A DNA stretch of 64,000 bases from Solwaraspora sp. WMMD792 (lineage in GTDB: Bacteria > Actinomycetota > Actinomycetes > Mycobacteriales > Micromonosporaceae): assembly GCF_029626105.1 (NCBI RefSeq), contig NZ_JARUBH010000009.1, forward strand, positions 992,001 to 1,056,000, read 5' to 3'. The notes beneath the pieces are model-generated. The model did no database searches, was not told the origin of the DNA, and saw nothing but the letters and a program-made list of their open reading frames with translations. The position numbers were made by a program, and so were the translations under genes. This document shows positions 1 through 64,000 of this stretch, in pieces. Each line of letters starts with the position of its first letter. Position 1 is the first letter of the stretch.

Positions 1-1
1 C

Positions 2-151
2 AACGCGTGCCTGGAAGCCACCGTGACCGCCTCCGGCGACGTGGCGCTGCGCGACTCGGCCGAGCCGGACGGGCCCTGGCTGGACGTCGACCGGCAGCAG
101 TGGCGACGGTTCCTGCGCGGGGTCAACCGAGGCGACTTCGCCGGCCGGTAG
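2..151 (+). CDS. DUF397 domain protein, C-terminal fragment
   Basis: This is the 3' end of a gene that begins before the window. The frame reads NACLEATVTASG and then VALRDS, PDGPWLDV, W and FLRGV before a TAG stop at 149-151. This is the pattern of the small actinobacterial DUF397 family, which has a conserved valine-rich strand, an RDSK/RDSA-type turn and a W-xx-F near the end. Members usually sit beside an XRE-type regulator or an anti-sigma-like kinase; that partner would lie to the left, outside the window. Only 49 residues are visible, so the start, full length and operon are unknown. The molecular role of the family is not established. Confidence 0.8.
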   Translation, partial: NACLEATVTASGDVALRDSAEPDGPWLDVDRQQWRRFLRGVNRGDFAGR

Positions 152-327
152 GAGGCGGGTGGAGGCCGCCTCCCACCGACTCGGCCAAGGGTTCATACGC
201 GGCGCTGCCCCGGGCGGTTCACCAACCCGGCTGTGACATTCGGCATCCGTACGGGTCGATCCATCGACCGGTGTCCTCCGTACCACCTGCCGGCGTCTAC
301 CCGACGCCAGCCGCAGAGGAGGTACGG

Positions 328-1905
328 ATGCGTCGCCGCCGGATCGTCACCGCCGGAATCACCGTCGCCGCGGTCGGGCTGCTCGCCGCGGTGACCCTGC
401 CGGCCGTTGCCGGCGACGACCCGACCGACGGCGACCCCGGCACCGGTCAGCCGGCCGGCACCGACGGTCAGCCGGCCGGCGCGCACGACGACCTCGTCGA
501 CGCGCTGCGTCGCGACCTCGGCGTCAGCGCGGCGGACGCCCGGACCCGGCTGGCCACCGAACGCTGGGCCACCCGTACCGTCGACGTTCTGCGGGCCGAC
601 CTCGACGCGGCGTACGCGGGCGCGTGGATCAGCCGCGACGGCGCCGACCTCGTCGTCGCGGTGACCGACCCCGCACAGCTGGACCGGATCCGCGCCGCCG
701 GTGCCGAGGCCCGCCTGGTGGCCCGCAGCCAGCAGCAGTTGACCGGCGTGAAGGAGAGCCTGGACCGGGTGGGCGACGCCGCCAGCCCCGACCTGGCCGG
801 CTGGTACGTCGACCTGGCCGACAACACCGTGGTGCTGCTCGCCCGGCCCGGCGCCCAGGCCGCCGCCCGGGACTTCGCCGCCGCCGCCGGAGTGCCGGCC
901 GACGCGGTCCGGGTGGACGCCTCCGACGAGGCGCCGGTGCCGCTGTTCGACGTGCGCGGCGGCGACCCGTACTTCATCGGTGCCGGTGGCCGGTGCTCGG
1001 TCGGCTTCTCCGTGGTAGGCGGCTTCGTCACCGCCGGGCACTGCGGCCGCCCCGGCGACACCACCACCGGGTTCAACCGGCAGGCGCAGGGCGTGTTCCA
1101 GGCGTCGTCGTTCCCCGGCGACGACTGGGCGTTCGTCGCGGTCGACGACGACTGGACGCCGCAGCCGGTGGTCAACGACTTCAACGGCAACAACCTGCCG
1201 GTCGCCGGCAGCGTGGAAGCGCCGGTCGGGGCCAGCATCTGCCGCTCCGGGTCGACCACCGGGACCCGGTGCGGCGTGATCCGGGCCAAGGACGTCACGG
1301 TCAACTACCCGGAGGGTGCGGTCAGCGGGCTGACCCGTACCGACGTCTGCGCCGAACCCGGCGACTCCGGCGGTGCCTGGCTCTCCGGCGACCAGGCGCA
1401 GGGCGTCACCTCGGGCGGCTCCGGCAACTGCCGCACCGGTGGCGTCACCTTCTTCCAGCCGCTGGCCGAGATCCTGCAGGTCAACAACCTGACCCTGGTC
1501 ACCACCGAGGACGGTGCGGCCCCGCCGACCGGCGCGCCGACCGCCGTACCGACGTCGGCGCCGACCCAGCCGGCGGACCCGCCGCAGAGCCCGTGCGCCG
1601 ACCACACGGTGCTGCGTGACGGCGAACTGACCCGGGCCGGTGGCCGACAGATCCAGCCGGACGGACGGTTCTTCCGGGCCGGTGCCGGACGGCACAGCGC
1701 CTGCCTGCAGGCACCGGCCGGCACTGCCTTCCGGCTTACGCTGCAACGCTTCACCGCCGACGGCTGGCGTACGGTCGCCCGGGGCGACCGCGCCGGGGCC
1801 ACGGTGACCCGGTTGAGTTTCTCCGGACCCGCCGGTGCCTACCGGTACCGGGTGCAGTCCGGTCGAGGCGTGGGTGGCTACCTCCTCGGGTTCTCGGTGA
1901 ACTGA
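328..1905 (+). CDS. Secreted S1-family serine protease with prodomain (streptogrisin-like)
   Basis: A 525-residue secreted endopeptidase. The ATG at 328 is preceded by a strong AGAGGAGG site (316-323) and begins a signal peptide (MRRRR, hydrophobic core, cleavage near AVAG). Residues of about 45-210 look like an alpha-lytic/streptogrisin-type propeptide. The protease domain follows, with the triad His238 (TAGHCG), Asp266 (DDWAF) and Ser347 (GDSGGAW), and paired cysteines that suit extracellular disulfides. A Pro/Thr-rich linker near 395-420 leads to a C-terminal domain of about 100 residues resembling a pre-peptidase C-terminal or adhesion-type module. A hairpin terminator follows the gene. 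By family it should self-process and digest protein outside the cell. Its exact substrate preference cannot be read from the sequence. The frame stays open upstream to position 7, but that part reads through the DUF397 region and is not protein-like. Confidence 0.9.
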   Translation: MRRRRIVTAGITVAAVGLLAAVTLPAVAGDDPTDGDPGTGQPAGTDGQPAGAHDDLVDALRRDLGVSAADARTRLATERWATRTVDVLRADLDAAYAGAWISRDGADLVVAVTDPAQLDRIRAAGAEARLVARSQQQLTGVKESLDRVGDAASPDLAGWYVDLADNTVVLLARPGAQAAARDFAAAAGVPADAVRVDASDEAPVPLFDVRGGDPYFIGAGGRCSVGFSVVGGFVTAGHCGRPGDTTTGFNRQAQGVFQASSFPGDDWAFVAVDDDWTPQPVVNDFNGNNLPVAGSVEAPVGASICRSGSTTGTRCGVIRAKDVTVNYPEGAVSGLTRTDVCAEPGDSGGAWLSGDQAQGVTSGGSGNCRTGGVTFFQPLAEILQVNNLTLVTTEDGAAPPTGAPTAVPTSAPTQPADPPQSPCADHTVLRDGELTRAGGRQIQPDGRFFRAGAGRHSACLQAPAGTAFRLTLQRFTADGWRTVARGDRAGATVTRLSFSGPAGAYRYRVQSGRGVGGYLLGFSVN

Positions 1906-1919
1906 CCGCCACCCGCCGC

Positions 1920-1953
1920 GCCGTCCCCGGGGACCGCCCTCCCCGGGGACGGC
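1920..1953 (+). terminator. Hairpin terminator after the S1 protease
   Basis: A perfect 14-bp inverted repeat (1920-1933 and 1940-1953, arms rich in CCCCGGGG) with a 6-base loop starts 15 bases after the protease stop codon. There is no T run, which is normal for GC-rich actinobacterial terminators. Confidence 0.75.
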
Positions 1954-2035
1954 GCACTCCCCGTCGCACCGCTGAGTACGCGTACCCTGTCGGCCGTCGA
2001 CCGGCGCTCGTAGCCTGGCCTACGGGGAGGTCACC

Positions 2036-2410
2036 ATGGGCTACGAGCTGCTGACCGTCGTCATCCTGACGGCACACTTCGGGTTCCTCGCCTACCTGGC
2101 GGTCGGCGGGTTCCTGGCCTGGCGGTGGCCGCGGACGATCTGGCTGCACCTGACCGCGGCGGGTTGGGGAGTGCTGGTGGTGGCGGCCAACCTGAGCTGC
2201 CCGCTCACCGTCGCCGAGCACTGGTCCCGCCGCCGGGCCGGCCAGGTCGGCTTCGACGAGGGGTTCGTCGAGCGCTACCTGACCGGGGTGATCTACCCCG
2301 ACCAGTACGCCTGGGCGGCCCGGCTGGTGCTGGCCGGGGTCGTCGTGGTCAGCTGGGCCGGGGTGCTCAGGGCAGTTCGGCGACGGCGTCGGCGAACTGC
2401 GCCCCGGTGA
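2036..2410 (+). CDS. DUF2784 family membrane protein
   Basis: A 124-residue protein of unknown function. ATG 2036 follows GGGGAGG with good spacing, and a possible -10 box TAGCCT lies at 2011-2016. Three hydrophobic segments are visible (about residues 5-27, 38-57 and 94-113), and the motif NLSCPLTVAEHW followed by F-ERYLTGVIYP is typical of the DUF2784 family of small bacterial membrane proteins. The C-terminus is a run of arginines, probably cytoplasmic. The last 44 bases overlap the 3' end of the convergent minus-strand gene that ends at 2367, so the two transcripts are complementary at their tails. No substrate or partner can be assigned. Confidence 0.8.
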   Translation: MGYELLTVVILTAHFGFLAYLAVGGFLAWRWPRTIWLHLTAAGWGVLVVAANLSCPLTVAEHWSRRRAGQVGFDEGFVERYLTGVIYPDQYAWAARLVLAGVVVVSWAGVLRAVRRRRRRTAPR

Positions 2411-3938
2411 TCACCGCCGCGTTCACCAGCGCGGCGAGCTGCGCCCCGCTGACCCCGTACGCCAGGTCGGTGCTCACGTCGCCGGCCAGGATCAGCTCGC
2501 CGGACCCGGTGTCGTGCACATAGGCCTTCGGCAGCAGCCGGTCGTGGTTCCACGAGTTGCAGAACCGGTACGCCTCGGCCAGCCGGTCCGCCGGCAGCCG
2601 CCGGTCGGCCAGCACCCGGCTGTGCAGCACCCGCTGCTGCTCGCCGAGTCGCTCGAAGTGGATCACCGCGTGTCCCCACTTGCCACCGACCACCCCGTTG
2701 TCGTCGACGAAGTACCGGTCGCCGCGTTCGTTGAGCGCCGCCGTGATGCCCTCCAGGGTCAACGGCGAGACCACGTCCGGGGTGCCGCCCGCTGGCGGTA
2801 CGCCGACCTCGCCGCCGGTGGCCGGCTGATCGGCCGGCAGCTCGACGGCGTCGGTCAGCGGCTCGGCGGCCAGCCAGCCGGCGATCCGCCGCGACTGGTG
2901 GTCGGTGCCGTTGCGGGCGTCGAACCGGCCCGCCAGCTCGGTGGCGGCGGCGGCCAGCTGCGCGCCGAGCGTGGCCACCGGTAGGTCTGCGGCCGGCCGG
3001 TCACCGTACTCCTGCCGGTGGACCGTCTCGTCGCCGTGGCCGGCAGCGGCCGCCAGCCGGCAGACCAGGGCACCGGCGGCGGCGAACTCCATCGCCGAAG
3101 CGTCGTCGTAGGGCCGGTCGAGCCACTCCAGATGCTCCCCGAGGATCGCCAGGCCACGCTCATGCTGACCGACCGCCGCGCAGAACCGCAGATGCTCGGC
3201 CAGGTAGGGGAAGGCGTCGCGTTCGTGCCGGTGCCGCCGGTACGCCCGGACATGCGCCTGCGCCGCGTCGGCGTACCGGCCCAGCCGCAGGTACGGCATG
3301 ATCACCGCGACCAGCGCCTTCTCCGGCTGCTCGGTGCAGCCGACCGCACCGCTGAGCACCGGTTCGGCGATCGCCAGCGCCGCCTCCCACTCACCCCAGC
3401 CGGCGAGCAGCTCGGCCTGGCGGGACGGGTCGCAGCCGGCGCAGTCGCTGTTCTCGTCCCGTGGGGCCGTGCGCCACCGGTCCAGCCACTGCCGGGCCTG
3501 GGCCTCGTCGCCGACATGGTCGGCGATCTTGCAGCGCAGGTTGTACACCGCCTGCAGGCTCTGCCCACTGGCGGTGAACCGGCGCTCCATGTCGTCCAGC
3601 GCGGCCCGGGTCTGCGCCAGACCCACCCGGGGCGTGCCGCGCAGCGTGGCGACCGCCCACTTGTGGTACCAGCGCAGCAGCTCGGCGTCCCACGGCTCGA
3701 ACAGCTCCGGATAACGGTCGAAGGTGCTCAGACACCAGCCGAACGCCGGCAGCATCCGCCAGCGTTCGGTGTGGTGGTTGTACGTCTCGATCAGCGCCAT
3801 CCGCGCGTCGAAGCCGATCCGTGCCTGCCCGGCCGCGTCGGCGTGCGCGGCGATCCGTTCCAGCTCGGCGATCTTGCCGTCGCCGTCGGGCAGGTCGGTG
3901 GCCTCGTCCAGCGCCTGGACCAGCTCCTCGGCGGTCAC
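2367..3938 (-). CDS. Helical-repeat protein with C-terminal YbjN domain
   Basis: A 523-residue protein. The chosen start is GTG 3938, which overlaps the stop of the Hsp90-family gene in a GTGA (3935-3938) and so suggests translational coupling. Residues 1 to about 370 are almost entirely alpha-helical with TPR-like periodicity and many W, Y and R residues (motifs such as WYHKWAVATLRG and YLRLGRYADAAQAHVRAY). Residues of about 390-520 form a YbjN domain (GVVGGKWGH, FCNSWNHDRLLPKAYVHD). A CAGCDP motif lies near residue 165. It is the last gene of a three-gene operon. In eukaryotes TPR proteins are Hsp90 co-chaperones and YbjN has a chaperone-like fold, so a co-chaperone or client-adaptor role is an attractive inference; nothing in the sequence proves it. 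Confidence 0.8.
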   Translation of the reverse strand: MTAEELVQALDEATDLPDGDGKIAELERIAAHADAAGQARIGFDARMALIETYNHHTERWRMLPAFGWCLSTFDRYPELFEPWDAELLRWYHKWAVATLRGTPRVGLAQTRAALDDMERRFTASGQSLQAVYNLRCKIADHVGDEAQARQWLDRWRTAPRDENSDCAGCDPSRQAELLAGWGEWEAALAIAEPVLSGAVGCTEQPEKALVAVIMPYLRLGRYADAAQAHVRAYRRHRHERDAFPYLAEHLRFCAAVGQHERGLAILGEHLEWLDRPYDDASAMEFAAAGALVCRLAAAAGHGDETVHRQEYGDRPAADLPVATLGAQLAAAATELAGRFDARNGTDHQSRRIAGWLAAEPLTDAVELPADQPATGGEVGVPPAGGTPDVVSPLTLEGITAALNERGDRYFVDDNGVVGGKWGHAVIHFERLGEQQRVLHSRVLADRRLPADRLAEAYRFCNSWNHDRLLPKAYVHDTGSGELILAGDVSTDLAYGVSGAQLAALVNAAVITGAQFADAVAELP

Positions 3939-5761
3939 GGGGTCTCCTCGGTGGGGGTGCCCGGCCCGGCGGCCGGATCGGTGAAGGCCCGGTCCAGCAG
4001 GGCCAGGAAGGACCGGTTGAGCGCGGCGCTGTCCACCGCCCGCAACGGATGGTGACCGGCGAGCAGCGCCTGGCCGTACAGCGCCTCGACGGCGTTGCGC
4101 AGCGCCGCTCCCGCCGGTTGCCCGGCGAGCCGGCGGATCAGCGGGTGCCGCCAGTTGAAGACCAGCTCCGGGCGGTGGTCGACGTCGACATCGGCGAACG
4201 CGGACAGCACCTCCGACCACAGCTCGTCGGAGCCGGCCACCGCACGGCGCACACTGTCCTGCTCGCGGGCGGCCTGGCCGAGGACGTACAGGGCCGGCAC
4301 CGTGACCGGGTCGAACTGCCGCAGCTGCGGTACGCAGTCCAGCTCGGCCAGCACCGCGCGGGCGGTGGCCAGGAAAGTCTCCGCCACCGCCAGCTGCCCG
4401 GGCGAAAGACTCTCCAACCGGGCGGCCAGCTCGCCAGGGTCCAGCCGGCGGGTACGGATCGCCGGGTCCAGCCGGGGCAGGCGCTGCAGGATCTCCGCGT
4501 CGTAGGCGTAGCCGGCGTTGACGATCGGCGTACCGGCGGCGGACGCGATCGCGGCCAGTGACCGGAACTCGTCGACCGTCTCCACGTACCGGATCATCGC
4601 CAGATGCTGGCGGAACAGCCGCAGCGGCATCATCCCCCGGCTGGTCTCGAACGGCAGCCACGAGTCGACCAGCCGCAGCATCTCGTCGTCGCGGACGGCG
4701 AGCGCCTTGACCCCGAGGTGGTGCACCCGCAGGAAAGCGGCGAGCCGTTCCGGCTGGCTGACCGACAGCTCCAGCAGCCAGCTGCGGATCTGCTCGCCGA
4801 GCCCGTCGCGGACCGCGCCGAGCAGGTCGTCCTCGTAGAGGGCCTCGCGGCTGGCGGTGGGGCGCAGCACGGAGGTGTCGACCACGCACCGGACGAAGAA
4901 CGCCCACTCCGGCAGCAGTTTGCTGGCGTCGTCGCTGAGCAGCATCCGTTTCAGGTAGACCCGGTGGCCGCCCTGGCCGACCGTCGACGCCGACGGCAGC
5001 ACGAAGCCGACGCCGACCAGCCCGGCTTCCGGCACCCGCAGGTCGATCACGTCCATCGGTCGGGCACCGAGCAGCGTCGCGCCGTAGTCCAGCAGCGCCT
5101 CCCGGCGGGCCGCCGGGTCGGCGTGGACCACCTCCCACGGGGCCTGCGGCTCGGTCAGCCGGACCGGCTCGCCTCCGGGCGGGCAGAACAGCACCGGGAC
5201 GTCCAGCAGCCGGGCGTAGTCGCGGACCAGGTCGCGGACCTGGTCGGCGGCCAGCCAGTGTCCGGCGTCGGCGCGGGGACGCAGCGTGACGGTGGTGCCG
5301 ACCGGTCCGCGTGCGGCGTCGTCGACCTCGGTGGTGTAGCGCCCGTCGGCGTACCCAATCCAGCGCACCGCCGGTCCGCCCCGGGCCGAACGGGTCACCA
5401 CCTCGACGGTGTCGGCGACCATGAAGCACGACAGCAGGCCGATGCCGAACTGGCCGAGGAAGTCCTGCCGGGCGAAGCCCAGGTCGTCCCGTTTGGAGGT
5501 ACGCCCGACGCTGGCCAGGAAGGTGTGCACCTGCGGTTCGGTCAGGCCGATGCCGTCGTCGTGCACCCGCAGGCCACCGTCGGCGGTGGGCTCGATCCGG
5601 ACGGTACCGCCGGCCCAGTCGGGCTCGGCCTCGCGCCGGGCGGTGATCGCGTCGGTGGCGTTCTGCACCAGCTCCCGGGCGAACACCCGAGGGCTGGCGT
5701 ACAGGTGGTGGCTGAGCAGGTCGACGATGCCGCGCAGATCGACCTGGAAACGGCGTTCCAT
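3935..5761 (-). CDS. Hsp90/HtpG-family ATPase
   Basis: A 608-residue chaperone-type ATPase, slightly shorter than typical HtpG. The start ATG 5761 (MERRFQVDLRG) lies 5 bases after the stop of the upstream YbjN gene. The N-terminal GHKL nucleotide-binding domain shows ELVQNATDA (Glu30, Asn34), HDDGIG (residues 67-72), the lid region and GQFGIG (103-108). The middle domain has CVVDTSVLRPTASRE, matching the HtpG region that holds the catalytic SRE arginine, so ATP hydrolysis is probably intact. The C-terminal dimerisation region is more divergent and ends in PTEETP; it lacks the eukaryotic MEEVD tail. It is flanked and coupled on both sides by YbjN-domain genes, unlike a solitary housekeeping htpG. 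I therefore call it Hsp90-family rather than htpG. Confidence 0.88.
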   Translation of the reverse strand: MERRFQVDLRGIVDLLSHHLYASPRVFARELVQNATDAITARREAEPDWAGGTVRIEPTADGGLRVHDDGIGLTEPQVHTFLASVGRTSKRDDLGFARQDFLGQFGIGLLSCFMVADTVEVVTRSARGGPAVRWIGYADGRYTTEVDDAARGPVGTTVTLRPRADAGHWLAADQVRDLVRDYARLLDVPVLFCPPGGEPVRLTEPQAPWEVVHADPAARREALLDYGATLLGARPMDVIDLRVPEAGLVGVGFVLPSASTVGQGGHRVYLKRMLLSDDASKLLPEWAFFVRCVVDTSVLRPTASREALYEDDLLGAVRDGLGEQIRSWLLELSVSQPERLAAFLRVHHLGVKALAVRDDEMLRLVDSWLPFETSRGMMPLRLFRQHLAMIRYVETVDEFRSLAAIASAAGTPIVNAGYAYDAEILQRLPRLDPAIRTRRLDPGELAARLESLSPGQLAVAETFLATARAVLAELDCVPQLRQFDPVTVPALYVLGQAAREQDSVRRAVAGSDELWSEVLSAFADVDVDHRPELVFNWRHPLIRRLAGQPAGAALRNAVEALYGQALLAGHHPLRAVDSAALNRSFLALLDRAFTDPAAGPGTPTEETP

Positions 5762-5766
5762 CCGGG

Positions 5767-6237
5767 TCAGCCCGCCAACTCGGCGACGGCGTCGCAGACC
5801 TGGCACCCGGTGGCGATCCCGCAGTCGAGCAGGTGGTCGAGCTGCGGGGCGCTGACTCCACGTTCCAACGCGGTGATCAGCTCACCGCAGACCCGGGCGG
5901 TGCCGTCGTCGTCGACGTGGACGAAGGTCTTGGGCCACAGCCGGTCGTGGTTCCACTCGTTGCAGAAGGCGTACAGCGCGGGTACGTCGTCCACGGTGAA
6001 CAGGGTCGACGCGATGGTCCGGACCCGCAGCACCTCGCCGTTGGGTCCGAGCCGGGAGAACACGATCAGGTTGTCGTTCCACCGGCCGACCAGGTCGCCG
6101 TCGGAGTCGGCCTGGAAGTGGTAACCACGGGAGGTGAGGGTCTCGGCGATCATCGCGGTGGTCAGCGGCCGCAGCACCTGCATCGCACCACCGCCGGAGG
6201 GCGCGTCGGGCAGGTCGTCTGGGTCCGGCGGGGGCAT
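5767..6237 (-). CDS. YbjN domain protein, single domain
   Basis: A 156-residue protein that is little more than one YbjN domain. ATG 6237 is preceded by AAAGGA at suitable spacing. After an acidic, Pro-rich N-terminus of about 20 residues come [19 protein letters not shown], the LRVRT strand, [22 protein letters not shown] and [15 protein letters not shown]. The same hallmarks occur at the end of the third gene of the operon. YbjN proteins resemble type III secretion chaperones in fold, and E. coli YbjN affects stress and motility; the actinobacterial role is unknown. The stop is 5 bases before the Hsp90 gene, so this is the first gene of the operon. The 236 bases upstream, up to ftsK, are divergent and should hold its promoter. 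Confidence 0.85.
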
Positions 6238-6459
6238 GCGGTGGTCCTTTCGGTACGGCACGTCGGACGGCGGGCCTCGCGCTCCGGCCGGCAGCCGGCG
6301 CGCGGACGGGCCGGCGATGTCCGGACGGGGGTCCGGCGATGGACGGCGTCGTCGTGGCCCGGGGGACAGTAGGGGCCGTTCGGAATGGTGGCACAGCCGC
6401 GCCGCCCCGCGTGGTTCGGACACGACCCGGAAAAGCGAGGGTTTGTATGCCGGTGGGGT

Positions 6460-6465
6460 TACCGT
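6460..6465 (+). promoter_or_regulatory. -10 box for leaderless ftsK
   Basis: TACCGT lies 8 bases before ATG 6474, the spacing expected when the transcript starts at the start codon. No convincing -35 is seen. The same hexamer serves as a -10 at lexA, nrdR and the dioxygenase-like gene in this window. Confidence 0.5.
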
Positions 6466-6473
6466 GGGACTCT

Positions 6474-8987
6474 ATGGCCGGCCGAACCTCCCAGGCGAAT
6501 CGGCGGCGTGGCGGGTCGACCAGCCGCGGCGCCGCGACCGGTCGTGCCCGGACCCCGGCCCGCAAGCGCCCGACGGCCCGTCGGCGCCCGGCCCGCAACT
6601 CGCCGGCAGTCCTGGTCGGTCGCGCGGTCGGCGCCACCTGGATGGGGCTGGCGCACGGCGTCGGCTGGGCGGTGCGTACCGCCGGTCGTCGGGCGGCCAC
6701 CGCGCGGGAGCTGAGCCCGGAGCACCGGCGTGACGGTGCCGGGCTGTTCGTACTCGGCCTGGCCATCCTCACCTCGATGGCGATCTGGTTCGGCGCGGCC
6801 GGTCCGTTCGGAGTCCGCGTCGCGGACATGATGCGGCTGTTCGTCGGCGCGATCGCGGTCGCCGTGCCGTTGCTGCTGCTGATCGGCGCGGTCCGGCTGA
6901 TGCGTGACCCACCGGAGGAGCCGGAACCCCGGGGCCGCGGGCTGGTCGGCTGGTCGGCGATGCTGGTCGCCACGGCGGGGCTGCTGCACATCGGCCAACG
7001 CCCCGACGACGACCTGCAGCGTGACTACGCCGGCGGGCTGATCGGGCTCGGCGTCGGTACGGTACTGGAGCGCACGGTCAGCTACTGGGTCGGCGTACCG
7101 CTGCTGATCCTGCTGCTGATCTTCGGTCTGCTGGTCGTCACCGCCACTCCGATCAACCGGATCCCGGAGCGGCTCGGGCTGCTCGCCGGGGTGGTGACCG
7201 GGCGAGGGCCGGAGTCCGGTCCGACCTCGGCCGACGCCAGTGACGACGCCGGTGACGACGAGACCGCCGGCGACGAGCGGGCCCGCCGCCGACCGCCGCG
7301 CCGCCGGCAGGCCAGCCGGACGGCCGACGCCCCGCCGGCACCGTCGGCCGGTGACGACGGTGCCCCGGCCGAGCCGCTCGATCTGCAGGAGACGATGGAG
7401 CTGCCGCGCCGGCCGGCGGCGAAGGTGCCGACCACCCGCACCCCGCCGGAGCCGCCGGAGCATTCCCCGACCCCGACCCGCGCCGAGCAGTTGGCGATCA
7501 CCGGGCTGTCCGGGGATTATCGCCTGCCGCCGGCCAAACTGCTGCGGACCGGGCCGCCGGCGAAGACCCGCAGCAAGGCCAACGACGAGGTGATCGCCGC
7601 GCTGCAGGGGGTGTTCGAGCAGTTCGACGTCGACGCGGCGGTCACCGGGTTCACCCGTGGCCCGACGGTGACCCGCTACGAGGTGGAGCTCGGCCACGGG
7701 GTCAAGGTGGAGCGGATCACCCAGCTCTCCCGCAACATCGCGTACGCGGTGAAGTCACCGGACGTGCGGATCCTCAGCCCGATCCCAGGCAAGAGCGCGG
7801 TCGGCGTGGAGATCCCGAACACCGACCGGGAGGACGTGTCGCTCGGCGACGTGCTGCGCTCCCGGGCCGCCAGCGCCGACCACCACCCGATGCTGGTGGC
7901 GCTCGGCAAGGACATCGAGGGCGGCTTCGTGGTGGCCAACCTGGCGAAGATGCCGCACATCCTGATCGCCGGGGCGACCGGCGCCGGCAAGTCGTCCTGC
8001 CTGAACTCGCTGCTCATCTCGATCCTCAGCCGGGCCACCCCGGACGAGGTACGGCTGCTGCTGATCGACCCCAAACGGGTCGAGATGACCGGGTACGAGG
8101 GCATCCCGCACCTGGTCACCCCGATCGTGACCAACCCCAAGAAGGCGGCCGAGTCGCTGGAGTGGGTGGTACGCGAGATGGACATGCGCTACGACGACCT
8201 GGCCGCGAACGGCGTCCGGCACATCGACGACTACAACCGCAAGGTACGGGCCGGGGAGATCACCGCTCCCCCCGGCAGCGAGCGGGAGATCCGGCCGTAC
8301 CCGTACCTGCTGGTGATCGTCGACGAGCTGGCCGACCTGATGATGGTCGCCCCCCGGGACGTGGAGGACTCGGTCGTCCGGATCACCCAGCTCGCCCGGG
8401 CCGCCGGCATCCACCTGGTGCTGGCCACCCAGCGGCCGTCGGTGGACGTGGTGACCGGCCTGATCAAGGCGAACGTGCCGTCCCGGCTGGCCTTCGCCAC
8501 GTCGTCGCTGTCCGATTCGCGGGTCATCCTGGACCAGCCGGGCGCCGAGAAGCTGATCGGCCGGGGCGACGGCCTGTTCCTGCCGATGGGGGCGTCGAAA
8601 CCGCTGCGTATCCAGGGTGCCTGGGTCAGCGAGAAGGAAATCGACGAGATCGTCGCCTTCTGCAAGAAGCAGCGCGAGCCGGAGTTCCGCCCCGACGTGC
8701 TCACCACCGCCCAGGAGAACAAGAAGAAGATCGACGAGGACGTCGGCGACGATCTCGACCTGCTGGTCCAGGCGATCGAGCTGGTGGTGACCTCGCAGTT
8801 CGGGTCGACCTCGATGCTGCAGCGCAAACTGCGGGTCGGGTTCGCCAAAGCGGGCCGGTTGATGGATCTGATGGAGACCCGGGGCATTGTCGGGCCGTCC
8901 GAGGGTTCCAAGGCCCGCGACGTCCTGGTCAAGCCGGACGAGCTGGAGGACGCGCTGACGAGTCTGCGGGCCGTCGAGGCGAGCTGA
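6474..8987 (+). CDS. ftsK: FtsK/SpoIIIE DNA translocase
   Basis: An 837-residue septal DNA pump that moves chromosomes through the closing septum or into spores. The N-terminus is basic (repeated RRR and RKR), followed by four membrane segments between about residues 85 and 240, then an acidic, Pro-rich linker. The motor follows: Walker A GATGAGKS at residues 500-507, Walker B-type [13 protein letters not shown], and [24 protein letters not shown] with the sensor arginine. The last 65 residues are the winged-helix gamma domain ([34 protein letters not shown]), which reads KOPS/SRS-type sequences. I chose ATG 6474 because TACCGT lies 8 bases upstream; ATG 6447, with an upstream GCGAGGG, is an alternative that adds nine residues. 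Confidence 0.95.
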
Positions 8988-9063
8988 CCGCACTGGTACG
9001 GTCGGCTGACCGATCGGATCGTCCGGCACCGCGCCGCCCGGCCGCCGTACGCCGGTGGCCCGG

Positions 9064-9069
9064 TACCCT
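9064..9069 (+). promoter_or_regulatory. -10 box for leaderless rimO
   Basis: TACCCT at 9064-9069 is followed by 6 bases and then GTG 9076. There is no Shine-Dalgarno sequence before this GTG, so transcription probably begins at the start codon. This decides the start over ATG 9055. Confidence 0.55.
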
Positions 9070-9075
9070 CGTCAG

Positions 9076-10587
9076 GTGTCTGCTTTTCCCCCGCCTCCCG
9101 CCCAACCGCCCGGCCGGCGCGTCGCCCTGCTCACCCTGGGGTGCGCCCGCAACGAGGTCGACTCGGAAGAGTTGGCCGCCCGGCTGGACGCCGACGGCTG
9201 GCAGGTGACCACCGACGCCGACGGTGCCGACGTGGTGCTCGTCAACACCTGCGGCTTCGTCGAGAAGGCCAAGCAGGACTCGGTGCAGACGCTGCTCGAC
9301 GCCGCGGACGGCGGGGCCAAGGTGGTGGCCGCCGGCTGCATGGCCGAACGGTACGGCCGGGAGCTCGCCGAGCACCTGCCTGAGGCGCAGGCCGTCCTCG
9401 GGTTCGACGACTACCCGGACATCTCCGGCCGGCTGCGGGCGGTGCTGGCCGGCGAGCAGCTGCCCGCGCACGCGCCCCGGGACCGCCGCACGATGCTGCC
9501 GCTGACCCCGGTTTCCCGGCAGCGCTCCGGTGTCGTCGTGCCCGGTCACGCGACGGTCGACGAGCACACCCCCGCGCACCTTCGCGCGGTCCTGCGGCGT
9601 CGGCTGGCCAGCGGCCCGGTGGCGTCGCTGAAACTGGCCAGCGGCTGTGACCGCCGGTGCGCCTTCTGCGCCATCCCGGCGTTCCGGGGGGCGTTCGTCT
9701 CCCGCGTTCCCGAGGAGCTGCTGGCCGAGGCCGAGTGGCTGGCCGGCACCGGCGTTCGGGAACTCGTGCTGGTGAGCGAGAACTCGACCTCGTACGGCAA
9801 GGATCTGGGCGATCCGCGGCTGCTGGAGAAGCTGCTGCCACAGCTGGCCGCCGTCGACGGCATCGTCCGGGTGCGGGTCAGCTACCTGCAGCCGGCGGAG
9901 ACCCGTCCGGGCCTGATCGAGACGATCGCCACCACGGCCGGCGTGGCACCGTACTTCGACCTGTCCTTCCAGCACGCCAGTGAGCCGGTGCTGCGCCGGA
10001 TGCGGCGCTTCGGCTCCACCGGGCGGTTCCTCGACCTGCTGGCCTCGGCCCGGTCACTGGCGCCGCAGGCCGGCGCGCGAAGCAACTTCATCGTCGGGTT
10101 CCCCGGCGAGACCCGGTCGGACGTCGACGAACTGGTCCGTTTCCTGTCCGCGGCCCGGTTGGACGCGATCGGGGTGTTCGACTACAGCGACGAGGACGGC
10201 ACCGAGGCCGCTGGACTGCCCGACAAGGTACGGGCCGCCACGGTGAAGCGGCGCTATGACCGGATCTGTGCGCTGGCCGACGAGTTGTGCGCGCAGCGGG
10301 CCGAGGAACGGGTCGGCACGACGGTGGAGGTGCTGGTCGACAGCGTCGACGACGGGCTGGTGGAGGGTCGGGCCGCGCACCAGGCACCGGAGGTGGACGG
10401 GTCGACGACGCTGGTGGCCGGCGCCGCCGCCGCCACCGGAGCCGGGGTCGACCTCGCCATGCTGCGCCCCGGCGACCTGGTCCGGGCGACGGTGACCGGG
10501 ACCGAAGGGGTCGACCTGGTGGCAGTGCCGAGTGACGTGCTCTCGTCCGGTACGGCCGACCGGCCGCTCTCCACCGCGGTCAGGTGA
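9076..10587 (+). CDS. rimO: Ribosomal protein uS12 methylthiotransferase RimO
   Basis: A 503-residue radical SAM enzyme that adds a methylthio group to the conserved aspartate of ribosomal protein S12, using two 4Fe-4S clusters. Domain order: N-terminal UPF0004 domain with cysteines in [16 protein letters not shown] and AAGCMAE; radical SAM core with CDRRCAFC (CxxxCxxC); C-terminal TRAM domain. The motifs [14 protein letters not shown] and FIVGFPGET are RimO-like. The start is GTG 9076, leaderless. The protein is longer than E. coli RimO because of an insertion after the N-terminal domain. pgsA follows 4 bases after the stop, so rimO, pgsA and the CinA-like gene form one transcription unit. 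The paralogue miaB, which modifies tRNA, lies at 45705. Confidence 0.93.
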
Positions 10588-10591
10588 GCCG

Positions 10592-11194
10592 ATGACCGAG
10601 CCGGGCGGCTCCGCCGGTCCGCGTACCGCCGTCGCCGCGGTGCCGGTGGTCAACGCGGCCAACGCGCTCACCGGGCTACGCATGGTGCTGGTGCCGGTCT
10701 TCGTGGTGTTCGTGGTTCTCTCCGAGATGACCCATCCGGGCTGGCGGATCGCCGCCTGCCTGACGTTCGTCGTCGCGTCGGCGACCGACCTGATCGACGG
10801 CTGGATCGCCCGCCGGTACGCCTTGGTGACGTCGTTCGGCAAGGTCGCGGACCCGATCGCCGACAAGGCGCTGACCGGCACCGCGCTGGTACTGCTGTCC
10901 TGGTACGACCTGGTGCCCTGGTGGGTGACCGGGCTGATCCTGGTGCGTGAGTGGGGAGTCACGCTGATCCGGTTCTGGGTGCTGCGGCACGGGGTGATCG
11001 CGGCGAGCCGGGGCGGCAAGGCGAAGACGGCGCTGCAGATCACGGCGATCGTCTGGTACCTGCTTCCGCTGCCGTCGGTGCTTGCCGCGGTCGCTCCGTG
11101 GATCATGGCGGCTGCGCTGCTGGTCACCGTGGCGACCGGGCTGGACTACCTGGTCCGTGCGTTGCGGCTGCGCCGTACCGGGCCGGACCGGTGA
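10592..11194 (+). CDS. pgsA: CDP-diacylglycerol-glycerol-3-phosphate 3-phosphatidyltransferase
   Basis: A 200-residue membrane enzyme that makes phosphatidylglycerophosphate, the precursor of phosphatidylglycerol and cardiolipin. The CDP-alcohol phosphotransferase signature is complete: D66-xx-DG (69-70)-xx-AR (73-74), then G83-xxx-D87-xxx-D91. Several transmembrane helices are evident (for example MVLVPVFVVFVVL near residue 31 and a C-terminal pair). ATG 10592 follows the rimO stop by 4 bases. Its stop overlaps the next gene's GTG as GTGA. The next genes downstream are the CinA-like amidase and clgR, as in many actinobacteria. A paralogue specific for inositol or serine head groups cannot be excluded, but position and sequence favour PgsA. 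Confidence 0.9.
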   Translation: MTEPGGSAGPRTAVAAVPVVNAANALTGLRMVLVPVFVVFVVLSEMTHPGWRIAACLTFVVASATDLIDGWIARRYALVTSFGKVADPIADKALTGTALVLLSWYDLVPWWVTGLILVREWGVTLIRFWVLRHGVIAASRGGKAKTALQITAIVWYLLPLPSVLAAVAPWIMAAALLVTVATGLDYLVRALRLRRTGPDR

Positions 11195-11796
11195 CCTCGG
11201 CCGGGTCGGAGCGAGTGCCTCCGGCCGGGTCGGACCGGGTGCCTCCGGCCGGCCCGCCAGCGGGCGGGCGGCCGGCGCCGGACGGCGGCGATCTCGGCAT
11301 GGGGCGGTCGGCCAGCGGTAGCCCGGCGGCGGCGGTCGTGCACGCCCTGGCCGAGCGGGGCGAGACGCTGGCGGTCGTCGAGTCGCTCACTGGTGGCTTG
11401 CTGGCGTCCGCCCTGGTCGAGGTTGCCGGGGCGAGCCTGGTCTTCCGCGGTGGGCTGGTCGTGTACGCCACCGACCTGAAACGCACCCTGGCCGGCGTGC
11501 CGGAGCGGTTGCTCGCCGACCGCGGACCGGTCGACCCGGACGTCGCGGTCGCCATGGCCCGGGGTGCCCGGGTCCGGTGCGCCGCCGAGTGGGCGCTGGC
11601 GACTACCGGGGTGGCCGGCCCACAGCCGCAGGGCGGCAAGCCGGTCGGGCGGGTCTACGTCGCCCTGGCCGGTCCGGCTGGCGTGCATCAGGTCCGGCGG
11701 TTGGACCTCGGCGGCGGTCGAGATGCGGTACGCAGGTCGAGCGTGACCGCTGCCCTGCGGCTGTTGACGACGCAACTACACGCCACGCGGCCCTGA
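11191..11796 (+). CDS. CinA C-terminal family nicotinamide-nucleotide amidase
   Basis: A 201-residue protein of the CinA C-terminal (PncC) family, which deamidates nicotinamide mononucleotide to the carboxylate form. Core motifs: ESLTGGLLAS, FRGGLVVYATDLKRTLAGV, AVAMARGARV, and ATTGVAGPQPQGGKPVGRVYVAL. The first 36 or so residues are Pro/Gly-rich with a short repeat (RVPPAGSDRVPPAG). The start is taken as GTG 11191, which overlaps the pgsA stop (GTGA); ATG 11299 is an alternative that removes the low-complexity leader. It lies between pgsA and clgR, where CinA-type genes are common in actinobacteria. The N-terminal molybdopterin-binding-like domain of full CinA is absent. Confidence 0.85.
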   Translation: MTSAGSERVPPAGSDRVPPAGPPAGGRPAPDGGDLGMGRSASGSPAAAVVHALAERGETLAVVESLTGGLLASALVEVAGASLVFRGGLVVYATDLKRTLAGVPERLLADRGPVDPDVAVAMARGARVRCAAEWALATTGVAGPQPQGGKPVGRVYVALAGPAGVHQVRRLDLGGGRDAVRRSSVTAALRLLTTQLHATRP

Positions 11797-11962
11797 GCGG
11801 GGGACACCCGGGACGCCGAGCGGATATAACTGACATCTGACTCTGATCGCCCTGCCCGGCCCGATTCGTGCTCTCGGGTGGGGTGTCGATCGGGTGACGA
11901 ACGGATAAGGTTGCGGGAAGCCTCCGGCACTCGCCGGCCGGTCCCGGACAGGGGGAGGTGCG

Positions 11963-12487
11963 ATGGTCCTGCTACGCCGCGTTATCGGTGACGCGCTGCG
12001 TGCCCGCCGGCAGGGTCAGCGCCGGACTCTGCGCGAGGTCTCCACCGCCGCGAACGTCAGCCTCGGCTACCTTTCCGAGATCGAGCGCGGCCAGAAGGAA
12101 GCCTCGAGTGAGCTGCTCGCTGCGATCTGCGACGCGCTGGGTGCTCAGTTGTCCGAGGTGCTGCGTGACGTGAGCCACACCGTCGCCGTCGCCGAGCAGC
12201 GGCAGGGCCTGCTGGTTCCGTTTCCCGAGCAGTCCCCGACGTCGCCCGCCGCGTCGCCCGAGCGGCCCCTGGAGGAGCGGCCGAGCCGCAGCGAGGTTCT
12301 GCGCTCCGCCCCGGACGGCGCCGTCGGCACCGCCGAGCGGGGCGACGCTTCGGTGCACCAGGTCGCCACCGAGGGCGGGGTGACCGTCTCGGTCCGCAGC
12401 GACTCGCCGCTCAAGACGACGCTGCGGGCCTCCCGGCGGGTGCCGAACACCGGCGGTCGGGACCGTGACGTCGTCTGCGCCGCCTGA
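11963..12487 (+). CDS. clgR: XRE-family transcriptional activator ClgR
   Basis: A 174-residue regulator. The start ATG 11963 follows GGGGGAGG. Residues of about 9-68 form a Cro/CI-type helix-turn-helix ([31 protein letters not shown]), the signature of ClgR, which activates clp protease genes and, in mycobacteria, the psp genes. The C-terminal half is rich in P, S and E and is probably disordered. In Streptomyces ClgR is itself degraded by ClpP through its C-terminus; here the end is VVCAA, and a two-alanine end fits such a degron. The order pgsA, clgR, pspA, pspM matches Mycobacterium tuberculosis (Rv2746c to Rv2743c). A possible -10 TAAGGT lies at 11906-11911. Confidence 0.9.
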
Positions 12488-12556
12488 GCCGCGGCCGATC
12501 GAGCGGCAGCGTGCTGCCGGATCCTGGGCTCGCCACCGCTGGATCCGGGACACTAA

Positions 12557-12571
12557 GGTTGACCCTCAACC
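12557..12571. promoter_or_regulatory. Palindrome between clgR and pspA (possible operator)
   Basis: GGTTGA-CCC-TCAACC is a perfect 6-bp inverted repeat with a 3-base centre in the 232-base gap between clgR and pspA. It is too short for a terminator and the right size for a dimeric regulator. A GTTCGC half-site (12688-12693), like half of a ClgR box, lies nearer pspA. Confidence 0.35.
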
Positions 12572-12719
12572 GGCCCACCCTGCCGGATCCCACCGACGGC
12601 GGCTTACGCGGTGGCGACGGCCTGGGACGATGGTAGGGGTGCCGGCGCACCGTACCGCCCGGGTCGGGTCGCCGTGACCGCCTGACCGTTCGCGCCGATA
12701 GTGAGGGGATACCGCAGAG

Positions 12720-13601
12720 ATGGCGAACCCGTTCGTCAAGGGTTGGCGCTACCTGATGGCGCTGTTCGGCGCCAAGATAGATGAGCACGCCGACCCCAAG
12801 GTGCAGATCCAGCAGGCGATCGAGGACGCCCAGCGCCAGCACCAGGCACTGGTTCAGCAGGCCGCCGCGGTGATCGGCAACCAGCGACAGCTGGAAATGA
12901 AACTCTCCCGGCAGATGAGCGAGGTCGAGCGGCTGCAGGGGATGGCCCGGCAGGCGCTGGTGCTGGCCGACAAGGCCCGCGCCGAGGGCGACGAGGCGGA
13001 GGCGAACAAGTACGAGCAGACCGCCCAGACTCTCGCCACCCAGTTGGTCGCCGGCGAGCAGTCGATGGAGGACCTCAAGACCCTGCACGACCAGTCGTTG
13101 GCCGCCGCTGCTCAGGCCCGTCAGGCGGTGGAGAACAATCAGATGATCCTGCAGCAGAAGCTGGCCGAGCGGACCAAGCTGCTGAGCCAGCTCGAGCAGG
13201 CCAAGATGCAGGAGACCGTGGCGTCGTCGCTGGAGTCGATGTCGGCGCTCGCCGCGCCGAAGAACACGCCGTCGCTCGACGAGGTGCGGGACAAGATCGA
13301 GCAGCGCTACGCCACCGCGATGGGCCGGGCCGAGCTGGCCGGCAACTCCGTCGAGGGGCGGATGCTCGAGGTGCAGAAGTCCACCCTCGACATGGCTGGT
13401 TCGTCGCGGCTCGATCAGATCCGGGCCAGCATGGCGGGAGAGAAGCTCGCCGGGGCACAGCCGGGGCCGGCGGTCGAGCAGACCCCGGCGGGTGCGGACA
13501 GCACGGCCGGCGCGGACAGCGCCAGTGTCGCCCGCCTCGACCAGCTCCGTGCCTCGATGGCGAAGGACAAGAACACCGGTGACGCCTCCGCCGCCGGCTG
13601 A
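12720..13601 (+). CDS. pspA: Phage shock protein A (PspA/IM30/ESCRT-III family)
   Basis: A 293-residue membrane-remodelling protein that polymerises on the inner face of stressed membranes. [38 protein letters not shown] is the standard start, with the amphipathic membrane-binding helix. Residues of about 25-215 are a long coiled coil ([61 protein letters not shown]). The C-terminal 70 residues are a flexible, Ala-rich tail with repeated RLDQ(I/L)RASMA near 238 and 272, resembling the mycobacterial 35-kDa antigen. ATG 12720 has a weak GTGAGGGG site 12 bases upstream. It lies between clgR and pspM. Confidence 0.92.
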
Positions 13602-13733
13602 CCATCGGGCTGGGCACGTGGTGACCGGCCCGGTTCAGCCGGTGCCGTAGGCAGGGGGCACGGGACGGCCATCCCCGGCCGGGGTGGTGTCGCCTCGAGG
13701 CGGCGGCGTCCGAGGGGGCGGGAAGGAGCAACG

Positions 13734-14519
13734 GTGGTGGATCCACGGACCCGCTACTTCCGCAGGCTGCGTCGCCTGCGTCGGGGTGCCCGCCGGTGGA
13801 CCGTGCTCGCTGGCGGCTTCGGTGGCGCGGCGGCGGTCCTGCTGCCGTACGCGGGGGTCAGCCCGGTCGACGCGGTGTGGGCGGCGGCGGCCGGTGCCAG
13901 CACGGCGTTGGCCTTCTGGCGCTGGTCCGATCTACGGGCGCTGACCGCGCAACCGCCGCCCCCCGCGCCGGATCCGGCCATCGCCGCCGAGCAGGCCCGG
14001 CTCAAGCTGGTCGCCACCGTCGAGCGGATTCCGCTCGGCCGGGCCGCCGTCGGCGAGGTACGCCGACAGCAGGCGCTGCTGGCGTTGCGCGGAACGGCGG
14101 CGGCCGACATCTGGACCCGGCTGGACCGGGCCGCGCGTACCCTCGCCGGGCTGGTACCGCGGCTGACCGGGCCGGGCGAGTCGGCGCAGCTCGAAGCGGC
14201 GGTGGCCGAGCAGTCACTGCGCGACCTGGCGTACCGGGTGGCCAGCGTGGAGAAGGCGGTACGACTGGCTCCGGCCGACGCCGGGCTGGCCAACTCGCAC
14301 CGGGTGCTCGTCGAGCAACTGGAAGCCGGCACCGTCGCTTACGAAGGTCTGGTCGCGGCGGCCGCCAACTACGTCGCCGAGGACGGTCGGGCGGTCGGGC
14401 AGCACCCGTCGGTGAGCCGGCTCACCGAGGCCGGTGACCTGCTGCGGGGGGTTGCCGCCGGGCTGGCGGAGCTGCGCCAGCCACCGGACCCGGCTGGCAC
14501 GTCGGGCACCAGTAGGTGA
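13734..14519 (+). CDS. pspM: Phage shock envelope stress protein PspM
   Basis: A 261-residue integral membrane protein. GTG 13734 follows GGAAGGAG by 5 bases. A very basic N-terminus ([13 protein letters not shown]) leads into two membrane helices (about residues 22-41 and 44-63), then a cytoplasmic helical domain. By position after clgR and pspA and by topology it corresponds to mycobacterial Rv2743c (PspM), which recruits PspA to the membrane and forms a chain with ClgR. No PspN-like gene follows; instead the 3' end overlaps the convergent Nei-type gene by 98 bases. Sequence similarity in this family is low, so the call rests largely on context. Confidence 0.78.
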   Translation: MVDPRTRYFRRLRRLRRGARRWTVLAGGFGGAAAVLLPYAGVSPVDAVWAAAAGASTALAFWRWSDLRALTAQPPPPAPDPAIAAEQARLKLVATVERIPLGRAAVGEVRRQQALLALRGTAAADIWTRLDRAARTLAGLVPRLTGPGESAQLEAAVAEQSLRDLAYRVASVEKAVRLAPADAGLANSHRVLVEQLEAGTVAYEGLVAAAANYVAEDGRAVGQHPSVSRLTEAGDLLRGVAAGLAELRQPPDPAGTSGTSR

Positions 14520-15267
14520 CCCGCCCCACCGCCGGCTCGACGCGACGCACCGCCGTGCCGCAGCGGCGGCACGGCCGCCGCCAGCGGCCATACACGTAGG
14601 TGGCCTCCCCGGGCAGGCCGGTGATGCTGCGGCTGGCCCGCCCCCGGTTGGCGACCAGCAGCCGGCGTGCCAGGTCGACGACGGCGGCCAGGTCCGGCAC
14701 CTCGCGGACCGGTGTACCGGGCGCGACACCACGCAGGAACAGCAACTCGCAGGCGTAGACGTTGCCGATCCCGGCGAGATTGCGCTGGTCGAGCAGCGCC
14801 TCGACGACAGGCGTCTCGGGTCGGGCGGCGAGCCGGCGGACCGCTTCGGCGGCGTCCCAGTCGGCACCGAGCAGATCCGGCCCCAGCCCGGCGGTGAGTT
14901 CCGACTCCCGCTCCGTGCTCACCAGGGCCAGCTCGTGCAGGTGGTAGCCGACGGCGCAGGATTCATCGGTGCGCAGCACCACGCGGATCAGGTGTGCCGG
15001 CCGGGCCGTCCAGCGTTGACCGACCCGGTAGGTACGCCAACTGCCGTCCATCCGCAGGTGCGAGTGCAGGGTGTACCGCCGGTCGTCGGGTGCCGCGAGC
15101 CGCAGCAGCAGGTGCTTGCCACGGCTCACGCAGTCCAGCACCGTCCAGCCGGACAGGTCGGTGGTCGCGAGCCGGGGGATCCGGAAGTCGCTGCCGGTGA
15201 GCCGCCGGCCAGCCAGCACTTCGCGCAGCCGGTGGGCGGTGTTCCAGACGGTGTCGCCTTCAGGCAC
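14422..15267 (-). CDS. nei: Fpg/Nei-family DNA glycosylase (endonuclease VIII-like)
   Basis: A 281-residue bifunctional DNA glycosylase and AP lyase that removes oxidised bases. It begins MPEGDTVWNTAHRL: Pro2 is the catalytic amine and Glu3 the general acid, and GDTV is Nei-type rather than Fpg-type. The lysine of SRGKHLLLR is the conserved strand lysine. The helix-two-turn-helix reads LDQRNLAGIGNVYACELLF, and the C-terminal zinc finger is CRRCG with WCPTCQ. A Pro/Ala-rich tail of 20 or so residues follows. In mycobacteria nei2 adjoins lhr; here lhr lies 1.5 kb upstream on the same strand with two genes between. The last 98 bases overlap the end of pspM on the other strand. Confidence 0.9.
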   Translation of the reverse strand: MPEGDTVWNTAHRLREVLAGRRLTGSDFRIPRLATTDLSGWTVLDCVSRGKHLLLRLAAPDDRRYTLHSHLRMDGSWRTYRVGQRWTARPAHLIRVVLRTDESCAVGYHLHELALVSTERESELTAGLGPDLLGADWDAAEAVRRLAARPETPVVEALLDQRNLAGIGNVYACELLFLRGVAPGTPVREVPDLAAVVDLARRLLVANRGRASRSITGLPGEATYVYGRWRRPCRRCGTAVRRVEPAVGRVTYWCPTCQPGPVAGAAPPARRQPPAAGHRPR

Positions 15268-15312
15268 GACGACAATCCTGCCGCAGGTCGCGACCGAATG
15301 GGCCCGGGTAGC

Positions 15313-15350
15313 CGACTGCCTGGGCCGGAGACATCCGGCCCAGGCAGTCG
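15313..15350 (-). terminator. Perfect hairpin terminator after the DUF4142 gene
   Basis: A perfect 17-bp inverted repeat (15313-15329 and 15334-15350) with a 4-base loop lies between the DUF4142 stop (15366) and the start of nei (15267). It separates the two genes into different transcripts. It is symmetric and could act in either direction. Confidence 0.85.
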
Positions 15351-15365
15351 GGGTGACGACAAGGG

Positions 15366-16097
15366 TCAGTACCGTCGTCGGAACACGGCGAAGGTGGCGG
15401 CGGTGCCGAGCGCCAGCGCGCCGATCAGCACCACCCAGATCGCCGTCGAGTTGACGCCGTTGTTGAGCTCCGCGTTGGCCTGGACCGCAGCGAAGAGGCT
15501 GTCGTCAGCCGGTGCCGGCACGGCCACCGGGGGAAGCTCGCCGTACCGCACCAGACCGGTGCTCTCCAACAGCGACATGTGGGTCTGGACGAAGCCGTTG
15601 GCGTCCTGTGCGAGCTGCCGGACAACGTCGTTGCGGGTGCTCGCCCGGACCGCACCGATGACCGGGAAGATGTTGCCGTGGGCGGCGCGGAGCCGCTCGA
15701 CGAAGATCCGGTCGAACCGGGCACCCTCCGAGGTCTTCATCTCGTTGACCCAGCCCTGCTGGGTGGGGGTCGGGTCGGTGGGCAGCTCCACACCCAGCTT
15801 GTTCGCCGCCTCGACCACCAGCAGGTCGAGCTCGACGTGCTGTTCGGCGATCGCGGCGCCGACCTCGCGCACCCGTTGCGTGCTGCCCTTCTCCGCCGCC
15901 AGCTGACCGGCGGGAATCTCCCACAGTCCGGCGAGCCGGACCCCGTTGAGCAGCTGAATGTCGGTGGCGGCGAGCTGGGTCGCCCCGGAGGGCTGGGCGA
16001 GCGCGACGCCGGGCAGTGCGAGCAGCCCGGCGACGAGACCCACCAGGACCACTGTCAGCCGGCGTGGGGTGTGTGCCGCAGATCGTGCCCGGGCCAT
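15366..16097 (-). CDS. Secreted/anchored DUF4142 domain protein
   Basis: A 243-residue exported protein. ATG 16097 follows CGGAGG. The signal peptide is basic then hydrophobic, ending near VALAQP. The DUF4142 domain spans residues of about 40-175: a ferritin-like four-helix bundle with LAGLWEIPAGQLAAEKG, VREVGAAIAEQHVELD and ANGFVQTHMSLLES. A C-terminal membrane helix (IWVVLIGALALGTAATFAVF) and RRRY anchor the protein to the membrane, so it faces outward. Unlike many relatives it has no obvious pair of His/Glu metal motifs. A promoter with TTGACG and TAACGT precedes it, and a strong hairpin follows it. The function of the family is unknown. Confidence 0.85.
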   Translation of the reverse strand: MARARSAAHTPRRLTVVLVGLVAGLLALPGVALAQPSGATQLAATDIQLLNGVRLAGLWEIPAGQLAAEKGSTQRVREVGAAIAEQHVELDLLVVEAANKLGVELPTDPTPTQQGWVNEMKTSEGARFDRIFVERLRAAHGNIFPVIGAVRASTRNDVVRQLAQDANGFVQTHMSLLESTGLVRYGELPPVAVPAPADDSLFAAVQANAELNNGVNSTAIWVVLIGALALGTAATFAVFRRRY

Positions 16098-16433
16098 AGT
16101 GTCTCAACCTCCGAGTGGGGTCGACAGAGCGGTTGATGATCGATCAGAACGTTATGTCGAATACCGCCCGCGCGTCAATGCTGCTGGCTTGGAATCCGCA
16201 GAAAAAAGAAGCATTTAATCGTTTCCTGTGGCTAATCTGACTCAACTCGCCGGCATCGGCCGTTCGGCTGATGTCCCCGGTTCAACATCGAGGTCAAGGG
16301 GTTGTTCACCCAGTGCGAATCTGGCCGCTTGACATACCGTGGCAGGAGTGCGGTTTGTGGCGTCGCGGTAACAGGGTGCCGACACCGTAGCAGAATGTCG
16401 GCCCATTCCTGACCCGGCGGATCACTGGAATCG
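16098..16433. other. Intergenic region between the DUF4142 and CPCC genes
   Basis: About 336 bases without a convincing gene. The part from 16130 to 16240 is AT-rich for this genome and holds the promoter of the DUF4142 gene. The part from 16240 to 16433 lies after the CPCC stop and shows no clear hairpin. A 96-codon minus frame crossing 16232-16522 uses poor codons and overlaps the CPCC gene, so I do not accept it. Confidence 0.6.
16149..16178 (-). promoter_or_regulatory. Promoter of the DUF4142 gene
   Basis: On the minus strand, TTGACG (16178-16173) and TAACGT (16154-16149) are separated by 18 bases. They lie about 50 bases upstream of ATG 16097 in an AT-rich island. Confidence 0.55.
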
Positions 16434-16673
16434 CTACGGATACTCGTCGGGACGCGGGGGTCGGACGATGTCGGCGTACCGCAGGTGGCTGGCACCGTAG
16501 ATCGCGAAGTTGAGCCGGGCATGGGACAGGCTCAAGTCGCCGTTCGGCCCGCCACGCACCACCTCGGCGTCGTCATCGCCCTGGCCGTCGTCGGTCCAGA
16601 AGCAGACGGGGCAGGTGGTGCATCCGGTCCGGTAACCACAGCAGGGGCATCTGTCGACGGAGTACGGGACCAC
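16434..16673 (-). CDS. CPCC family cysteine-rich protein
   Basis: A 79-residue protein with two adjacent cysteine pairs, CPCCGYRT and then CPVCFWTDDGQ. GGPNGDLSLSHARLNFAIYGAS follows. This is the CPCC family of small, probably metal-binding proteins often found scattered in actinobacteria and in immunity-type gene neighbourhoods. The start ATG 16673 (MVPYSVDRCPCC) gives the usual family length. No partner toxin or effector is visible nearby: the neighbours are a DUF4142 protein and Lhr. Its role is unknown. The 138 bases between it and lhr contain no further gene. Confidence 0.85.
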   Translation of the reverse strand: MVPYSVDRCPCCGYRTGCTTCPVCFWTDDGQGDDDAEVVRGGPNGDLSLSHARLNFAIYGASHLRYADIVRPPRPDEYP

Positions 16674-16811
16674 CCGCTAAGCCTTCCACAGGAACGTTTC
16701 GGGCATGTGCCTGAGGTACCCCGTCGACGGTCCGCCGGCAGCGCACCGCCGACGGCGGTGCACGCCCGGCGGACCTCGCCGTGGCGGCGGTGCCCCAGCC
16801 GACGTCGTCGA

Positions 16812-19800
16812 TCAGCCGCGTAACCGCAGTCCACGCGGGGTGGTCCGGAAGCCGGCGGCGGCCAGCGCCGTCCGCAGTGGGGAGCTGTGCACCCGCTCCC
16901 CGTCGGCGCGTTCGACCGAGATGGTGCCGAGCGCCCCGGCGCTCACCGCGCCGGCCAGCGCTCGGGCCGCCGCCTCGAGCCGCTGTCCGTCCTGAGTGAA
17001 GCAGAGCAGACTGCGACCGCCGCGTTCGACGTAGAGCGCCGCCTCCGCGTCGACCAGGACCACCAGCGCCCCGGCCTTGCGCCCGGGTCGGTGCCCCGCC
17101 GTCGACTCGTCGGCGCTGTCCACCGGGCGCTGCGGCCAGGGCAGTGCCGCGCCGTACGGGTTCGCCGGATCGGCTGCCGCCAGCACCACTGTCTCGGGCT
17201 GCCGGCGGGGCGCCGGATCGGAGCCGGCGAGTTCCCGCAGCCGGTCCACCGCACCGGGTACGGCGAACTGGGCCGCACCGAGCCCGTCGATGAAGTAGCC
17301 TCGGCGGGCCGCGCCGCGTTCCTCCAGTGCGGCCAGCACCGGGTACACCGCGGCGAACCCACCCGGCTGTCCCTCAGCGGCGACCGCTCCCCGGGTCACC
17401 ACCCCGTGCCGTTCGAGCAGTACGTCGGCGGCGAGCGCCGCCCGTCGGGTCGGGTCGGGGTCACGTGGTGGCAGCAGCGACCACCGACCGGCCAGCTGCG
17501 GCGCGGCGGTACGGGCGACGAACTCCCGACCGACCCGCCGGGCCCGGCCCCGCGGCCCAGCGGCGGTGCGCACCCGCTGTGTCGGTCGTGGACCGAGTAC
17601 GGCCCGCAGTGGCGCCAGCGTGTCGTTGGTCAGCCAGCCGGCCCACACCAGGTCCCAGATCGCCGTCTCGATCCGCCCGGCCGGATCGGCGTCGACGGCG
17701 GGCGTCCCGCCAGCGGTGTCGGCGGGGGGTGCGACGCCAGCGGTGTCGGCGAGCGCCGCGCCGGCCCGGTCGGCCAGCTGCCGGAAGAACAATGCCTGCT
17801 CGTCGGCGAGGGCGGCGAGCACCGCCTCGTGCACCGGAGTCAGCGTGAGCGCCGGGTCCGGCGGCGGCAGCAGCAGCGGTGCGGTCTCCGTGAACACCAA
17901 CCGGATCCAGCCGTCACCGGAGCCGACCGCGCCGGCACCGGACCAGGTGACCTCACCGGAGGCGCAGAGCTCGTCCAGGTATGCGGGGGAGTAGTCGGCC
18001 ACCCGGGCGGGCAGGATCAGCCGTTCCACCGCGCCGGCCGGCAGGGCCGCTCCCTGCAGTTGCTCGACGGCGGCCGCCACCCCGTCGACCCCGCGACCCG
18101 GGCCGGCGACCTGCTGCCACCGGGGAAGGAACCGGACCAGGGCGGTGGCCGGCACCGGCTCGATCTCGCGGCGCAGCGCCGCGAGCGAGCGGCGCCGCAG
18201 CAGCCGCAGCACGTCGGCGTCGCACCACTCGGTGCCGGCCCGGTCCGGGGTGAACTCACCGGCCACGATCCGCCCGGTCGCGGCGAGCCGCCGCAGGGTC
18301 TGTTCGACGACGAAGGCGCCCAACCCGAACCGGGCGGCGCACCCGACGGTGTCGAACGGCCCCCGGGTACGGGCGTAGCGGGCGACCAGGTCGCCGAGGG
18401 GGTCGGCCACCGGGGCGAGGTACGCCGCGGCGACGCCCACCGGCAGCGCGACACCGAGCGCGTCGCGCATCCGGCTGGCGTCCTCCACCGCGATCCACCG
18501 CTCCTGCCCGGCGATCCGCACCCGCAGCGCGCGCCGGGCCTGGGCCAGCTCGGCCGGCCAGCCCGGGTCGATCTGCCGGGCCCGCAACTCGGCGTCGGAC
18601 AGGTCGCCGACGACCCGCAGCAACTCGGCCAGGTCCTCGGCGTCGCGTACCCGGCGGTGTCCGTCCAGCCACTGCAGCTGCCGGTGGGTCTCGTCGAGCA
18701 CGGCCGGGTCGAGCAGTTCCCGCAGCTCGACCCGGCCGAGCAGCTCGCCGAGCAACGTCGAGTCGAGGCTCAGCGCGGCGGCCCGGCGCTCGGCCAGCGG
18801 CAGGTCCCCTTCGTAGAGGAACGCTCCGACGTAGCCGAACAGCAGGGAACGGGCGAACGGCGACGGTCGGGGTGTCTCGACCTCCACCAGCCGCAGCCGC
18901 CGTGCCGCCAGGTCACCCATCAGCCCGGCCAACGCCGGCATGTCGAAGACGTCCCGCAGACATTCCCGCGCCGCCTCCAGGGTGATCGGGAAGTCGGTGA
19001 ACTCGCGGGCCACGTCGAGCAGTTGGGCGGCGCGTTGCCGCTGCTGCCACAGCGGCTGCCGCCGTCGCGGATCCCGGCGCGGCAGCAGCAGCGCCCGGGC
19101 GGCGCATTCCCGGAACCGGGCGGCGAACAGGGCCGACCCGCCGACGGCTGTTTCGACGAGCTGGCTGAGCTCGTCGCTGTCGAAGGCGACCAGATCGGCG
19201 CCGGGTGGGGTGTCGGCCATCTCGGGCAGGCGGACCACGATGCCGTCGTCGGCGGGCAGCACCTGGGCGTCGACGCCGTACCGCTCGCTGATCCGGTGCC
19301 CGATCGCCAGCGCCCACGGGGCGTTGACCTGGGCACCGAAGACGCTGTGCACGACCAGCCGCCAGTCGCCGAGTTCGTCGTGGAACCGTTCGACGACGAC
19401 CGTCCGGTCGTCCGGCAGGCTGCGGGCGGCGGCGCGCTGGTCGTCGAGGTAGCGCAGCAGGTTGTCGGCGGCCCAGTCGTCCAGACCGGACGACAGCAGC
19501 CCGGCGCGGGCGGCGGTCGGGTCCTGCCGGCTGACCTGGCGCAGCCGGGCGCCCAGCGCCCGGCCCAGCTCGACCGGGCGACCGGGTTGGTCGCCTTTCC
19601 AGAACGGCATCCGGGCCGCCTGGCCCGGGGCGGGGGTGACCAGCACCCGGTCCGGGGTGATCTCCTCGATCCGCCACGACGTCGCACCGAGCAGGAAGAC
19701 GTCGCCGACCCGGGACTCGTAGACCATCTCCTCGTCGAGCTCGCCGACCCGCACGGGTCGTTCGGCCCCGGCCAAAAAGACACCGAACAGGCCGCGGTCC

Positions 19801-21452
19801 GGGATCGTGCCGCCACTGGTGACGGCCAGCCGCTGCGCGCCCGGCCGCCCGGTGAGCAGGTCGGCGTCGCGGTCCCAGAGCAGCCGGGGCCGCAGCTCGG
19901 CGAACGCGGTCGACGGGTACCGGCCGGAGAGCATGTCCAGCACCGCGTGCAGCGCCGAGTCGGGCAGTTCGGCGTACGGGGCCGCGCCGCGCACCAGCGT
20001 CGCCAACGCGTCGACCGGCCACGGATCGAGCGACACCATCGCGACGATCTGCTGGGCGAGTACGTCGAGCGGGTTGCGCGGATACCGCAGCTGCTCGATC
20101 GCGCCGCGGACCATCCGCTCGCTGACCACCGCACAGGCCAGCAGGTCGCCACGGTGCTTGGGCAGGATCACCCCGTGCGACAGCGCGCCCACCTGGTGCC
20201 CGGCCCGGCCGATCCGCTGCAGGCCGGCGGCGACACTCGGCGGTGCCTCGATCTGTACGACAAGGTCGACCGCACCCATGTCGATGCCGAGCTCCAGGCT
20301 GGAGGTGGCGATCACCGCCGGCAGTTGGCCGGACTTCAACGCCTCTTCGATCTGCTGCCGTTCGGAGCGCGACACGCTGCCGTGGTGGGCGCGGGCGATC
20401 ACTGCCGGGGCGCCGTGCGCGGTGTCCGACTGGGCCATGATCTCCGCCGGCATCCGGGTACTGGACCGCCGGTCGCTGTCGCGGTCGCCGCCGGGCGGGC
20501 CGGACTGCTGGTCCGTGCCGTCCGCCCGGCCTGCGGCGAGTTCGTTGAGCCGGGCGCAGAGCCGTTCCGCCGAGCGCCGGGAGTTGGTGAACACGATGGT
20601 CGACCGGTGCCGCCGGATCAGGTCGAAGACGCGTTCCTCGACCGCCGGCCAGATCGACCGGCCGGCCGGCGGCGGACCATCGGGGTCGTCCTGCGCCGAC
20701 TCGCGTTCGTCCAGCTGGTCGAGATCCGGCACCGGCACCTGGACGCTGACCTCGATGGTCTTGGTCGTGGCCGGGGCGACCACCTGCACGGGCTGACGGC
20801 CACCGAGGAACTGGGCGGTCTCCTCGATCGGCCGGACCGTGGCGGACAGGCCGATCCGCTGGGCGGGTGCCGGCAGCAGCGCGTCCAACCGCTCCAGCGA
20901 CAACGCCAGGTGCGCGCCGCGTTTGGTGCCGGCGACCGCGTGCACCTCGTCGACGATGACCGTACGCACGCCGCGCAGCGACTCCCGGGCGGCCGAGGTG
21001 AGCAGCAGGAACAGCGACTCGGGAGTGGTGATGAGGATGTCCGGCGGTTGCCGGAGGAAGGCGCGTCGCTGATCGGCCGGGGTGTCGCCGGTGCGGATGC
21101 CGACGGTCACCTGCGGCGCCGGAGCACCGATGCGGGCGGCGGCCTGGCCGATGCCGACCAGCGGGGTACGTAGGTTGCGGTCGACGTCGACCGCGAGTGC
21201 CTTGAGCGGGCTCAGGTAGAGCACCCGGCACCGCAGCCGCGGATCGTCGGGAGCGGGCGAGCGGGTCAACTGGTCCAGGGACCAGAGGAACGCGGCGAGG
21301 GTCTTGCCGGATCCGGTGGGTGCGACCACCAGGGCGTGCCGGCCGTCGCTGATCGCCTCCCACGCGCCGGTCTGCGCGGCGGTCGGCGCGGCGAAAGCGG
21401 CGGAGAACCACTCCCGGGTGGCCGCCCCGAAGCGCTCCAACACCGCGGTCAT
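16812..21452 (-). CDS. lhr: Lhr-family ATP-dependent helicase
   Basis: A 1546-residue superfamily 2 helicase of the large-helicase-related type, which moves 3' to 5' on DNA and prefers RNA:DNA hybrids. The Lhr core occupies about the first 870 residues: Walker A APTGSGKT (Lys50), VDEVHAV as the DEAH box, a RecA2 domain with LELGIDMGAVDLVVQIE, and LQRIGRAGHQ as motif VI. The winged helix and Lhr-specific domain follow. The remaining 650 residues are the long C-terminal domain of bacterial Lhr. The start is ATG 21452. The best ribosome site (GGAGGG) is 27 bases upstream because of a 20-bp duplication that creates a short upstream frame ending in ATGA. Mycobacterial lhr is DNA-damage induced and neighbours nei. 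Confidence 0.93.
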   Translation of the reverse strand: MTAVLERFGAATREWFSAAFAAPTAAQTGAWEAISDGRHALVVAPTGSGKTLAAFLWSLDQLTRSPAPDDPRLRCRVLYLSPLKALAVDVDRNLRTPLVGIGQAAARIGAPAPQVTVGIRTGDTPADQRRAFLRQPPDILITTPESLFLLLTSAARESLRGVRTVIVDEVHAVAGTKRGAHLALSLERLDALLPAPAQRIGLSATVRPIEETAQFLGGRQPVQVVAPATTKTIEVSVQVPVPDLDQLDERESAQDDPDGPPPAGRSIWPAVEERVFDLIRRHRSTIVFTNSRRSAERLCARLNELAAGRADGTDQQSGPPGGDRDSDRRSSTRMPAEIMAQSDTAHGAPAVIARAHHGSVSRSERQQIEEALKSGQLPAVIATSSLELGIDMGAVDLVVQIEAPPSVAAGLQRIGRAGHQVGALSHGVILPKHRGDLLACAVVSERMVRGAIEQLRYPRNPLDVLAQQIVAMVSLDPWPVDALATLVRGAAPYAELPDSALHAVLDMLSGRYPSTAFAELRPRLLWDRDADLLTGRPGAQRLAVTSGGTIPDRGLFGVFLAGAERPVRVGELDEEMVYESRVGDVFLLGATSWRIEEITPDRVLVTPAPGQAARMPFWKGDQPGRPVELGRALGARLRQVSRQDPTAARAGLLSSGLDDWAADNLLRYLDDQRAAARSLPDDRTVVVERFHDELGDWRLVVHSVFGAQVNAPWALAIGHRISERYGVDAQVLPADDGIVVRLPEMADTPPGADLVAFDSDELSQLVETAVGGSALFAARFRECAARALLLPRRDPRRRQPLWQQRQRAAQLLDVAREFTDFPITLEAARECLRDVFDMPALAGLMGDLAARRLRLVEVETPRPSPFARSLLFGYVGAFLYEGDLPLAERRAAALSLDSTLLGELLGRVELRELLDPAVLDETHRQLQWLDGHRRVRDAEDLAELLRVVGDLSDAELRARQIDPGWPAELAQARRALRVRIAGQERWIAVEDASRMRDALGVALPVGVAAAYLAPVADPLGDLVARYARTRGPFDTVGCAARFGLGAFVVEQTLRRLAATGRIVAGEFTPDRAGTEWCDADVLRLLRRRSLAALRREIEPVPATALVRFLPRWQQVAGPGRGVDGVAAAVEQLQGAALPAGAVERLILPARVADYSPAYLDELCASGEVTWSGAGAVGSGDGWIRLVFTETAPLLLPPPDPALTLTPVHEAVLAALADEQALFFRQLADRAGAALADTAGVAPPADTAGGTPAVDADPAGRIETAIWDLVWAGWLTNDTLAPLRAVLGPRPTQRVRTAAGPRGRARRVGREFVARTAAPQLAGRWSLLPPRDPDPTRRAALAADVLLERHGVVTRGAVAAEGQPGGFAAVYPVLAALEERGAARRGYFIDGLGAAQFAVPGAVDRLRELAGSDPAPRRQPETVVLAAADPANPYGAALPWPQRPVDSADESTAGHRPGRKAGALVVLVDAEAALYVERGGRSLLCFTQDGQRLEAAARALAGAVSAGALGTISVERADGERVHSSPLRTALAAAGFRTTPRGLRLRG

Positions 21453-21478
21453 CGCTGGAACACCGCGGTCATCGCTGG
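21439..21478. repeat. 20-bp perfect tandem duplication over the lhr start
   Basis: Two identical 20-base units lie head to tail (21439-21458 and 21459-21478). Each contains an ATG in lhr orientation. The duplication moves the GGAGGG site away from the real start and creates an upstream frame. Confidence 0.95.
21449..21472 (-). CDS. Seven-codon upstream frame coupled to lhr
   Basis: On the minus strand GGAGGG is followed 7 bases later by ATG 21472. The frame reads MTAVFQR and stops at TGA 21451-21449, overlapping the lhr ATG (21452-21450) as ATGA. It results from the 20-bp duplication. Ribosomes would load on this frame and reach lhr by re-initiation. It is a leader rather than a functional peptide, and could be an assembly artefact. 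Confidence 0.4.
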   Translation of the reverse strand: MTAVFQR

Positions 21479-21595
21479 TCCCTCCATCGGTACATCCGGC
21501 TGCCGGCGTGAACCATCCTGCCCGCCGGGTACGACGAAGCTGGGCCGCCCGGGCGACCCGGATCCACAAATTCGAGTGGAACCGGCAGGTCTGGC

Positions 21596-21625
21596 TTGCC
21601 CGACTTAGTAGTTATGGAGTAACTT
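21596..21625 (+). promoter_or_regulatory. Possible promoter of the 113-residue gene
   Basis: TTGCCC (21596-21601) and TAACTT (21620-21625) with 18 bases between lie 35 bases before ATG 21660. The block is AT-rich. Confidence 0.4.
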
Positions 21626-21659
21626 TCCGTCATCGTCCGATCTCTCAAGGAGTACCTCC

Positions 21660-22001
21660 ATGCCCGTTGTCGAGCGCGGCCTCCACCACGACACGGAGGT
21701 TCTACTCCGGAAGGTGGACGGACTGGTGGCCCTGCTGCGGCTGCGGCACCACCGGCTCGACCCGGCGGCGGTGGACCGGTTCGCCGACACCCTGCGGGCC
21801 CTGGTCGTCGACAGCGGATCGGCGAGCGCCGCCGACCGGGCGCGGGTACGCGCCACCGTGCACTACCACATGCTGCTGGCCAGCCGACGAGGTCTGCTGC
21901 CGCTCGCCGACGTGCCCGCACCCGCCGGACCCGCGACGCCGGCCCGCCCGGCGATGCCCGCCGCGACGGCGACGGCTCCCACCGAACCAGCCGGCACATG
22001 A
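21660..22001 (+). CDS. Small protein of unknown function
   Basis: A 113-residue protein I do not recognise. ATG 21660 follows AAGGAG (21648-21653) at ideal spacing, and codon use is normal, so it is probably real. Residues 1-78 are predicted helical, with heptad-like leucines (TEVLLRKVDGLVALLRLRHHRLDP, then VDRFADTLRALV and RVRATVHYHMLLASR). The last 30 residues are Pro/Ala-rich and look disordered. There is no signal peptide or membrane segment. It stands alone, divergent from lhr, with a plausible promoter. Confidence 0.65.
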   Translation: MPVVERGLHHDTEVLLRKVDGLVALLRLRHHRLDPAAVDRFADTLRALVVDSGSASAADRARVRATVHYHMLLASRRGLLPLADVPAPAGPATPARPAMPAATATAPTEPAGT

Positions 22002-22166
22002 CGGTAACCGTACGGTAATCACCGAATCTGCTTTGATCGCTTACCATCCAAGCTCCGGGAACCGGCGACGTCCAGGCCCGGCCACCGCCCGGCGGGCCCG
22101 GCCAGCCAGGCGGCCGGCACCGGGAGACCGGTAGGCTGGCGGGGATCGACAGCGGAGGGGGCACGG

Positions 22167-22613
22167 ATGGCACAGCTGCGCCACCTCCCGGCTCCGCGCA
22201 GGATCGCCGTCGTTCTACTCGTCCTGCTCACCGTCACCGCCGTGCACGGTGCCGCCTCGGTCGCCGTACCAGCCGTCGCCGTCGCCGCCGGGCCGGCCTC
22301 CATCGGAGCCGCGCTGCTGCACCAGACCGTCTCGCCCGGTGGTCGCAACTGCGTTGACGACGCCGACCACCGGCAGCAGCAGAGCGTGTCGGCCCGGCCC
22401 GGCCCGGCCGGCGACGACCACGGCACTCCGACCGGTGCCGTCGCCACGCCAACCTGGTCCGCCGCGCCAGCCGCCACCGGCCAGGCGGCCCGGTCGTCGG
22501 CCGCCGGTCCGCTCCTGCACCACGGCACCCGACCCTGCTCCAGCCGGGCACCACCCGACCAGCTGGCGGCGCAGCTGACCACCGTGGCCGCACACCTGCC
22601 CATTCTCGACTGA
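22167..22613 (+). CDS. Secreted protein of unknown function
   Basis: A 148-residue predicted secreted protein. ATG 22167 follows GGAGGGG. The N-terminus is a clear signal peptide: MAQLRHLPAPRRIAVV, a hydrophobic core, and an Ala-rich cleavage region near residues 25-42. The mature part has only two cysteines (in GGRNCVDDAD and TRPCSSRAP), and is rich in A, P, S, T and H with little predicted structure. A TAGGCT at 22132-22137 could be its -10. I find no family resemblance. The weak composition leaves some doubt that it is a gene, but the start region is strong. Confidence 0.5.
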   Translation: MAQLRHLPAPRRIAVVLLVLLTVTAVHGAASVAVPAVAVAAGPASIGAALLHQTVSPGGRNCVDDADHRQQQSVSARPGPAGDDHGTPTGAVATPTWSAAPAATGQAARSSAAGPLLHHGTRPCSSRAPPDQLAAQLTTVAAHLPILD

Positions 22614-22793
22614 ACCGGGCCACCGAACCGGCGGAGTCCGAGGCCGGACGTCCCGAGCCTCCGCCAATTCCACGTCACCCCCCGCCACGGCCGCGACGCG
22701 CCGTCCGGCGTTCCTCTCCCGCCGGGCGGGCAAGCCCGGCAACGGACCCGTGCCGACGCGTGGGCCCGCGACGACACCTACCTGGAGCCGTGC

Positions 22794-25691
22794 GTGCTGG
22801 TATTGCTCATCGTCCACCTGGTGACGGCGCTCGTGGCGCCGGTGCTGGTCCGCTGGTGGGGTCCGCGTGCCTGCTACCTGCTGGCCGCCGCGCCCGGTGC
22901 CGCCGCCGGCTGGGCACTGGCCAACACCGGTGCGGTTCGCGACGGTGCCACGCTCGACGAGACGTACCGGTGGGTGCCGCAGCTCGGCCTCGACCTGACG
23001 TTTCGGGTCGGCACCCTGTCCTGGCTCATGGTGCTGCTGGTCGGCGGCGTCGGAGCCCTGGTCCTGATCTACTGCGCCCGTTACTTCGCGCCGGGTGAGC
23101 CCGGCCTCGGCCGATTCACCGCGAACTTCGTCGGATTCGCCGGAGCCATGCTCGGTCTGGTCCTCGCCGACGACCTGATCCTGCTCTACGTCTTCTGGGA
23201 GCTGACCACCGTCTTCTCCTACCTGTTGATCGGCCACCACCCGGAGAAGCGGGCCAGCCGCCGGGCCGCGGCCCAGGCGCTGATCGTGACCACCCTGGGC
23301 GGCCTGGCGATGCTCGTCGGGTTCATCATGCTCGGCGAGCAGGCCGGCACCTACCGCTGGTCGCAGATCGCGGCCAGCCCACCGCCGGAGGGCGGCTACC
23401 TGGCCGTCGCGCTGGTGCTGGTCCTCGTCGGTGCGCTGGCCAAGTCGGCGATCTTCCCGTTCAGCTTCTGGCTGCCCTCGGCGATGGCCGCGCCCACCCC
23501 GGTCAGCGCCTACCTGCACGCCGCCGCCATGGTGAAGGCCGGCATCTACCTGGTGGCCCTGTTGTCACCGGTGTACGCGGGCAACCCCTGGTGGTACTGG
23601 TTGATCGTCACCACCGGCACCGCCACCATGCTGGTCGGCGGCTGGGCGGCGCTGCGCCAGACCGACCTCAAGCTGCTGCTGGCGTACGGGACCGTGAGCC
23701 AGCTCGGTCTGCTGGTGGTGGTGACCGGCGCGGGTGAACGCGGCCCGGCGCTGGCCGGGGCGACGATGCTGCTCGCCCACGCCCTGTTCAAGGCGACCCT
23801 GTTCCTGGTGGTCGGCATCGTCGACCGGTGCGCCGGCACCCGCGACCTCACCGAGCTGAGCGGGCTGGGTCGACGGATGCCGGCGGTCGCGGTGGCCGCC
23901 ACGCTCGCCGCCGCGTCGATGGCCGGGGTGCCGCCGCTGCTCGGCTTCGTCGGCAAGGAGGCGGTGCTGGAGGCGTTCGCCCCGGACCCGGTCGTGTTGG
24001 CGCTGATCGTCCTCGGCTCGGTGCTCACCACCGCGTACAGTGCCCGGTTCATCTGGGGCGCGTTCGCCGGCAAGCCCGGTCGGGAGCCGACCGCCGCCGC
24101 GCCGGTCGGCCCGGTGTTCGTGCTGCCGGTCGGCGTACTGGCGCTGCTCGGTCTGCTGCTCGGGCCGGCGGCCGGCGTCGTCGACACGGTGCTCACCCCG
24201 TACGCCGGGCTGTTCGGTCCGGGTGACTACCACCTGGCGCTGTGGCACGGGTTCACCCCCGCGCTCGGGCTGTCCCTGGTCGCGCTCGTCGGCGGCGCCG
24301 CGCTGTTCCTGGCCCGGGAACGGGTGGCCGCCGTGCAGCGGCGGCTGCGGGCGCCGACCGACGGGGCGACCAGTTACGCCCAGGCGACCCACCTGCTGGA
24401 CCGGATCTCGGTGGAGGTCACCGGTGCCACCCAGCGCGGATCGCTGCCGCAGTACCTCGGCATCATCCTGCTGGTGCTGGTCACCGTGCCCGGTGGAGCG
24501 TTGCTGGTGACCCGGCCGTGGACCGGGCAGTGGCGCTGGTACGACACGCCGGTGCAGATCGCGGTGGCCGCTGTCCTGGTGGTCGCCGCGATCGCCACGG
24601 TCCGGGCGCAACGCCGACTGAAGGCCGTCATCCTGGCCGGAGTGACCGGGTACTGCACCGCGTTGATGTTCGTCCTGCACGGCGCACCCGACCTGGCGCT
24701 CACCCAGTTCCTCGTCGAGACGATCACCATCGTGGTGTTCGTCCTGGTGGTCCGTCGGCTGCCGATCTACTTCTCGGAACGTCCACTGCGTTCCAGCCGG
24801 TACGCGCGGATCGCCCTCGGCGTCGTCGTCGGCGTGGTGATGTCCGGCATGGCGATGGCGGCGGTCGGCAACCGGGACGCGGCACCCGTCTCGGCGGCCT
24901 ACCCCGAACAGGCGGTGGAGTACGGCGGCGGGCGCAACGTGGTGAACGTGACGCTGGTCGACATCCGGGCCTGGGACACCATGGGGGAGATCTCGGTGCT
25001 GGTCGTCACGGCGACCGGCGTGGCCAGCCTGGTGTTCCTGCGGCCGCGTACCGGTCCGGGCCCACGCCGGGTCGGCGCCGCGACCGCGGCCGGCCACGGT
25101 GGTCGGCCGGGCGGCCCGTCCCCGCCGGCCCGGTCCCGGCGCCAGCGGATCTGGCTACGGGGCGGCGCGACCCAGACCCCGCGGGGCCGGTCGATCATCT
25201 TCGAGGTCGTCACCCGGCTGCTGTTCCACGCCATCCTGGTCTACTCGATATTCCTGCTCTTCTCCGGCCACAACGCGCCCGGTGGCGGGTTCGCCGGCGG
25301 GCTGGTGGCCGGGCTGGCGCTGGCGGTGCGCTATCTCGCCGGTGGCCGCCACGAACTCAACGAGGCGGCACCGGTGGACGCCGGGTTGGTGCTGGGCGTC
25401 GGTCTGTTCCTGGCGATCGGGGCCGGGCTGAGCCCGATCCTGGTCGGCGCCGACGTGCTGCAGAGCGCCATCGTGGACCTGCACCTGCCGGTGATCGGCG
25501 ACGTCCACCTGGTCACCTCGCTCTTCTTCGACGTGGGCGTCTACCTGATCGTGGTGGGTCTGGTCCTGGACATCCTGCGCAGCCTCGGTGCCGAGGTCGA
25601 CCGGCAGATCGCGCGGTCCGCCGAACCGGACGTCGAGGTGGACGACACCCCGCAGGGCAGGCTCGACCGGGTCGCCGGAGGAAGGAGCTGA
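22794..25691 (+). CDS. mrpA: Na+/H+ antiporter subunit A with fused MrpB domain
   Basis: A 965-residue subunit of the Mrp (Mnh/Sha) cation/proton antiporter, related to NuoL of complex I. GTG 22794 follows GGAG. Residues of about 1-480 are the NuoL-like membrane core with the conserved motifs LGLVLADDLILLYVFWELTTVFSYLLIG and AKSAIFPFSFWLPSAMAAPTPVSAYLHAAAMVKAG, including the key Glu and Lys residues. Residues of about 540-720 match the NuoJ-like part (AVILAGVTGYCTALMFVLHGAPDLALTQFLVET). The last 150 residues form an MrpB domain (RLLFHAILVYSIFLLFSGHNAPGGGFAGGLV), so no separate mrpB is needed. It is the first gene of the six-gene mrp operon, whose antiporter extrudes Na+ and helps pH homeostasis. 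Confidence 0.93.
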   Translation: MLVLLIVHLVTALVAPVLVRWWGPRACYLLAAAPGAAAGWALANTGAVRDGATLDETYRWVPQLGLDLTFRVGTLSWLMVLLVGGVGALVLIYCARYFAPGEPGLGRFTANFVGFAGAMLGLVLADDLILLYVFWELTTVFSYLLIGHHPEKRASRRAAAQALIVTTLGGLAMLVGFIMLGEQAGTYRWSQIAASPPPEGGYLAVALVLVLVGALAKSAIFPFSFWLPSAMAAPTPVSAYLHAAAMVKAGIYLVALLSPVYAGNPWWYWLIVTTGTATMLVGGWAALRQTDLKLLLAYGTVSQLGLLVVVTGAGERGPALAGATMLLAHALFKATLFLVVGIVDRCAGTRDLTELSGLGRRMPAVAVAATLAAASMAGVPPLLGFVGKEAVLEAFAPDPVVLALIVLGSVLTTAYSARFIWGAFAGKPGREPTAAAPVGPVFVLPVGVLALLGLLLGPAAGVVDTVLTPYAGLFGPGDYHLALWHGFTPALGLSLVALVGGAALFLARERVAAVQRRLRAPTDGATSYAQATHLLDRISVEVTGATQRGSLPQYLGIILLVLVTVPGGALLVTRPWTGQWRWYDTPVQIAVAAVLVVAAIATVRAQRRLKAVILAGVTGYCTALMFVLHGAPDLALTQFLVETITIVVFVLVVRRLPIYFSERPLRSSRYARIALGVVVGVVMSGMAMAAVGNRDAAPVSAAYPEQAVEYGGGRNVVNVTLVDIRAWDTMGEISVLVVTATGVASLVFLRPRTGPGPRRVGAATAAGHGGRPGGPSPPARSRRQRIWLRGGATQTPRGRSIIFEVVTRLLFHAILVYSIFLLFSGHNAPGGGFAGGLVAGLALAVRYLAGGRHELNEAAPVDAGLVLGVGLFLAIGAGLSPILVGADVLQSAIVDLHLPVIGDVHLVTSLFFDVGVYLIVVGLVLDILRSLGAEVDRQIARSAEPDVEVDDTPQGRLDRVAGGRS

Positions 25692-25692
25692 C

Positions 25693-26178
25693 ATGCCGCC
25701 CAACATCGTGCTCGTCCTGACCGTCGGGGTGCTCTTCGCCGCCGGCGTCACCCTGTTGCTGGAACGCAGTCTCACCCGGGTGGTGCTCGGGGTGGTCCTG
25801 CTCGGCAACGGGGCGAACCTGCTGATCCTGCTGGGTGGGCGGCCCGGCGGGGCACCCATCGCCGAGGTGACCGCCGACGAGGAGATGAGCGACCCGCTGC
25901 CGCAGGCGCTCATCCTCACCGCGATCGTGATCACGCTCGGGCTCACCGCGTTCCTGCTCGCCATGGCGTACCGCAGTTGGCTGCTCTTCGGCCACGACGA
26001 GGTCCAGGACGACCTGGAGGACCGGCTCATCGTGCAGCGCGCCCTCGCCGACCAGGGACCTAACGCCGAGGACGACGCCGAGGACAGCGACGACCACGAC
26101 ACCGACCCGATCGACGCGATCGGTGCCCCCCGTACCGCCCCGGCCCGCGCCGGCGATCTCGATCGGAGCGACCCGTGA
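25693..26178 (+). CDS. mrpC: Na+/H+ antiporter subunit C (NuoK-like)
   Basis: A 161-residue subunit with three membrane helices (LVLTVGVLFAAGVTLLLE, VVLGVVLLGNGANLLILLGG, LILTAIVITLGLTAFLLAMAY). It matches NuoK and MnhC, including the DPLPQALILTAIVI signature. ATG 25693 comes 1 base after the mrpA stop and has AAGGAG in front. The C-terminal 55 residues are an acidic, cytoplasmic extension (EDDAEDSDDHDTDP) that is longer than usual for MrpC. Its stop overlaps the mrpD start (GTGA). Confidence 0.92.
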   Translation: MPPNIVLVLTVGVLFAAGVTLLLERSLTRVVLGVVLLGNGANLLILLGGRPGGAPIAEVTADEEMSDPLPQALILTAIVITLGLTAFLLAMAYRSWLLFGHDEVQDDLEDRLIVQRALADQGPNAEDDAEDSDDHDTDPIDAIGAPRTAPARAGDLDRSDP

Positions 26179-27839
26179 GTTTCCTGGTGCCGTTGCCGGT
26201 GATCGTGCCGCTGCTCGGCGCGGGGATCACCCTGGTGCTGGCCCGGCATCCGCGTGCCCAGCGGACCACCAGCGTCGCCGCCCTCACCGTCACCTTCGGC
26301 GTCGCGCTCGCCCTGTTGATCACCGCCCACATCGAGGGACCCCAGGTGGTACGGGTGGGTGGCTGGCCGGTGCCGCTGGGTATCGTGCTGGTCGCCGACC
26401 AGCTCGCCACCCTGATGCTGGTGGTCTCCACCGCGGTGACGCTCTGCGTACTGCTGTATTCGATCGGTGAAGGCCGCGCTGACGGCCGGGAGAGCACACC
26501 GGTGGCGATCTACCACCCGACGTACCTGATTCTCACCGCCGGAGTGACCAACGCGTTCCTCTCCGGCGACCTGTTCAACCTGTACGTCGGGTTCGAGATC
26601 CTGCTCGGTGCCAGCTACGTGCTGCTCACCCTCGGCGGCACCGAGGTACGGATCCGGGCCGGCACGACGTACGTCGTGGTCAGCATCCTCTCCTCGGTCA
26701 TCTTCCTCACCGCGATCGGGCTGGTCTACGCCGCCACCGGCACGGTGAACCTGGCGCAGCTGGCCGACCGGCTCGACGGACTCCCCGACGACCTGCGGCT
26801 GGTGCTGCAGCTGATGCTGCTCCTCGCGTTCGGCATCAAGGCCGCGGTGTTCCCGCTGTCGGCCTGGCTGCCGGACAGCTACCCGACCGCGCCGGCTCCG
26901 GTCACCGCCGTCTTCGCCGGTCTGCTGACGAAGGTCGGCGTCTACGCGATCATCCGTACCGAGACGTTGCTGTTCCCCGGCGGACGCACCCGCGACCTGC
27001 TGCTGGTGGTCGCGCTGCTGACCATGGTGGTCGGCATCCTCGGTGCCGTCGCGCAGTCGGACATCAAGCGGCTGCTCTCGTTCACCCTGGTCAGTCACAT
27101 CGGCTACATGCTGTTCGGGATCGCGCTCGGCACCGCCGCCGGACTGGCGGCGGCGATCTTCTACGTGGTGCACCACATCACCGTCCAGACCACGCTGTTC
27201 CTGGCGACCGGACTGGTGGAGCGTCGGGGCGGCAGCACCAACCTGGAACGTCTCGGCGGACTGGCCCGGGCCGCGCCGCTGCTCGCCGCACTGTTCTTTC
27301 TGCCGGCGTTGAATCTGGCCGGCATACCACCGTTCTCCGGGTTCCTCGGCAAGCTCGGGTTGCTGCAGGCCGGAGTCGCCGACGGCGGCCCGCTGGTCTG
27401 GGCGGTCGTCGCCGGTGCCGTGCTGACCAGCCTGCTCACCCTGTACACGGTGACCCGGGTGTGGAATCTCGCCTTCTGGCGCAAGACCGCCCCGCAGGCC
27501 ACAGCGGGCGGTCCGGCTACGGTACCGGCGACTGCTGCGGCACCGGCACCTGCTGCGGCCACCCAGCCGGCGACGACGCCGTCCGCGACCCGGGCGGTGT
27601 CCGGTGTCCGGGTGCCGTCCACCGACTCGGCCTCCACCCCGCTCGCCGCCGACGGCCCGGGTTCGGTGGAACCGATGCCGCCCCTGCTGGTCGGCGCGAC
27701 CACCGCACTGGTGCTGCTCGGTCTGGCGCTGACCGTGCTGGCCGGACCGTTGTTCCAGATCGGCACCGAGGCGGCGGCCAACCTGGTGAGCCGGACGCCG
27801 TACGTCGACGCGGTCTTCCCGCCGGGAGGAGCCCGATGA
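26175..27839 (+). CDS. mrpD: Na+/H+ antiporter subunit D (NuoN/M-like)
   Basis: A 554-residue proton-channel subunit homologous to NuoN and NuoM. GTG 26175 overlaps the mrpC stop. The membrane core shows LFNLYVGFEILLGASYVLL with the conserved Glu, AFGIKAAVFPLSAWLPDSYPTAPAPVTAVFAGLLTKVG with the Lys, and the SDIKRLLSFTLVSHIGYMLFG helix. Between about residues 438 and 500 there is an unusual Ala/Pro/Thr-rich insert (ATVPATAAAPAPAAATQPATTPSATR) before the last membrane helix; this low-complexity stretch is longer than in common MrpD proteins and is likely a flexible cytoplasmic loop. The stop overlaps the mrpE start (ATGA). Confidence 0.92.
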   Translation: MSFLVPLPVIVPLLGAGITLVLARHPRAQRTTSVAALTVTFGVALALLITAHIEGPQVVRVGGWPVPLGIVLVADQLATLMLVVSTAVTLCVLLYSIGEGRADGRESTPVAIYHPTYLILTAGVTNAFLSGDLFNLYVGFEILLGASYVLLTLGGTEVRIRAGTTYVVVSILSSVIFLTAIGLVYAATGTVNLAQLADRLDGLPDDLRLVLQLMLLLAFGIKAAVFPLSAWLPDSYPTAPAPVTAVFAGLLTKVGVYAIIRTETLLFPGGRTRDLLLVVALLTMVVGILGAVAQSDIKRLLSFTLVSHIGYMLFGIALGTAAGLAAAIFYVVHHITVQTTLFLATGLVERRGGSTNLERLGGLARAAPLLAALFFLPALNLAGIPPFSGFLGKLGLLQAGVADGGPLVWAVVAGAVLTSLLTLYTVTRVWNLAFWRKTAPQATAGGPATVPATAAAPAPAAATQPATTPSATRAVSGVRVPSTDSASTPLAADGPGSVEPMPPLLVGATTALVLLGLALTVLAGPLFQIGTEAAANLVSRTPYVDAVFPPGGAR

Positions 27840-28438
27840 GTCCGGTGTCCAGGGCCGCGCGCTGGCGTACCCAGATCGTCGCGGTCGCCGCTCTGGTGGT
27901 GCTGTGGAACCTGTTCTACGGGCGGTTCTCCGTCGGCAACCTGCTCGGCGGGACGGTCGTCGCGCTGGTGGTGGTCACCGTCTTCCCACTGCCGCCGGTC
28001 GCCTTCGAGGGCCGGATCCGGCCGCTGGCTGTGCTGCGCTTCCTCATCCGGTTCGTCGTCGACCTGTTCACCGCGAGCGCGCAGGTGGCCTGGACCGCCG
28101 TCCGGTTCGGGCACACGCCGCGCAGCGCGGTCATCGCGGTGCGGCTACGGGTCCGGACGGACCTGAACCTGACCCTCACCGCGGAGGCGTTGTCGTTGAT
28201 CCCGGGCAGCCTCATCGTCGAGGCCGACCCGGCCAGCGGCACCCTCTACGTTCACGTGCTCGACGTCGTCGATCACCGTGACGTCGAGCGGGCCCGGCGG
28301 AAGGTGCTGGCGTTGGAGGAGCGGATCGTCCGCGCCGTCGGCTCGGCGGACGACGTACGGCATCTCGACGATCCTCGCCCGGCCGACCATCCCCTTTCCG
28401 AAGACGATCCCCGCCCAGGGAACGGAGAGAATCGATGA
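27836..28438 (+). CDS. mrpE: Na+/H+ antiporter subunit E
   Basis: A 200-residue subunit specific to Mrp antiporters. ATG 27836 overlaps the mrpD stop. Two to three hydrophobic helices lie at the N-terminus (IVAVAALVVLWNLFYGRFSVGNLLGGTVVALVVVTVFPL). The MNHE domain follows, with FTASAQVAWTAVRFGHTPRSAVIAVRLR and LTLTAEALSLIPGSLIVEAD. The acidic, Pro-rich C-terminus is probably disordered. MrpE is needed for assembly of the complex. Its stop overlaps mrpF (ATGA at 28435). Confidence 0.92.
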   Translation: MSPVSRAARWRTQIVAVAALVVLWNLFYGRFSVGNLLGGTVVALVVVTVFPLPPVAFEGRIRPLAVLRFLIRFVVDLFTASAQVAWTAVRFGHTPRSAVIAVRLRVRTDLNLTLTAEALSLIPGSLIVEADPASGTLYVHVLDVVDHRDVERARRKVLALEERIVRAVGSADDVRHLDDPRPADHPLSEDDPRPGNGENR

Positions 28439-28725
28439 CCTTCGTAGCCGTTGTGGTGACCGTCCTGTTGGCCGTGGCGGCCCTGCTGACCGTCGGGCGG
28501 ATCATCCGTGGTCCGACACTGCTCGACCGGGTGGTGGCCGCCGAGGTGCTGATCGCCATCATCGTCGGTGGGCTCGCCGCCGAGGCGGCGGTCAACCGGC
28601 ACGCCACCACCCTGCCGGTGCTCGTGGTGCTGTCCCTGCTCGGGTTCGTGGGCTCGGTCAGCATCGTCCGGTTCGTCGCCGCCCGCCCGCCCGCGGTCGC
28701 CGCCGCCGAACGGGAGCAACGGTGA
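28435..28725 (+). CDS. mrpF: Na+/H+ antiporter subunit F
   Basis: A 96-residue subunit with three membrane helices and the MrpF signature IIRGPTLLDRVVAAEVL in the first cytoplasmic loop. Length and topology are normal for the family. ATG 28435 overlaps the mrpE stop and its own stop overlaps mrpG (GTGA at 28722), so translation of the whole operon is coupled. Confidence 0.93.
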   Translation: MTFVAVVVTVLLAVAALLTVGRIIRGPTLLDRVVAAEVLIAIIVGGLAAEAAVNRHATTLPVLVVLSLLGFVGSVSIVRFVAARPPAVAAAEREQR

Positions 28726-29105
28726 ACGGGGTGCTGACCGTACTGTCCGGCACGCTGCTGATCGGCGGCGCGCTGCTCAGCCTGGCGGCCAGCATCGGTC
28801 TGCTGCGCTTCCCCGACGTCGCCGCCCGGATACACGCGGCGACCAAGCCGCAGGTTCTCGGCCTGCTACTGGTCCTCAGTGGGCTGGCGCTGCGGCTGCA
28901 GAGCGGCACCGAACTGGCCACTCTGCTGATGGTGGCGGTCTTCCAGATGGCGACCGCGCCGGTCGCGGCCCACATCATCGGCCGGGCTGCCTACCGGGCC
29001 GATCTGGTCCGGCGCGACCTGCTGGTCACCGACGAGGCGGACGGAATGGCGGTCGACGGCACCGGCGGCGACGGAACCGGTGGGCAGCGGCGGGCCACTA
29101 TATAA
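28722..29105 (+). CDS. mrpG: Na+/H+ antiporter subunit G
   Basis: A 127-residue subunit with three membrane helices and the MrpG motif SIGLLRFPDVAARIHAATKPQVLG. GTG 28722 overlaps the mrpF stop. The C-terminus has a Gly/Asp-rich tail (DGTGGDGTGGQRR). The stop codon TAA lies inside a TATAAT hexamer (29101-29106) that appears to be the -10 box for the next transcript, so the operon ends where the next promoter begins. No terminator hairpin is seen at this junction. Confidence 0.93.
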   Translation: MNGVLTVLSGTLLIGGALLSLAASIGLLRFPDVAARIHAATKPQVLGLLLVLSGLALRLQSGTELATLLMVAVFQMATAPVAAHIIGRAAYRADLVRRDLLVTDEADGMAVDGTGGDGTGGQRRATI

Positions 29106-29106
29106 T
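29101..29106 (+). promoter_or_regulatory. Consensus -10 box inside the mrpG stop
   Basis: TATAAT is a perfect -10 hexamer, rare in this GC-rich sequence. It overlaps the mrpG stop codon and lies 6 bases before ATG 29113, the geometry of a leaderless start. No good -35 is visible 17-18 bases upstream. Confidence 0.6.
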
Positions 29107-29112
29107 CCGGCC

Positions 29113-29217
29113 ATGACCGACGCTCCTGCCCAGGAGGGCAGCAGTAGCCAGCCGGGTAGCACCCGGCTGCCGACATTCCGGCCGCCGGTCGCCGGAGCGC
29201 TGAGCCCCCGGTGCTGA
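29113..29217 (+). CDS. 34-residue leaderless upstream frame before the CNNM pair
   Basis: ATG 29113 lies 6 bases after the TATAAT box. The frame encodes 34 residues (MTDAPAQEGSSSQPGSTRLP, then a P-rich end in SPRC) and stops at TGA 29215-29217, overlapping the GTG start (29211) of the CNNM gene in another frame. The CNNM gene itself has no good Shine-Dalgarno site, so its translation may depend on ribosomes that finish this frame. It may be a leader peptide or the remnant of an N-terminal extension lost by a frameshift. Confidence 0.45.
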   Translation: MTDAPAQEGSSSQPGSTRLPTFRPPVAGALSPRC

Positions 29218-30548
29218 TCGTCTTCGGTCTCTTTCTGATCACCGTGTTGACGGTCGCGACCGGGTACTTCGTCGCCCAGGAGTTCGGCTACGTCGCCGTC
29301 GACCGGGGTCGGCTGCGGACCCTGGCCGACCGGGGCGACCCGGCCGCCGCCCGGGCGTTGCGGGTGACCAGCCGGCTGTCGTTCATGCTCTCCGGCGCCC
29401 AGTTGGGGATCACGGTCACCGCGTTGCTGGTCGGCTACGTCGCCGAGCCGTACCTCGGCGCCGGACTGTCCGAGCTGCTCGGTGGGGTCGGTGTTCCGCC
29501 GGCCGCCAGCCTGACCATCTCGGTCGGGCTGGCGCTGATCATCTCGACCGTGGTGCAGATGGTCCTCGGCGAGCTGGCCCCCAAGAACCTCGCCCTCGCC
29601 CGGGCCGAGACGTTGGCCCGGGCGCTCAGCCGGTCGACCCTGATCTACCTGGCCGTCGCCGGACCACTGATCCGGATGTTCGACATCGCGGCGAACCGGT
29701 TGCTACGGCGGGTCGGCATCGAGCCGATCGAGGAGCTGCCCAGTGGCGCCACCGCCGAGGACCTCGGCCAGATCATCGCCGAGTCCCGCCAGGAGGGGCA
29801 CCTCGACTCGGCGATGTCCACGCTGCTCGACCGAGGGCTGCACTTCCGGCAGCTGACCGCCGGCGAGGCCATGGTGCCGCGGGTCGACGTGCACACGGTA
29901 CGGGTCGACGCGCCGCTGACCGGGCTGGTCGAGCTGCTGGACACCGGGCACTCCCGGTTCCCGGTGCACGGCTCGGACGGCGTCGACGACCTGGTCGGCA
30001 TCGCCAGCATCGCGGACGTGCTCACCGTACCGCCGTCGCGACGGGCGGTGACGACGGTCGCGGCGGTGATGGTCCCCCCGCTGCTGGTGCCCGAGACCCT
30101 GCCGCTGCCGGCGGTGCTGGACCGGCTGCGTAAGGGGCACCGGCAGCTGGCCTGCGTGGTCGACGAGTACGGCGGCTTCGCCGGGGTGATCACCCTGGAG
30201 GACATCGCCGAGGAGCTGGTCGGCCCGATCCGGGACGAGGACGACCCGCCGGAGCCGGCCCCGGCCCGCCAGCCGGACGGCTCCTGGCTGGTGCCGGCCC
30301 GCTGGCGAATCGACGAGGTCGCCGACACCACCGGTGTCGAGCTGCCGACCGCCCCCGAGTACGACACCCTCTCCGGCCTGGTCATGCGGGAACTGGGCCG
30401 GGTGCCGGAGGTTGGCGACCAGATCTCGATCAGCCTGGACGAGATGACCGCCGGCAACGGCCACCATCCGGCCCGGCGGGCCGTACTGCACGTGATCTCC
30501 GTCGACCGGCACGTGCCCGACTCGGTACGGCTGGAGGTGATCGGGTGA
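29211..30548 (+). CDS. CNNM/CorC-type hemolysin family membrane protein with CBS pair
   Basis: A 445-residue membrane protein of the CNNM (DUF21) family, linked to magnesium or cation transport. N-terminal DUF21 domain with three to four helices and TGYFVAQEFGYVAVDRGRL, MLSGAQLGITVTALLVGYVAEP and VVQMVLGELAPKNLALARAE. Two CBS motifs span about residues 210-330 (MVPRVDVHTVRVDAPL, GHRQLACVVDEYGGFAGVITLEDIAEELVGPIRDE). The C-terminal CorC/HlyC domain covers about 345-440. The start GTG 29211 lacks a clear ribosome site and overlaps the 34-codon upstream frame. It is coupled to the next gene, a shorter paralogue, by GTGA at 30545. Confidence 0.88.
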   Translation: MLIVFGLFLITVLTVATGYFVAQEFGYVAVDRGRLRTLADRGDPAAARALRVTSRLSFMLSGAQLGITVTALLVGYVAEPYLGAGLSELLGGVGVPPAASLTISVGLALIISTVVQMVLGELAPKNLALARAETLARALSRSTLIYLAVAGPLIRMFDIAANRLLRRVGIEPIEELPSGATAEDLGQIIAESRQEGHLDSAMSTLLDRGLHFRQLTAGEAMVPRVDVHTVRVDAPLTGLVELLDTGHSRFPVHGSDGVDDLVGIASIADVLTVPPSRRAVTTVAAVMVPPLLVPETLPLPAVLDRLRKGHRQLACVVDEYGGFAGVITLEDIAEELVGPIRDEDDPPEPAPARQPDGSWLVPARWRIDEVADTTGVELPTAPEYDTLSGLVMRELGRVPEVGDQISISLDEMTAGNGHHPARRAVLHVISVDRHVPDSVRLEVIG

Positions 30549-31609
30549 GCACCGGGTGGGCGTTGCTGACCTCACTGGTGCTGCTCGCCCTGAACGGGTT
30601 CTTCGTGGCCGCGGAGTTCGCCCTGGTGGCGAGCAAGCGGTACCGCCTGGAACAGGCCGCGGCGGGCGGCTCGCGGGCGGCCCGGGCGGCGCTGGACGGC
30701 TCCCGCGAGCTGTCGCTGATGCTCGCCGGGGCGCAGTTGGGCATCACCGTCTGCACCCTCGGCCTGGGCGCGTTGGCCGAGCCGGCGGTGGAGCGGCTGA
30801 TGGCGCCGCTGTTGGAACGGGCCGGTCTGCCGTACGCGGCCAGTCACCTGGTCGCGTTCCTGTTCGCCCTCGCCCTGGTGGTCTTCCTGCACCTGGTGGT
30901 CGGCGAGATGGCACCGAAGTCGTGGGCGATCACCCACCCGGAGCGGTCGGCACTGCTGCTGGCGCTGCCGTTCCGGGCGTTCGCCCGGGTGTCCCGGCCG
31001 GTCCTGTCCGGGTTGAACGCGATCGCCAATGCCGTGCTGCGGGCGTTCCGGGTCGAACCGCAGGACCAGCTCGCCCAGGTGCACGGCCCGGACGAGCTGC
31101 GCATCCTGCTGGAACAGTCGCGGGAGCACGGCCTGCTGCCGCCGGACCAGCACGAACTGCTGGCCAAGATGCTCCAGCTGGAGCGCACCACCGTCCGGGA
31201 CGTGATGCAGCCGGTGGACCAGGTCGTCGCGGTGGCCCGGACGGACACCGCCGAGCGGGTGGAGGAGCTGTCCCGGGGCAGCGGCCGGTCCCGTCTGGTG
31301 GTCTGCGGGGAGGCCGGCGATCTGATCGGCATCGTGCACGTACGCGACGCGGTGCGGGCGAACACCTGCGACGGCGCGCCGACCGCCGAATCGCTGATGA
31401 GCCGGCCGTTCCTGCTGCCGGCGACGGCCACCGTCACCGAGGCGGTGGCGGCGATGCGCGCCGACCAGGTCCAGCTGGCGCTGGTCACCAACGGTGCCGG
31501 GGCCGACCGGCCGATCGGTTTCGTGGCGTTGGAGGACCTGCTGGAGGAGGTCATCGGCGAGTTCGACGACGAGACCGACACCGTACCGAGAGGCCGGCGG
31601 ATGCGCTGA
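30545..31609 (+). CDS. CNNM-type membrane protein with CBS pair, lacking the CorC domain
   Basis: A 354-residue paralogue of the preceding gene, coupled through GTGA. The DUF21 domain (NGFFVAAEFALVASKRYRLEQAA, MLAGAQLGITVCTLGLGALAEPAVE, HLVVGEMAPKSWAITHPERSA) and a CBS pair (DVMQPVDQVVAVAR, VQLALVTNGAGADRPIGFVALEDLLEEVIGEFDDE) are present. The C-terminal CorC/HlyC domain is absent, so the protein ends just after the second CBS motif. Paired long and short CNNM genes are common in actinobacteria and suggest a heteromeric complex. Confidence 0.88.
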   Translation: MSTGWALLTSLVLLALNGFFVAAEFALVASKRYRLEQAAAGGSRAARAALDGSRELSLMLAGAQLGITVCTLGLGALAEPAVERLMAPLLERAGLPYAASHLVAFLFALALVVFLHLVVGEMAPKSWAITHPERSALLLALPFRAFARVSRPVLSGLNAIANAVLRAFRVEPQDQLAQVHGPDELRILLEQSREHGLLPPDQHELLAKMLQLERTTVRDVMQPVDQVVAVARTDTAERVEELSRGSGRSRLVVCGEAGDLIGIVHVRDAVRANTCDGAPTAESLMSRPFLLPATATVTEAVAAMRADQVQLALVTNGAGADRPIGFVALEDLLEEVIGEFDDETDTVPRGRRMR

Positions 31610-31642
31610 CCAGCGCGCCGCCGGTGGCGGTTGGCCGCCCGG

Positions 31643-31707
31643 CGGTCAGGCTGTTCCTACGGTCAGGCTGTTCCGGCGGTCATGCTCCGGCGGTCAGGCC
31701 GCTCCGG
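31643..31707. repeat. Short tandem repeats over the lysE 3' end
   Basis: Four head-to-tail units beginning CGGTCA(G/T)GC lie at 31643-31659, 31660-31676, 31677-31690 (14 bases) and 31691-31707. The lysE stop codon is inside the last unit, so the array has grown at the end of the gene. Confidence 0.8.
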
Positions 31708-32368
31708 CGCTGGCGGTGGCCAGCTTGATCCCGAAGCCGAGGAACAGAGCGCCCACCCCGCTGGTGACCGTCGCGGCGAGCCGGCGCCGCTGCCGGAACT
31801 GCATCGCCAGGTACGTCCCGGTGAAGATCAGCACGGTCAGGTAGATGACGCTGAACAGCTGAGCGATCGCGCCGAGCAGCAGGAACGACAGCGCCGGGTA
31901 CGGGTACGCCGGGTCGACGAACTGGATGAAGAATGACACGAAGAACAGGATCGCCTTCGGGTTCAGCAGGCTGATCACCGTCGCCCGCCGGAACGGGTGG
32001 CGCACCGCCGCCGGCTCGGCGGCGTCCACCAACCGGGGCGCGGCCGGGTCGTCGCGCCGCCGCCAGCGCCGCCAGGCACCACGGAACATGGTGACACCGA
32101 CATAGCCGAGGTAGGCCGCCCCGGCGTACTTGATCACGGTGAACATCGCCGGATGGGTCTTGAGCAGGGAGGCGACCCCGGCTGCGGAGAGCACCATCAG
32201 CACCGTGTCGCCGAGGAAGACGCCGCCGGCCGCCCGGTAGCCGTGCCGCACGCCGCGTCGGGCGGCGGTGGACAGGACGAACAACGAGTTCGGCCCGGGC
32301 AGCAGGACGATCGCCACGGTGCCCAGAACGTACGTCCAGATGTCGGTGATGCCCAGCATGGGGGACAT
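31694..32368 (-). CDS. LysE/RhtB-family amino-acid exporter
   Basis: A 224-residue exporter with six predicted membrane helices. The LysE motif LLPGPNSLFVLSTAARRGVRHGYRAAGGVFLGD is near the N-terminus, followed by KYAGAAYLGYVG and ATVISLLNPKAILFFVSFF. The start is taken as ATG 32368 (MSPMLG); ATG 32359 is possible, and neither has a strong ribosome site. Family members export lysine, threonine, homoserine lactones or similar compounds, and the substrate cannot be fixed. It follows the PNPOx-like gene on the same strand after 43 bases and may be cotranscribed with it. Its 3' end carries a small tandem repeat. Confidence 0.88.
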   Translation of the reverse strand: MSPMLGITDIWTYVLGTVAIVLLPGPNSLFVLSTAARRGVRHGYRAAGGVFLGDTVLMVLSAAGVASLLKTHPAMFTVIKYAGAAYLGYVGVTMFRGAWRRWRRRDDPAAPRLVDAAEPAAVRHPFRRATVISLLNPKAILFFVSFFIQFVDPAYPYPALSFLLLGAIAQLFSVIYLTVLIFTGTYLAMQFRQRRRLAATVTSGVGALFLGFGIKLATASAGAA

Positions 32369-32411
32369 CCTGCTACCTGGACCAGCGGTCGGGCGAGAGA
32401 TATTCGGCTGG

Positions 32412-33107
32412 TCAAGGTGTGCGCTGCGGCACCGTGTCCGGGTGTGCCGGGGCGGTGGCCGCCACCGGGGCTGCGGCGGTGAGGTAGCTCGGCGCCGCCG
32501 AGGTGACTCCGGCGGCGGATTGCGGCGGGTCGGCGACGGTGCGCAACGGCAGCACCCCGGCCCAGTACGGCAGCGCGAGGTCGGCCGGCTCGTCGACGGG
32601 GTCACCGGTGCGGGCCTTGACCGACACCTCGTCGAGAGCGACGGCGAGCACCGCTGTCTGCGCGAGTTCCCGGCTCGTCGGTGGCCGGCTGTCCGCGGCC
32701 CGGCCCGGTGCCGCCTTGTCGATCAGGGCGTCGAGTGCCCGCCGCTTGTCGGCCGGGTCGCTGACCAGCCGGGCGGTGCCGTGCACGACGACTGACCGGT
32801 AGTTGGCGCTGTGGTGCGCCTGGGCGCGGGCGTAGACCAGGCCGTCGAGCAGGGTGACGGCCACACAGACGGCGAGCCCTTGTGGGTCGCGGGCGGCCAA
32901 CAGGGGGGTGCTCGCGGTGGAGCCGTGCAGGTACAGGGTCTCGTCGACGCGTACGTGCAGGGTGGGCAGTGCCCGGGGCGCACCGTCGGCGACGAACGCC
33001 AGGCAGCAGTGGTACGCCTCGTCGAGGATGCGGTGCGCCTCGGTGCGCTGGTAGGTGACCCGGCTGGGGCGTCGTGCGGCGGTGGTGCGGGCGGTGGCGG
33101 GGTACAT
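32412..33107 (-). CDS. Pyridoxamine 5'-phosphate oxidase-like flavin-binding protein
   Basis: A 231-residue protein with a PNPOx-like split-barrel (HRILDEAYHCCLAFVADGAPRALPTLHVRVDETLYLHGS, then CVAVTLLDGLVYARAQAHHSANYRSVVVHGTARLV). This is the flavin-nucleotide-binding FMN/F420 group often near MocR regulators. ATG 33107 follows CGGGAG by 5 bases. The C-terminal 30 residues are Ala/Pro-rich. Divergent transcription from a MocR/PdxR regulator, with two operator-like sites in the 38-bp gap, suggests regulation in response to a PLP-related signal. It may oxidise or detoxify a B6-like compound, but catalytic activity cannot be read from the sequence. Confidence 0.85.
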   Translation of the reverse strand: MYPATARTTAARRPSRVTYQRTEAHRILDEAYHCCLAFVADGAPRALPTLHVRVDETLYLHGSTASTPLLAARDPQGLAVCVAVTLLDGLVYARAQAHHSANYRSVVVHGTARLVSDPADKRRALDALIDKAAPGRAADSRPPTSRELAQTAVLAVALDEVSVKARTGDPVDEPADLALPYWAGVLPLRTVADPPQSAAGVTSAAPSYLTAAAPVAATAPAHPDTVPQRTP

Positions 33108-33136
33108 TTGATCTCCCGAGATTGTGCTAGTACAAT
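33108..33136 (+). promoter_or_regulatory. Promoter of the MocR regulator gene
   Basis: TTGATC (33108-33113) and TACAAT (33131-33136) with exactly 17 bases between. The GTG start (33146) is 9 bases after the -10, so the message is leaderless or nearly so. The -35 begins next to the divergent gene's ATG. Confidence 0.7.
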
Positions 33137-33158
33137 TCGGTTATTGTGTCAGAACAGT
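33121..33158. promoter_or_regulatory. Two operator-like inverted repeats between PNPOx and MocR genes
   Basis: Site 1, 33121-33136, is ATTGT-GCTAGT-ACAAT and covers the -10 of the MocR promoter. Site 2, 33143-33158, is ATTGT-GTCAGA-ACAGT and covers the MocR start codon. The sites begin 22 bases apart, on one face of the helix. The arrangement fits autorepression and shared control of both divergent genes. Confidence 0.6.
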
Positions 33159-34495
33159 ATCAGCCGACCGGTGCGACCGCGACCGAGATCTCGGCCAGCG
33201 TCGAGACCGGTGTCCGCACCGGTGCGTTGGCACCTGGCGCCCTGCTGCCGGCGGTGCGTGCGCTCGCCGACGCCCTCGAGGTCAGCCCGGCCACCGTCGC
33301 CAAGGCGTACCAGGCGCTGCGCCAGCGGGGGATCGTCGACACCGACGGCCGACGGGGCACCCGGATCCGCGCCCGCCCACCGGTCGCCGTGACCCGGCCC
33401 GGTCCGTCCGCGCCGGCCCCGCCGGGCACCCTGGACCTGTCCACCGGCGAGCCGGATCCACGGCTGTTGCCGCCGCTGGCGACACATCTCGCCGCGGTCG
33501 CCCGGCAGTTGGCCGACACCTCGTCCGGGCAGGGTTACGCCGACGCCGGCCTGCTGCCCGACCTCGCCGCGCTCGCTGCGGTCCGGTTGGCCGACGACGG
33601 CCTGCCGGCTGCCGGTCTCACCGTCACCAGTGGCGCGCTGGACGGGATTGAACGCCTGCTCACCAGCAATCTGCGCCCTGGCGACCGGGTCGCGGTGGAG
33701 GACCCCGGCTGGGCCAACCTGCTGGACCTGATCGCGGCACTGGGCCTCACCCCGGTGCCGCTGCCGGTGGACGACCGTGGCCCCACCGAACCCGGCCTGC
33801 GGGCGGCGCTGTCCGCCGGTGTGTCCGCCATCGTGGTCACCACCCGGGCGCAGAACCCGACCGGCGCCGCCCTGGACGCCGACCGGGCCGACCGGCTGCG
33901 ACGGCTGCTGCGCGAGACCGACGACGTGCTGCTCATCGAGGACGACCACGCCGCCGAGCTCTCCGACGGCCCACCGCACGTGCTGGCCGGCGCGACATCC
34001 CGATGGGCGTTTGTCCGCTCCGCCAGCAAGCCGTACGGCCCGGACCTGCGGATAGCGCTGTTGACCGGCGACGAGACCACACTGAGCCGGGTTGCCGGTC
34101 GAATGCGTATCGGTTCCGGCTGGGTCTCCACGGTCCTGCAGCGGCTGCTCGGACAGTTGTGGCGCGACCCCTCGGTCTCCGCCTCGGTGACCGAGGCTGG
34201 CCAGGCCTACCAGCGCCGCCGGGAGGCGCTTCGGGCCGCGCTCGCCGGCCACGGCGTGGCCAGCCACGGCGGCAGCGGGCTCAACGTCTGGGTGCCGGTG
34301 ACGGACGAGACCCACGTAGTGACCGCGCTGCAGACAGCCGGATTCACCGTCTCGGCCGGAGCCCGCCACCGGCTACGCAGCGCGCCGGGTATCAGGATCA
34401 CCGTCAGCGGTCTCGACGAGGACCGGGCCGGCGAGCTCGCTGCGGCGGTACGCGACGCACTGCGTCCAGCGGGACTTGCCGGGGTCGGCAGGTGA
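33146..34495 (+). CDS. MocR/PdxR-family regulator (GntR helix-turn-helix + aminotransferase domain)
   Basis: A 449-residue PLP-dependent transcription factor. Residues of about 10-75 are a GntR-type winged helix (LLPAVRALADALEVSPATVAKAYQALRQRGIVDTDGRRGTRI). The rest is a type I aminotransferase fold: VTSGALDGIERLL, VAVEDPGWANLLDLI, TTRAQNPTGAALDADR, IEDDHAAELSDG, and SASKPYGPDLRIA with the PLP lysine at about 295. The start is GTG 33146, leaderless. MocR proteins sense PLP or amino-acid adducts and control vitamin B6 or GABA-type genes; PdxR in actinobacteria activates PLP synthesis. The divergent gene encodes a PNPOx-like protein, consistent with B6 metabolism. The specific effector is unknown. 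Confidence 0.88.
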   Translation: MSEQYQPTGATATEISASVETGVRTGALAPGALLPAVRALADALEVSPATVAKAYQALRQRGIVDTDGRRGTRIRARPPVAVTRPGPSAPAPPGTLDLSTGEPDPRLLPPLATHLAAVARQLADTSSGQGYADAGLLPDLAALAAVRLADDGLPAAGLTVTSGALDGIERLLTSNLRPGDRVAVEDPGWANLLDLIAALGLTPVPLPVDDRGPTEPGLRAALSAGVSAIVVTTRAQNPTGAALDADRADRLRRLLRETDDVLLIEDDHAAELSDGPPHVLAGATSRWAFVRSASKPYGPDLRIALLTGDETTLSRVAGRMRIGSGWVSTVLQRLLGQLWRDPSVSASVTEAGQAYQRRREALRAALAGHGVASHGGSGLNVWVPVTDETHVVTALQTAGFTVSAGARHRLRSAPGIRITVSGLDEDRAGELAAAVRDALRPAGLAGVGR

Positions 34496-34566
34496 GGTAC
34501 GCGGGCCGTACCCGGACCGGTCGACCCAGGCGCACCGGTCAACTCGCAACCGGGTAGGAAGGAGCC

Positions 34567-35262
34567 GTGACCGCGCACGAAACCACCGTCGGAGCCGATG
34601 GGTACGTCCCCACCGGTGCCCGTAGCCTCGCCGACCTGCGCGCTGCCGCCCCCGGTTGCCGGGGATGCGAGCTGCATCAGCCTGCCAGCCAGGTGGTCTT
34701 CGGTCGGGGCAACCCCGATGCCCGGGTGGTGATGGTCGGCGAGCAGCCCGGGGACGTCGAGGACCGCCAGGGTCTGCCGTTCGTCGGCCCGGCCGGCCGG
34801 CTGCTGCGCCGGGCGGTGGACGACGCCGGCATTCCGGTCGATCAGATCTATCTGACCAACGCGGTGAAGCACTTCCGCTTCGTGTCGCGCGGCGGTCGAC
34901 GGATCCACCAGACCCCGGACCGGGTGCACATCGTGGCCTGCCGGCCCTGGCTGGTCGCCGAGTTCGCGATGCTGCGCCCGGAGGTCGTCGTGGTGCTCGG
35001 CGCGACCGCGGCCCGGGCGCTGCTCGGCCCGGCGTTCCGGGTGACCCGCTCGCGTGGCGTACCGCTGCCGTGGCCGGCCTCGGCCGAGCGGCCCGAGGAG
35101 TTCCCGGTGGGCCCGGCGCAACTGGTGGCCACCATCCATCCCTCGGCGGTGCTGCGCGCCGACGACCAGCAGATCGCCTACCGAGGGCTGGTCACCGACC
35201 TCGGCGTAGTCCGCGGACTGCTCGCCGGTCGCGGCAGTCCGACCCCGGCGGTACGCCGATGA
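34567..35262 (+). CDS. UdgX-type uracil-DNA glycosylase
   Basis: A 231-residue family 4/5-like uracil-DNA glycosylase with an iron-sulfur cluster (CRGC at residues 31-34 plus later cysteines). Motif A is GEQPGDVEDRQGLPFVGPAG and motif B HPSAVLR. Between them is an extra loop, FVSRGGRRIHQTPD, with RRIH at 111-114. This matches the R-loop of mycobacterial UdgX, whose histidine (here His114) forms a covalent bond to the abasic site left after uracil removal. GTG 34567 is preceded by AGGAAGGAG. It overlaps the downstream MFS gene (ATGA). I predict irreversible trapping on uracil-DNA, based on that loop. Confidence 0.87.
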   Translation: MTAHETTVGADGYVPTGARSLADLRAAAPGCRGCELHQPASQVVFGRGNPDARVVMVGEQPGDVEDRQGLPFVGPAGRLLRRAVDDAGIPVDQIYLTNAVKHFRFVSRGGRRIHQTPDRVHIVACRPWLVAEFAMLRPEVVVVLGATAARALLGPAFRVTRSRGVPLPWPASAERPEEFPVGPAQLVATIHPSAVLRADDQQIAYRGLVTDLGVVRGLLAGRGSPTPAVRR

Positions 35263-36575
35263 CCGCACTCACCGCACCGCCATCGGTGACCGATCCGCCG
35301 CCACCTGGTGACGTCACCCGCATCCAACGCCGTACGCTGCGGCTGCTCGCCGGTACCCAGATGATCGGCGGCGTAGGCGTCACCATCGGGATCTCGGTCG
35401 GTGGCCTGCTCGCCGCCGAGCTTGGCGGGGTGACCGTCTCCGGCCTGGCGCAGAGCGCCGCGGTGGTCGGCGGGGCGCTGCTCGCCGTACCCGTGGTCCG
35501 GATCATGAACGGGCACGGCCGCCGACCCGGCCTGGTCTTCGCCTACCTGACGGGTGCGACCGGGGCGGTGCTGGTGGTGGCCGCCGCGGCGGTGCGCTGG
35601 GTGCCGCTGCTGTTCGTCGGCATGGTCCTGTTCGGCGGCGCGACGACCGCCGGGCTCCAGGCCCGGTACGCGGCGGTCGACCTCGCCGAGCCGCGTCGTC
35701 GGGGCCGGCAACTGTCGCTGGTGGTCTGGGCGACCACGGTCGGCGCGGTGACCGCCCCCAACCTTGCCGGGCTGGCCGACCGGTCGGCCAGTGGGGTCGG
35801 GCTGCCGCCGCTGGCCGGTCCGTTCGCCGTCAGCACGCTGGCGTTCCTGCTGGCCGCGCTGCTGGTGCTGGTGTTGCTGCGACCGGATCCGTTGCTGACC
35901 GCCCGGCGGATCGCCGGCCCCGCCGCGGCGACCGCCCCGGTGCGGTCCGGCCGGGGTCTGCGGGCCGGGTCCGGCCGAGGCCTGCGGGCGGCGTTCGCGG
36001 TGGTCATGGCCCGACCCGCCGCCCGGCTAGGGGTCTGCGCTGTCGCTGTCGGCCACCTGGTGATGGTGGGGGTGATGGCGATGACGCCGGTCCACATCGG
36101 GATGGGGCACTCCGGCGACGACCTGCTGCGCACCGTCGGGCTGGTGCTGAGCCTGCACATCGCCGGGATGTACGCGCTGTCGCCGGTGGTAGGTTGGCTC
36201 ACCGACCGGGCCGGTCGTCGGCCGGTGATCGTCGGTGGGGTCGGGCTGCTGCTGGCCGCGTGCGCCGTGGCGGGCACCGCCGGCCACGACCCGGTACGCC
36301 TGGTGATCGGGCTGGTGCTGCTCGGGCTCGGCTGGTCGGGCACCATGGTCGCGGGCTCGACCCTGCTGTCGGAGTCGGTGCCGGTCGACGTCCGTCCGTC
36401 GGTGCAAGGCCTGTCGGACCTGGTGATGGGGCTGGCCGGCGCATCCGCCGGCGCGGTCAGCGGGATCATCGTCGGGCTGTCCGGTTACGGCGTCCTGACG
36501 TTGCTGTCGGCGCTGGCCACGGTGCCGCTGCTGGGGTTGGTGCTGCGCCCGGTGCCGGCTCCGTCGAAGCAGTAA
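35259..36575 (+). CDS. MFS transporter
   Basis: A 438-residue major facilitator with 12 predicted helices. ATG 35259 overlaps the udgX-like stop. Motifs include GHGRRPGLVFAYLTGATGAVL after the second helix and TDRAGRRPVIVGGVGLLLA after the eighth, both typical MFS loop signatures. A cytoplasmic loop near residues 220-245 has a short repeat (RSGRGLRAGSGRGLRA). The transported compound cannot be predicted. Coupling to a DNA glycosylase and to DUF3046 is typical of the recA-upstream region of this family and may not imply shared function. Confidence 0.88.
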   Translation: MTALTAPPSVTDPPPPGDVTRIQRRTLRLLAGTQMIGGVGVTIGISVGGLLAAELGGVTVSGLAQSAAVVGGALLAVPVVRIMNGHGRRPGLVFAYLTGATGAVLVVAAAAVRWVPLLFVGMVLFGGATTAGLQARYAAVDLAEPRRRGRQLSLVVWATTVGAVTAPNLAGLADRSASGVGLPPLAGPFAVSTLAFLLAALLVLVLLRPDPLLTARRIAGPAAATAPVRSGRGLRAGSGRGLRAAFAVVMARPAARLGVCAVAVGHLVMVGVMAMTPVHIGMGHSGDDLLRTVGLVLSLHIAGMYALSPVVGWLTDRAGRRPVIVGGVGLLLAACAVAGTAGHDPVRLVIGLVLLGLGWSGTMVAGSTLLSESVPVDVRPSVQGLSDLVMGLAGASAGAVSGIIVGLSGYGVLTLLSALATVPLLGLVLRPVPAPSKQ

Positions 36576-36585
36576 GGAGGCAGGG

Positions 36586-36786
36586 ATGCGGTTGACGGAC
36601 TTCTGGGGCCGGTTGGACGAGGCGTTCGGGCCGGCGTACGCCCGCAGCATCGCCACCGATCAGGTGCTGGCCCAGTTGGGTGGGCGCACCATCGCGCAGG
36701 CGCTCGCGGCGGGTGAGGAGACGGCGGTGGTCTGGCGGGCGGTCTGCGCCGCGTATCCCGACCGGGTTCCCGGCCGGTTGTGCTGA
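36586..36786 (+). CDS. DUF3046 family protein
   Basis: A 66-residue protein (MRLTDFWGRLDEAFGPAYARSIATDQVLAQLGGRTIAQALAAGE, then VVWRAVC and DRVPGRLC). This is the DUF3046 family, a short, conserved actinobacterial protein encoded directly upstream of recA. ATG 36586 follows AAGGAGG and lies 10 bases after the MFS stop, so it is probably the last gene of that operon. The role of the family is unknown; the constant position suggests a link with recA. Confidence 0.9.
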   Translation: MRLTDFWGRLDEAFGPAYARSIATDQVLAQLGGRTIAQALAAGEETAVVWRAVCAAYPDRVPGRLC

Positions 36787-36910
36787 CTCCCGCGCCGGTT
36801 GCGTGAGCGGACGGCGAGTGCCGGTCGAGCTGGGATCCTCGATCTGTCGATTACGGAACGCCTCAGTCGATGCGCATCGTGTCACCGTACTGGTTGCGGG
36901 GTGCTGGTTC

Positions 36911-36956
36911 GGTTTGATGCCACAGGTGCATCAGGATGCACCTGTGGCATCAAACC
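36911..36956. terminator. 46-bp perfect palindrome between DUF3046 and recA
   Basis: Arms of 22 bases (36911-36932 and 36935-36956) are perfectly complementary with a 2-base centre. It is the most AT-rich long hairpin in the window (arms contain TTTGATGCCACAGGTGCATC). The likely role is a terminator for the udgX-MFS-DUF3046 operon, possibly in both directions. The length and very tight centre are unusual for a simple terminator. Confidence 0.6.
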
Positions 36957-37009
36957 TGGAAAGCATCTCGGGTGTCCGGGAGTCGGCCTGAGTGCGTCGC
37001 TGGCCGGCC

Positions 37010-37070
37010 GGTCGTACCTCCGCTTGGTCGTACCTCTACTTGACGGTTGTACCTCTGCTCGACGGGCGTA
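37010..37070. repeat. Degenerate short direct repeats upstream of recA
   Basis: Units like GGTCGTACCTC(C/T)(G/A)CTT begin at 37010, 37026 and 37045, with a weaker copy near 37064. Spacing is 16, then 19 and 19 bases. Confidence 0.55.
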
Positions 37071-37152
37071 GGTCCGCGTAGCCGCATCTACTCTGTGCGG
37101 TCGAATGGCTGCTTTGAGTGGTGAAATTCGTGGGCGTGTCTGGTTTTCCACT

Positions 37153-37166
37153 CGTACATCTGTTCG
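37153..37166. promoter_or_regulatory. LexA box upstream of recA
   Basis: CGTACATCTGTTCG differs from the actinobacterial SOS consensus CGAAC-N4-GTTCG at one base. It lies 142 bases before the recA ATG, next to a possible -10 TATTGT (37169-37174). Confidence 0.75.
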
Positions 37167-37170
37167 GCTA

Positions 37171-37179
37171 TTGTCCACA
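37171..37179 (+). promoter_or_regulatory. DnaA-box-like site upstream of recA
   Basis: TTGTCCACA equals the DnaA-box consensus of high-GC actinobacteria. TCATCCACA (37189-37197) is a weaker second copy. Confidence 0.4.
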
Positions 37180-37307
37180 GCTAGGCGCTCATCCACAGGT
37201 TGCGGCCCGTCGGCTGTTTTCTGTCGGACCCAGCGCCTAGCGTGACCCGGGTGACGAGAAGCTCGGCCAGGACGCCTGGGAAGTCGGCGAACGTAGGGGT
37301 GGCAGCA

Positions 37308-38354
37308 ATGGCGGCAGTGCCAGACAAGGAAAAGGCGCTCGATCTGGCGCTGGCTCAGATCGACAAACAGTTCGGCAAGGGCTCGGTGATGCGGCTGGGT
37401 GAGCGGCCGGTGATCCAGACCGCGGTGATCCCCACCGGCTCCATCGCGCTCGACGTGGCACTCGGCGTCGGTGGCCTGCCCCGGGGCCGGGTGGTCGAGG
37501 TCTACGGCCCGGAGAGCAGCGGTAAGACCACGGTCGCCCTGCACGCGGTGGCCAACGCCCAGCGTTCCGGCGGCATCGCGGCGTTCATCGACGCCGAGCA
37601 CGCGCTCGACCCGGATTACGCCAGGGCGCTCGGCGTGGACACCGACGCCATGCTGGTCTCCCAGCCGGACACCGGTGAGCAGGCGCTGGAGATCGCCGAC
37701 ATGCTGATCCGCTCCGGCGCGCTGGACATCATCGTGATCGACTCGGTCGCGGCCCTGGTGCCCCGTGCCGAGATCGAGGGCGAGATGGGGGACAGCCACG
37801 TCGGTCTGCAGGCCCGGCTGATGAGCCAGGCGCTGCGCAAGATCACCGGTGTGCTGAACAGCACCGGCACCACCGCGATCTTCATCAACCAGCTGCGGGA
37901 GAAGATCGGCGTGATGTTCGGCTCGCCGGAGACCACCACCGGTGGCCGGGCGCTGAAGTTCTACGCCTCGGTGCGGCTCGACGTGCGACGGATCGAGAGC
38001 CTCAAGGACGGCACCGACGTGGTCGGCAACCGGACCCGGGTCAAGGTCGTCAAGAACAAGGTCTCTGCGCCGTTCAAGCAGGCCGAGTTCGACATCATGT
38101 ACGGCAAGGGCATCTCCCGGGAGGGTTCGCTGATCGACGTCGGCGTCGAGCAGTCGATCATCCGCAAGTCCGGCGCCTGGTACACCTACGAGGGCGACCA
38201 GCTCGGCCAGGGCAAGGAGAAGGCTCGGGAGTTCCTCCGGGAGAACCCGGACGTGGCGGCTGAGATCGAGAAGAAGATCCTGGAGAAGCTCGGCGTCGGT
38301 GCGCTCGGTGCCGACGAGGCCGGCGGGCCTGAGTTGCCGCCGGTCGACTTCTGA
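37308..38354 (+). CDS. recA: Recombinase A
   Basis: A 348-residue recombinase that forms filaments on single-stranded DNA, promotes strand exchange and triggers LexA self-cleavage. It starts [31 protein letters not shown]. Walker A GPESSGKT is at residues 67-74 and Walker B is [14 protein letters not shown]. Loops L1 and L2 ([49 protein letters not shown]) are intact. No intein is present. The start ATG 37308 follows AGGGGTGG. A LexA box and DnaA-like box lie 130-155 bases upstream. recX begins 5 bases after the stop. Confidence 0.98.
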
Positions 38355-38359
38355 TCCGG

Positions 38360-39061
38360 ATGGCTGGGCGACGACGCGGCGCACGGACGGGCCGGGGCTG
38401 GGATGCGGCTCCGCCCCGTCCCCGCGCCTCCCGTGCCGGCCGCTCCGCCGAGGCGGCCGGGTCCGCCGACCATGTCACCGGGTCCGCTGCCGCCGGCCGG
38501 CAGCCGGTGGACGAGGCGCAGCAGGCCCGCGACATCTGTCTGCGGCAGCTCGCCGTCCGCCCCCGGACCCGGGCGGAGCTCGCCGCCGTGCTGCGGCGAC
38601 GCGGCATTTCCGAGGCCACGGCCAGGTCGGTCCTCGACCGGTACGACGAGGTTGGGATGATCGACGACGCGTCGTTCGCCCAGGCCTGGGTGACCAGCCG
38701 GCACCACGGCCGAGGGCTGGCCCGGCGCAACCTCGCCGCCGAGCTGCGTCAGCGTGGCGTGGATCCGCAGATCGCCCGGGACGCGCTGGACGGGCTGGAC
38801 GAGTCGACCGAGCGGGCCACCGCGGCGGAGCTCGTCGAGCGCAAGCTGCGTACCGCCCGGGGTGCTCCGGACGTGGTGTTCCGGCGGTTGGTCGCGATGC
38901 TCGCCCGCAAGGGCTACTCGGCGGGGGTGGCCGTGCCGGTGGTCCGGGAGGCGTTGGCCGCCCGGTCCGCCGAGGCGGCCGAGTTCACCGACACGGTGGA
39001 TGCAGAGGCACTGATCGGCGAGGTTCCCGACCCGGATGCTGAGCAGCCCTGGTCCACCTGA
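38360..39061 (+). CDS. recX: Regulatory protein RecX
   Basis: A 233-residue modulator that caps or dismantles RecA filaments. The three-helix repeats of RecX are visible: ICLRQLAVRPRTRAELAAVLRRRGI, DDASFAQAWVTSRHHGRGLARRNLAAELRQRGVDP, and VFRRLVAMLARKGYSAGVAVPVVREAL. ATG 38360 is 5 bases after recA. The first 50 residues are a basic, Ala-rich extension common in actinobacterial RecX. Cotranscription with recA is likely. Confidence 0.93.
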   Translation: MAGRRRGARTGRGWDAAPPRPRASRAGRSAEAAGSADHVTGSAAAGRQPVDEAQQARDICLRQLAVRPRTRAELAAVLRRRGISEATARSVLDRYDEVGMIDDASFAQAWVTSRHHGRGLARRNLAAELRQRGVDPQIARDALDGLDESTERATAAELVERKLRTARGAPDVVFRRLVAMLARKGYSAGVAVPVVREALAARSAEAAEFTDTVDAEALIGEVPDPDAEQPWST

Positions 39062-39560
39062 CGGGACGCCATCCCCTGCGGGATGTGCCAAATTTCCGAC
39101 TCATCCCGACGCGTCCTGAGCGCGATATGCTGCCTGTGAGCGCGCCGATGCCCTACGTTCCGTTGTCGGTCTGATCATGACTTCTTGACCGAACGGCCCC
39201 TCGCGACCTAGCCTCGCGTTACAGACGAACAACCGACCCGTCGCAGGCTAACCGCACAACATAGATCGCATAACAGTACGGCATCACTTCGCAGCAGCAG
39301 TTCAGTAGCCAGACATGCCGCAACCGGACAGGCCGGTCCGGCGGCGACAGCACGCACAACGGCCGTTTCGCCGTGGTCGTGTCCGCACCCACGTGGGTGC
39401 TGTCTGGTCGTTGGTCAGCCGCCACGGTCGGGCGTTCCCATAGCCGTGGCCGGCCGGAGCGAGAAGCCTCCGGGAAGGCCGACGGCGGACTGGAGGCGGT
39501 CGTGGCGCAGCGCAGGAAGCCGGCGGGACACGCGAGTGTCGGTAGGCCCGGAGGGTCGGC
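39062..39560. other. recX-rny intergenic region
   Basis: About 500 bases. It holds a weak 6-bp hairpin after recX (39070-39085, CATCCC and GGGATG), the rny promoter (39185-39214), and a leader of about 340 bases with a 16-base perfect palindrome (39385-39400). The leader's first 100 bases are AT-richer than average. A 63-codon frame at 39373-39564 overlaps the rny start as ATGA but has no ribosome site. Confidence 0.6.
39185..39214 (+). promoter_or_regulatory. Promoter of rny
   Basis: TTGACC (39185-39190) and TAGCCT (39209-39214) with 18 bases between. Transcription would begin near 39221, giving a 5' leader of about 340 bases. Confidence 0.6.
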
Positions 39561-41339
39561 ATGACCGGGCTGGAGTGGATGCTCTTCGCTGCGGTCCTCG
39601 TGCTCGCCGGCCTGGTGCTCGCCGGCCTCGCGCTCGGCACCCGCGCGCTGCGCCGGCTCACCACACCGGCGGCCGCGACGCCGGTCGAGGAGGACCCGGC
39701 TTTCATCGCCGCCCGCGACCGGCAGGAACGCTCCCTCGCCGCGCTGCGTACCGCGGCCGACGAGGCGTCCTCCGCCGTCGAGCAGGCCAAGGCCGCCGCC
39801 GCTGCGGCCCGTACCGACGCCGCCGCCGCCAAGGCCGAAGCGACCGCCGCCCGGGCCGAGGCCCGTCGGGTGCTCGACGCCGCCCGGGCCGAGGCGGACA
39901 CCATCCTGGAGCGGGCCCACCGGCAGGCCGAGACCGAGGCCGAGCAGGTCCGGGCAGCGGCCCGGCGCAGCGGCGAACGGGAGATCGCGATGCTCTCCCG
40001 GACCGTCAAGGAGCAGTCCGCCGAGCTGGACCGGCGCGGCCAGCGGATGGACGAGCGGGAACGTCAGCACGCCGAGGAAGCCGACCGGGTCGCCGAGCGG
40101 GACCGCCGGTTGACCGCCACCGCCGCCGAACTCGCCGAGCGCAAGGCAGCCCTGGCCGCCCGGGAAGCGGACCTGGCGGCCGCCGAGGAGCGATGGCAGC
40201 GCGAGCTGGAACGGGTCGCCGGGCTGACCGCCGAGGCGGCCCGGGGTGAGCTCGTCGAGGCGATCGAGGGCCAGGCCAAACGGGAGGCGGCGATCCTGGT
40301 CCGCGACATCGAGGCCGACGCCCGCAACACCGCCGACCAGCGGGCCCGGCACATCGTGGTGGACGCGATCCAGCGGGTCGCCAGCGAACAGACCGCGGAG
40401 AGCGTGGTCAGCGTCCTGCATCTGCCCGGCGACGAGATGAAGGGCCGGATCATCGGGCGGGAAGGCCGCAACATCCGGGCGTTCGAATCCGTCACCGGGG
40501 TCAACCTGATCATCGACGACACACCCGAGGCGGTCCTGCTGTCCTGCTTCGACCCGGTACGCCGGGAGACCGGCCGGCTCACCCTGGAGAAGCTGGTGCT
40601 CGACGGCCGGATCCATCCGCACCGGATCGAGGAGGTCTTCGAGACCGCCCGGCAGGAGGTGGAGCAGTTGTGCCACCGGGCGGCCGAGGAGGCGCTCGTC
40701 GACGTCGGTATCACCGAGATCCACCCTGAGCTGGCCACCCTGCTGGGCCGGCTGCGCTACCGGACCTCGTACGGCCAGAACGTGCTCAAGCATCTGGTGG
40801 AGACCGCGCACATCGCCGGGGTGATGGCCGCCGAGCTGCGTCTGGACGTCCCGCTGATCAAGCGGTGCGCTTTCCTGCACGACATCGGCAAGGCGCTCAC
40901 CCACGAGGTCGAGGGCAGTCATGCGCTGATCGGCGCCGACCTGGCCCGCAAGTACGGCGAATCCGAAGAGGTGGTGCACGCCATCGAGGCGCACCACAAC
41001 GAGGTGCCGCCGCAGACCGTCGAGGCGGTGCTCACCCAGGCCTCCGACGCGTGCTCCGGTGGTCGTCCCGGCGCGCGGCGGGAAAGCCTGGAGGCGTACG
41101 TCAAGCGGCTGGAGCGCATCGAGGAGATCGCCGCCGGCAAGATCGGGGTGGAGAAGGTCTTCGCCATGCAGGCCGGCCGGGAGATCCGGGTGATGGTCAA
41201 GCCGGACGACGTGGACGACATCGGTGCCGCGGTGCTGGCCCGTGACGTGGCCAAGCAGATCGAGGAGGAGCTGACCTACCCGGGGCAGATCCGGGTGACC
41301 GTGGTCCGCGAGTCCCGGGTCACCGAGATCGCCCGTTGA
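39561..41339 (+). CDS. rny: Ribonuclease Y
   Basis: A 592-residue membrane-anchored endoribonuclease that starts mRNA decay. One N-terminal membrane helix (residues 5-27). A long, Ala/Glu/Arg-rich coiled coil covers about residues 50-260. The KH domain (MKGRIIGREGRNIRAFESVTGVNLIIDDT) is at about 292-350, and the HD domain has the metal pair His440-Asp441 in FLHDIGKALTHE. ATG 39561 follows GGAGGG at 5 bases. The family length is about 520; the extra is in the coiled coil. A symmetric hairpin follows the stop and is shared with the convergent glutamate importer. Its place after recA-recX is standard in actinobacteria. Confidence 0.95.
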   Translation: MTGLEWMLFAAVLVLAGLVLAGLALGTRALRRLTTPAAATPVEEDPAFIAARDRQERSLAALRTAADEASSAVEQAKAAAAAARTDAAAAKAEATAARAEARRVLDAARAEADTILERAHRQAETEAEQVRAAARRSGEREIAMLSRTVKEQSAELDRRGQRMDERERQHAEEADRVAERDRRLTATAAELAERKAALAAREADLAAAEERWQRELERVAGLTAEAARGELVEAIEGQAKREAAILVRDIEADARNTADQRARHIVVDAIQRVASEQTAESVVSVLHLPGDEMKGRIIGREGRNIRAFESVTGVNLIIDDTPEAVLLSCFDPVRRETGRLTLEKLVLDGRIHPHRIEEVFETARQEVEQLCHRAAEEALVDVGITEIHPELATLLGRLRYRTSYGQNVLKHLVETAHIAGVMAAELRLDVPLIKRCAFLHDIGKALTHEVEGSHALIGADLARKYGESEEVVHAIEAHHNEVPPQTVEAVLTQASDACSGGRPGARRESLEAYVKRLERIEEIAAGKIGVEKVFAMQAGREIRVMVKPDDVDDIGAAVLARDVAKQIEEELTYPGQIRVTVVRESRVTEIAR

Positions 41340-41359
41340 CCGGCCGGACGGCCGGTCAA
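41336..41359. terminator. Bidirectional terminator between rny and gluD
   Basis: TTGACCGGCC-GGAC-GGCCGGTCAA, a perfect 10-bp stem with a 4-base loop, overlaps the rny stop codon and lies between convergent genes. Confidence 0.75.
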
Positions 41360-41375
41360 CGGGCGGGCCGTCCGG

Positions 41376-42404
41376 TCAGCTGTTGTCCGACGTAGCCGTG
41401 CCGGTGGCGCTGCCGCCGGTGCCGGCGGCGGTCTGCTGGCCGGCCAACGTCGACGCCGGCGGTGGCGTCGGCGGCTGGGCCGCGGTGCTGGTCCGCCGGC
41501 CCTGAGCCAGCCGCCGCTGCACCGACTCGGCGAGCTTGGACAGCGCGTAGTTGACCGCGATGAAGAGCACCCCGATCACCAGGTACACCTGGATCGGGTT
41601 ACGCAGGTTCTGGATGATCGTCCGGCCGACCAGCAGCGTCTCCTGGTAGCCGATGATGAAGCCCAACGAGGTGTCCTTGAGCACCACGATCAGCTGGCTG
41701 ATCAGAGCCGGCAGCATGATCCGGAACGCCTGCGGCAGCAGGATCATCCGGGTGGTCTGGAACGACGTCAGCCCGATCGCGGCGGCCGACTCGCGCTGCC
41801 CCGACGGCAGACCCTCCATGCCGGAGCGCAGGATCTCGGCGATCACCACGCCGTTGTAGATGGTCAGACCCAGCACCAGGTACGGCAGCATCTCGTGGCC
41901 GAACGGGAGGACGATCTCCAGGCCGAGGTCCGGCAGGCCCCGGGCGACGAAGAAAATGGTGATCACCACCGGCAGGCCGCGGAACACCTCGACGCAGAAC
42001 CGGGTCACCAGGTTCAGCAGCCAGCTCAGCGCCCGCAGCGCCAGCGCGAAGGAGGTGGCCAGCCCGGTGAACCGGCGGCGCAGCAACGCCTTCAGCTGAA
42101 TCCGCAGCACCGCCAGCGCGGTGCCGAACAGCAACGACAGCACGATCGCCAGGCCGGCGGCGGTCAGCGTGGCGGTGACCCCCTCGCCGAGCAGTGTCCA
42201 GACCTGACCGAACACCTCATTGCCGGGGTCGATCAGCGGACCCCACTTGTCCATGGTGAACTGCTCGCGTTCGGCCAGCGGCCGGTAGACCAGGAAGTAG
42301 CCGGCGGTGACGGCGGCGAGAGCCGACAGCACACTGACGATCAGCGTGACCCGCCTGGCCCGAGGTCCGGGGGCGTCGTACAGCACGCTCTGCTGCTGGC
42401 TCAT
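41376..42404 (-). CDS. gluD: Glutamate-type ABC transporter permease GluD
   Basis: A 342-residue permease of the polar amino-acid (HisM/GltK) family with a long N-terminal segment. The EAA loop is GLPSGQRESAAAIGLTSFQTTRMILLPQAFRIMLPALISQLIVVLKDTSLG. The C-terminal 45 residues are Pro/Thr/Gly-rich and disordered. ATG 42404 follows GGAGGAAC. It is the last gene of gluABCD. GluD pairs with GluC to form the membrane channel. Confidence 0.9.
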   Translation of the reverse strand: MSQQQSVLYDAPGPRARRVTLIVSVLSALAAVTAGYFLVYRPLAEREQFTMDKWGPLIDPGNEVFGQVWTLLGEGVTATLTAAGLAIVLSLLFGTALAVLRIQLKALLRRRFTGLATSFALALRALSWLLNLVTRFCVEVFRGLPVVITIFFVARGLPDLGLEIVLPFGHEMLPYLVLGLTIYNGVVIAEILRSGMEGLPSGQRESAAAIGLTSFQTTRMILLPQAFRIMLPALISQLIVVLKDTSLGFIIGYQETLLVGRTIIQNLRNPIQVYLVIGVLFIAVNYALSKLAESVQRRLAQGRRTSTAAQPPTPPPASTLAGQQTAAGTGGSATGTATSDNS

Positions 42405-42453
42405 GGTGCGGTTCCTCCGGTGACGGCTGCAGCGCTAACGGGGATCCGGGCGG

Positions 42454-43161
42454 TCATCTGGCCACCGCCCGGCGGGCCTCGACCCGGTCGAGCAGCAGCC
42501 CGAGCGGCACGGTCATGATCAGGAAGCCGATCGAGATGCCGACGAAGACCGGGATGATCGGCTCGCCGAGGGCGCTGGTCAGGTTCTGCGCCGAGTTGGA
42601 CAGGTCACCGACCACCCCGAAGAAGCCGGCCAGCGCCGAATTCTTGATCATGGCGATGATGACGCTGCCCAGCGGGACGACCGCGGCCTTCCACGCCTGG
42701 GGGAGGACCACGTACCGGAGGTTCTGGGTGAAGGTCAGGCCGATCGCGCGGGCGGCCTCCGCCTGACCCGGTGGCACCGCGTTGATCCCGCTGCGGATCG
42801 CCTCACAGACGAACGCGCCGGTGTAGACGCTCAGTGCGATGATCGCGAACCGAAAGTACGGCAGGTCGATGCCGAGCCGGCTGAACACGGTGCTCAGCCC
42901 GGGGATCCGCAGGAAGTCGGCGTTCGACCCGAGCGCCGGCAACCCGAAGGCCGAGAAGAACATCACGACGGTCAGCGGCACGTTGCGCAGCACCGTCACG
43001 TACGCCCCGCCGAGCCAGCGCAGCGGCGGCACCGGCGAGATCCGTAGGATCGCGACCAACGTGCCGATCAGCAGGGCGCCGGTCGCGGACAGCACACACA
43101 GCTGCAGGGTGAGCCAGAAACCTCCGACGAACACGTCGAAGTGGTCGACGAGCACTCTCAC
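42454..43161 (-). CDS. gluC: Glutamate-type ABC transporter permease GluC
   Basis: A 235-residue permease with five membrane segments and the EAA loop AVPPGQAEAARAIGLTFTQNLRYVVLPQAWKAAVVPLGSVIIAMIKNSALAG. The start is GTG 43161 (MRVLVDHFDVFV). It lies between gluB and gluD with gaps of about 100 and 49 bases, on the same strand. Family knowledge from Corynebacterium makes glutamate the likely cargo; other polar amino acids are possible. Confidence 0.9.
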   Translation of the reverse strand: MRVLVDHFDVFVGGFWLTLQLCVLSATGALLIGTLVAILRISPVPPLRWLGGAYVTVLRNVPLTVVMFFSAFGLPALGSNADFLRIPGLSTVFSRLGIDLPYFRFAIIALSVYTGAFVCEAIRSGINAVPPGQAEAARAIGLTFTQNLRYVVLPQAWKAAVVPLGSVIIAMIKNSALAGFFGVVGDLSNSAQNLTSALGEPIIPVFVGISIGFLIMTVPLGLLLDRVEARRAVAR

Positions 43162-43260
43162 ACGAAAGACCCTTCTGCGAACCGTCCGCCTGGGCGACCG
43201 GCCGGCCCGGAGCTGACTGCGCCGGGCCGGCCGGGATCGATCAGGTGCGACCGTCGACGG

Positions 43261-44151
43261 TCAGTAGCGGTCGACCGCCGGACCGGTCGGGGTGTTGTCG
43301 TCGAACTGACCTGCGGTGGACTCCCACGCCTGCGCGTACGAGCCGTCCTCGTAGATCTTCTCCAGGGTGTCGTTGATGAAGTCGCGGAACGCGTCGTCGC
43401 CCTTCTTCACCCCGATGCCGTACGGCTCGTCGGTGAACTTCTCACCGGCCAGCTTGAAATCGCCCTCGTTGTCGGCGATGAAGCCGAGCAGGATCACGTT
43501 GTCCGTGGTGACCGCGTCGACCTGACCACCGCGCAGCGCGTCCACGCACTTCTCGTAGACGTCGAAGAGCACCAGCTGCTCGCCGGCGTCGGCCAGGTAC
43601 TCCTGGATGTTCTCCGCCGGCGTCGAACCCTGCACCGAGCAGACCTTCTTGTCCCCGGCCTCGAACGACTCCGGCCCGGTGATCGAGTCGTCGTCGACGC
43701 GGACCATGATGTGCTGGCCGGCGACGTAGTACGGGCCGGCGAAGTCGATCCGCTCCTTGCGGGTGGGGTTGATCGTGTAGGTGGCCACCACGATGTCGAC
43801 CCGGTCCTGCTCCAGCAGCTCCTCGCGGACCGCGGACGGCGCCTCGACGTACTCGATGTCGTCGGCGCCGATGCCCAGCTCGGCCGCGATCAGCTTGGCG
43901 ATCTCGACGTCGAAGCCGGCCGGCTCGCCGTCGAGGCCCAGCAGGCCGAAGCCGGGCTGGTCGAACTTGGTGCCGACGGTGATCGTGCCGGCCTCGCTCA
44001 GCTCGGCCATCGTGGTGCCGGCCTCGAAGCTCGGCGTCGCCACGTCGGGGTTCTCACTGCCGGTGCCGTCCCCGCCGCTGTCGCCACAGGCCGCCATGGA
44101 CACCGCCAACGCGGCCGATGCGGCTACCGCCGCCATGCGTGAGATACGCAT
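43261..44151 (-). CDS. gluB: Glutamate-type ABC transporter substrate-binding lipoprotein GluB
   Basis: A 296-residue periplasmic-type binding protein anchored as a lipoprotein: signal peptide with lipobox AVSMAAC, Cys22 being the lipidated residue. The solute-binding family 3 fold follows: TITVGTKFDQPGFGLLGLDGEPAGFDVEIAKLIAAELG, TYTINPTRKERIDFAGPYYVAGQ, VCSVQGSTPAENIQEY, and GQVDAVTTDNVILLG. ATG 44151 is preceded by AAAGGAG. It captures the substrate outside the membrane for GluCD. Confidence 0.92.
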   Translation of the reverse strand: MRISRMAAVAASAALAVSMAACGDSGGDGTGSENPDVATPSFEAGTTMAELSEAGTITVGTKFDQPGFGLLGLDGEPAGFDVEIAKLIAAELGIGADDIEYVEAPSAVREELLEQDRVDIVVATYTINPTRKERIDFAGPYYVAGQHIMVRVDDDSITGPESFEAGDKKVCSVQGSTPAENIQEYLADAGEQLVLFDVYEKCVDALRGGQVDAVTTDNVILLGFIADNEGDFKLAGEKFTDEPYGIGVKKGDDAFRDFINDTLEKIYEDGSYAQAWESTAGQFDDNTPTGPAVDRY

Positions 44152-44252
44152 TGCTCAGTGTTCTCCTTTAGGATGGGAAGCCCGCCGGGTCGTGGCCGGC
44201 TCCACGGTGGATGAAACTCGTCTCCGAGCGGGATGTTCAGTGGGTCGGGATG

Positions 44253-45005
44253 TCAGTGGGTGAGGATCTTCGACAGGAAGTCCTTCGCCCGGTCGCTGCG
44301 CGGGTTGGTGAAGAACTCGGTCGGCGGGGCGTCCTCGACCAGCTGCCCGTCGGCCATGAAGATGACCCGGTTCGCGGCGTGCCGGGCGAAGCCCATCTCG
44401 TGGGTGACGACGACCATCGTCATCCCCTCGGCGGCCAGCGAGGTCATCACGTCCAGCACCTCGCCGACCATTTCCGGGTCGAGCGCGCTGGTCGGCTCGT
44501 CGAACAGCATCGCCTTGGGCTGCATCGCCAACGCCCGGGCGATCGCCGCCCGCTGCTGCTGGCCGCCGGAGAGCTGGGCCGGGAACTTGTCCGCCTGGTT
44601 GGCGATGCCGACCCGGTCGAGCAACTGCAGCGCCCGTTCCCGGACCACCGACGCCTTTTCCCGGCGTACCTTCACCGGGCCGAGCGTCACGTTGTCCAGG
44701 ATCGTCCGGTGCGCGAACAGGTTGAACGACTGGAACACCATGCCGACCTCGCTGCGCAGCCGGGCCAGGGCCCGGCCCTCCGCCGGCAGCGGCCGGCCGT
44801 CGAACAGGATGGTCCCGGAGCTGATCGGCTCCAGACGGTTGATCGCGCGGCACAGTGTGGACTTGCCGGAGCCGGACGGCCCGATCACCACCACCACTTC
44901 ACCACGGTCGACCGAGAGGTCGACGTCGTCGAGTACGTGCAGCGGACCGAACCACTTGTTGACCCCGCTGAGCACGATCAGCGGCTCACTGGCTGTCACT
45001 GTCAT
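44253..45005 (-). CDS. gluA: Glutamate-type ABC transporter ATPase GluA
   Basis: A 250-residue ATPase that drives uptake. Walker [10 protein letters not shown], signature LSGGQQQR, Walker [15 protein letters not shown] and switch histidine in [10 protein letters not shown] are all present. The start is chosen at ATG 45005 (MTVTASEPL); ATG 45026 is an alternative that adds seven residues and has AAGG in front. It is the first gene of gluABCD. Confidence 0.93.
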
Positions 45006-45169
45006 GCACCGTCCCTGTCCATGCACCGACCTTGTCGTGACGATCGGTCGAGGTCACCTCACGTCCGTCCCGCCACTTTAGGCGGGGCGATGTGTCGGAA
45101 GGCAACTCGAATGGTCACGGAGCGGTAACACACCCCACGTGCTGTCGGCTGTCCGGGCAACATGATCGT

Positions 45170-45667
45170 ATGGCGATTGCACCGTTCTGCACCACGCTGT
45201 GGAACTGGTCCGTCGACGGACCGCTCGCCCCGGGCCAGATCCGAGCCACCCTCGCGGCCATCATCGGCCGTCCGGTGGTGACGCTCGGTGGTGTACCCGC
45301 GGAGCGGTTCCCGGACGGCGTGGTGCTCTGCGACGTCTGGCACGGGGCCGGGGACTTTCCGGTGAACGTCGACTGCTACGCCGCGCCGGTCGACCCGCCC
45401 GAGCACCGGGTGCTCGCCGCGTTCGCCCGCCGGACCGGACGTCGCTGCGTACTCGCCGACGACACGCTGGACGCGACCCGCCACCTGCTGGTGTCCCCGG
45501 ACGGCACGGTCCGCCCGGTACACCTGGACATCGAACCGACCAGCGTCGGGGACCGCCGCAGCAACCTGCGGCTGTGCAGCCTGACCGACCCCGCCTGCCG
45601 TGCCGGGCTGTTCTGCGGCGGCTCGCGGTGGGGGCCCGACTCGGTGGCCCCGACACTCGCCGCGTGA
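45170..45667 (+). CDS. Protein of unknown function
   Basis: A 165-residue soluble protein I do not recognise. The start is taken at ATG 45170 ([28 protein letters not shown]); the frame extends upstream to 45092, but the earlier residues look non-coding. It is rich in W, C, R and D, with [35 protein letters not shown], a possible alpha/beta fold, and [32 protein letters not shown]. It ends near [26 protein letters not shown]. Six cysteines could bind metal. It lies 38 bases upstream of miaB on the same strand, so a shared transcript is possible. Confidence 0.65.
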
Positions 45668-45688
45668 TCCCGGCGGCGGGCGGCCGGC

Positions 45689-45694
45689 TACGCT
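45689..45694 (+). promoter_or_regulatory. -10 box for miaB (near-leaderless)
   Basis: TACGCT is followed by 10 bases and ATG 45705, and there is no Shine-Dalgarno site before the start. No clear -35 is visible. Confidence 0.4.
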
Positions 45695-45704
45695 GTCTGT
45701 TGTC

Positions 45705-47204
45705 ATGACTACCAGCGCAGCAGACGCCCGCCACCCGCGTACCTATCAGGTGCGCACCTACGGCTGCCAGATGAACGTGCACGACTCCGAACGGATCTCC
45801 GGCCTGCTGGAATCGGCCGGCTACGTCCGGGCGGGGGAGTCCGACGATCCGGACGTCGTCGTCTTCAACACCTGTGCGGTGCGGGAGAACGCCGACAACC
45901 GGCTGTACGGCAACCTCGGTCATCTGCGACCGGTCAAGGAGAAGCGGCCGCAGATGCAGATCGCGGTCGGCGGCTGCCTCGCGCAGAAGGACCGGGGCGA
46001 GATCGTCCGCCGGGCCCCCTGGGTCGACGTCGTCTTCGGCACGCACAACATCGGCGCGCTGCCGACCCTGCTGGACCGGGCCCGGCACAACTCCGCCGCC
46101 GAGGTCGAGATCCTCGAATCGCTGGAGGTCTTCCCCTCCACCCTGCCGACCCGGCGGGAGTCGACCTACGCCGGCTGGGTGTCGATCTCCGTCGGTTGCA
46201 ACAACACCTGCACCTTCTGCATCGTGCCGTCGCTGCGCGGCCGGGAGAAGGACCGGCGGCCCGGCGACGTCCTCGCCGAGGTGCGGGCCCTGGTCGACGA
46301 GGGTGTGCTGGAGGTGACCCTGCTCGGCCAGAACGTCAACTCCTACGGCGTCGAGTTCGGCGACCGGTTCGCGTTCGGCAAACTGCTGCGCGCCTGCGGC
46401 GGGATCGACGGGCTGGAACGGGTCCGGTTCACCAGCCCGCACCCGAAGGACTTCACCGACGACGTGATCGCCGCGATGGCCGAGACCGGCAACGTCTGCC
46501 ACTCGCTGCACATGCCGCTGCAGTCCGGTTCGGACGCCGTGCTGCGGGCGATGCGCCGCTCCTACCGCGCCGACCGCTACCTCGGCATCATCGACAAGGT
46601 ACGGGCGGCGATGCCCGACGCGGCGATCACCACCGACATCATCGTCGGCTTCCCCGGTGAGACCGACGCCGACTTCGAACGCACCCTAGACGTGGTACGG
46701 GCCGCCCGGTTCTCCTCGGCGTTCACCTTCCAGTACTCGAAACGCCCCGGCACGCCGGCCGCCGACATGCCCGGCCAGCTGCCGAAACCGGTGGTGCAGG
46801 AGCGCTACGACCGGCTGATCGCCTGCCTGGAGGAGATCACCTGGGCGGAGAACCGTCGGCTGCTCGGCCAGACCGTCGAGGTGCTGGTCGCGGTCGGCGA
46901 GGGCCGTAAGGACGGGCGGACCGGGCGGCTGTCCGGCCGGGCTAGGGACGGCCGGCTGGTGCACTTCGACGCCGGCCGGCTCGCCGGGCGCGTCCGCCCC
47001 GGCGACCTCGTCGAGGTGGTCGTCAGCTACGCGGCACCACACCACCTCAACGCCGACGGCGAGCCGGTCGCCCACCGCCGGACCCGGGCCGGTGACGCGT
47101 ACGAGGCGGGACAGACGCCGCGTACCGCCGGGGTGCTGCTCGGTCTGCCGACGGTGGGCGCGCCGCCACCGGCACCGCTGACCGCCTCGGCCTGCGACCG
47201 CTGA
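45705..47204 (+). CDS. miaB: tRNA-2-methylthio-N6-dimethylallyladenosine synthase MiaB
   Basis: A 499-residue radical SAM enzyme that methylthiolates i6A37 of tRNAs reading UNN codons. The N-terminal domain binds an auxiliary cluster through cysteines in [19 protein letters not shown] and VGGCLAQK. The radical SAM motif is CNNTCTFC (CxxxCxxC). [10 protein letters not shown] and FTSPHPKDF are characteristic. The TRAM domain is near residues 375-440. The C-terminal 50 residues are a Pro/Ala-rich tail. It works downstream of MiaA (51289). It is the paralogue of RimO at 9076. Confidence 0.95.
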
Positions 47205-47244
47205 TCCTGATCCGTCCCGCCGGCCGGCCTGCCCCACGCGGCTC

Positions 47245-47279
47245 GGGCCGGCCGCCGCGCGACGGCCGGCGGCCGGCCC
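47245..47279. terminator. Bidirectional terminator between miaB and pectate lyase
   Basis: A perfect 13-bp stem (47245-47257 and 47267-47279) with a 9-base loop lies between convergent genes, 40 bases after miaB and 10 bases after the lyase stop. Confidence 0.7.
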
Positions 47280-47288
47280 CAATTCGAC

Positions 47289-48650
47289 CTACAGACCGAT
47301 CTTGCCGGTGCCGGCGCCGTTGGTGACGACGGATTTGACCTGGCTGGGTGTGGTCAGTGTGTAGCCGTAGGGGATGGCGGCGACGCTGCCGCCGGTCTGT
47401 CCGTTGCCGGAGTTGACGAAGTGGTTGTTGCGGGCGACGAGGCTGCCGGGTCCGGAGGAGCCTTCGCCGAGGTGGTAGGGGTCGTCGGTGTTTTCGAAGT
47501 AGTTGCCTTCGACGAGGACACCGGCGTTCATGGTGGAGGCGACGCCGTAGCCGGTGACGCCGTCGTAGTAGTTGTTGAAGACGTGGACGGGGTTGCCGAA
47601 CCGGACGCGGGGGTGGCGTTGGTTGGAGCCGTCGAACCAGTTGTGGTGGTAGGTGACGCGCAGGTGGCCGACGTCCTGGCCGGCGTTGCTGTCGGAGTGG
47701 CCGAGGAGCATGGACTTGTCGTGGCCGAAGATGCGGTTCCAGGAGACGGTGATGTAGTCGGAGCCGCGTTTGATGTCGACGGCGCCGTCGTAGCCGTTGG
47801 TGAAGTTGTTGTGGTCGATCCAGATGTTGGTGGCGGATTCCTGGACGTTGATGGCGTCGTCGTTCCAGTTGCGGAAGTTGATGTTGCGGATGATGACGTT
47901 GCGGTCGCCGTTGATGTTGAGGCCGCAGCCGGAGATGGTGGCGGAGGTGCCGGCGCCGAGGATGGTCTTGTTGGAGCGGACGCGGAGCATGCCGGAGCAG
48001 TTGATGGTGCCGGAGACGCGGATGACGGCGGCGCTGGAGGAGCCGACGGCGGATTCGAGGGCGGCGGCGGTGGTGACGGTGGTGGTGCCGGCGTTGCCGC
48101 CGCCGGTGGTGCCGCCGTTGTGGGTGGCCCAGCCGACGATGCCGGTCGGGGTCGGACCGGGCGGTGGCGTGGTCGGGTCCGGTGGCGGCGTCGTCGGGTT
48201 CGGTGGCGGGGTGGTCGGGTCAGGATTGGTGCCGCCGGTGCAGGCCGCGCCGTTGAGGGTGAAGTCGACGGGTGCCGGGTTCGCCGAGTTGTTCCACGAT
48301 CCGTTGAAGCCGATCGACGTGCTCGCGTTGGTGCCGAGGTTGCCGTTCCAGCCGGCGTCGCCGGCGGTCACGGTGCTGCCGCTCTGCGACAGCTCGGCGT
48401 TCCACCCCTGGACCACCTGCTGGCCTGCGGTGAAGTTCCAGCGCAGGGTCCAGCCGGACAGCGGGTCGCCGAGGTTGGTGATGCTGATGTTGCCGGTGAA
48501 ACCGCCTGGCCACTGGGCGCCGACGGTGTAGTCGACCCGGCAGCCGGTGGCGGCGTGCGCCGCGGTGGCGATGGCGGTTGCCGCGCCGGTCAGCGCGATC
48601 GTGGTGACTGCGGCAGTGACCAGGGTCAGTCTGCGTCGTGTTGCGGGCAC
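47289..48650 (-). CDS. Secreted pectate lyase (PL1-type) with cellulose-binding module CBM2
   Basis: A 453-residue secreted enzyme that cleaves polygalacturonate by beta-elimination. GTG 48650 follows GGAG by 8 bases. The signal peptide ends near AHAATG. An N-terminal CBM2 of about 100 residues starts CRVDYTVGAQWPGGFTGNISITNLGDPLSGWTL with surface tryptophans. A Pro/Thr linker (TTPPPNPTTPPPD) follows. The catalytic domain is a right-handed beta-helix with IWIDHNNFTNGYDGAVDIKRGSDYITVSWN, VTYHHNWFDGSNQRHPRVRFG and VFNNYYDG: the PL1 WiDH, vTxShxxF-type and RxPxxR-type motifs. An operator-like palindrome sits in its promoter. It suggests plant or decaying-biomass use. Confidence 0.92.
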   Translation of the reverse strand: MPATRRRLTLVTAAVTTIALTGAATAIATAAHAATGCRVDYTVGAQWPGGFTGNISITNLGDPLSGWTLRWNFTAGQQVVQGWNAELSQSGSTVTAGDAGWNGNLGTNASTSIGFNGSWNNSANPAPVDFTLNGAACTGGTNPDPTTPPPNPTTPPPDPTTPPPGPTPTGIVGWATHNGGTTGGGNAGTTTVTTAAALESAVGSSSAAVIRVSGTINCSGMLRVRSNKTILGAGTSATISGCGLNINGDRNVIIRNINFRNWNDDAINVQESATNIWIDHNNFTNGYDGAVDIKRGSDYITVSWNRIFGHDKSMLLGHSDSNAGQDVGHLRVTYHHNWFDGSNQRHPRVRFGNPVHVFNNYYDGVTGYGVASTMNAGVLVEGNYFENTDDPYHLGEGSSGPGSLVARNNHFVNSGNGQTGGSVAAIPYGYTLTTPSQVKSVVTNGAGTGKIGL

Positions 48651-48811
48651 TGTGGACTCCTAGCGACAGAGCAGGCGCGTACGCCGGTAGCCGAGCCGTG
48701 CCCGGAGCGGCTCGGGTGTGCGTCGTACCGGGCGACGCGGTCCCGCCGGTTGACGTGACGGGGCCCGCTTCCGACAAGGGACGGGGAAGCGGTTCTCCGT
48801 CCCGCCAGGAA

Positions 48812-48827
48812 ATCATAGAAGCGCTTC
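48812..48827 (-). promoter_or_regulatory. Promoter and LacI-type operator of the pectate lyase gene
   Basis: On the minus strand a -10-like TATGAT (48817-48812) is flanked upstream by the perfect palindrome GAAGCGCTTC (48818-48827). The form with a central CG flanked by G/C is typical of LacI-family operators for sugar-degradation genes. No clear -35 is visible. Confidence 0.5.
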
Positions 48828-48852
48828 GATGACAATGGGTCGCGGACGACCG

Positions 48853-48881
48853 CGGGCCGCTGCGCGTCACGCAGCGGCCCG
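48853..48881. terminator. Hairpin upstream of the pectate lyase promoter
   Basis: A perfect 12-bp stem (48853-48864 and 48870-48881), loop CGTCA. It is the second of two hairpins after the DUF349 gene and insulates the lyase promoter. Confidence 0.6.
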
Positions 48882-48894
48882 GTCACCCGAGTCC

Positions 48895-48930
48895 GGTGCC
48901 GGAGCGGCGGACGTCCGCCGCTCCGGCACC
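48895..48930 (-). terminator. 36-bp perfect palindrome after the DUF349 gene
   Basis: Arms of 18 bases (48895-48912 and 48913-48930) meet with no unpaired centre, starting 6 bases past the DUF349 stop. It is a strong terminator candidate. Confidence 0.75.
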
Positions 48931-48936
48931 GTCCGG

Positions 48937-50145
48937 CTATCCCGCCTTCTCCGCCAGCTCCAGGAACTGCCGCTTGCCGGCGAGCGCCTTCTCCGCCTCG
49001 CGGATCCGCTTGGCGTCACCGGCCGCCCTGGCCCGCTCCAGCCGCTGCTCGGCCTCGGCGACCTGCTCGCGCATCTGGGTCAACAGAGGATTCGCCGACG
49101 GCTCGGTACGCCGCCAGGCCGAGTCCATCGTTTCCCGTACCCGGTCCTCGACCGCCCGCAGTCGACGGTCCAGCCCCGCCGCCGCCTCGCGTGGCACCCG
49201 GCCGATGTCGTGCCACTGGCCCTGCACCTCGCGCAGCTTCGCCTGCGCGGTACGCGGATCCGCGTCGATGTCGACGGCCTCCAGCTCGGTCAGCAGCGCC
49301 TGCTTGCGCTCCAGATTGGCGCGCTGCTCGGCATCGCGGGCCGAGAAGACCTCGCTGCGGCGGGTGAAGAAGGTGTCCTGCGCCGAACGGAACCGTTCCC
49401 ACAGCTTCTGCTCCGCCTCCTTCGAGGCGCGTGGGGCAGCCTTCCACTCTGCCATCAGCTCCTTGAGCCGGCTCGCGGTGCTGGCCCAGTCGGTCGACTC
49501 GGCCAGCGCCTCGGCCTCGGCGACCAGCTCGTTCTTGGCCGACTGGGCCTGCTTGCGCTGCGCGTCGAGGGTGGCGAAGTGCGCGCCCCGCCGACGGGTG
49601 AACCCGTCCCGGGCGGCGGCGAACCGCTTCCACAGCTCCCCGTCGGTCTTCTTGTCGACGCCACGGATCGTCTTCCACTCGTCGAGAATCTCCCGGAACC
49701 GGTCGCCGGTGCTCTTCCACCCGGTGGACTCGGCCGCGAGCTGCTCGGCCTCGACCACCAGCTCGGTCTTGCGGGCCAGCGCGGCGGCGCGGGCAGCGTC
49801 GCGGGCCGCTCTGGCCTGCGCCGCCTTCTCCTCGGCGAGGGTCGCCAGTTTGTCCAGCCGGTCGGCCAGCGAATCGAGATCGCCGACCACATGGGCCTCG
49901 GCCAGTGACCCGCGCAGTCGTCGGATCGTGCTGAGCGAATGCGTCGCGTCGGCGGCGCCGGACTGCAACCGGGCCTCCGTCAAATCGACCTCGGTGACCA
50001 GGTCGGCGAACCGGCGGGCGAAGTGTGCCAGGCCTTCCTCCGGCGCTCCAGCCTGCCAGGACCCGACCGCGCGCTCTCCTTCGGCAGTCTTGACGTAGAC
50101 CGTGCCGTCCGCATCAACCCGTCCGAAGGAAGTCCAGTCGCTCAT
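48937..50145 (-). CDS. DUF349 domain protein
   Basis: A 402-residue, largely helical coiled-coil protein. ATG 50145 starts MSDWTSFGRVDADGTVYVKTAEGERAVGSWQAG. Three or more DUF349 repeats follow, each about 70 residues with a W/F-rich helix: ILDEWKTIRGVDKKTDGELWKRFAAARDGF, LMAEWKAAPRASKEAEQKLWERFRSAQDTFF, and VQGQWHDIGRVPREAAAGLDRRLRAVEDRV. The family is found across actinobacteria and bacteroidetes; its role is unknown. It is monocistronic, with strong hairpins downstream. Confidence 0.88.
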   Translation of the reverse strand: MSDWTSFGRVDADGTVYVKTAEGERAVGSWQAGAPEEGLAHFARRFADLVTEVDLTEARLQSGAADATHSLSTIRRLRGSLAEAHVVGDLDSLADRLDKLATLAEEKAAQARAARDAARAAALARKTELVVEAEQLAAESTGWKSTGDRFREILDEWKTIRGVDKKTDGELWKRFAAARDGFTRRRGAHFATLDAQRKQAQSAKNELVAEAEALAESTDWASTASRLKELMAEWKAAPRASKEAEQKLWERFRSAQDTFFTRRSEVFSARDAEQRANLERKQALLTELEAVDIDADPRTAQAKLREVQGQWHDIGRVPREAAAGLDRRLRAVEDRVRETMDSAWRRTEPSANPLLTQMREQVAEAEQRLERARAAGDAKRIREAEKALAGKRQFLELAEKAG

Positions 50146-50397
50146 GTGCCCATCCTCGTTCTCCCGGCGTCGCAGGATCGAGATGTCCCGATGGACGCCG
50201 CCACGGCGCAGTTAGGTTGCGGGTAAGTTTCCCCCGCGCATTGTCACAGGTCCAACCCTGCCGGCGTCGAGCGCCTGTCGCCGACCGTGACCATACGGTG
50301 TCCTTGTCGGTGGTTGGCCCACGAGTCGGTGCCAAAGGGGCCAAATTTCGACACTGAAGGTGATCGGTCGACTGCGCGGCGCAACAGGGCTACGGGT

Positions 50398-50403
50398 TAC
50401 CGT
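50398..50403 (+). promoter_or_regulatory. -10 box for the dioxygenase-like gene
   Basis: TACCGT is followed by 7 bases and GTG 50411, suggesting a leaderless transcript. The start agrees with family alignments (next residues PPLRVAFCPHPP). Confidence 0.5.
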
Positions 50404-50410
50404 GGAAGCC

Positions 50411-51304
50411 GTGCCCCCGCTGCGTGTCGCCTTCTGCCCACACCCGCCGGTGATCGTTCCCGAACTGGCCGGCGGGGCCGCCGCAGAGCTCGACGAGCTG
50501 CGGCGCGCCGCCACCGACGCCGTCCGGTCACTGGTCGACTGCCCCGCCGAGCGAATAGTGGTCATCGGCACCGACGATCCGTCCTCCGATCCCGATCCGT
50601 CCTCCGATCCCGATCCGATGGAGCGGGTCTGGCGGCCACCGTTGTCCGCCAGCTTCCGGCCCTGGGGGGTGGCGGTCGACGTACCCTTGGCTGCGGCGCC
50701 GCCCGGTGCCGCACCTGACGCCACACCGGCCCCCGGCACCGCGTCGACCGGTGCCGGCCGCCGCCTGCCGCTGAGCCTGACCGTCGCGGCGTGGTTGCTC
50801 ACCCGCTCCGGCGTCGACCCCGCCCGTACAGCGGTCGAGATGGTCGCGGTCCCCGCCGGTACGCCACCCGAACAGTGCCTACGGCGTGGGCGGCTGCTCG
50901 CCGGGTCCGCCGCAGCGGGACCCCGGACCGCCGTCCGGCCGTGGGCGGCCCTGGTGATGGGGGACGGCTCCGCCTGCCGGGGTATCTCCTCACCCGGCTA
51001 CCAGGACGACCGGGCGGAACCCTTCGACGACGAGGTGGCCGCCGCCCTGGCCGCGGCCGACCACCGGACCCTCGCCCGTCTCGACCCGGCCCTGGCCGGT
51101 GCGCTGCGGGTCGCCGGCCGGGCCGCCTGGCAGGTGGCTGCCGGCACCGTCGCGGACGGCACTGTTGCGGACGGCACCGAAACCCCCGGCGCTACGAACG
51201 GCGGTGCGGCGGCCGGCGATGTGATCGACTGGACCGGCCGGCTCACCTACTACGCCGCACCGTACGGCGTCGCGTACTTTGTCGCCTCGTGGGACCGGAA
51301 CTGA
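50411..51304 (+). CDS. Class III extradiol dioxygenase-like protein (MiaA-linked)
   Basis: A 297-residue protein of the LigB-like fold found upstream of miaA in actinobacteria. It starts with VPPLRVAFCPHPPVIVPELAGGAAAELDELRRA, where the PHPP loop matches the metal-binding position of this family. Later motifs include AALVMGDGSACRG and FDDEVAAALAAADHRTLARL, and LTYYAAPYGVAYFVASW at the end. Residues of about 55-70 include SSDPDPSSDPDP, coded by an 18-base tandem repeat (50581-50616). The start GTG 50411 is leaderless. The last 16 bases overlap the proposed miaA start. Whether it is an active dioxygenase is unknown. Confidence 0.82.
   Translation: MPPLRVAFCPHPPVIVPELAGGAAAELDELRRAATDAVRSLVDCPAERIVVIGTDDPSSDPDPSSDPDPMERVWRPPLSASFRPWGVAVDVPLAAAPPGAAPDATPAPGTASTGAGRRLPLSLTVAAWLLTRSGVDPARTAVEMVAVPAGTPPEQCLRRGRLLAGSAAAGPRTAVRPWAALVMGDGSACRGISSPGYQDDRAEPFDDEVAAALAAADHRTLARLDPALAGALRVAGRAAWQVAAGTVADGTVADGTETPGATNGGAAAGDVIDWTGRLTYYAAPYGVAYFVASWDRN
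50581..50616. repeat. 18-bp tandem repeat in the dioxygenase-like gene
   Basis: Two identical 18-base units (50581-50598 and 50599-50616) encode the repeated SSDPDP stretch. The insert is in frame and lies in a surface-type loop. Confidence 0.9.
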
Positions 51305-52257
51305 CCAACGGGCGCGGTACCGGGCCGCGCCGACCACCGACCATCCGCCCGGACCGGGTGGTGGCGGTGATCGGCCCGACCGCAGCCGGCAAGTCCGCGC
51401 TGAGCATCACCCTCGCCGAGCAACTCGGTGCCGAGGTGGTCAACGCCGACTCGATGCAGCTGTACCAGGGCCTGGACATCGGCACCGCCAAGCTCACCGT
51501 CGACGAACGGGCCGGCGTACCGCACCACCTGCTCGACATCTGGCCGGTCACCGCGCCGGCCAGCGTCGCCGAATACCAGCGGCTGGCCCGCGCCGCCATC
51601 GACGACATCCTGCGCCGGGGACGGCTGCCGCTGCTGGTCGGCGGCTCCGGCCTGTACGTGCGGGCGGTGCTGGAGAAGTTCGATTTCCCCGGCACCGACC
51701 CGGCGCTGCGTGACCGGCTCGAAGCCGAGCTCGCCGAGACCGGCCCGGGTCCGCTGCACGCCCGGCTGGCCGCCGCCGACCCGGCGGCCGCCGCCGCGAT
51801 CCTGCCCGGCAACGGGCGGCGGATCGTCCGGGCGCTGGAGGTGATCGAGCTGACCGGGCGGCCGTTCACCGCCGCGCTGCCGGAGCCGGTGCCGTACTAC
51901 GACGCCGTACAACTCGGAATCGATCTGCCCACCGGGCCACTCGACGAGCGGATCGCCCGCCGGGTGGACCGGATGTGGGAGCAGGGCCTGGTGGACGAGG
52001 TCCGCGCGCTGCTCGGGCAGGGCCTGCGGGACGGCCGTACGGCCAGTCGGGCGCTCGGCTACCAGCAGGTGCTGCGGATGCTCGACGGCGAGTACGACGA
52101 CGAACAGGCCCGAGCGGAAACAGTAAGGGCGACCCGCCGGTTCGTCCGCCGGCAACGTTCCTGGTTCCGCCGCGACGCCCGGGTGTGCTGGCTCGACGGC
52201 GCCGACCCCGACCTGGTCCGGTCGGCGCACGCCGTGTTGCGCGCTTCGCGGCGCTGA
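51289..52257 (+). CDS. miaA: tRNA dimethylallyltransferase MiaA
   Basis: A 322-residue enzyme that attaches a dimethylallyl group to N6 of A37. The P-loop is GPTAAGKS (residues 29-36). NADSMQLYQGLDIGTAK, LVGGSGLYVRAVL, NGRRIVRALEVIELTG and TRRFVRRQRSWFRRD are the standard motifs. I chose GTG 51289, which overlaps the upstream gene by 16 bases; GTG 51358 would be shorter and start at VVAVIG. Its product is the substrate of MiaB. In Streptomyces dapF follows miaA; here a convergent malic enzyme gene follows. Confidence 0.92.
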   Translation: MGPELTNGRGTGPRRPPTIRPDRVVAVIGPTAAGKSALSITLAEQLGAEVVNADSMQLYQGLDIGTAKLTVDERAGVPHHLLDIWPVTAPASVAEYQRLARAAIDDILRRGRLPLLVGGSGLYVRAVLEKFDFPGTDPALRDRLEAELAETGPGPLHARLAAADPAAAAAILPGNGRRIVRALEVIELTGRPFTAALPEPVPYYDAVQLGIDLPTGPLDERIARRVDRMWEQGLVDEVRALLGQGLRDGRTASRALGYQQVLRMLDGEYDDEQARAETVRATRRFVRRQRSWFRRDARVCWLDGADPDLVRSAHAVLRASRR

Positions 52258-52264
52258 GCGCCGC

Positions 52265-52326
52265 GCGGCTGGTGCCAACCCGGTCCGGATACCGCGCCAG
52301 AACCCGGTCCGGATACCGCCAGCCGC
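52265..52326. repeat. Direct repeats inside a hairpin between miaA and malic enzyme
   Basis: AACCCGGTCCGGATACCGC occurs at 52277-52295 and 52301-52319, 24 bases apart. Both copies are enclosed by GCGGCTGG (52265-52272) and CCAGCCGC (52319-52326), so the region can fold as an 8-bp stem. It probably ends both convergent transcripts. Confidence 0.7.
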
Positions 52327-52332
52327 CCAGGG

Positions 52333-53826
52333 TCAGTTGTCGGCTGCCGCTGACCGTTGCTGGATGGTGGTCACGCCGGCCGGGGCGGTGGCCACGGCCG
52401 GCTGTTCGGCCACGGCCGGCTGCGCGGCCGCGTCCGAGGCCTGCGCCGCGGCTCGGACCGCAGCGGCCACCGCCGGTGCCACCCGGGGATCGAACACGCT
52501 CGGCACGATCACCGTCGGGTTGATCCGATCCTCACCCACCACATCGGCGATGGCCCGCGCCGCCGCCAACGCCATATCGTCGGTGAACGACTCCGCGTGG
52601 GCGTCGAGCATGCCCCGGAACACGCCCGGAAACGCCAGTACGTTGTTGATCTGGTTCGGCTGGTCGGAACGCCCCGTCGCGACCACCGCCGCGTGCCGGC
52701 GGGCCTCGCGCGGGTCCACCTCGGGGTCCGGGTTCGCCAACGCGAACACGATCGAATCCGGTGCCATGGCGGCGATGTCGTCGCCGGTCAGCAGGTTCGG
52801 CGCGCTCACCCCGATGAACACGTCCGCGCCGCGGAGCGCGCCGGGCAGATCCCCGGTGTACCCGGTCGAGTTGGTGTGCTCGGCCAGCCACTGCCAGGTG
52901 GGGTTCAACCCGCTCAGTCCCTGGTGCAGCGCCCCCGGCCGGTCGTAGGCGATGACGTCCCCGACGCCCTGACGCAGCAGCAGCTTGATGATGGCGGTGC
53001 CGGCCGCGCCCGCCCCGGAGACCACCACCCGTACGTCGCTGAGCTGCTTGCCGACCACCCGCAGCGCGTTGGTCAGCGCGGCCAGCACGCAGATCGCCGT
53101 GCCGTGCTGGTCGTCGTGGAAGACCGGGATGTCGAGCAGCTCCCGCAGCTTCGACTCGATCTCGAAGCAGCGCGGCGCGGCGATGTCCTCCAGGTTGATC
53201 CCGCCGTAGCCGGGGGCGATCGCCCGTACGATCGAGACGATCTCGTCCGGATCCTGGGTGTCCAGCACCACCGGCCAGGCGTCGACGTCGCCGAACCGCT
53301 TGAACAGCGCCGCCTTGCCCTCCATCACCGGCAGCGCGGCCGCCGGACCGAGATTGCCCAGCCCGAGCACTGCCGAACCGTCGGTCACCACCGCCACGGT
53401 GTTGCGCTTTATGGTCAGCCGGCGCGCGTCGGCCGGATTGTCGGCGATCGCCAGACATACCCGCGCCACCCCCGGCGTGTACGCCCGGGACAGTTCGTCC
53501 CGGTTCCGTAGCGACACCTTAGGGGCTACCTCGATCTTGCCGCCCAGATGCAGCAGGAACGTCCGGTCAGACACCTTGCGGACCTCGACGCCGTCGAGCG
53601 CCTCGAGCTCCTTGACCACGTCGTCGGCGTGCGCCGCGTCGGCCGTGTCGCAGGTCAGGTCGACCACCACGCTGACCGGGTCGGAGTCGACCACGTCGAG
53701 AGCGGTGACGATGGCACCAGCATCGCCGACGCAGGTGGTCAACCGGCCGATCGCGGACGCGTCGGCGGGAATGCTGATCCGGATGGTGATGGAGAAGCCG
53801 GCACTGGGCAGGCGGGTGGTCGCCAC
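52333..53826 (-). CDS. NAD-dependent malic enzyme with ACT domain
   Basis: A 497-residue enzyme that converts malate to pyruvate with reduction of NAD(P). GTG 53826 follows GGAGGGA by 5 bases. The N-terminal 90 residues form an ACT regulatory domain ([37 protein letters not shown]). The catalytic part shows [45 protein letters not shown], and [17 protein letters not shown] (NAD-binding). The C-terminal 50 residues are Ala-rich. The ACT domain suggests allosteric control by a small molecule, possibly an amino acid. Confidence 0.92.
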
Positions 53827-54100
53827 GGGATCCCTCCGTCGTTGGTGGGGGCGGCCGGACCGGGCCGCTGCACCATTCTTGCGCGTGATCCGCACCGTGC
53901 CCGCTCCGCCCCGCGTACGGCGTGCCGTAGCCGTTCAGCCGCAGGTCGCGGCGCGGTCACCCGGCCCGGCGTCGGCTGCGAACGGACCGGCGCGCGGCCG
54001 CGACCCGACCAGTTACCGGCCGTGCGGGCAGCCCGCGTCCTGATATGTAGGTGCGGCGCGGCCGTCGGCGTGTCACGATCGAATCCTGAGGAGGCAGCTT

Positions 54101-55615
54101 TTGCGTACATATCGTGCCGAGGAGACGGTTCACCCGCCGTTCCACCTGTCGACCGCCGCCGACCCGGACGGTGAAACCGGTCCCAACGGTCAAACCGGCC
54201 CGGACGGTCCGATCGAGCCGACGGACGACGACACCACCGTCGGCGACCTGGAGCTGGCCGACCGGCACGCGCTGCGCCGCGTCGCCGGGCTCTCCACCGA
54301 ACTCGCCGACATCACCGAGGTCGAGTACCGCCAGCTGCGGCTGGAGCGCGTGGTGCTGGTGGGAGTGTGGGAGAGCGGGACGGTGACCGACGCGGAGAAC
54401 TCGCTCACCGAGCTCGCCGCGCTCGCCGAGACCGCCGGGTCCCAGGTGCTGGAGGGCCTGATCCAGCGCCGCGACCGGCCCGACCCGGCCACCTACGTCG
54501 GCCGGGGCAAGGTCGGCGAACTCGGCGACGTGGTGCTCGCTTCCGGCGCGGACACGGTGATCTGTGACGGCGAGCTCTCCCCGTCGCAGCTGCGCAACCT
54601 GGAGCAGAAAGTCAAGGTCAAGGTCATCGACCGGACCGCACTGATCCTGGACATCTTCGCCCAGCATGCCAAGAGCAAAGAGGGCAAGGCCCAGGTCGAG
54701 CTGGCCCAGCTGGAGTACCTGCTGCCCCGGCTGCGCGGCTGGGGCGAAACGCTGTCCCGGCAGACCGGCGGCAGCGGCCGTGGCGGCGGCGCCGGCGGCG
54801 GCGTCGGCCTGCGTGGCCCCGGTGAGACCAAACTGGAAACCGACCGGCGCCGGATCCGCACCCGGATCGCCCGCCTGCGGCGGGAGATCAAAGGCATGCG
54901 GACGGTACGCGAGACCAAACGCGCCCGGCGCACCCGCAACGCGGTGCCGGCGGTGGCGATCGCCGGCTACACCAACGCCGGCAAGTCCAGCCTGCTGAAC
55001 CGGATCACCGGTGCCGGGGTGCTGGTCGAGGACGCGCTGTTCGCCACTCTCGACCCGACCACCCGCCGGGCGCACGCCGCCGACGGCCGGGTCTACACCC
55101 TGTCGGACACCGTCGGCTTCGTTCGGCACCTGCCGCACCAGATCGTCGAGGCGTTCCGCTCCACCCTGGAGGAGGTCGCCGAGGCCGACCTGGTGGTGCA
55201 CGTGGTCGACGGTGCCCATCCTGACCCCGAGGAACAGGTTCGCGCGGTCCGCGAGGTGCTCGCCGAGGTCGGCGCCGACCGCCGCCCCGAGTTGCTGGTC
55301 GTCAACAAGATCGACGCCGCCAGCGAGGAGGAGTTGCTGCGGCTCAAACGGCTCTGGCCCGACGCGGTCTTCGTCTCCGCCCGGCAGGCCCGGGGCATCG
55401 AGGACCTGCGCGCCGCGATCGAGCAGCGCCTGCCGCGACCGGCCATCCAGGTCAGCGTGATGCTGCCGTACCACCGGGGTGACCTGGTGTCCCGGGTGCA
55501 CCACCGGGGTGAGGTCCTCGGTACCCGGCACACCGCCGCCGGTACGCTGCTGCAGGCACGCGTCGACGAGGCACTCGCCGCCGAACTCCAACCGTTCCTG
55601 ACTCCGGGCGAGTGA
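54101..55615 (+). CDS. hflX: GTPase HflX
   Basis: A 504-residue ribosome-associated GTPase that splits stalled ribosomes under stress. TTG 54101 is the start, preceded by GAGGAGG at 6 bases. After an acidic N-terminus of about 60 residues come the HflX domain (ATYVGRGKVGEL, VICDGELSPSQLRNLEQ, GKAQVELAQLEYLLPRL, GRGGGAGGGVGLRGPGETKLETDRRRI) and the GTPase domain: G1 GYTNAGKSS (from residue 289), G2 FATLDPTTR, G3 DTVGF, G4 NKID. The TTG start is unusual in this window and may lower translation. Confidence 0.93.
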   Translation: MRTYRAEETVHPPFHLSTAADPDGETGPNGQTGPDGPIEPTDDDTTVGDLELADRHALRRVAGLSTELADITEVEYRQLRLERVVLVGVWESGTVTDAENSLTELAALAETAGSQVLEGLIQRRDRPDPATYVGRGKVGELGDVVLASGADTVICDGELSPSQLRNLEQKVKVKVIDRTALILDIFAQHAKSKEGKAQVELAQLEYLLPRLRGWGETLSRQTGGSGRGGGAGGGVGLRGPGETKLETDRRRIRTRIARLRREIKGMRTVRETKRARRTRNAVPAVAIAGYTNAGKSSLLNRITGAGVLVEDALFATLDPTTRRAHAADGRVYTLSDTVGFVRHLPHQIVEAFRSTLEEVAEADLVVHVVDGAHPDPEEQVRAVREVLAEVGADRRPELLVVNKIDAASEEELLRLKRLWPDAVFVSARQARGIEDLRAAIEQRLPRPAIQVSVMLPYHRGDLVSRVHHRGEVLGTRHTAAGTLLQARVDEALAAELQPFLTPGE

Positions 55616-55654
55616 CATTCTTCCCGCAAACTCAGTGATCCACCGAAGACTTCA

Positions 55655-55668
55655 CGTGATTGATCACG
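55655..55668. promoter_or_regulatory. Palindrome upstream of the YG-repeat gene
   Basis: CGTGAT-TG-ATCACG is a perfect 6-bp inverted repeat 42 bases before ATG 55710. It may be an operator; the GTGA and TCAC halves are closer together than in a CRP site. Confidence 0.35.
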
Positions 55669-55709
55669 GTGTAACAGTCGGACTGAGGCCGGCGTGCGAC
55701 ACTCGTCGG

Positions 55710-57527
55710 ATGCGTCGGCTCCTGACCCCGGCCACGATCGCCGTCGGACTACTCACGATCCACCTCCTGGCTTCGGCCGGCCCCGCCATGGCCCTGCCCG
55801 CCCAGGACCCGTCCCCGCCCGCTGCCCAGCAGGTGACACCGGGCGAGCCGGTCTGCGAGATCACCGACGAGCGGCTTCGGGAGCTCTCCGGTCTCGTCGC
55901 CACCGCCGACGGCTACGTCGTGGTCAACGACAGCACCGAGATCGACAGTAACGAGCGGGTGTTCTTCCTCGACTCGTCCTGCGACGTCGCCAACGCTGTC
56001 CAGTACCCGACACCACCGCTGGACCCGGAGGACCTGGCGATCTCCCCGGACGGGCAGACGCTCTGGATCGCCGATGTCGGGGACAACCCGACCGCCGACG
56101 AGCGTCGCGAACGAATCGCGCTGTGGTCCCTGCCAATCGACGGCTCCGCTCAACCGGTCATCCACCGGGTGAGCTACCCGGACGGCCCGCACGACGCCGA
56201 GGCGCTGCTGATCGCCAACGACGGCACCCCGCTGATCATCACCAAGGAGACCGGCCCGTCCGGCCTGTACCGCCCGGTCGAACAACTTCGCAGCGACAAC
56301 GACGACCCGGTGCCGATGGAGCGGGTCGGCGAACTCGAACTGCCCACCACCAGCACCCCGAACCTGTTCGCCGCGGCCGGCCGGCTCACCGTCACCGGCG
56401 CGGCCCGCTCCCCGGACGGTAGCCGGGTCGCCGTCCGCACCTATGCCGACGCCTTCGAGTGGGACCTGCCGGCCAACGGCGACATCGTCGCGACGCTCAC
56501 CAGCGAACGCCCCCGGGCCACCCCGCTCACCGACCCGTTCGGCGAGTCGATCGCCTACTCCCCGGACGGCACCACCTTCCTCACCGTCTCCGACGTCGCC
56601 GCCCTCGACGAGGGGACCCCGGTGGAGATCCTGCGATACACCCCGAGCACCGAGGTCGCGGCGGAGGCCGACGATGCCGGTGGCGGCAGTGACCGGGACG
56701 GACCGTCCTGGCTCAACCGGATCAGCCTGCAGGAGATCAACCTGCTGATCGCGGCGGTCGGTGTGCTGGGCGCGCTGCTGGTCGGGCTCGGCATCTTCGG
56801 CATCGTCCGGGCCCGGCGGTCGGCGCGGGCGGCCCGGTCGGCGGTGGTCGGCGCACGCGGCGTGGGCCGCGTCGGCCGCGACCCGGACCGGTCCGACCGC
56901 GACCCGGGGGACCGGGACGGCGCGGCGGCCTACGCCAGCGATTCGCTGGGCAGCGGTGCCTACGCCAGCGGGGCACTGGGCAGCGGTGCCCTGCCCGGTG
57001 GCGGACCGGCCCCGGCCGGCCGCAAAGCCGGCGGCGTCTACGGCGCGGCGAAACCCGCCGCCGGGTCCACCGCGCCGGGTGGCGGCGTCTACGGCGCGGC
57101 GGCGGCAAGACCGCCCGCCGCCGACGGCGGCACGTACGGCGCAGCCAAGCCCGCCACCGGTGGCCGGGCCGGCGTCTACGGGGCCGCAGCACCGCCGCCG
57201 GACACCGGCGGCTACCGCCCGGCCGGCGGGGTCGATTCCGGAGCGGTGTACGGGGCAGCGAAACCGGCGCCCCCGGCTCGGCCCGGCGCGGGCGGCGTCT
57301 ACGGCGGGACCGGGCACTCCGGCCGATCACGCGAGCGCGGGGACGCACGCGACCCAGGCGGATCCTGGGATCTCGGCGGCGACTACCCGGGCGACGGCTA
57401 CCCAGCCGACCGCTACGACCAGCCACGAGCCGGCAGTGGGCCGCGCCCACCCGCCGGCCGCAGCGAGCGGGAACCCGGCGTTTACGGCCGGTCCGCCCCC
57501 GAACACCCGGACGAATGGCGCGGCTGA
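55710..57527 (+). CDS. Membrane protein with extracellular propeller-like domain and YG-repeat tail
   Basis: A 605-residue type I membrane protein of unknown function. ATG 55710 starts a signal peptide (MRRLLTPATIAVGLLTIHLLASAGPAMA). Residues of about 45-320 form a beta-propeller-like domain with repeated DPEDLAISPDGQTLWIADVGDN, HDAEALLIANDGTPLIITKE, ARSPDGSRVAVRTYADAFEWDL, and IAYSPDGTTFLTVSD. A membrane helix (about 345-368) follows. The C-terminal 235 residues are cytoplasmic, Gly/Ala/Pro-rich, with seven copies of a (G)VYGAAKPA-like repeat from about residue 443. No strong ribosome site precedes the start. It converges with lexA. Confidence 0.75.
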   Translation: MRRLLTPATIAVGLLTIHLLASAGPAMALPAQDPSPPAAQQVTPGEPVCEITDERLRELSGLVATADGYVVVNDSTEIDSNERVFFLDSSCDVANAVQYPTPPLDPEDLAISPDGQTLWIADVGDNPTADERRERIALWSLPIDGSAQPVIHRVSYPDGPHDAEALLIANDGTPLIITKETGPSGLYRPVEQLRSDNDDPVPMERVGELELPTTSTPNLFAAAGRLTVTGAARSPDGSRVAVRTYADAFEWDLPANGDIVATLTSERPRATPLTDPFGESIAYSPDGTTFLTVSDVAALDEGTPVEILRYTPSTEVAAEADDAGGGSDRDGPSWLNRISLQEINLLIAAVGVLGALLVGLGIFGIVRARRSARAARSAVVGARGVGRVGRDPDRSDRDPGDRDGAAAYASDSLGSGAYASGALGSGALPGGGPAPAGRKAGGVYGAAKPAAGSTAPGGGVYGAAAARPPAADGGTYGAAKPATGGRAGVYGAAAPPPDTGGYRPAGGVDSGAVYGAAKPAPPARPGAGGVYGGTGHSGRSRERGDARDPGGSWDLGGDYPGDGYPADRYDQPRAGSGPRPPAGRSEREPGVYGRSAPEHPDEWRG

Positions 57528-57570
57528 CACCCTGCGGCTGGCGCCCTGCCGAGGTCTGGTGCGCGCCGGG

Positions 57571-58365
57571 TCAGACCCGACGCAGCACCGCTACCACCCG
57601 GCCCATGATGGTGGCCTCGTCACCGGGGATCGGGTCGAACGCGGCGTTGTGCGGCATCAACCAGACGTGCCCGTCGCGCCGCCGGTAGGTCTTCACCGTT
57701 GCCTCGCCGTCGATCATCGCGGCGACGATCTCCCCGGAGTCGGCGGTCGGCTGCTGACGTACCACCACCCAGTCGCCGTCGCAGATCGCCGCGTCGATCA
57801 TCGAATCGCCCTTGACCTGCAGCATGAACACCTCACCCTCGCCGACCAGCTCGCGGGGCAGCGGGAAGACGTCCTCCACCGCCTGCTCGGCCAGGATCGG
57901 CCCACCGGCGGCGATCCGACCCAGCATCGGCACGTACGCCGGAGCCGGCCGCAGCGCCCGCTCGGCCTCGTCGTCGGCGGCGTCGTGCGGCGGACGCACG
58001 TCGACCGCCCGGGGGCGGTTCGGATCCCGGCGGAGGAAGCCTTTGCGCTCAAGCTCCTTGAGCTGGTAGGCGACGCTGGAGGGGGAGACCAGGCCGACCG
58101 CCTCGCCGATCTCCCGCACGCTCGGCGGGTAGCCGTGCCGGTCCACCCAGCTGCGGATGAATTCCAGGATCCGGCGCTGCCGGGCGGTCAACTCACCGTT
58201 GACCGGCTCGGGGAAGGCGCTCACCACCGGCGTCACGGCGCGCAACCGGGACTCGCCGGAGCGGCTGCCCCGCCGTCCACGTATCGACGCACCGGCGTTG
58301 ACCGTCGTCGCGCCGCCGCTGCCGCTACTCTGCTGAGGCGGGCCCGCCCTGTCGTCGCTCGACAC
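57571..58365 (-). CDS. lexA: SOS repressor LexA
   Basis: A 264-residue repressor that is cleaved when RecA filaments form. The start GTG 58365 follows GGAGAGGA. Residues 1-55 are a Gly/Ser-rich extension not seen in E. coli. The winged helix is [56 protein letters not shown]. The Ala-Gly cleavage site is in [13 protein letters not shown]. The catalytic Ser is in VKGDSMIDA and the Lys in [10 protein letters not shown]. The promoter (TTGAAC-N17-TACCGT) carries a LexA-like box over the -35, so it should repress itself. Confidence 0.95.
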
Positions 58366-58425
58366 ATCCGTCCTCTCCCCGGCCGTCAGATCGCGTCCTG
58401 ATCGGCACCATTGGTGTCGACCAAG

Positions 58426-58454
58426 ACGGTAACCAGAGATCCGGTCAGGTTCAA
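58426..58454 (-). promoter_or_regulatory. Promoter of lexA
   Basis: On the minus strand TTGAAC (58454-58449) and TACCGT (58431-58426) are separated by exactly 17 bases. Transcription should begin near 58419, about 54 bases before GTG 58365. Confidence 0.75.
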
Positions 58455-58465
58455 ACATCTGTACG
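58452..58465. promoter_or_regulatory. LexA-box-like operator at lexA
   Basis: The minus strand reads CGTACAGATGTTTG, two differences from CGAAC-N4-GTTCG. It overlaps the first three bases of the -35 of lexA. Confidence 0.6.
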
Positions 58466-58572
58466 AGATGTCGTCGCGTGTCGCATCGGCGCATGCCGTG
58501 TCGTGTCGGTGTGTGTCGTTCCGGTGCGCCGTCGCGGCGTCGGTCGTGACGGAATCTGTGGTAGAAAACCAT

Positions 58573-58586
58573 CGTACACACGTTCG
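58573..58586. promoter_or_regulatory. Second LexA box in the lexA-nrdR gap
   Basis: CGTACACACGTTCG has one difference from the SOS consensus, the same A-to-T change as at recA. It lies about 120 bases from the lexA promoter and about 90 bases upstream of the nrdR -35. Confidence 0.65.
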
Positions 58587-58665
58587 ATCAGATTTCGGTG
58601 GCGGCATGGGCGGTAACCCTCGGGCAGGGATCGGTGTTGGCAGAGTGACGACGCGCCGAAGGGCG

Positions 58666-58682
58666 CCGGTCAACTTGACCGG
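58666..58682. promoter_or_regulatory. Perfect palindrome overlapping the -35 of nrdR
   Basis: CCGGTCAA-C-TTGACCGG, an 8-bp perfect inverted repeat with one central base, contains the whole -35 hexamer TTGACC. A dimeric repressor bound here would block the promoter. Confidence 0.6.
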
Positions 58683-58703
58683 ACCCCGGTTGCGGCCTAC
58701 CGT
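58675..58703 (+). promoter_or_regulatory. Promoter of nrdR-nrdJ
   Basis: TTGACC (58675-58680) and TACCGT (58698-58703) separated by 17 bases. Transcription should start near 58710, about 155 bases before the nrdR ATG. Confidence 0.75.
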
Positions 58704-58710
58704 CGACCCC

Positions 58711-58724
58711 AACATCTAGTAGTT
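58711..58724. promoter_or_regulatory. Possible NrdR box
   Basis: AACATCTAGTAGTT is a quasi-palindrome (AAC, central CTAG, GTT) just after the predicted start of transcription. It resembles the AT-rich 16-base NrdR boxes before ribonucleotide reductase genes. NrdR boxes normally occur in pairs; no second copy is seen at the usual spacing. Confidence 0.45.
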
Positions 58725-58737
58725 ACAAGGGCGTAAG

Positions 58738-58746
58738 TTGTCCACA
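58738..58746 (+). promoter_or_regulatory. DnaA-box-like site in the nrdR leader
   Basis: TTGTCCACA, the same 9-mer as upstream of recA, lies about 30 bases into the predicted nrdR leader. Confidence 0.4.
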
Positions 58747-58866
58747 GGTTGGGTCTCCTGACTGAGAGCAATGTCTCCAGCAGGCCGGCCCCGCGTACCC
58801 GCGACAACCTGCGGTGACCACTGCGCGCCCATTTCGACCCCGCGACTCGACGGAAGGGACATCGGC

Positions 58867-59364
58867 ATGCGCTGCCCGTACTGCCGGCACGCCGACTCGC
58901 GCGTGGTCGACTCGCGGGAAGCCGACGACGGCCAGCTCATCCGCCGCCGCCGGTCCTGCCCGGAGTGCGGCAAACGGTTCACCACCGTCGAGGAGGCGGT
59001 GCTCGCCGTGGTGAAACGCAGCGGCGTCACCGAGCCGTTCAGCCGTTCCAAGATCATGGGCGGGGTGCGCAAGGCCTGCCAGGGCCGACCGGTGGACGAC
59101 GACGCGATCGCCCTGCTGGCCCAGAAGGTCGAGGAGACCGTCCGGGCCAAGGGCGCGGCCGAGATTCCCAGCCACGACGTCGGGCTGGCGATCCTCGGGC
59201 CGCTGCGCGAGCTGGACGAGGTGGCGTACCTGCGGTTCGCCAGCGTCTACCGGTCCTTCGATTCGCTGGACGACTTCGAACGCGAGATCGAGACGCTACG
59301 GGCCGCGGCCGGGGCACGGGAGGCCGAGACGAGCCCGGCGGCGGCCGGGGCCGGGCCCGGCTGA
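58867..59364 (+). CDS. nrdR: Transcriptional repressor NrdR
   Basis: A 165-residue repressor of ribonucleotide reductase genes. The start ATG 58867 gives [42 protein letters not shown]: a zinc ribbon with CPYC (3-6) and CPEC (31-34). The ATP-cone domain follows ([32 protein letters not shown]), which senses ATP and d[22 protein letters not shown] is the conserved C-terminal helix. GGAAGGG precedes the ATG. The C-terminal 20 residues are Ala-rich. nrdJ follows after 140 bases on the same strand. Confidence 0.95.
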
Positions 59365-59504
59365 CCGGCCCGCCGCGACTCGGGAAGAGCAAGGCGTACG
59401 GCCGACCGCCGGTCCCGGCGGGTACGGCCGGAGAAAAAGCTGAACGGCAAGACGGAAACGACCGCGTGGCGCGACGCTGCGCGAGAGCCTGAGGGGGCGA
59501 TCAG

Positions 59505-62500
59505 ATGGCGGGGGATGGTGTGACCGCGAAGACAGGCGGTAGCGGTAGCGGCGGCACGGCCAAGGCCAACGGTGCGGCAGGCTCGGCCAACGGCGCGGCG
59601 AAGGCCAACGGCAAGGCCGGATCGGCCAACGGCAAGTCCGGTTCGGCCGCGGGCTCCAACGCGCGGGTACGGGCCAAGGCCGGCGCGGCTGGCCTGACCA
59701 TCGAGCGGGTGTGGACCACCGAGGGCGTGCACCCGTACGACGAGGTGACCTGGCAGCGCCGCGACGTGGTGATGACCAACTGGCGCGACGGCACGGTCAA
59801 CTTCGAACAGCGCGGCGTGGAGTTCCCGGAGTCGTGGAGCGTCAACGCGGCCAACATCGTCACCACCAAGTACTTCCGTGGGGCGGTGGGGACCCCGCAG
59901 CGGGAATGGTCGCTCAAGCAGCTGATCGACCGGGTGGTGAAGACCTACCGGGCAGCGGGGGAGCAGCACGGCTACTTCGCCACCCCGGGCGACGCCGAGA
60001 TCTTCGAGCACGAGCTGACCTGGATGCTGCTGCACCAGGTGTTCAGCTTCAACTCGCCGGTCTGGTTCAACGTCGGCACCGCCTCCCCCCAGCAGGTATC
60101 AGCGTGCCAGCCGTACCACTCGCTCGTGAGCACGCCGGCCGGCCTCGTCCCGATCGGCAAGCTGGTCGAGGAAAACGCCGTCGGAGCCAAGGTCTACGAC
60201 GCACACGGGCTGACCCGAATTCTCGCGGTCCAGGCCAATGGCATCAAGGACGTATTGCGCCTGCACACCAAAGCCGGCTACACCCTGGACGTCACCGCAG
60301 ACCACCTGGTCTGGAAATCGACCGGCGAGGGCACCGGTCGGTTCGTCGAAGCCGGCACCTTGGTCGCTGGCGACACTCTCGAATGGCACCGGCGGGGCAG
60401 CGACGGCGAGGCGGAGTTCCACCCCGGCGACGTCCACGAGGCCGCGCTGGCCGGTTGGCTGCAGTCAGACGGCTTCGTCGGCCAGTACGATCAGGGCACC
60501 AACCGGTCGCTGACGATCGAGGCGATGACCGTCAACGACGACGAACTCAGCTGGGTCGTCGCCGCGATCGACCAGGTCTTCCCTGGCGCGCACCGCCATG
60601 AACGCCGCGTCGTCACCCAGGACGTCACCCTCGACTGCCGGCGGACCCGGTTGTACGGGAAGAACCTGCGCCCGTTCATCGAAAAGTGGGGCCTGCTTGC
60701 CCGGGGCACCGAGATGGAGGTGCCGGCAACGCTGTTCACCGCGCCGTTGCCGGTCGTCGCCGCCTATCTGAAGAGCATCTTCCAGGCAGAGGGCTATATC
60801 TCGGCGCGTGAGGCGTCCACCTTGGTCGGCGTGGACATGATCGGCGAGCGGTTGATTCGCGGGCTGCAGCGGCTGCTGCTGCGCTTCGGGATCTTCGCCC
60901 GGGTCGGTTTCAAGGCCGACCCGCGACCGAACCGGCACGGCACCTGGTCGTTGCGCATCCAGAACCACGGCGACCGGGACACCTTCGCCGCGGAAATCGG
61001 GTTCGTCGACGCCCGCAAGTCCGGCAAGCTGGAGGAGAGCTTTGCCAAGGTGGGCCGGTCCGCCAAGGCGACGAAACGCCTCGTCATCGACCGGGTCGAA
61101 TCGCTCGGGGCGATGGAGGTCTACGACATCCAGACCGAGTCGGGGGAGTACCTCTCCGACAACCTGCGAGTGCACAACTGCTTCATCCTCGCCGTCGACG
61201 ATTCGATGGATTCCATCCTCGATTGGTACAAAGAGGAAGGGTTGATCTTCAAGGGTGGTTCCGGGTCCGGGGTGAACCTGTCCCGGATCCGCTCCTCCAA
61301 GGAACTGCTGTCCAGCGGCGGCACCGCCTCCGGCCCGGTCAGCTTCATGCGCGGCGCCGACGCCTCGGCCGGCACCATCAAGTCCGGCGGCGCCACCCGC
61401 CGGGCCGCCAAGATGGTCATCCTCGACGTCGACCACCCCGACATCGAGGAGTTCGTGCAGACCAAGGCCCGCGAGGAGGACAAGATCCGGGCGTTGCGCG
61501 ACGCCGGGTTCGACATGGACCTCGGCGGTGCCGACATCGTCAGCGTCCAGTACCAGAACGCCAACAACTCGGTCCGGGTCTCCGACGAGTTCATGCGGGC
61601 GTACGAGGACGGCGGCAACTTCGACCTGCGGGCCCGGCTCGACGGCTCGGTGATCGACACCGTCGACGCCAAGAAGCTGTTCGGCACCATCGCGCAGGCC
61701 GCCTGGGAATGCGCCGACCCCGGTCTGCAGTACGACGACACGATCAACGACTGGCACACCTGCCCGGAGAGCGGACGCATCACCGCGTCCAACCCCTGCT
61801 TCACCGGCGACACCCTGGTCCACACCGACAAGGGGCTGATCCGGTTCGACGCCCTAGTGGACCGGAGCCGCCAGGGCGAGTCGTTCGGCGTCTACACCCA
61901 CGACGCCACCAACCCGGATGCGCCCGCTGACCAGGTCGTGCTGACCAGCCCCGAAGCGGTCATGATCACCGGGACGAACGAGATCACCCGGCTCGAGTTC
62001 AGCAACGGCATGGTGCTGCGCTGCACCCCGAACCACCGGATCTGGACCACCAACCGGGGGTACGTCGAGGCCAAGGACCTCACCCCGGACGACCAGATCC
62101 TGCCGCTCAACCAGCCCACCCCGGCGACCGCCGCGTCCTGGGAGTTCCGCATGCGCGCGGACGCCAGGGTGTCACCCGGCGACGTCGTGCCGACCAAGTG
62201 GCAACGCGAGTCCCGACTGCCGGAGAAGTGGACCGAGGACTTCGCCCACCTGCTCGGCTGGCTGGTCGGCGACGGCTCAGTCCGGGAAGGCACCCCGGGC
62301 GTACGCGGCAACGGACCCGGTGCCAGCTGGGTCTACAGCCAGTCCGACCCGGAGGCCATCGTCCAGCGGCACCAGACGGTGCTGGAAAGCATCGTCGGCC
62401 TGCGATTCGATCCGGTGCAGATGCCCAATGGCACCCTGCAACTGCGCAGCAACCGTACTGCCGTCGTCGACTTCCTGACCGGACTCGGCGTGAGCACCGC

Positions 62501-64000
62501 CCGCGCCGTGGACAAGCGGCTGCCGTCGTCGGTGCTGGAGGCGCCGCCCGAGATCCAGGCCGCCTTCCTACGCGGGCTGTTCGACGCGGACGGCTGCGCC
62601 GCCGAAACCGCCAACGGCACCCGTTACGTCGGGCTCGGCGCGGTCTCGATCGAACTGCTCCGCGAGGCGCAGCGTCTGCTGAGCGGGTTCGGCATCGGCA
62701 GCCGGATCTACGCCACCCGCAAGGCCGGTGACACCACCTTCCGGTACACCACGAACGGTGGCGACGAGCGCGAGTACCACGGCAAGCAGCTCTACGACCT
62801 GCGGATCAGCGGGGAGAACATCGGCCTGTTCGCCAGCCGGATCGGGTTCGACCACCAGGCCAAGGCCCAGCGGGTGGCCGGTTGGCTCGAACAGCACCGG
62901 TTCTACCGGACGGATCAGACGGCGAGGTTGGTCAGCCGCGAGTTCGACGGTTTCGAGACCACCTACAACCTGTCCGAGCCGCGCAACCACTCGTACATCG
63001 CCAACGGCGTGGTCGTCCGGAACTGCTCGGAATACCTGCACCTTGACAATTCGTCGTGCAATCTGGCGTCGCTTAATCTGATGAAATTCCTGCGGGCCGA
63101 CGGCGGCTTCGAGGTGGAGAAGTTCGTCCGCTCCGTCGAGTTCGTCATCACCGCGATGGACATCTCCATCTGCTTCGCCGACTTCCCGACGCAGAAGATC
63201 GGCGAGACCACCCGGGCGTACCGGCAGCTCGGCATCGGCTACGCCAACCTCGGTGCGCTGCTGATGGCCTCCGGCCTGCCGTACGACTCGGAAGCCGGCC
63301 GGTCCTACGCCGCCGCCATCACCTCGGTGATGACCGGTACGGCGTACCGCCGCTCGGCTGAGCTGGCCGGTGTGGTCGGCGCCTACGACGGCTACGCCCG
63401 CAACGCCGAGGGCCACAAGCGGGTGATGCGCAAGCACGCCGCCGCCAGTGACGAGATCCGTCCGACCGGCCCGACCGCCACCGCCCTGGCCCGCGAAGCC
63501 GCCCGGCAATGGGAAATGGGCAACAAAATTGGCGAGAAAAACGGCTGGCGCAATTCTCAGGCAAGTGTATTGGCGCCCACTGGGACAATAGGCTTGATGA
63601 TGGATTGCGATACCACCGGCGTCGAGCCGGATTTGGCGCTGGTCAAATTCAAGAAACTGGTCGGCGGCGGCTCGATGCAGATCGTCAACCAGACGGTGCC
63701 GCGCGCGCTGCGCAGCCTCGGCTACCCGGAGGAGCAGGTCGAGGCAATCGTCGAGCACATCGCCGACCACGGTCACGTGGTCGACGCGCCGAGCCTGCGC
63801 ACCGAGCACTACCCGGTGTTCGACTGTGCGATGGGGGAGCGGTCGATCGCGCCGATGGGGCACGTGCGGATGATGGCGGCGGTGCAGCCGTTCATCTCCG
63901 GGGCGATCTCCAAGACGGTCAACATGCCGGAGGCGGCGACCGTCGCCGACGTCGAGCGGATCTACTTCGAGGGCTGGAAGCTGGGCCTCAAGGCGCTGGC
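59505..64000 (+). CDS. nrdJ: Class II (B12-dependent) ribonucleotide reductase NrdJ, two inteins, truncated by window end
   Basis: Adenosylcobalamin-dependent ribonucleoside reductase; 1498 codons are visible and the frame runs off the window. ATG 59505 follows GAGGGGG at 7 bases. Residues of about 5-55 are a low-complexity Gly/Ala/Lys/Asn extension (repeats of SANG and KANG). The core then runs IERVWTTEGVHPYDEVTWQRRDVVMTNW to FSFNSPVWFNVG. Intein 1 occupies residues 201-558 and intein 2 residues 765-1173. Joined exteins read QQVSA-CFILAVDDSM and ITASNP-CSEYLHLDNSSC, the active-site segments of class II reductases. By analogy with Thermotoga NrdJ the cysteines after the inteins correspond to the redox Cys134 and the thiyl-radical Cys322; the Cys 11 residues on matches Cys333. 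The last parts seen are ASVLAPTGTIGLMMDCDTTGVEPD and FISGAISKTVNMPE. About 220 C-terminal residues are missing. Confidence 0.95.
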   Translation, partial: MAGDGVTAKTGGSGSGGTAKANGAAGSANGAAKANGKAGSANGKSGSAAGSNARVRAKAGAAGLTIERVWTTEGVHPYDEVTWQRRDVVMTNWRDGTVNFEQRGVEFPESWSVNAANIVTTKYFRGAVGTPQREWSLKQLIDRVVKTYRAAGEQHGYFATPGDAEIFEHELTWMLLHQVFSFNSPVWFNVGTASPQQVSACQPYHSLVSTPAGLVPIGKLVEENAVGAKVYDAHGLTRILAVQANGIKDVLRLHTKAGYTLDVTADHLVWKSTGEGTGRFVEAGTLVAGDTLEWHRRGSDGEAEFHPGDVHEAALAGWLQSDGFVGQYDQGTNRSLTIEAMTVNDDELSWVVAAIDQVFPGAHRHERRVVTQDVTLDCRRTRLYGKNLRPFIEKWGLLARGTEMEVPATLFTAPLPVVAAYLKSIFQAEGYISAREASTLVGVDMIGERLIRGLQRLLLRFGIFARVGFKADPRPNRHGTWSLRIQNHGDRDTFAAEIGFVDARKSGKLEESFAKVGRSAKATKRLVIDRVESLGAMEVYDIQTESGEYLSDNLRVHNCFILAVDDSMDSILDWYKEEGLIFKGGSGSGVNLSRIRSSKELLSSGGTASGPVSFMRGADASAGTIKSGGATRRAAKMVILDVDHPDIEEFVQTKAREEDKIRALRDAGFDMDLGGADIVSVQYQNANNSVRVSDEFMRAYEDGGNFDLRARLDGSVIDTVDAKKLFGTIAQAAWECADPGLQYDDTINDWHTCPESGRITASNPCFTGDTLVHTDKGLIRFDALVDRSRQGESFGVYTHDATNPDAPADQVVLTSPEAVMITGTNEITRLEFSNGMVLRCTPNHRIWTTNRGYVEAKDLTPDDQILPLNQPTPATAASWEFRMRADARVSPGDVVPTKWQRESRLPEKWTEDFAHLLGWLVGDGSVREGTPGVRGNGPGASWVYSQSDPEAIVQRHQTVLESIVGLRFDPVQMPNGTLQLRSNRTAVVDFLTGLGVSTARAVDKRLPSSVLEAPPEIQAAFLRGLFDADGCAAETANGTRYVGLGAVSIELLREAQRLLSGFGIGSRIYATRKAGDTTFRYTTNGGDEREYHGKQLYDLRISGENIGLFASRIGFDHQAKAQRVAGWLEQHRFYRTDQTARLVSREFDGFETTYNLSEPRNHSYIANGVVVRNCSEYLHLDNSSCNLASLNLMKFLRADGGFEVEKFVRSVEFVITAMDISICFADFPTQKIGETTRAYRQLGIGYANLGALLMASGLPYDSEAGRSYAAAITSVMTGTAYRRSAELAGVVGAYDGYARNAEGHKRVMRKHAAASDEIRPTGPTATALAREAARQWEMGNKIGEKNGWRNSQASVLAPTGTIGLMMDCDTTGVEPDLALVKFKKLVGGGSMQIVNQTVPRALRSLGYPEEQVEAIVEHIADHGHVVDAPSLRTEHYPVFDCAMGERSIAPMGHVRMMAAVQPFISGAISKTVNMPEAATVADVERIYFEGWKLGLKAL
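60105..61178 (+). other. NrdJ intein 1 with LAGLIDADG endonuclease
   Basis: A 358-residue intein inside nrdJ. Block A starts at Cys1 (CQPYHSLVSTPAG). Block B is GYTLDVTADHLVW with TxxH. The endonuclease motifs are AALAGWLQSDGFVG and AAYLKSIFQAEGYIS; in the second the usual Asp is replaced by Glu, which may weaken cleavage. Block F is MEVYDIQTESGEYLSDN and block G is LRVHN, ending in the normal His-Asn, with Cys as the first extein residue (codon 61179). Splicing by the standard Cys pathway is expected. Confidence 0.93.
61797..63023 (+). other. NrdJ intein 2 with LAGLIDADG endonuclease
   Basis: A 409-residue intein. Block A is CFTGDTLVHTDKG; block B is MVLRCTPNHRIW with TPNH; the endonuclease motifs LLGWLVGDGSV and LRGLFDADGCA both keep the catalytic Asp; block F is ETTYNLSEPRNHSYIAN and block G is VVVRN. 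The penultimate residue is Arg, not His, a known variant that may slow asparagine cyclisation. The next extein residue is Cys (codon 63024). The endonuclease looks intact. Confidence 0.93.

Follow-up and report, generated by a model that had tools for sequence, protein, structure and literature searches.

Does a bacterial Hsp90 work with helper proteins of its own? Bacteria are usually thought to lack such helpers, and an operon of the soil bacterium Solwaraspora sp. WMMD792 may encode an Hsp90 together with them. According to the available text of the cited sources, no co-chaperones that act in protein remodelling have been identified for bacterial Hsp90 (PMC7926864), none were known for HtpG of E. 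coli (PMC4428384), and a review of 2012 gives no evidence of a specific HtpG function in a streptomycete (PMC3603443). Among the matches listed from literature open without subscription, no published description of an Hsp90–TPR or Hsp90–YbjN pairing was found. HtpG of M. tuberculosis is reportedly associated with DnaJ2 (title of PMC10269695), which points in the opposite direction to the statements that co-chaperones are lacking.

Gene Organization of the Locus

As the earlier note stated, the window (the whole 64,000-nucleotide stretch of DNA that was analysed) carries genes for a YbjN protein, an Hsp90 and a helical-repeat/YbjN protein, tightly packed on the minus strand. The stand-alone YbjN-domain protein, YbjN1 (156 aa; 5767..6237, minus strand), is followed by a PRK14083-type Hsp90 with its C-terminal dimerisation region included (608 aa; 3935..5761, minus strand), and by a TPR-YbjN protein (523 aa; 2367..3938, minus strand), the GTGA start of which overlaps the Hsp90 stop. 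The TPR-YbjN protein consists of a TPR-N domain (residues ~1–360; 2859..3938, minus strand), which is the part common to Hsp90-linked partners, and a second YbjN domain, YbjN2 (residues 395–520; 2379..2756, minus strand). No sigma-70-like promoters or terminators were found in positions 2200–6600 of the window. A heat-shock operator was rejected, as no match to the HAIR or CIRCE pattern lies near the operon; a single HAIR-like match with three mismatches is located at 8157 (0.6 expected).

The Hsp90 ends in PTEETP, which had been proposed as an acidic docking site for the helical-repeat partner. The EE codons of this tail are GAGGAG (3944–3949), which also reads as a Shine-Dalgarno-like motif for the overlapping TPR gene, with five bases between it and the GTG start at 3936–3938 (element 3936..3949, minus strand). 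With the start closest to the Hsp90 stop, 102 of 138 loci have such a motif upstream of the TPR gene; with preference given to motif-bearing starts, 111 of 138 do. Within the last eight residues of Hsp90, EE is present in 10 of 17 type-Y loci (those with the YbjN variant) and in 29 of 138 loci overall, and 26 of these 29 pairs are encoded by GAGGAG. A cognate EEVD-type acidic tail was rejected for the window Hsp90, as EE occurs in only that minority of loci. The acidic tail as a contact was rejected as well; PTEETP is better explained as a ribosome-binding site for the downstream TPR gene.

Characterization of the Hsp90

The window Hsp90 scores 764 bits against NCBIfam NF010683 (PRK14083; cut-off of this curated equivalog, 455), and the window genome carries a canonical HtpG besides it. 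The earlier note was right that the nucleotide site and the arginine are intact: E30, N34, D37, D68, G70, G72, G103, G106, G108 and R305 are present in 155 of 155 Hsp90s, residues E30 to G108 belonging to the GHKL nucleotide site and R305 being the catalytic arginine. A profile–profile alignment of window-type Hsp90s with 13 canonical HtpGs covers 561 columns (probability, 99.9) and spans profile columns 7–589 with the LYGQALL region included, so that the middle and C-terminal dimerisation domains are present. A degenerate C-terminus was rejected, since this alignment reaches the end. In-frame Hsp90 stops were noted in six genomes; the sole one examined, L072, proved to be an ordinary terminal stop only.

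The window Hsp90 shares the NCBIfam family, the intact GHKL site and the catalytic arginine with Group C HtpG/PRK14083 proteins. It is probably a Group C HtpG in the grouping of Chen et al. 2006, a placement drawn from its size and from the occurrence of two HtpG groups in Streptomyces (available text of PMC1525184). HTPG2 of S. coelicolor (615 aa) is similar in size, is likewise a second Hsp90 beside a canonical HtpG, and would by inference belong to Group C and the PRK14083 family. In the available text of PMC1525184, HTPG2 is treated as a lone chaperone with no TPR partner mentioned, whereas the window Hsp90 has one encoded alongside.

Conservation of the Hsp90/TPR-N Pair

The triad put forward in the earlier note is conserved in the genus and in six other Micromonosporaceae genus codes, but its YbjN parts represent a variant seen only in Micromonosporaceae. 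The pairing of Hsp90 with a TPR partner is far wider. Across 197 genomes of the class, Hsp90 was found in 24, TPR-N in 25 and both in 23, with TPR-N immediately downstream in 26 of the 27 Hsp90 copies; in 296 genomes of the phylum, a sample partly overlapping the former, the same holds for 12 of 12 Hsp90s. The TPR partner still adjoins Hsp90 in Bacillota, namely in Listeria and Paenibacillus. Depending on the start rule, the two genes overlap by exactly four bases in 77–80 of 138 loci, and overlap or abut in 96–98 of 138. The analysis itself shows gene order, conservation down to single residues, shared ancestry and the TPR model. The conserved core is Hsp90 with TPR-N, narrower and older than had been supposed. 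For 12 genomes from which two pairs were retrieved, the true pairing gives the best distance correlation among 4,096 assignments (0.927; median, 0.458), although linkage alone would predict as much; part of the co-evolution signal comes from neighbouring genes being inherited together.

In the Listeria region, which presumably corresponds to lmo0942-lmo0941-lmo0940, two proteins made up of TPR-N alone come after a PRK14083-type Hsp90; unlike at the window locus, there is no YbjN. The available text of PMC6901971 terms lmo0941 a hypothetical protein of unknown function. As a side observation, one search match fell within a 6.6 kb 'Bacteriophage sp.' record.

Fold and Swappable End of the TPR Protein

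The helical-repeat protein is indeed of the TPR type: residues 1–360 were modelled as a TPR superhelix (AlphaFold, single chain; mean pLDDT for TPR-YbjN, 85.2), and the YbjN2 region shows an alpha-beta (strand-helix) pattern at low confidence (pLDDT of only about 50–75). Beyond TPR-N, the partners of most Actinomycetota loci seen carry extra TPRs, those of Listeria and Paenibacillus carry nothing, and the window protein carries a YbjN domain. In 32 scanned partners, Pfam matched TPR or TPR-like families only; matches to NCBIfam were limited to seven families, none of them present in more than two members.

A sequence comparison of TPR-N with the PDB revealed no chain named as a co-chaperone at E-values up to 0.1. 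The superhelices of MalT domain III, APC/C chain O (APC5), Rap/NprR and Tom70, a receptor that binds Hsp70/Hsp90, have the same TPR fold at ~6–12% identity to TPR-N, and this likeness shows no function. Eukaryotic Hsp90 with Hop/Sti1, Cpr6 or FKBP51 is likewise a combination of Hsp90 and a TPR-solenoid partner, but the window Hsp90 has no MEEVD tail and shares an operon with its partner.

The YbjN Variant of Micromonosporaceae

The YbjN assignments made from the letters alone agree with Pfam, as both domains lie well above the PF10722 (YbjN/AmyR/DR1245) cut-off of 22 bits (YbjN1, 85.6; YbjN2, 63.9); in contrast to that family, one of them forms part of a TPR protein linked to Hsp90. YbjN1 is 41% identical to YbjN2. 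Structures of the YbjN family have a dimerising fold like that of class I type III chaperones, according to the available text of PMC5398634 and PMC3575483; in the former, Hsp90 appears just in the title of a reference. YbjN1 lies close by for 50 of 51 YbjN2 matches (the exception is genome G317), which fits a working YbjN1–YbjN2 pair.

At the cut used for the locus survey, orthologues of YbjN1 were found in 65 of 150 genomes of the family: beside Hsp90 in 22, with TPR-YbjN but no Hsp90 in 29, and alone in 14. The triad is therefore not an obligate set, since Hsp90 is missing from 29 of the 50 loci having both YbjN1 and TPR-YbjN. The persistence of both proteins there means that the YbjN part either does something that does not need Hsp90 or relies on HtpG, which counts against a dedicated Hsp90 module.

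Loci That Lost Hsp90

Where no Hsp90 lies between YbjN1 and TPR-YbjN, the site is in most cases the same one, flanked by ftsK. Without Hsp90, TPR-N has a length ratio to FtsK of 2.92, versus 1.26 with it, while the same comparison gives 2.14 versus 1.73 for YbjN1 and 1.96 versus 1.38 for YbjN2. Out of 44 TPR-N positions conserved beside Hsp90, 30 stay at least 90% conserved in its absence and five collapse. These five, F66, W90, K93, R160 and D165, are near-invariant beside Hsp90: all 23 type-Y loci that have Hsp90 keep every one of them, whereas 25 of the 29 without it keep none or one, the Hsp90-less loci representing just two or three independent losses. Faster evolution of TPR-N and loss of these residues point to a direct contact with Hsp90 and mark the five as a candidate Hsp90-docking surface.

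Several loci depart from this pattern. The rate increase is not specific to TPR-N within g216 or in L229 compared with its sister, and the TPR-N/YbjN1 ratios of subgroups overlap (0.54–1.10 with Hsp90, 0.89–1.42 without). All five residues are retained at three Hsp90-less loci, and four of them at one more, L229. W90, K93 and D165 are lost in L108, where Hsp90 is present in reversed order, and W90, R160 and D165 are retained in the TPR protein of G171, a genome with no PRK14083-type Hsp90.

The pairing, the coupling and the residue loss would be accounted for equally if the TPR protein were a dedicated client that Hsp90 folds or stabilises, the five residues being part of the recognition. This is rather unlikely, as TPR-YbjN is kept in 29 loci with no neighbouring Hsp90 and there retains 30 of the 44 conserved positions, so that it presumably folds without Hsp90, although these genomes may use a canonical HtpG such as that of the window genome. 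It is quite unlikely that YbjN and TPR-YbjN alone make up the functional unit, acting as a chaperone or regulator, with Hsp90 as a loosely linked and often lost accessory. The frequent absence of Hsp90 and the 14 genomes with YbjN1 alone favour such a unit, as does the Actinomyces oris locus, where YbjN, YbjN-like and TPR-N proteins occur with no Hsp90 within ~6 kb and TPR-N retains all five residues; however, in the Actinomycetota and Bacillota loci seen, TPR-N accompanies Hsp90 and not YbjN, and its residues decay once Hsp90 is lost.

Proposed Mechanism

It is reasonably probable that Hsp90 and the TPR protein of this locus form a dedicated co-chaperone module with exchangeable ends, in which TPR-N docks on Hsp90 through a surface patch and a YbjN pair holds the client. 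The full-length PRK14083-type Hsp90 and the TPR superhelix protein would work together, produced by coupled translation of one mRNA, and we infer that the TPR-N solenoid docks on Hsp90 through a patch including F66, W90, K93, R160 and D165. The C-terminal end of the TPR protein would be a swappable module, probably client-binding. In the window variant, the stand-alone YbjN may pair with the fused one, much like the dimers of YbjN and of class I secretion chaperones, and the pair would grip an unfolded client segment that TPR-N offers to Hsp90.

A longer history, the chance of which we put slightly short of even, is that of an ancient system: a TPR solenoid would have bound directly to Group C Hsp90 before the Actinomycetota/Bacillota split, the client end would have been exchanged (TPR array or YbjN), the YbjN heterodimer of Micromonosporaceae would be a client-loading head, and the patch would have decayed after repeated loss of Hsp90. 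The conserved, coupled TPR partner is a concrete co-chaperone candidate for which a docking patch is predicted and Hsp90-less loci serve as natural controls. It makes two questions testable now: whether TPR proteins co-chaperone a bacterial Hsp90 without the EEVD mechanism, and what the clients of bacterial Hsp90 are.

Genomic Neighbourhood

The links to secretion or proteases raised by the earlier note found no counterpart across 73 of 80 named loci, where no identified gene besides the pair recurs in at least four genera. Apart from the pair itself and gene calls antisense to it, just one cluster, unidentified and with four members, reached that spread, in calls by a crude gene caller that may miss some; a further conserved gene next to the pair was accordingly rejected.

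A role in conflict or defence based on chaperones, along the lines of the TY-chaperone/ADP-ribose systems that have been proposed, would be very improbable. The available text of PMC9503650 places YbjN in the TY-chaperone superfamily, and a distant Pseudanabaena homologue lies near TIR, VWA and AAA genes; against this, the named loci show neither an identified effector nor another neighbour that recurs, and PADLOC gave only generic ATPase matches to Hsp90 and none for the other two proteins. YbjN1 itself falls below the TY-Chap1 domain threshold (E-value, 0.081; 13 bits versus a cut-off of 27). By tblastn, ftsK is near the type-Y locus in 29 of 32 loci, which also argues against a defence role, and the locus looks vertically inherited.

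Organization of the Operon

The operon comprises three minus-strand genes, encoding a stand-alone YbjN protein (YbjN1; 6237–5767; Pfam YbjN, 85.6 bits, cut-off 22), an Hsp90 (5761–3935; NCBIfam NF010683/PRK14083, 764 bits, cut-off 455), and TPR-YbjN (3938–2367), in which a TPR solenoid (TPR-N, residues ~1–360) is followed by a second YbjN domain (YbjN2, residues 395–520; Pfam YbjN, 63.9 bits, cut-off 22). The coordinates bear out the tight packing described in an earlier note, with a 5-base gap between YbjN1 and Hsp90 and a GTGA overlap between Hsp90 and TPR-YbjN. The 3′ end of TPR-YbjN overlaps a convergent plus-strand DUF2784 gene (2036–2410; 117.7 bits) by 44 bases (window 2367–2410). The sole tRNA detected in the window is tRNA-Asn (gtt), at 60815–60909.

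The 7.4 Mb genome also carries a canonical HtpG-type gene at another site, and the operon Hsp90 is therefore a second Hsp90. It was aligned over its full length with 13 canonical HtpGs (561 columns; probability, 99.9), and 155/155 homologues (eight of these duplicates) show no variation at ten nucleotide-site and catalytic positions, in agreement with the intact nucleotide site noted earlier. Bacterial HtpGs have been split into Groups A–C, and a second HtpG copy of 615 aa is described in Streptomyces coelicolor (BMC Genomics 2006, PMC1525184); we infer that this copy belongs to Group C and to the same family as the operon Hsp90.

Hsp90 and TPR-N as the Conserved Core

The conserved core of the system is Hsp90 plus TPR-N. 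A profile scan was performed on 152 loci including the window's own (144 distinct, eight being duplicate contigs under a second identifier), many of which had been chosen for holding this Hsp90 and none for TPR-N. A same-strand TPR-N (at least 70 bits) was found directly downstream of Hsp90 in 144 of the 152 loci (137/144 distinct). Among the exceptions, TPR-YbjN precedes Hsp90 in L108, L131 and L140 are one and the same contig with the locus cut by the contig end, and weak TPR-N matches lie directly downstream of Hsp90 in L132 and L133 and ~4 kb past its end in L087. No TPR-N match was obtained by profile in L116 and L130, the latter having an adjacent TPR protein by Pfam.

In an unselected sample of 296 phylum genomes, Hsp90 scored over the cut-off in 10 (12 copies, TPR-N adjacent to 12/12) and TPR-N was found in 12 (14 copies). 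In a likewise unselected, partly overlapping sample of 197 class genomes, 24 have Hsp90 (27 copies) and 25 have TPR-N (29 copies), with 23 in common; TPR-N adjoins 26/27 Hsp90 copies, the exception being a divergent copy in genome G567. The three unpaired TPR-Ns of this sample belong to Hsp90-less YbjN loci in G204 and G339, and to G171. Fisher p-values for co-occurrence, with relatedness ignored, were 5 × 10−17 and 1 × 10−26.

Depending on start choice, an overlap of exactly 4 bases joins the Hsp90 and TPR genes in 77 to 80 of 138 loci. The Hsp90 and TPR-N distances are correlated (r 0.91; 140 loci), and in 12 genomes with two analysed pairs each, the true assignment was the best of 4,096 (0.927; median, 0.458). 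This correlation shows partner fidelity rather than contact, because linked genes share their history regardless.

Several loci show other arrangements. The partner is duplicated in tandem in L104, L138/L149, L195, and L220, a second TPR-N protein lying after the first downstream of Hsp90, as in Listeria. Two Listeria records labelled as plasmids, L220 and NZ_CP030101.1, are probably mislabelled chromosome, to judge from their chromosomal-looking gene content (fri, queG, trmL) or chromosome-scale length. In L087 (genome G298; 6790–13708), a BTAD/NB-ARC/TPR regulator separates a divergent Hsp90 from a 360-aa weak TPR-N homologue downstream. On a Pseudanabaena plasmid (L222; 5222–13821), an Hsp90-like protein of 877 aa, extended at its C-terminus, is encoded beside TIR, TPR, VWA, and AAA ATPase genes, which could represent a conflict-type island.

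The Acidic Tail of Hsp90

The acidic PTEETP tail of Hsp90 had been proposed as a possible contact for the partner. Its coding sequence ends ACC GAG GAG ACC CCG TGA, with GAGGAG stopping 5 bases upstream of the overlapping GTG start. EE occurs within the last eight Hsp90 residues in 10/17 loci of the YbjN variant (type Y) and in 29/138 of all loci; overlapping or abutting gene pairs show it more often (25/98) than separated ones (4/40), and it is far commoner in the tail than in the Hsp90 body. GAGGAG encodes 26 of the 29 tail pairs. Since EE is usually encoded this way in the rest of these genes as well, the argument stands on position and lack of conservation. On both grounds the docking motif was rejected, and a putative ribosome-binding site for the TPR gene explains the tail better.

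The Variable C-Terminal Part and Type Y

The C-terminal part of the partner differs between lineages. The Listeria Hsp90 has two TPR-N proteins, of 324 and 320 aa, downstream, and that of Paenibacillus is paired with one of 353 aa, none having any part beyond TPR-N; the window operon has a YbjN domain there. Among partners without YbjN, 96/119 are 800–1100 aa long, and the 32 partners scanned with Pfam contain TPR or TPR-like families only. Type Y was seen in Micromonosporaceae alone in a non-exhaustive search, and occurs together with the other type in five examined genomes. Of the triad put forward in the earlier note, the Hsp90/TPR-N pair is widespread, reaching Listeria and Paenibacillus, whereas the YbjN parts were seen only in Micromonosporaceae.

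With L108 included, type Y forms a single clade of 19/19 Hsp90s (support, 0.98) and 33/33 TPR-Ns (support, 1.0); without it, support is 0.48 for Hsp90 and 0.91 for TPR-N (38 in a second TPR-N tree). In Actinomyces oris (L219, NZ_CP116225.1; 4316–9033), three consecutive genes encode a YbjN protein (33.7 bits), a second protein resembling YbjN (18.6 bits, under the cut-off), and a 1011-aa TPR-N protein; Hsp90 was neither annotated nor matched within ~6 kb. This is a separate YbjN/TPR-N association.

Type-Y Loci without Hsp90

Hsp90 of either type is present in 117/150 family genomes, and YbjN1 orthologues (cut-off E 7 × 10−40, at a gap in the match list) in 65/150. Hsp90 lies beside YbjN1 in 22 of the 65 (in one, G299, the contig breaks off in the TPR gene ahead of its YbjN2 sequence), YbjN1 is followed by TPR-YbjN without Hsp90 in 29, all confirmed by reading, and YbjN1 stands alone in 14. 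In G317, TPR-YbjN precedes Hsp90, with no separate YbjN1 at this cut-off. Loci with and without Hsp90 have their neighbours mostly in common: an ftsK homologue was found in the examined stretch of 29/32 loci by tblastn and also in L225 by gene call, and none in that of the two Catellatospora loci. YbjN1 and TPR-YbjN overlap by 4 bases in 10/14 Hsp90-less loci checked. Because TPR-N goes with Hsp90 elsewhere, we interpret the Hsp90-less loci as the outcome of two or three losses of Hsp90.

These loci offer a natural experiment, in which branch lengths relative to FtsK were compared for 29 loci with the tree held fixed (three of 32 were dropped, having no ftsK). The TPR-N ratio was 1.26 with Hsp90 and 2.92 without, compared with 1.73 and 2.14 for YbjN1 and 1.38 and 1.96 for YbjN2; without the fixed tree, the values were 1.16/3.06, 1.76/1.79, and 1.20/1.84, respectively. 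The TPR-N rise is clear in genera g2 (probably Micromonospora) and g230, absent within Asanoa, and non-specific in L229.

Among sequences with Hsp90 (23 of type Y and 121 others), 44 TPR-N positions are conserved. In the 29 Hsp90-less loci, 30 of these stay at ≥90% and nine are intermediate, while F66, W90, K93, R160, and D165 drop to 14–34%. The full set of five residues is present in 23/23 type-Y loci that have Hsp90 (two being repeats), as well as in 106/121 other loci; among Hsp90-less loci, 25/29 retain none or one, one retains four, and three retain five. Listeria and Paenibacillus also carry F66, W90, K93, and D165. In the structure model, F66 lies on helix 59–75 and W90 and K93 on helix 82–100, while the loop ahead of helix 169–180 contains R160 and D165. 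There are two counter-cases: L108 has lost W90, K93, and D165 despite having Hsp90, and G171 keeps W90, R160, and D165 with no such Hsp90. Cysteines 166, 169, and 201 of TPR-YbjN (window 3336–3443), a possible metal site, are kept in 29/29 Hsp90-less loci, Listeria, and Paenibacillus, and lost in L108.

Proposed Mechanism

Each protein family is already known; no description of the Hsp90/TPR-N pairing or of an Hsp90/YbjN pairing was found among the matches listed from the open-licence literature. An Hsp90 with a TPR co-chaperone is a known kind of system, of which the operon may be a further form; the pairing would be notable if the binding is true. HtpG of M. tuberculosis reportedly associates with DnaJ2 (PMC10269695). 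According to two articles, co-chaperones active in protein remodelling have not been identified for bacterial Hsp90 (PMC7926864), and none were known for E. coli HtpG (PMC4428384).

Most likely, TPR-N would dock onto Hsp90, the C-terminal module of the partner would deliver a client, and the client would be remodelled by ATP-driven Hsp90 closing. In type Y, YbjN1 and YbjN2 probably form a heterodimer, as YbjN1 is encoded close to 50/51 YbjN2 matches; the two are 41% identical, and both have an FCNxWNHDRLxPK stretch. In the YbjN-family protein AmyR, the most conserved region, to which we infer this stretch corresponds, lies at the dimer interface, and surface conservation is limited to close relatives (PMC5398634). 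YbjN has been discussed as a stabiliser of unstable proteins (PMC3575483). The occurrence of YbjN1 without Hsp90 shows that the YbjN part functions either independently or together with HtpG.
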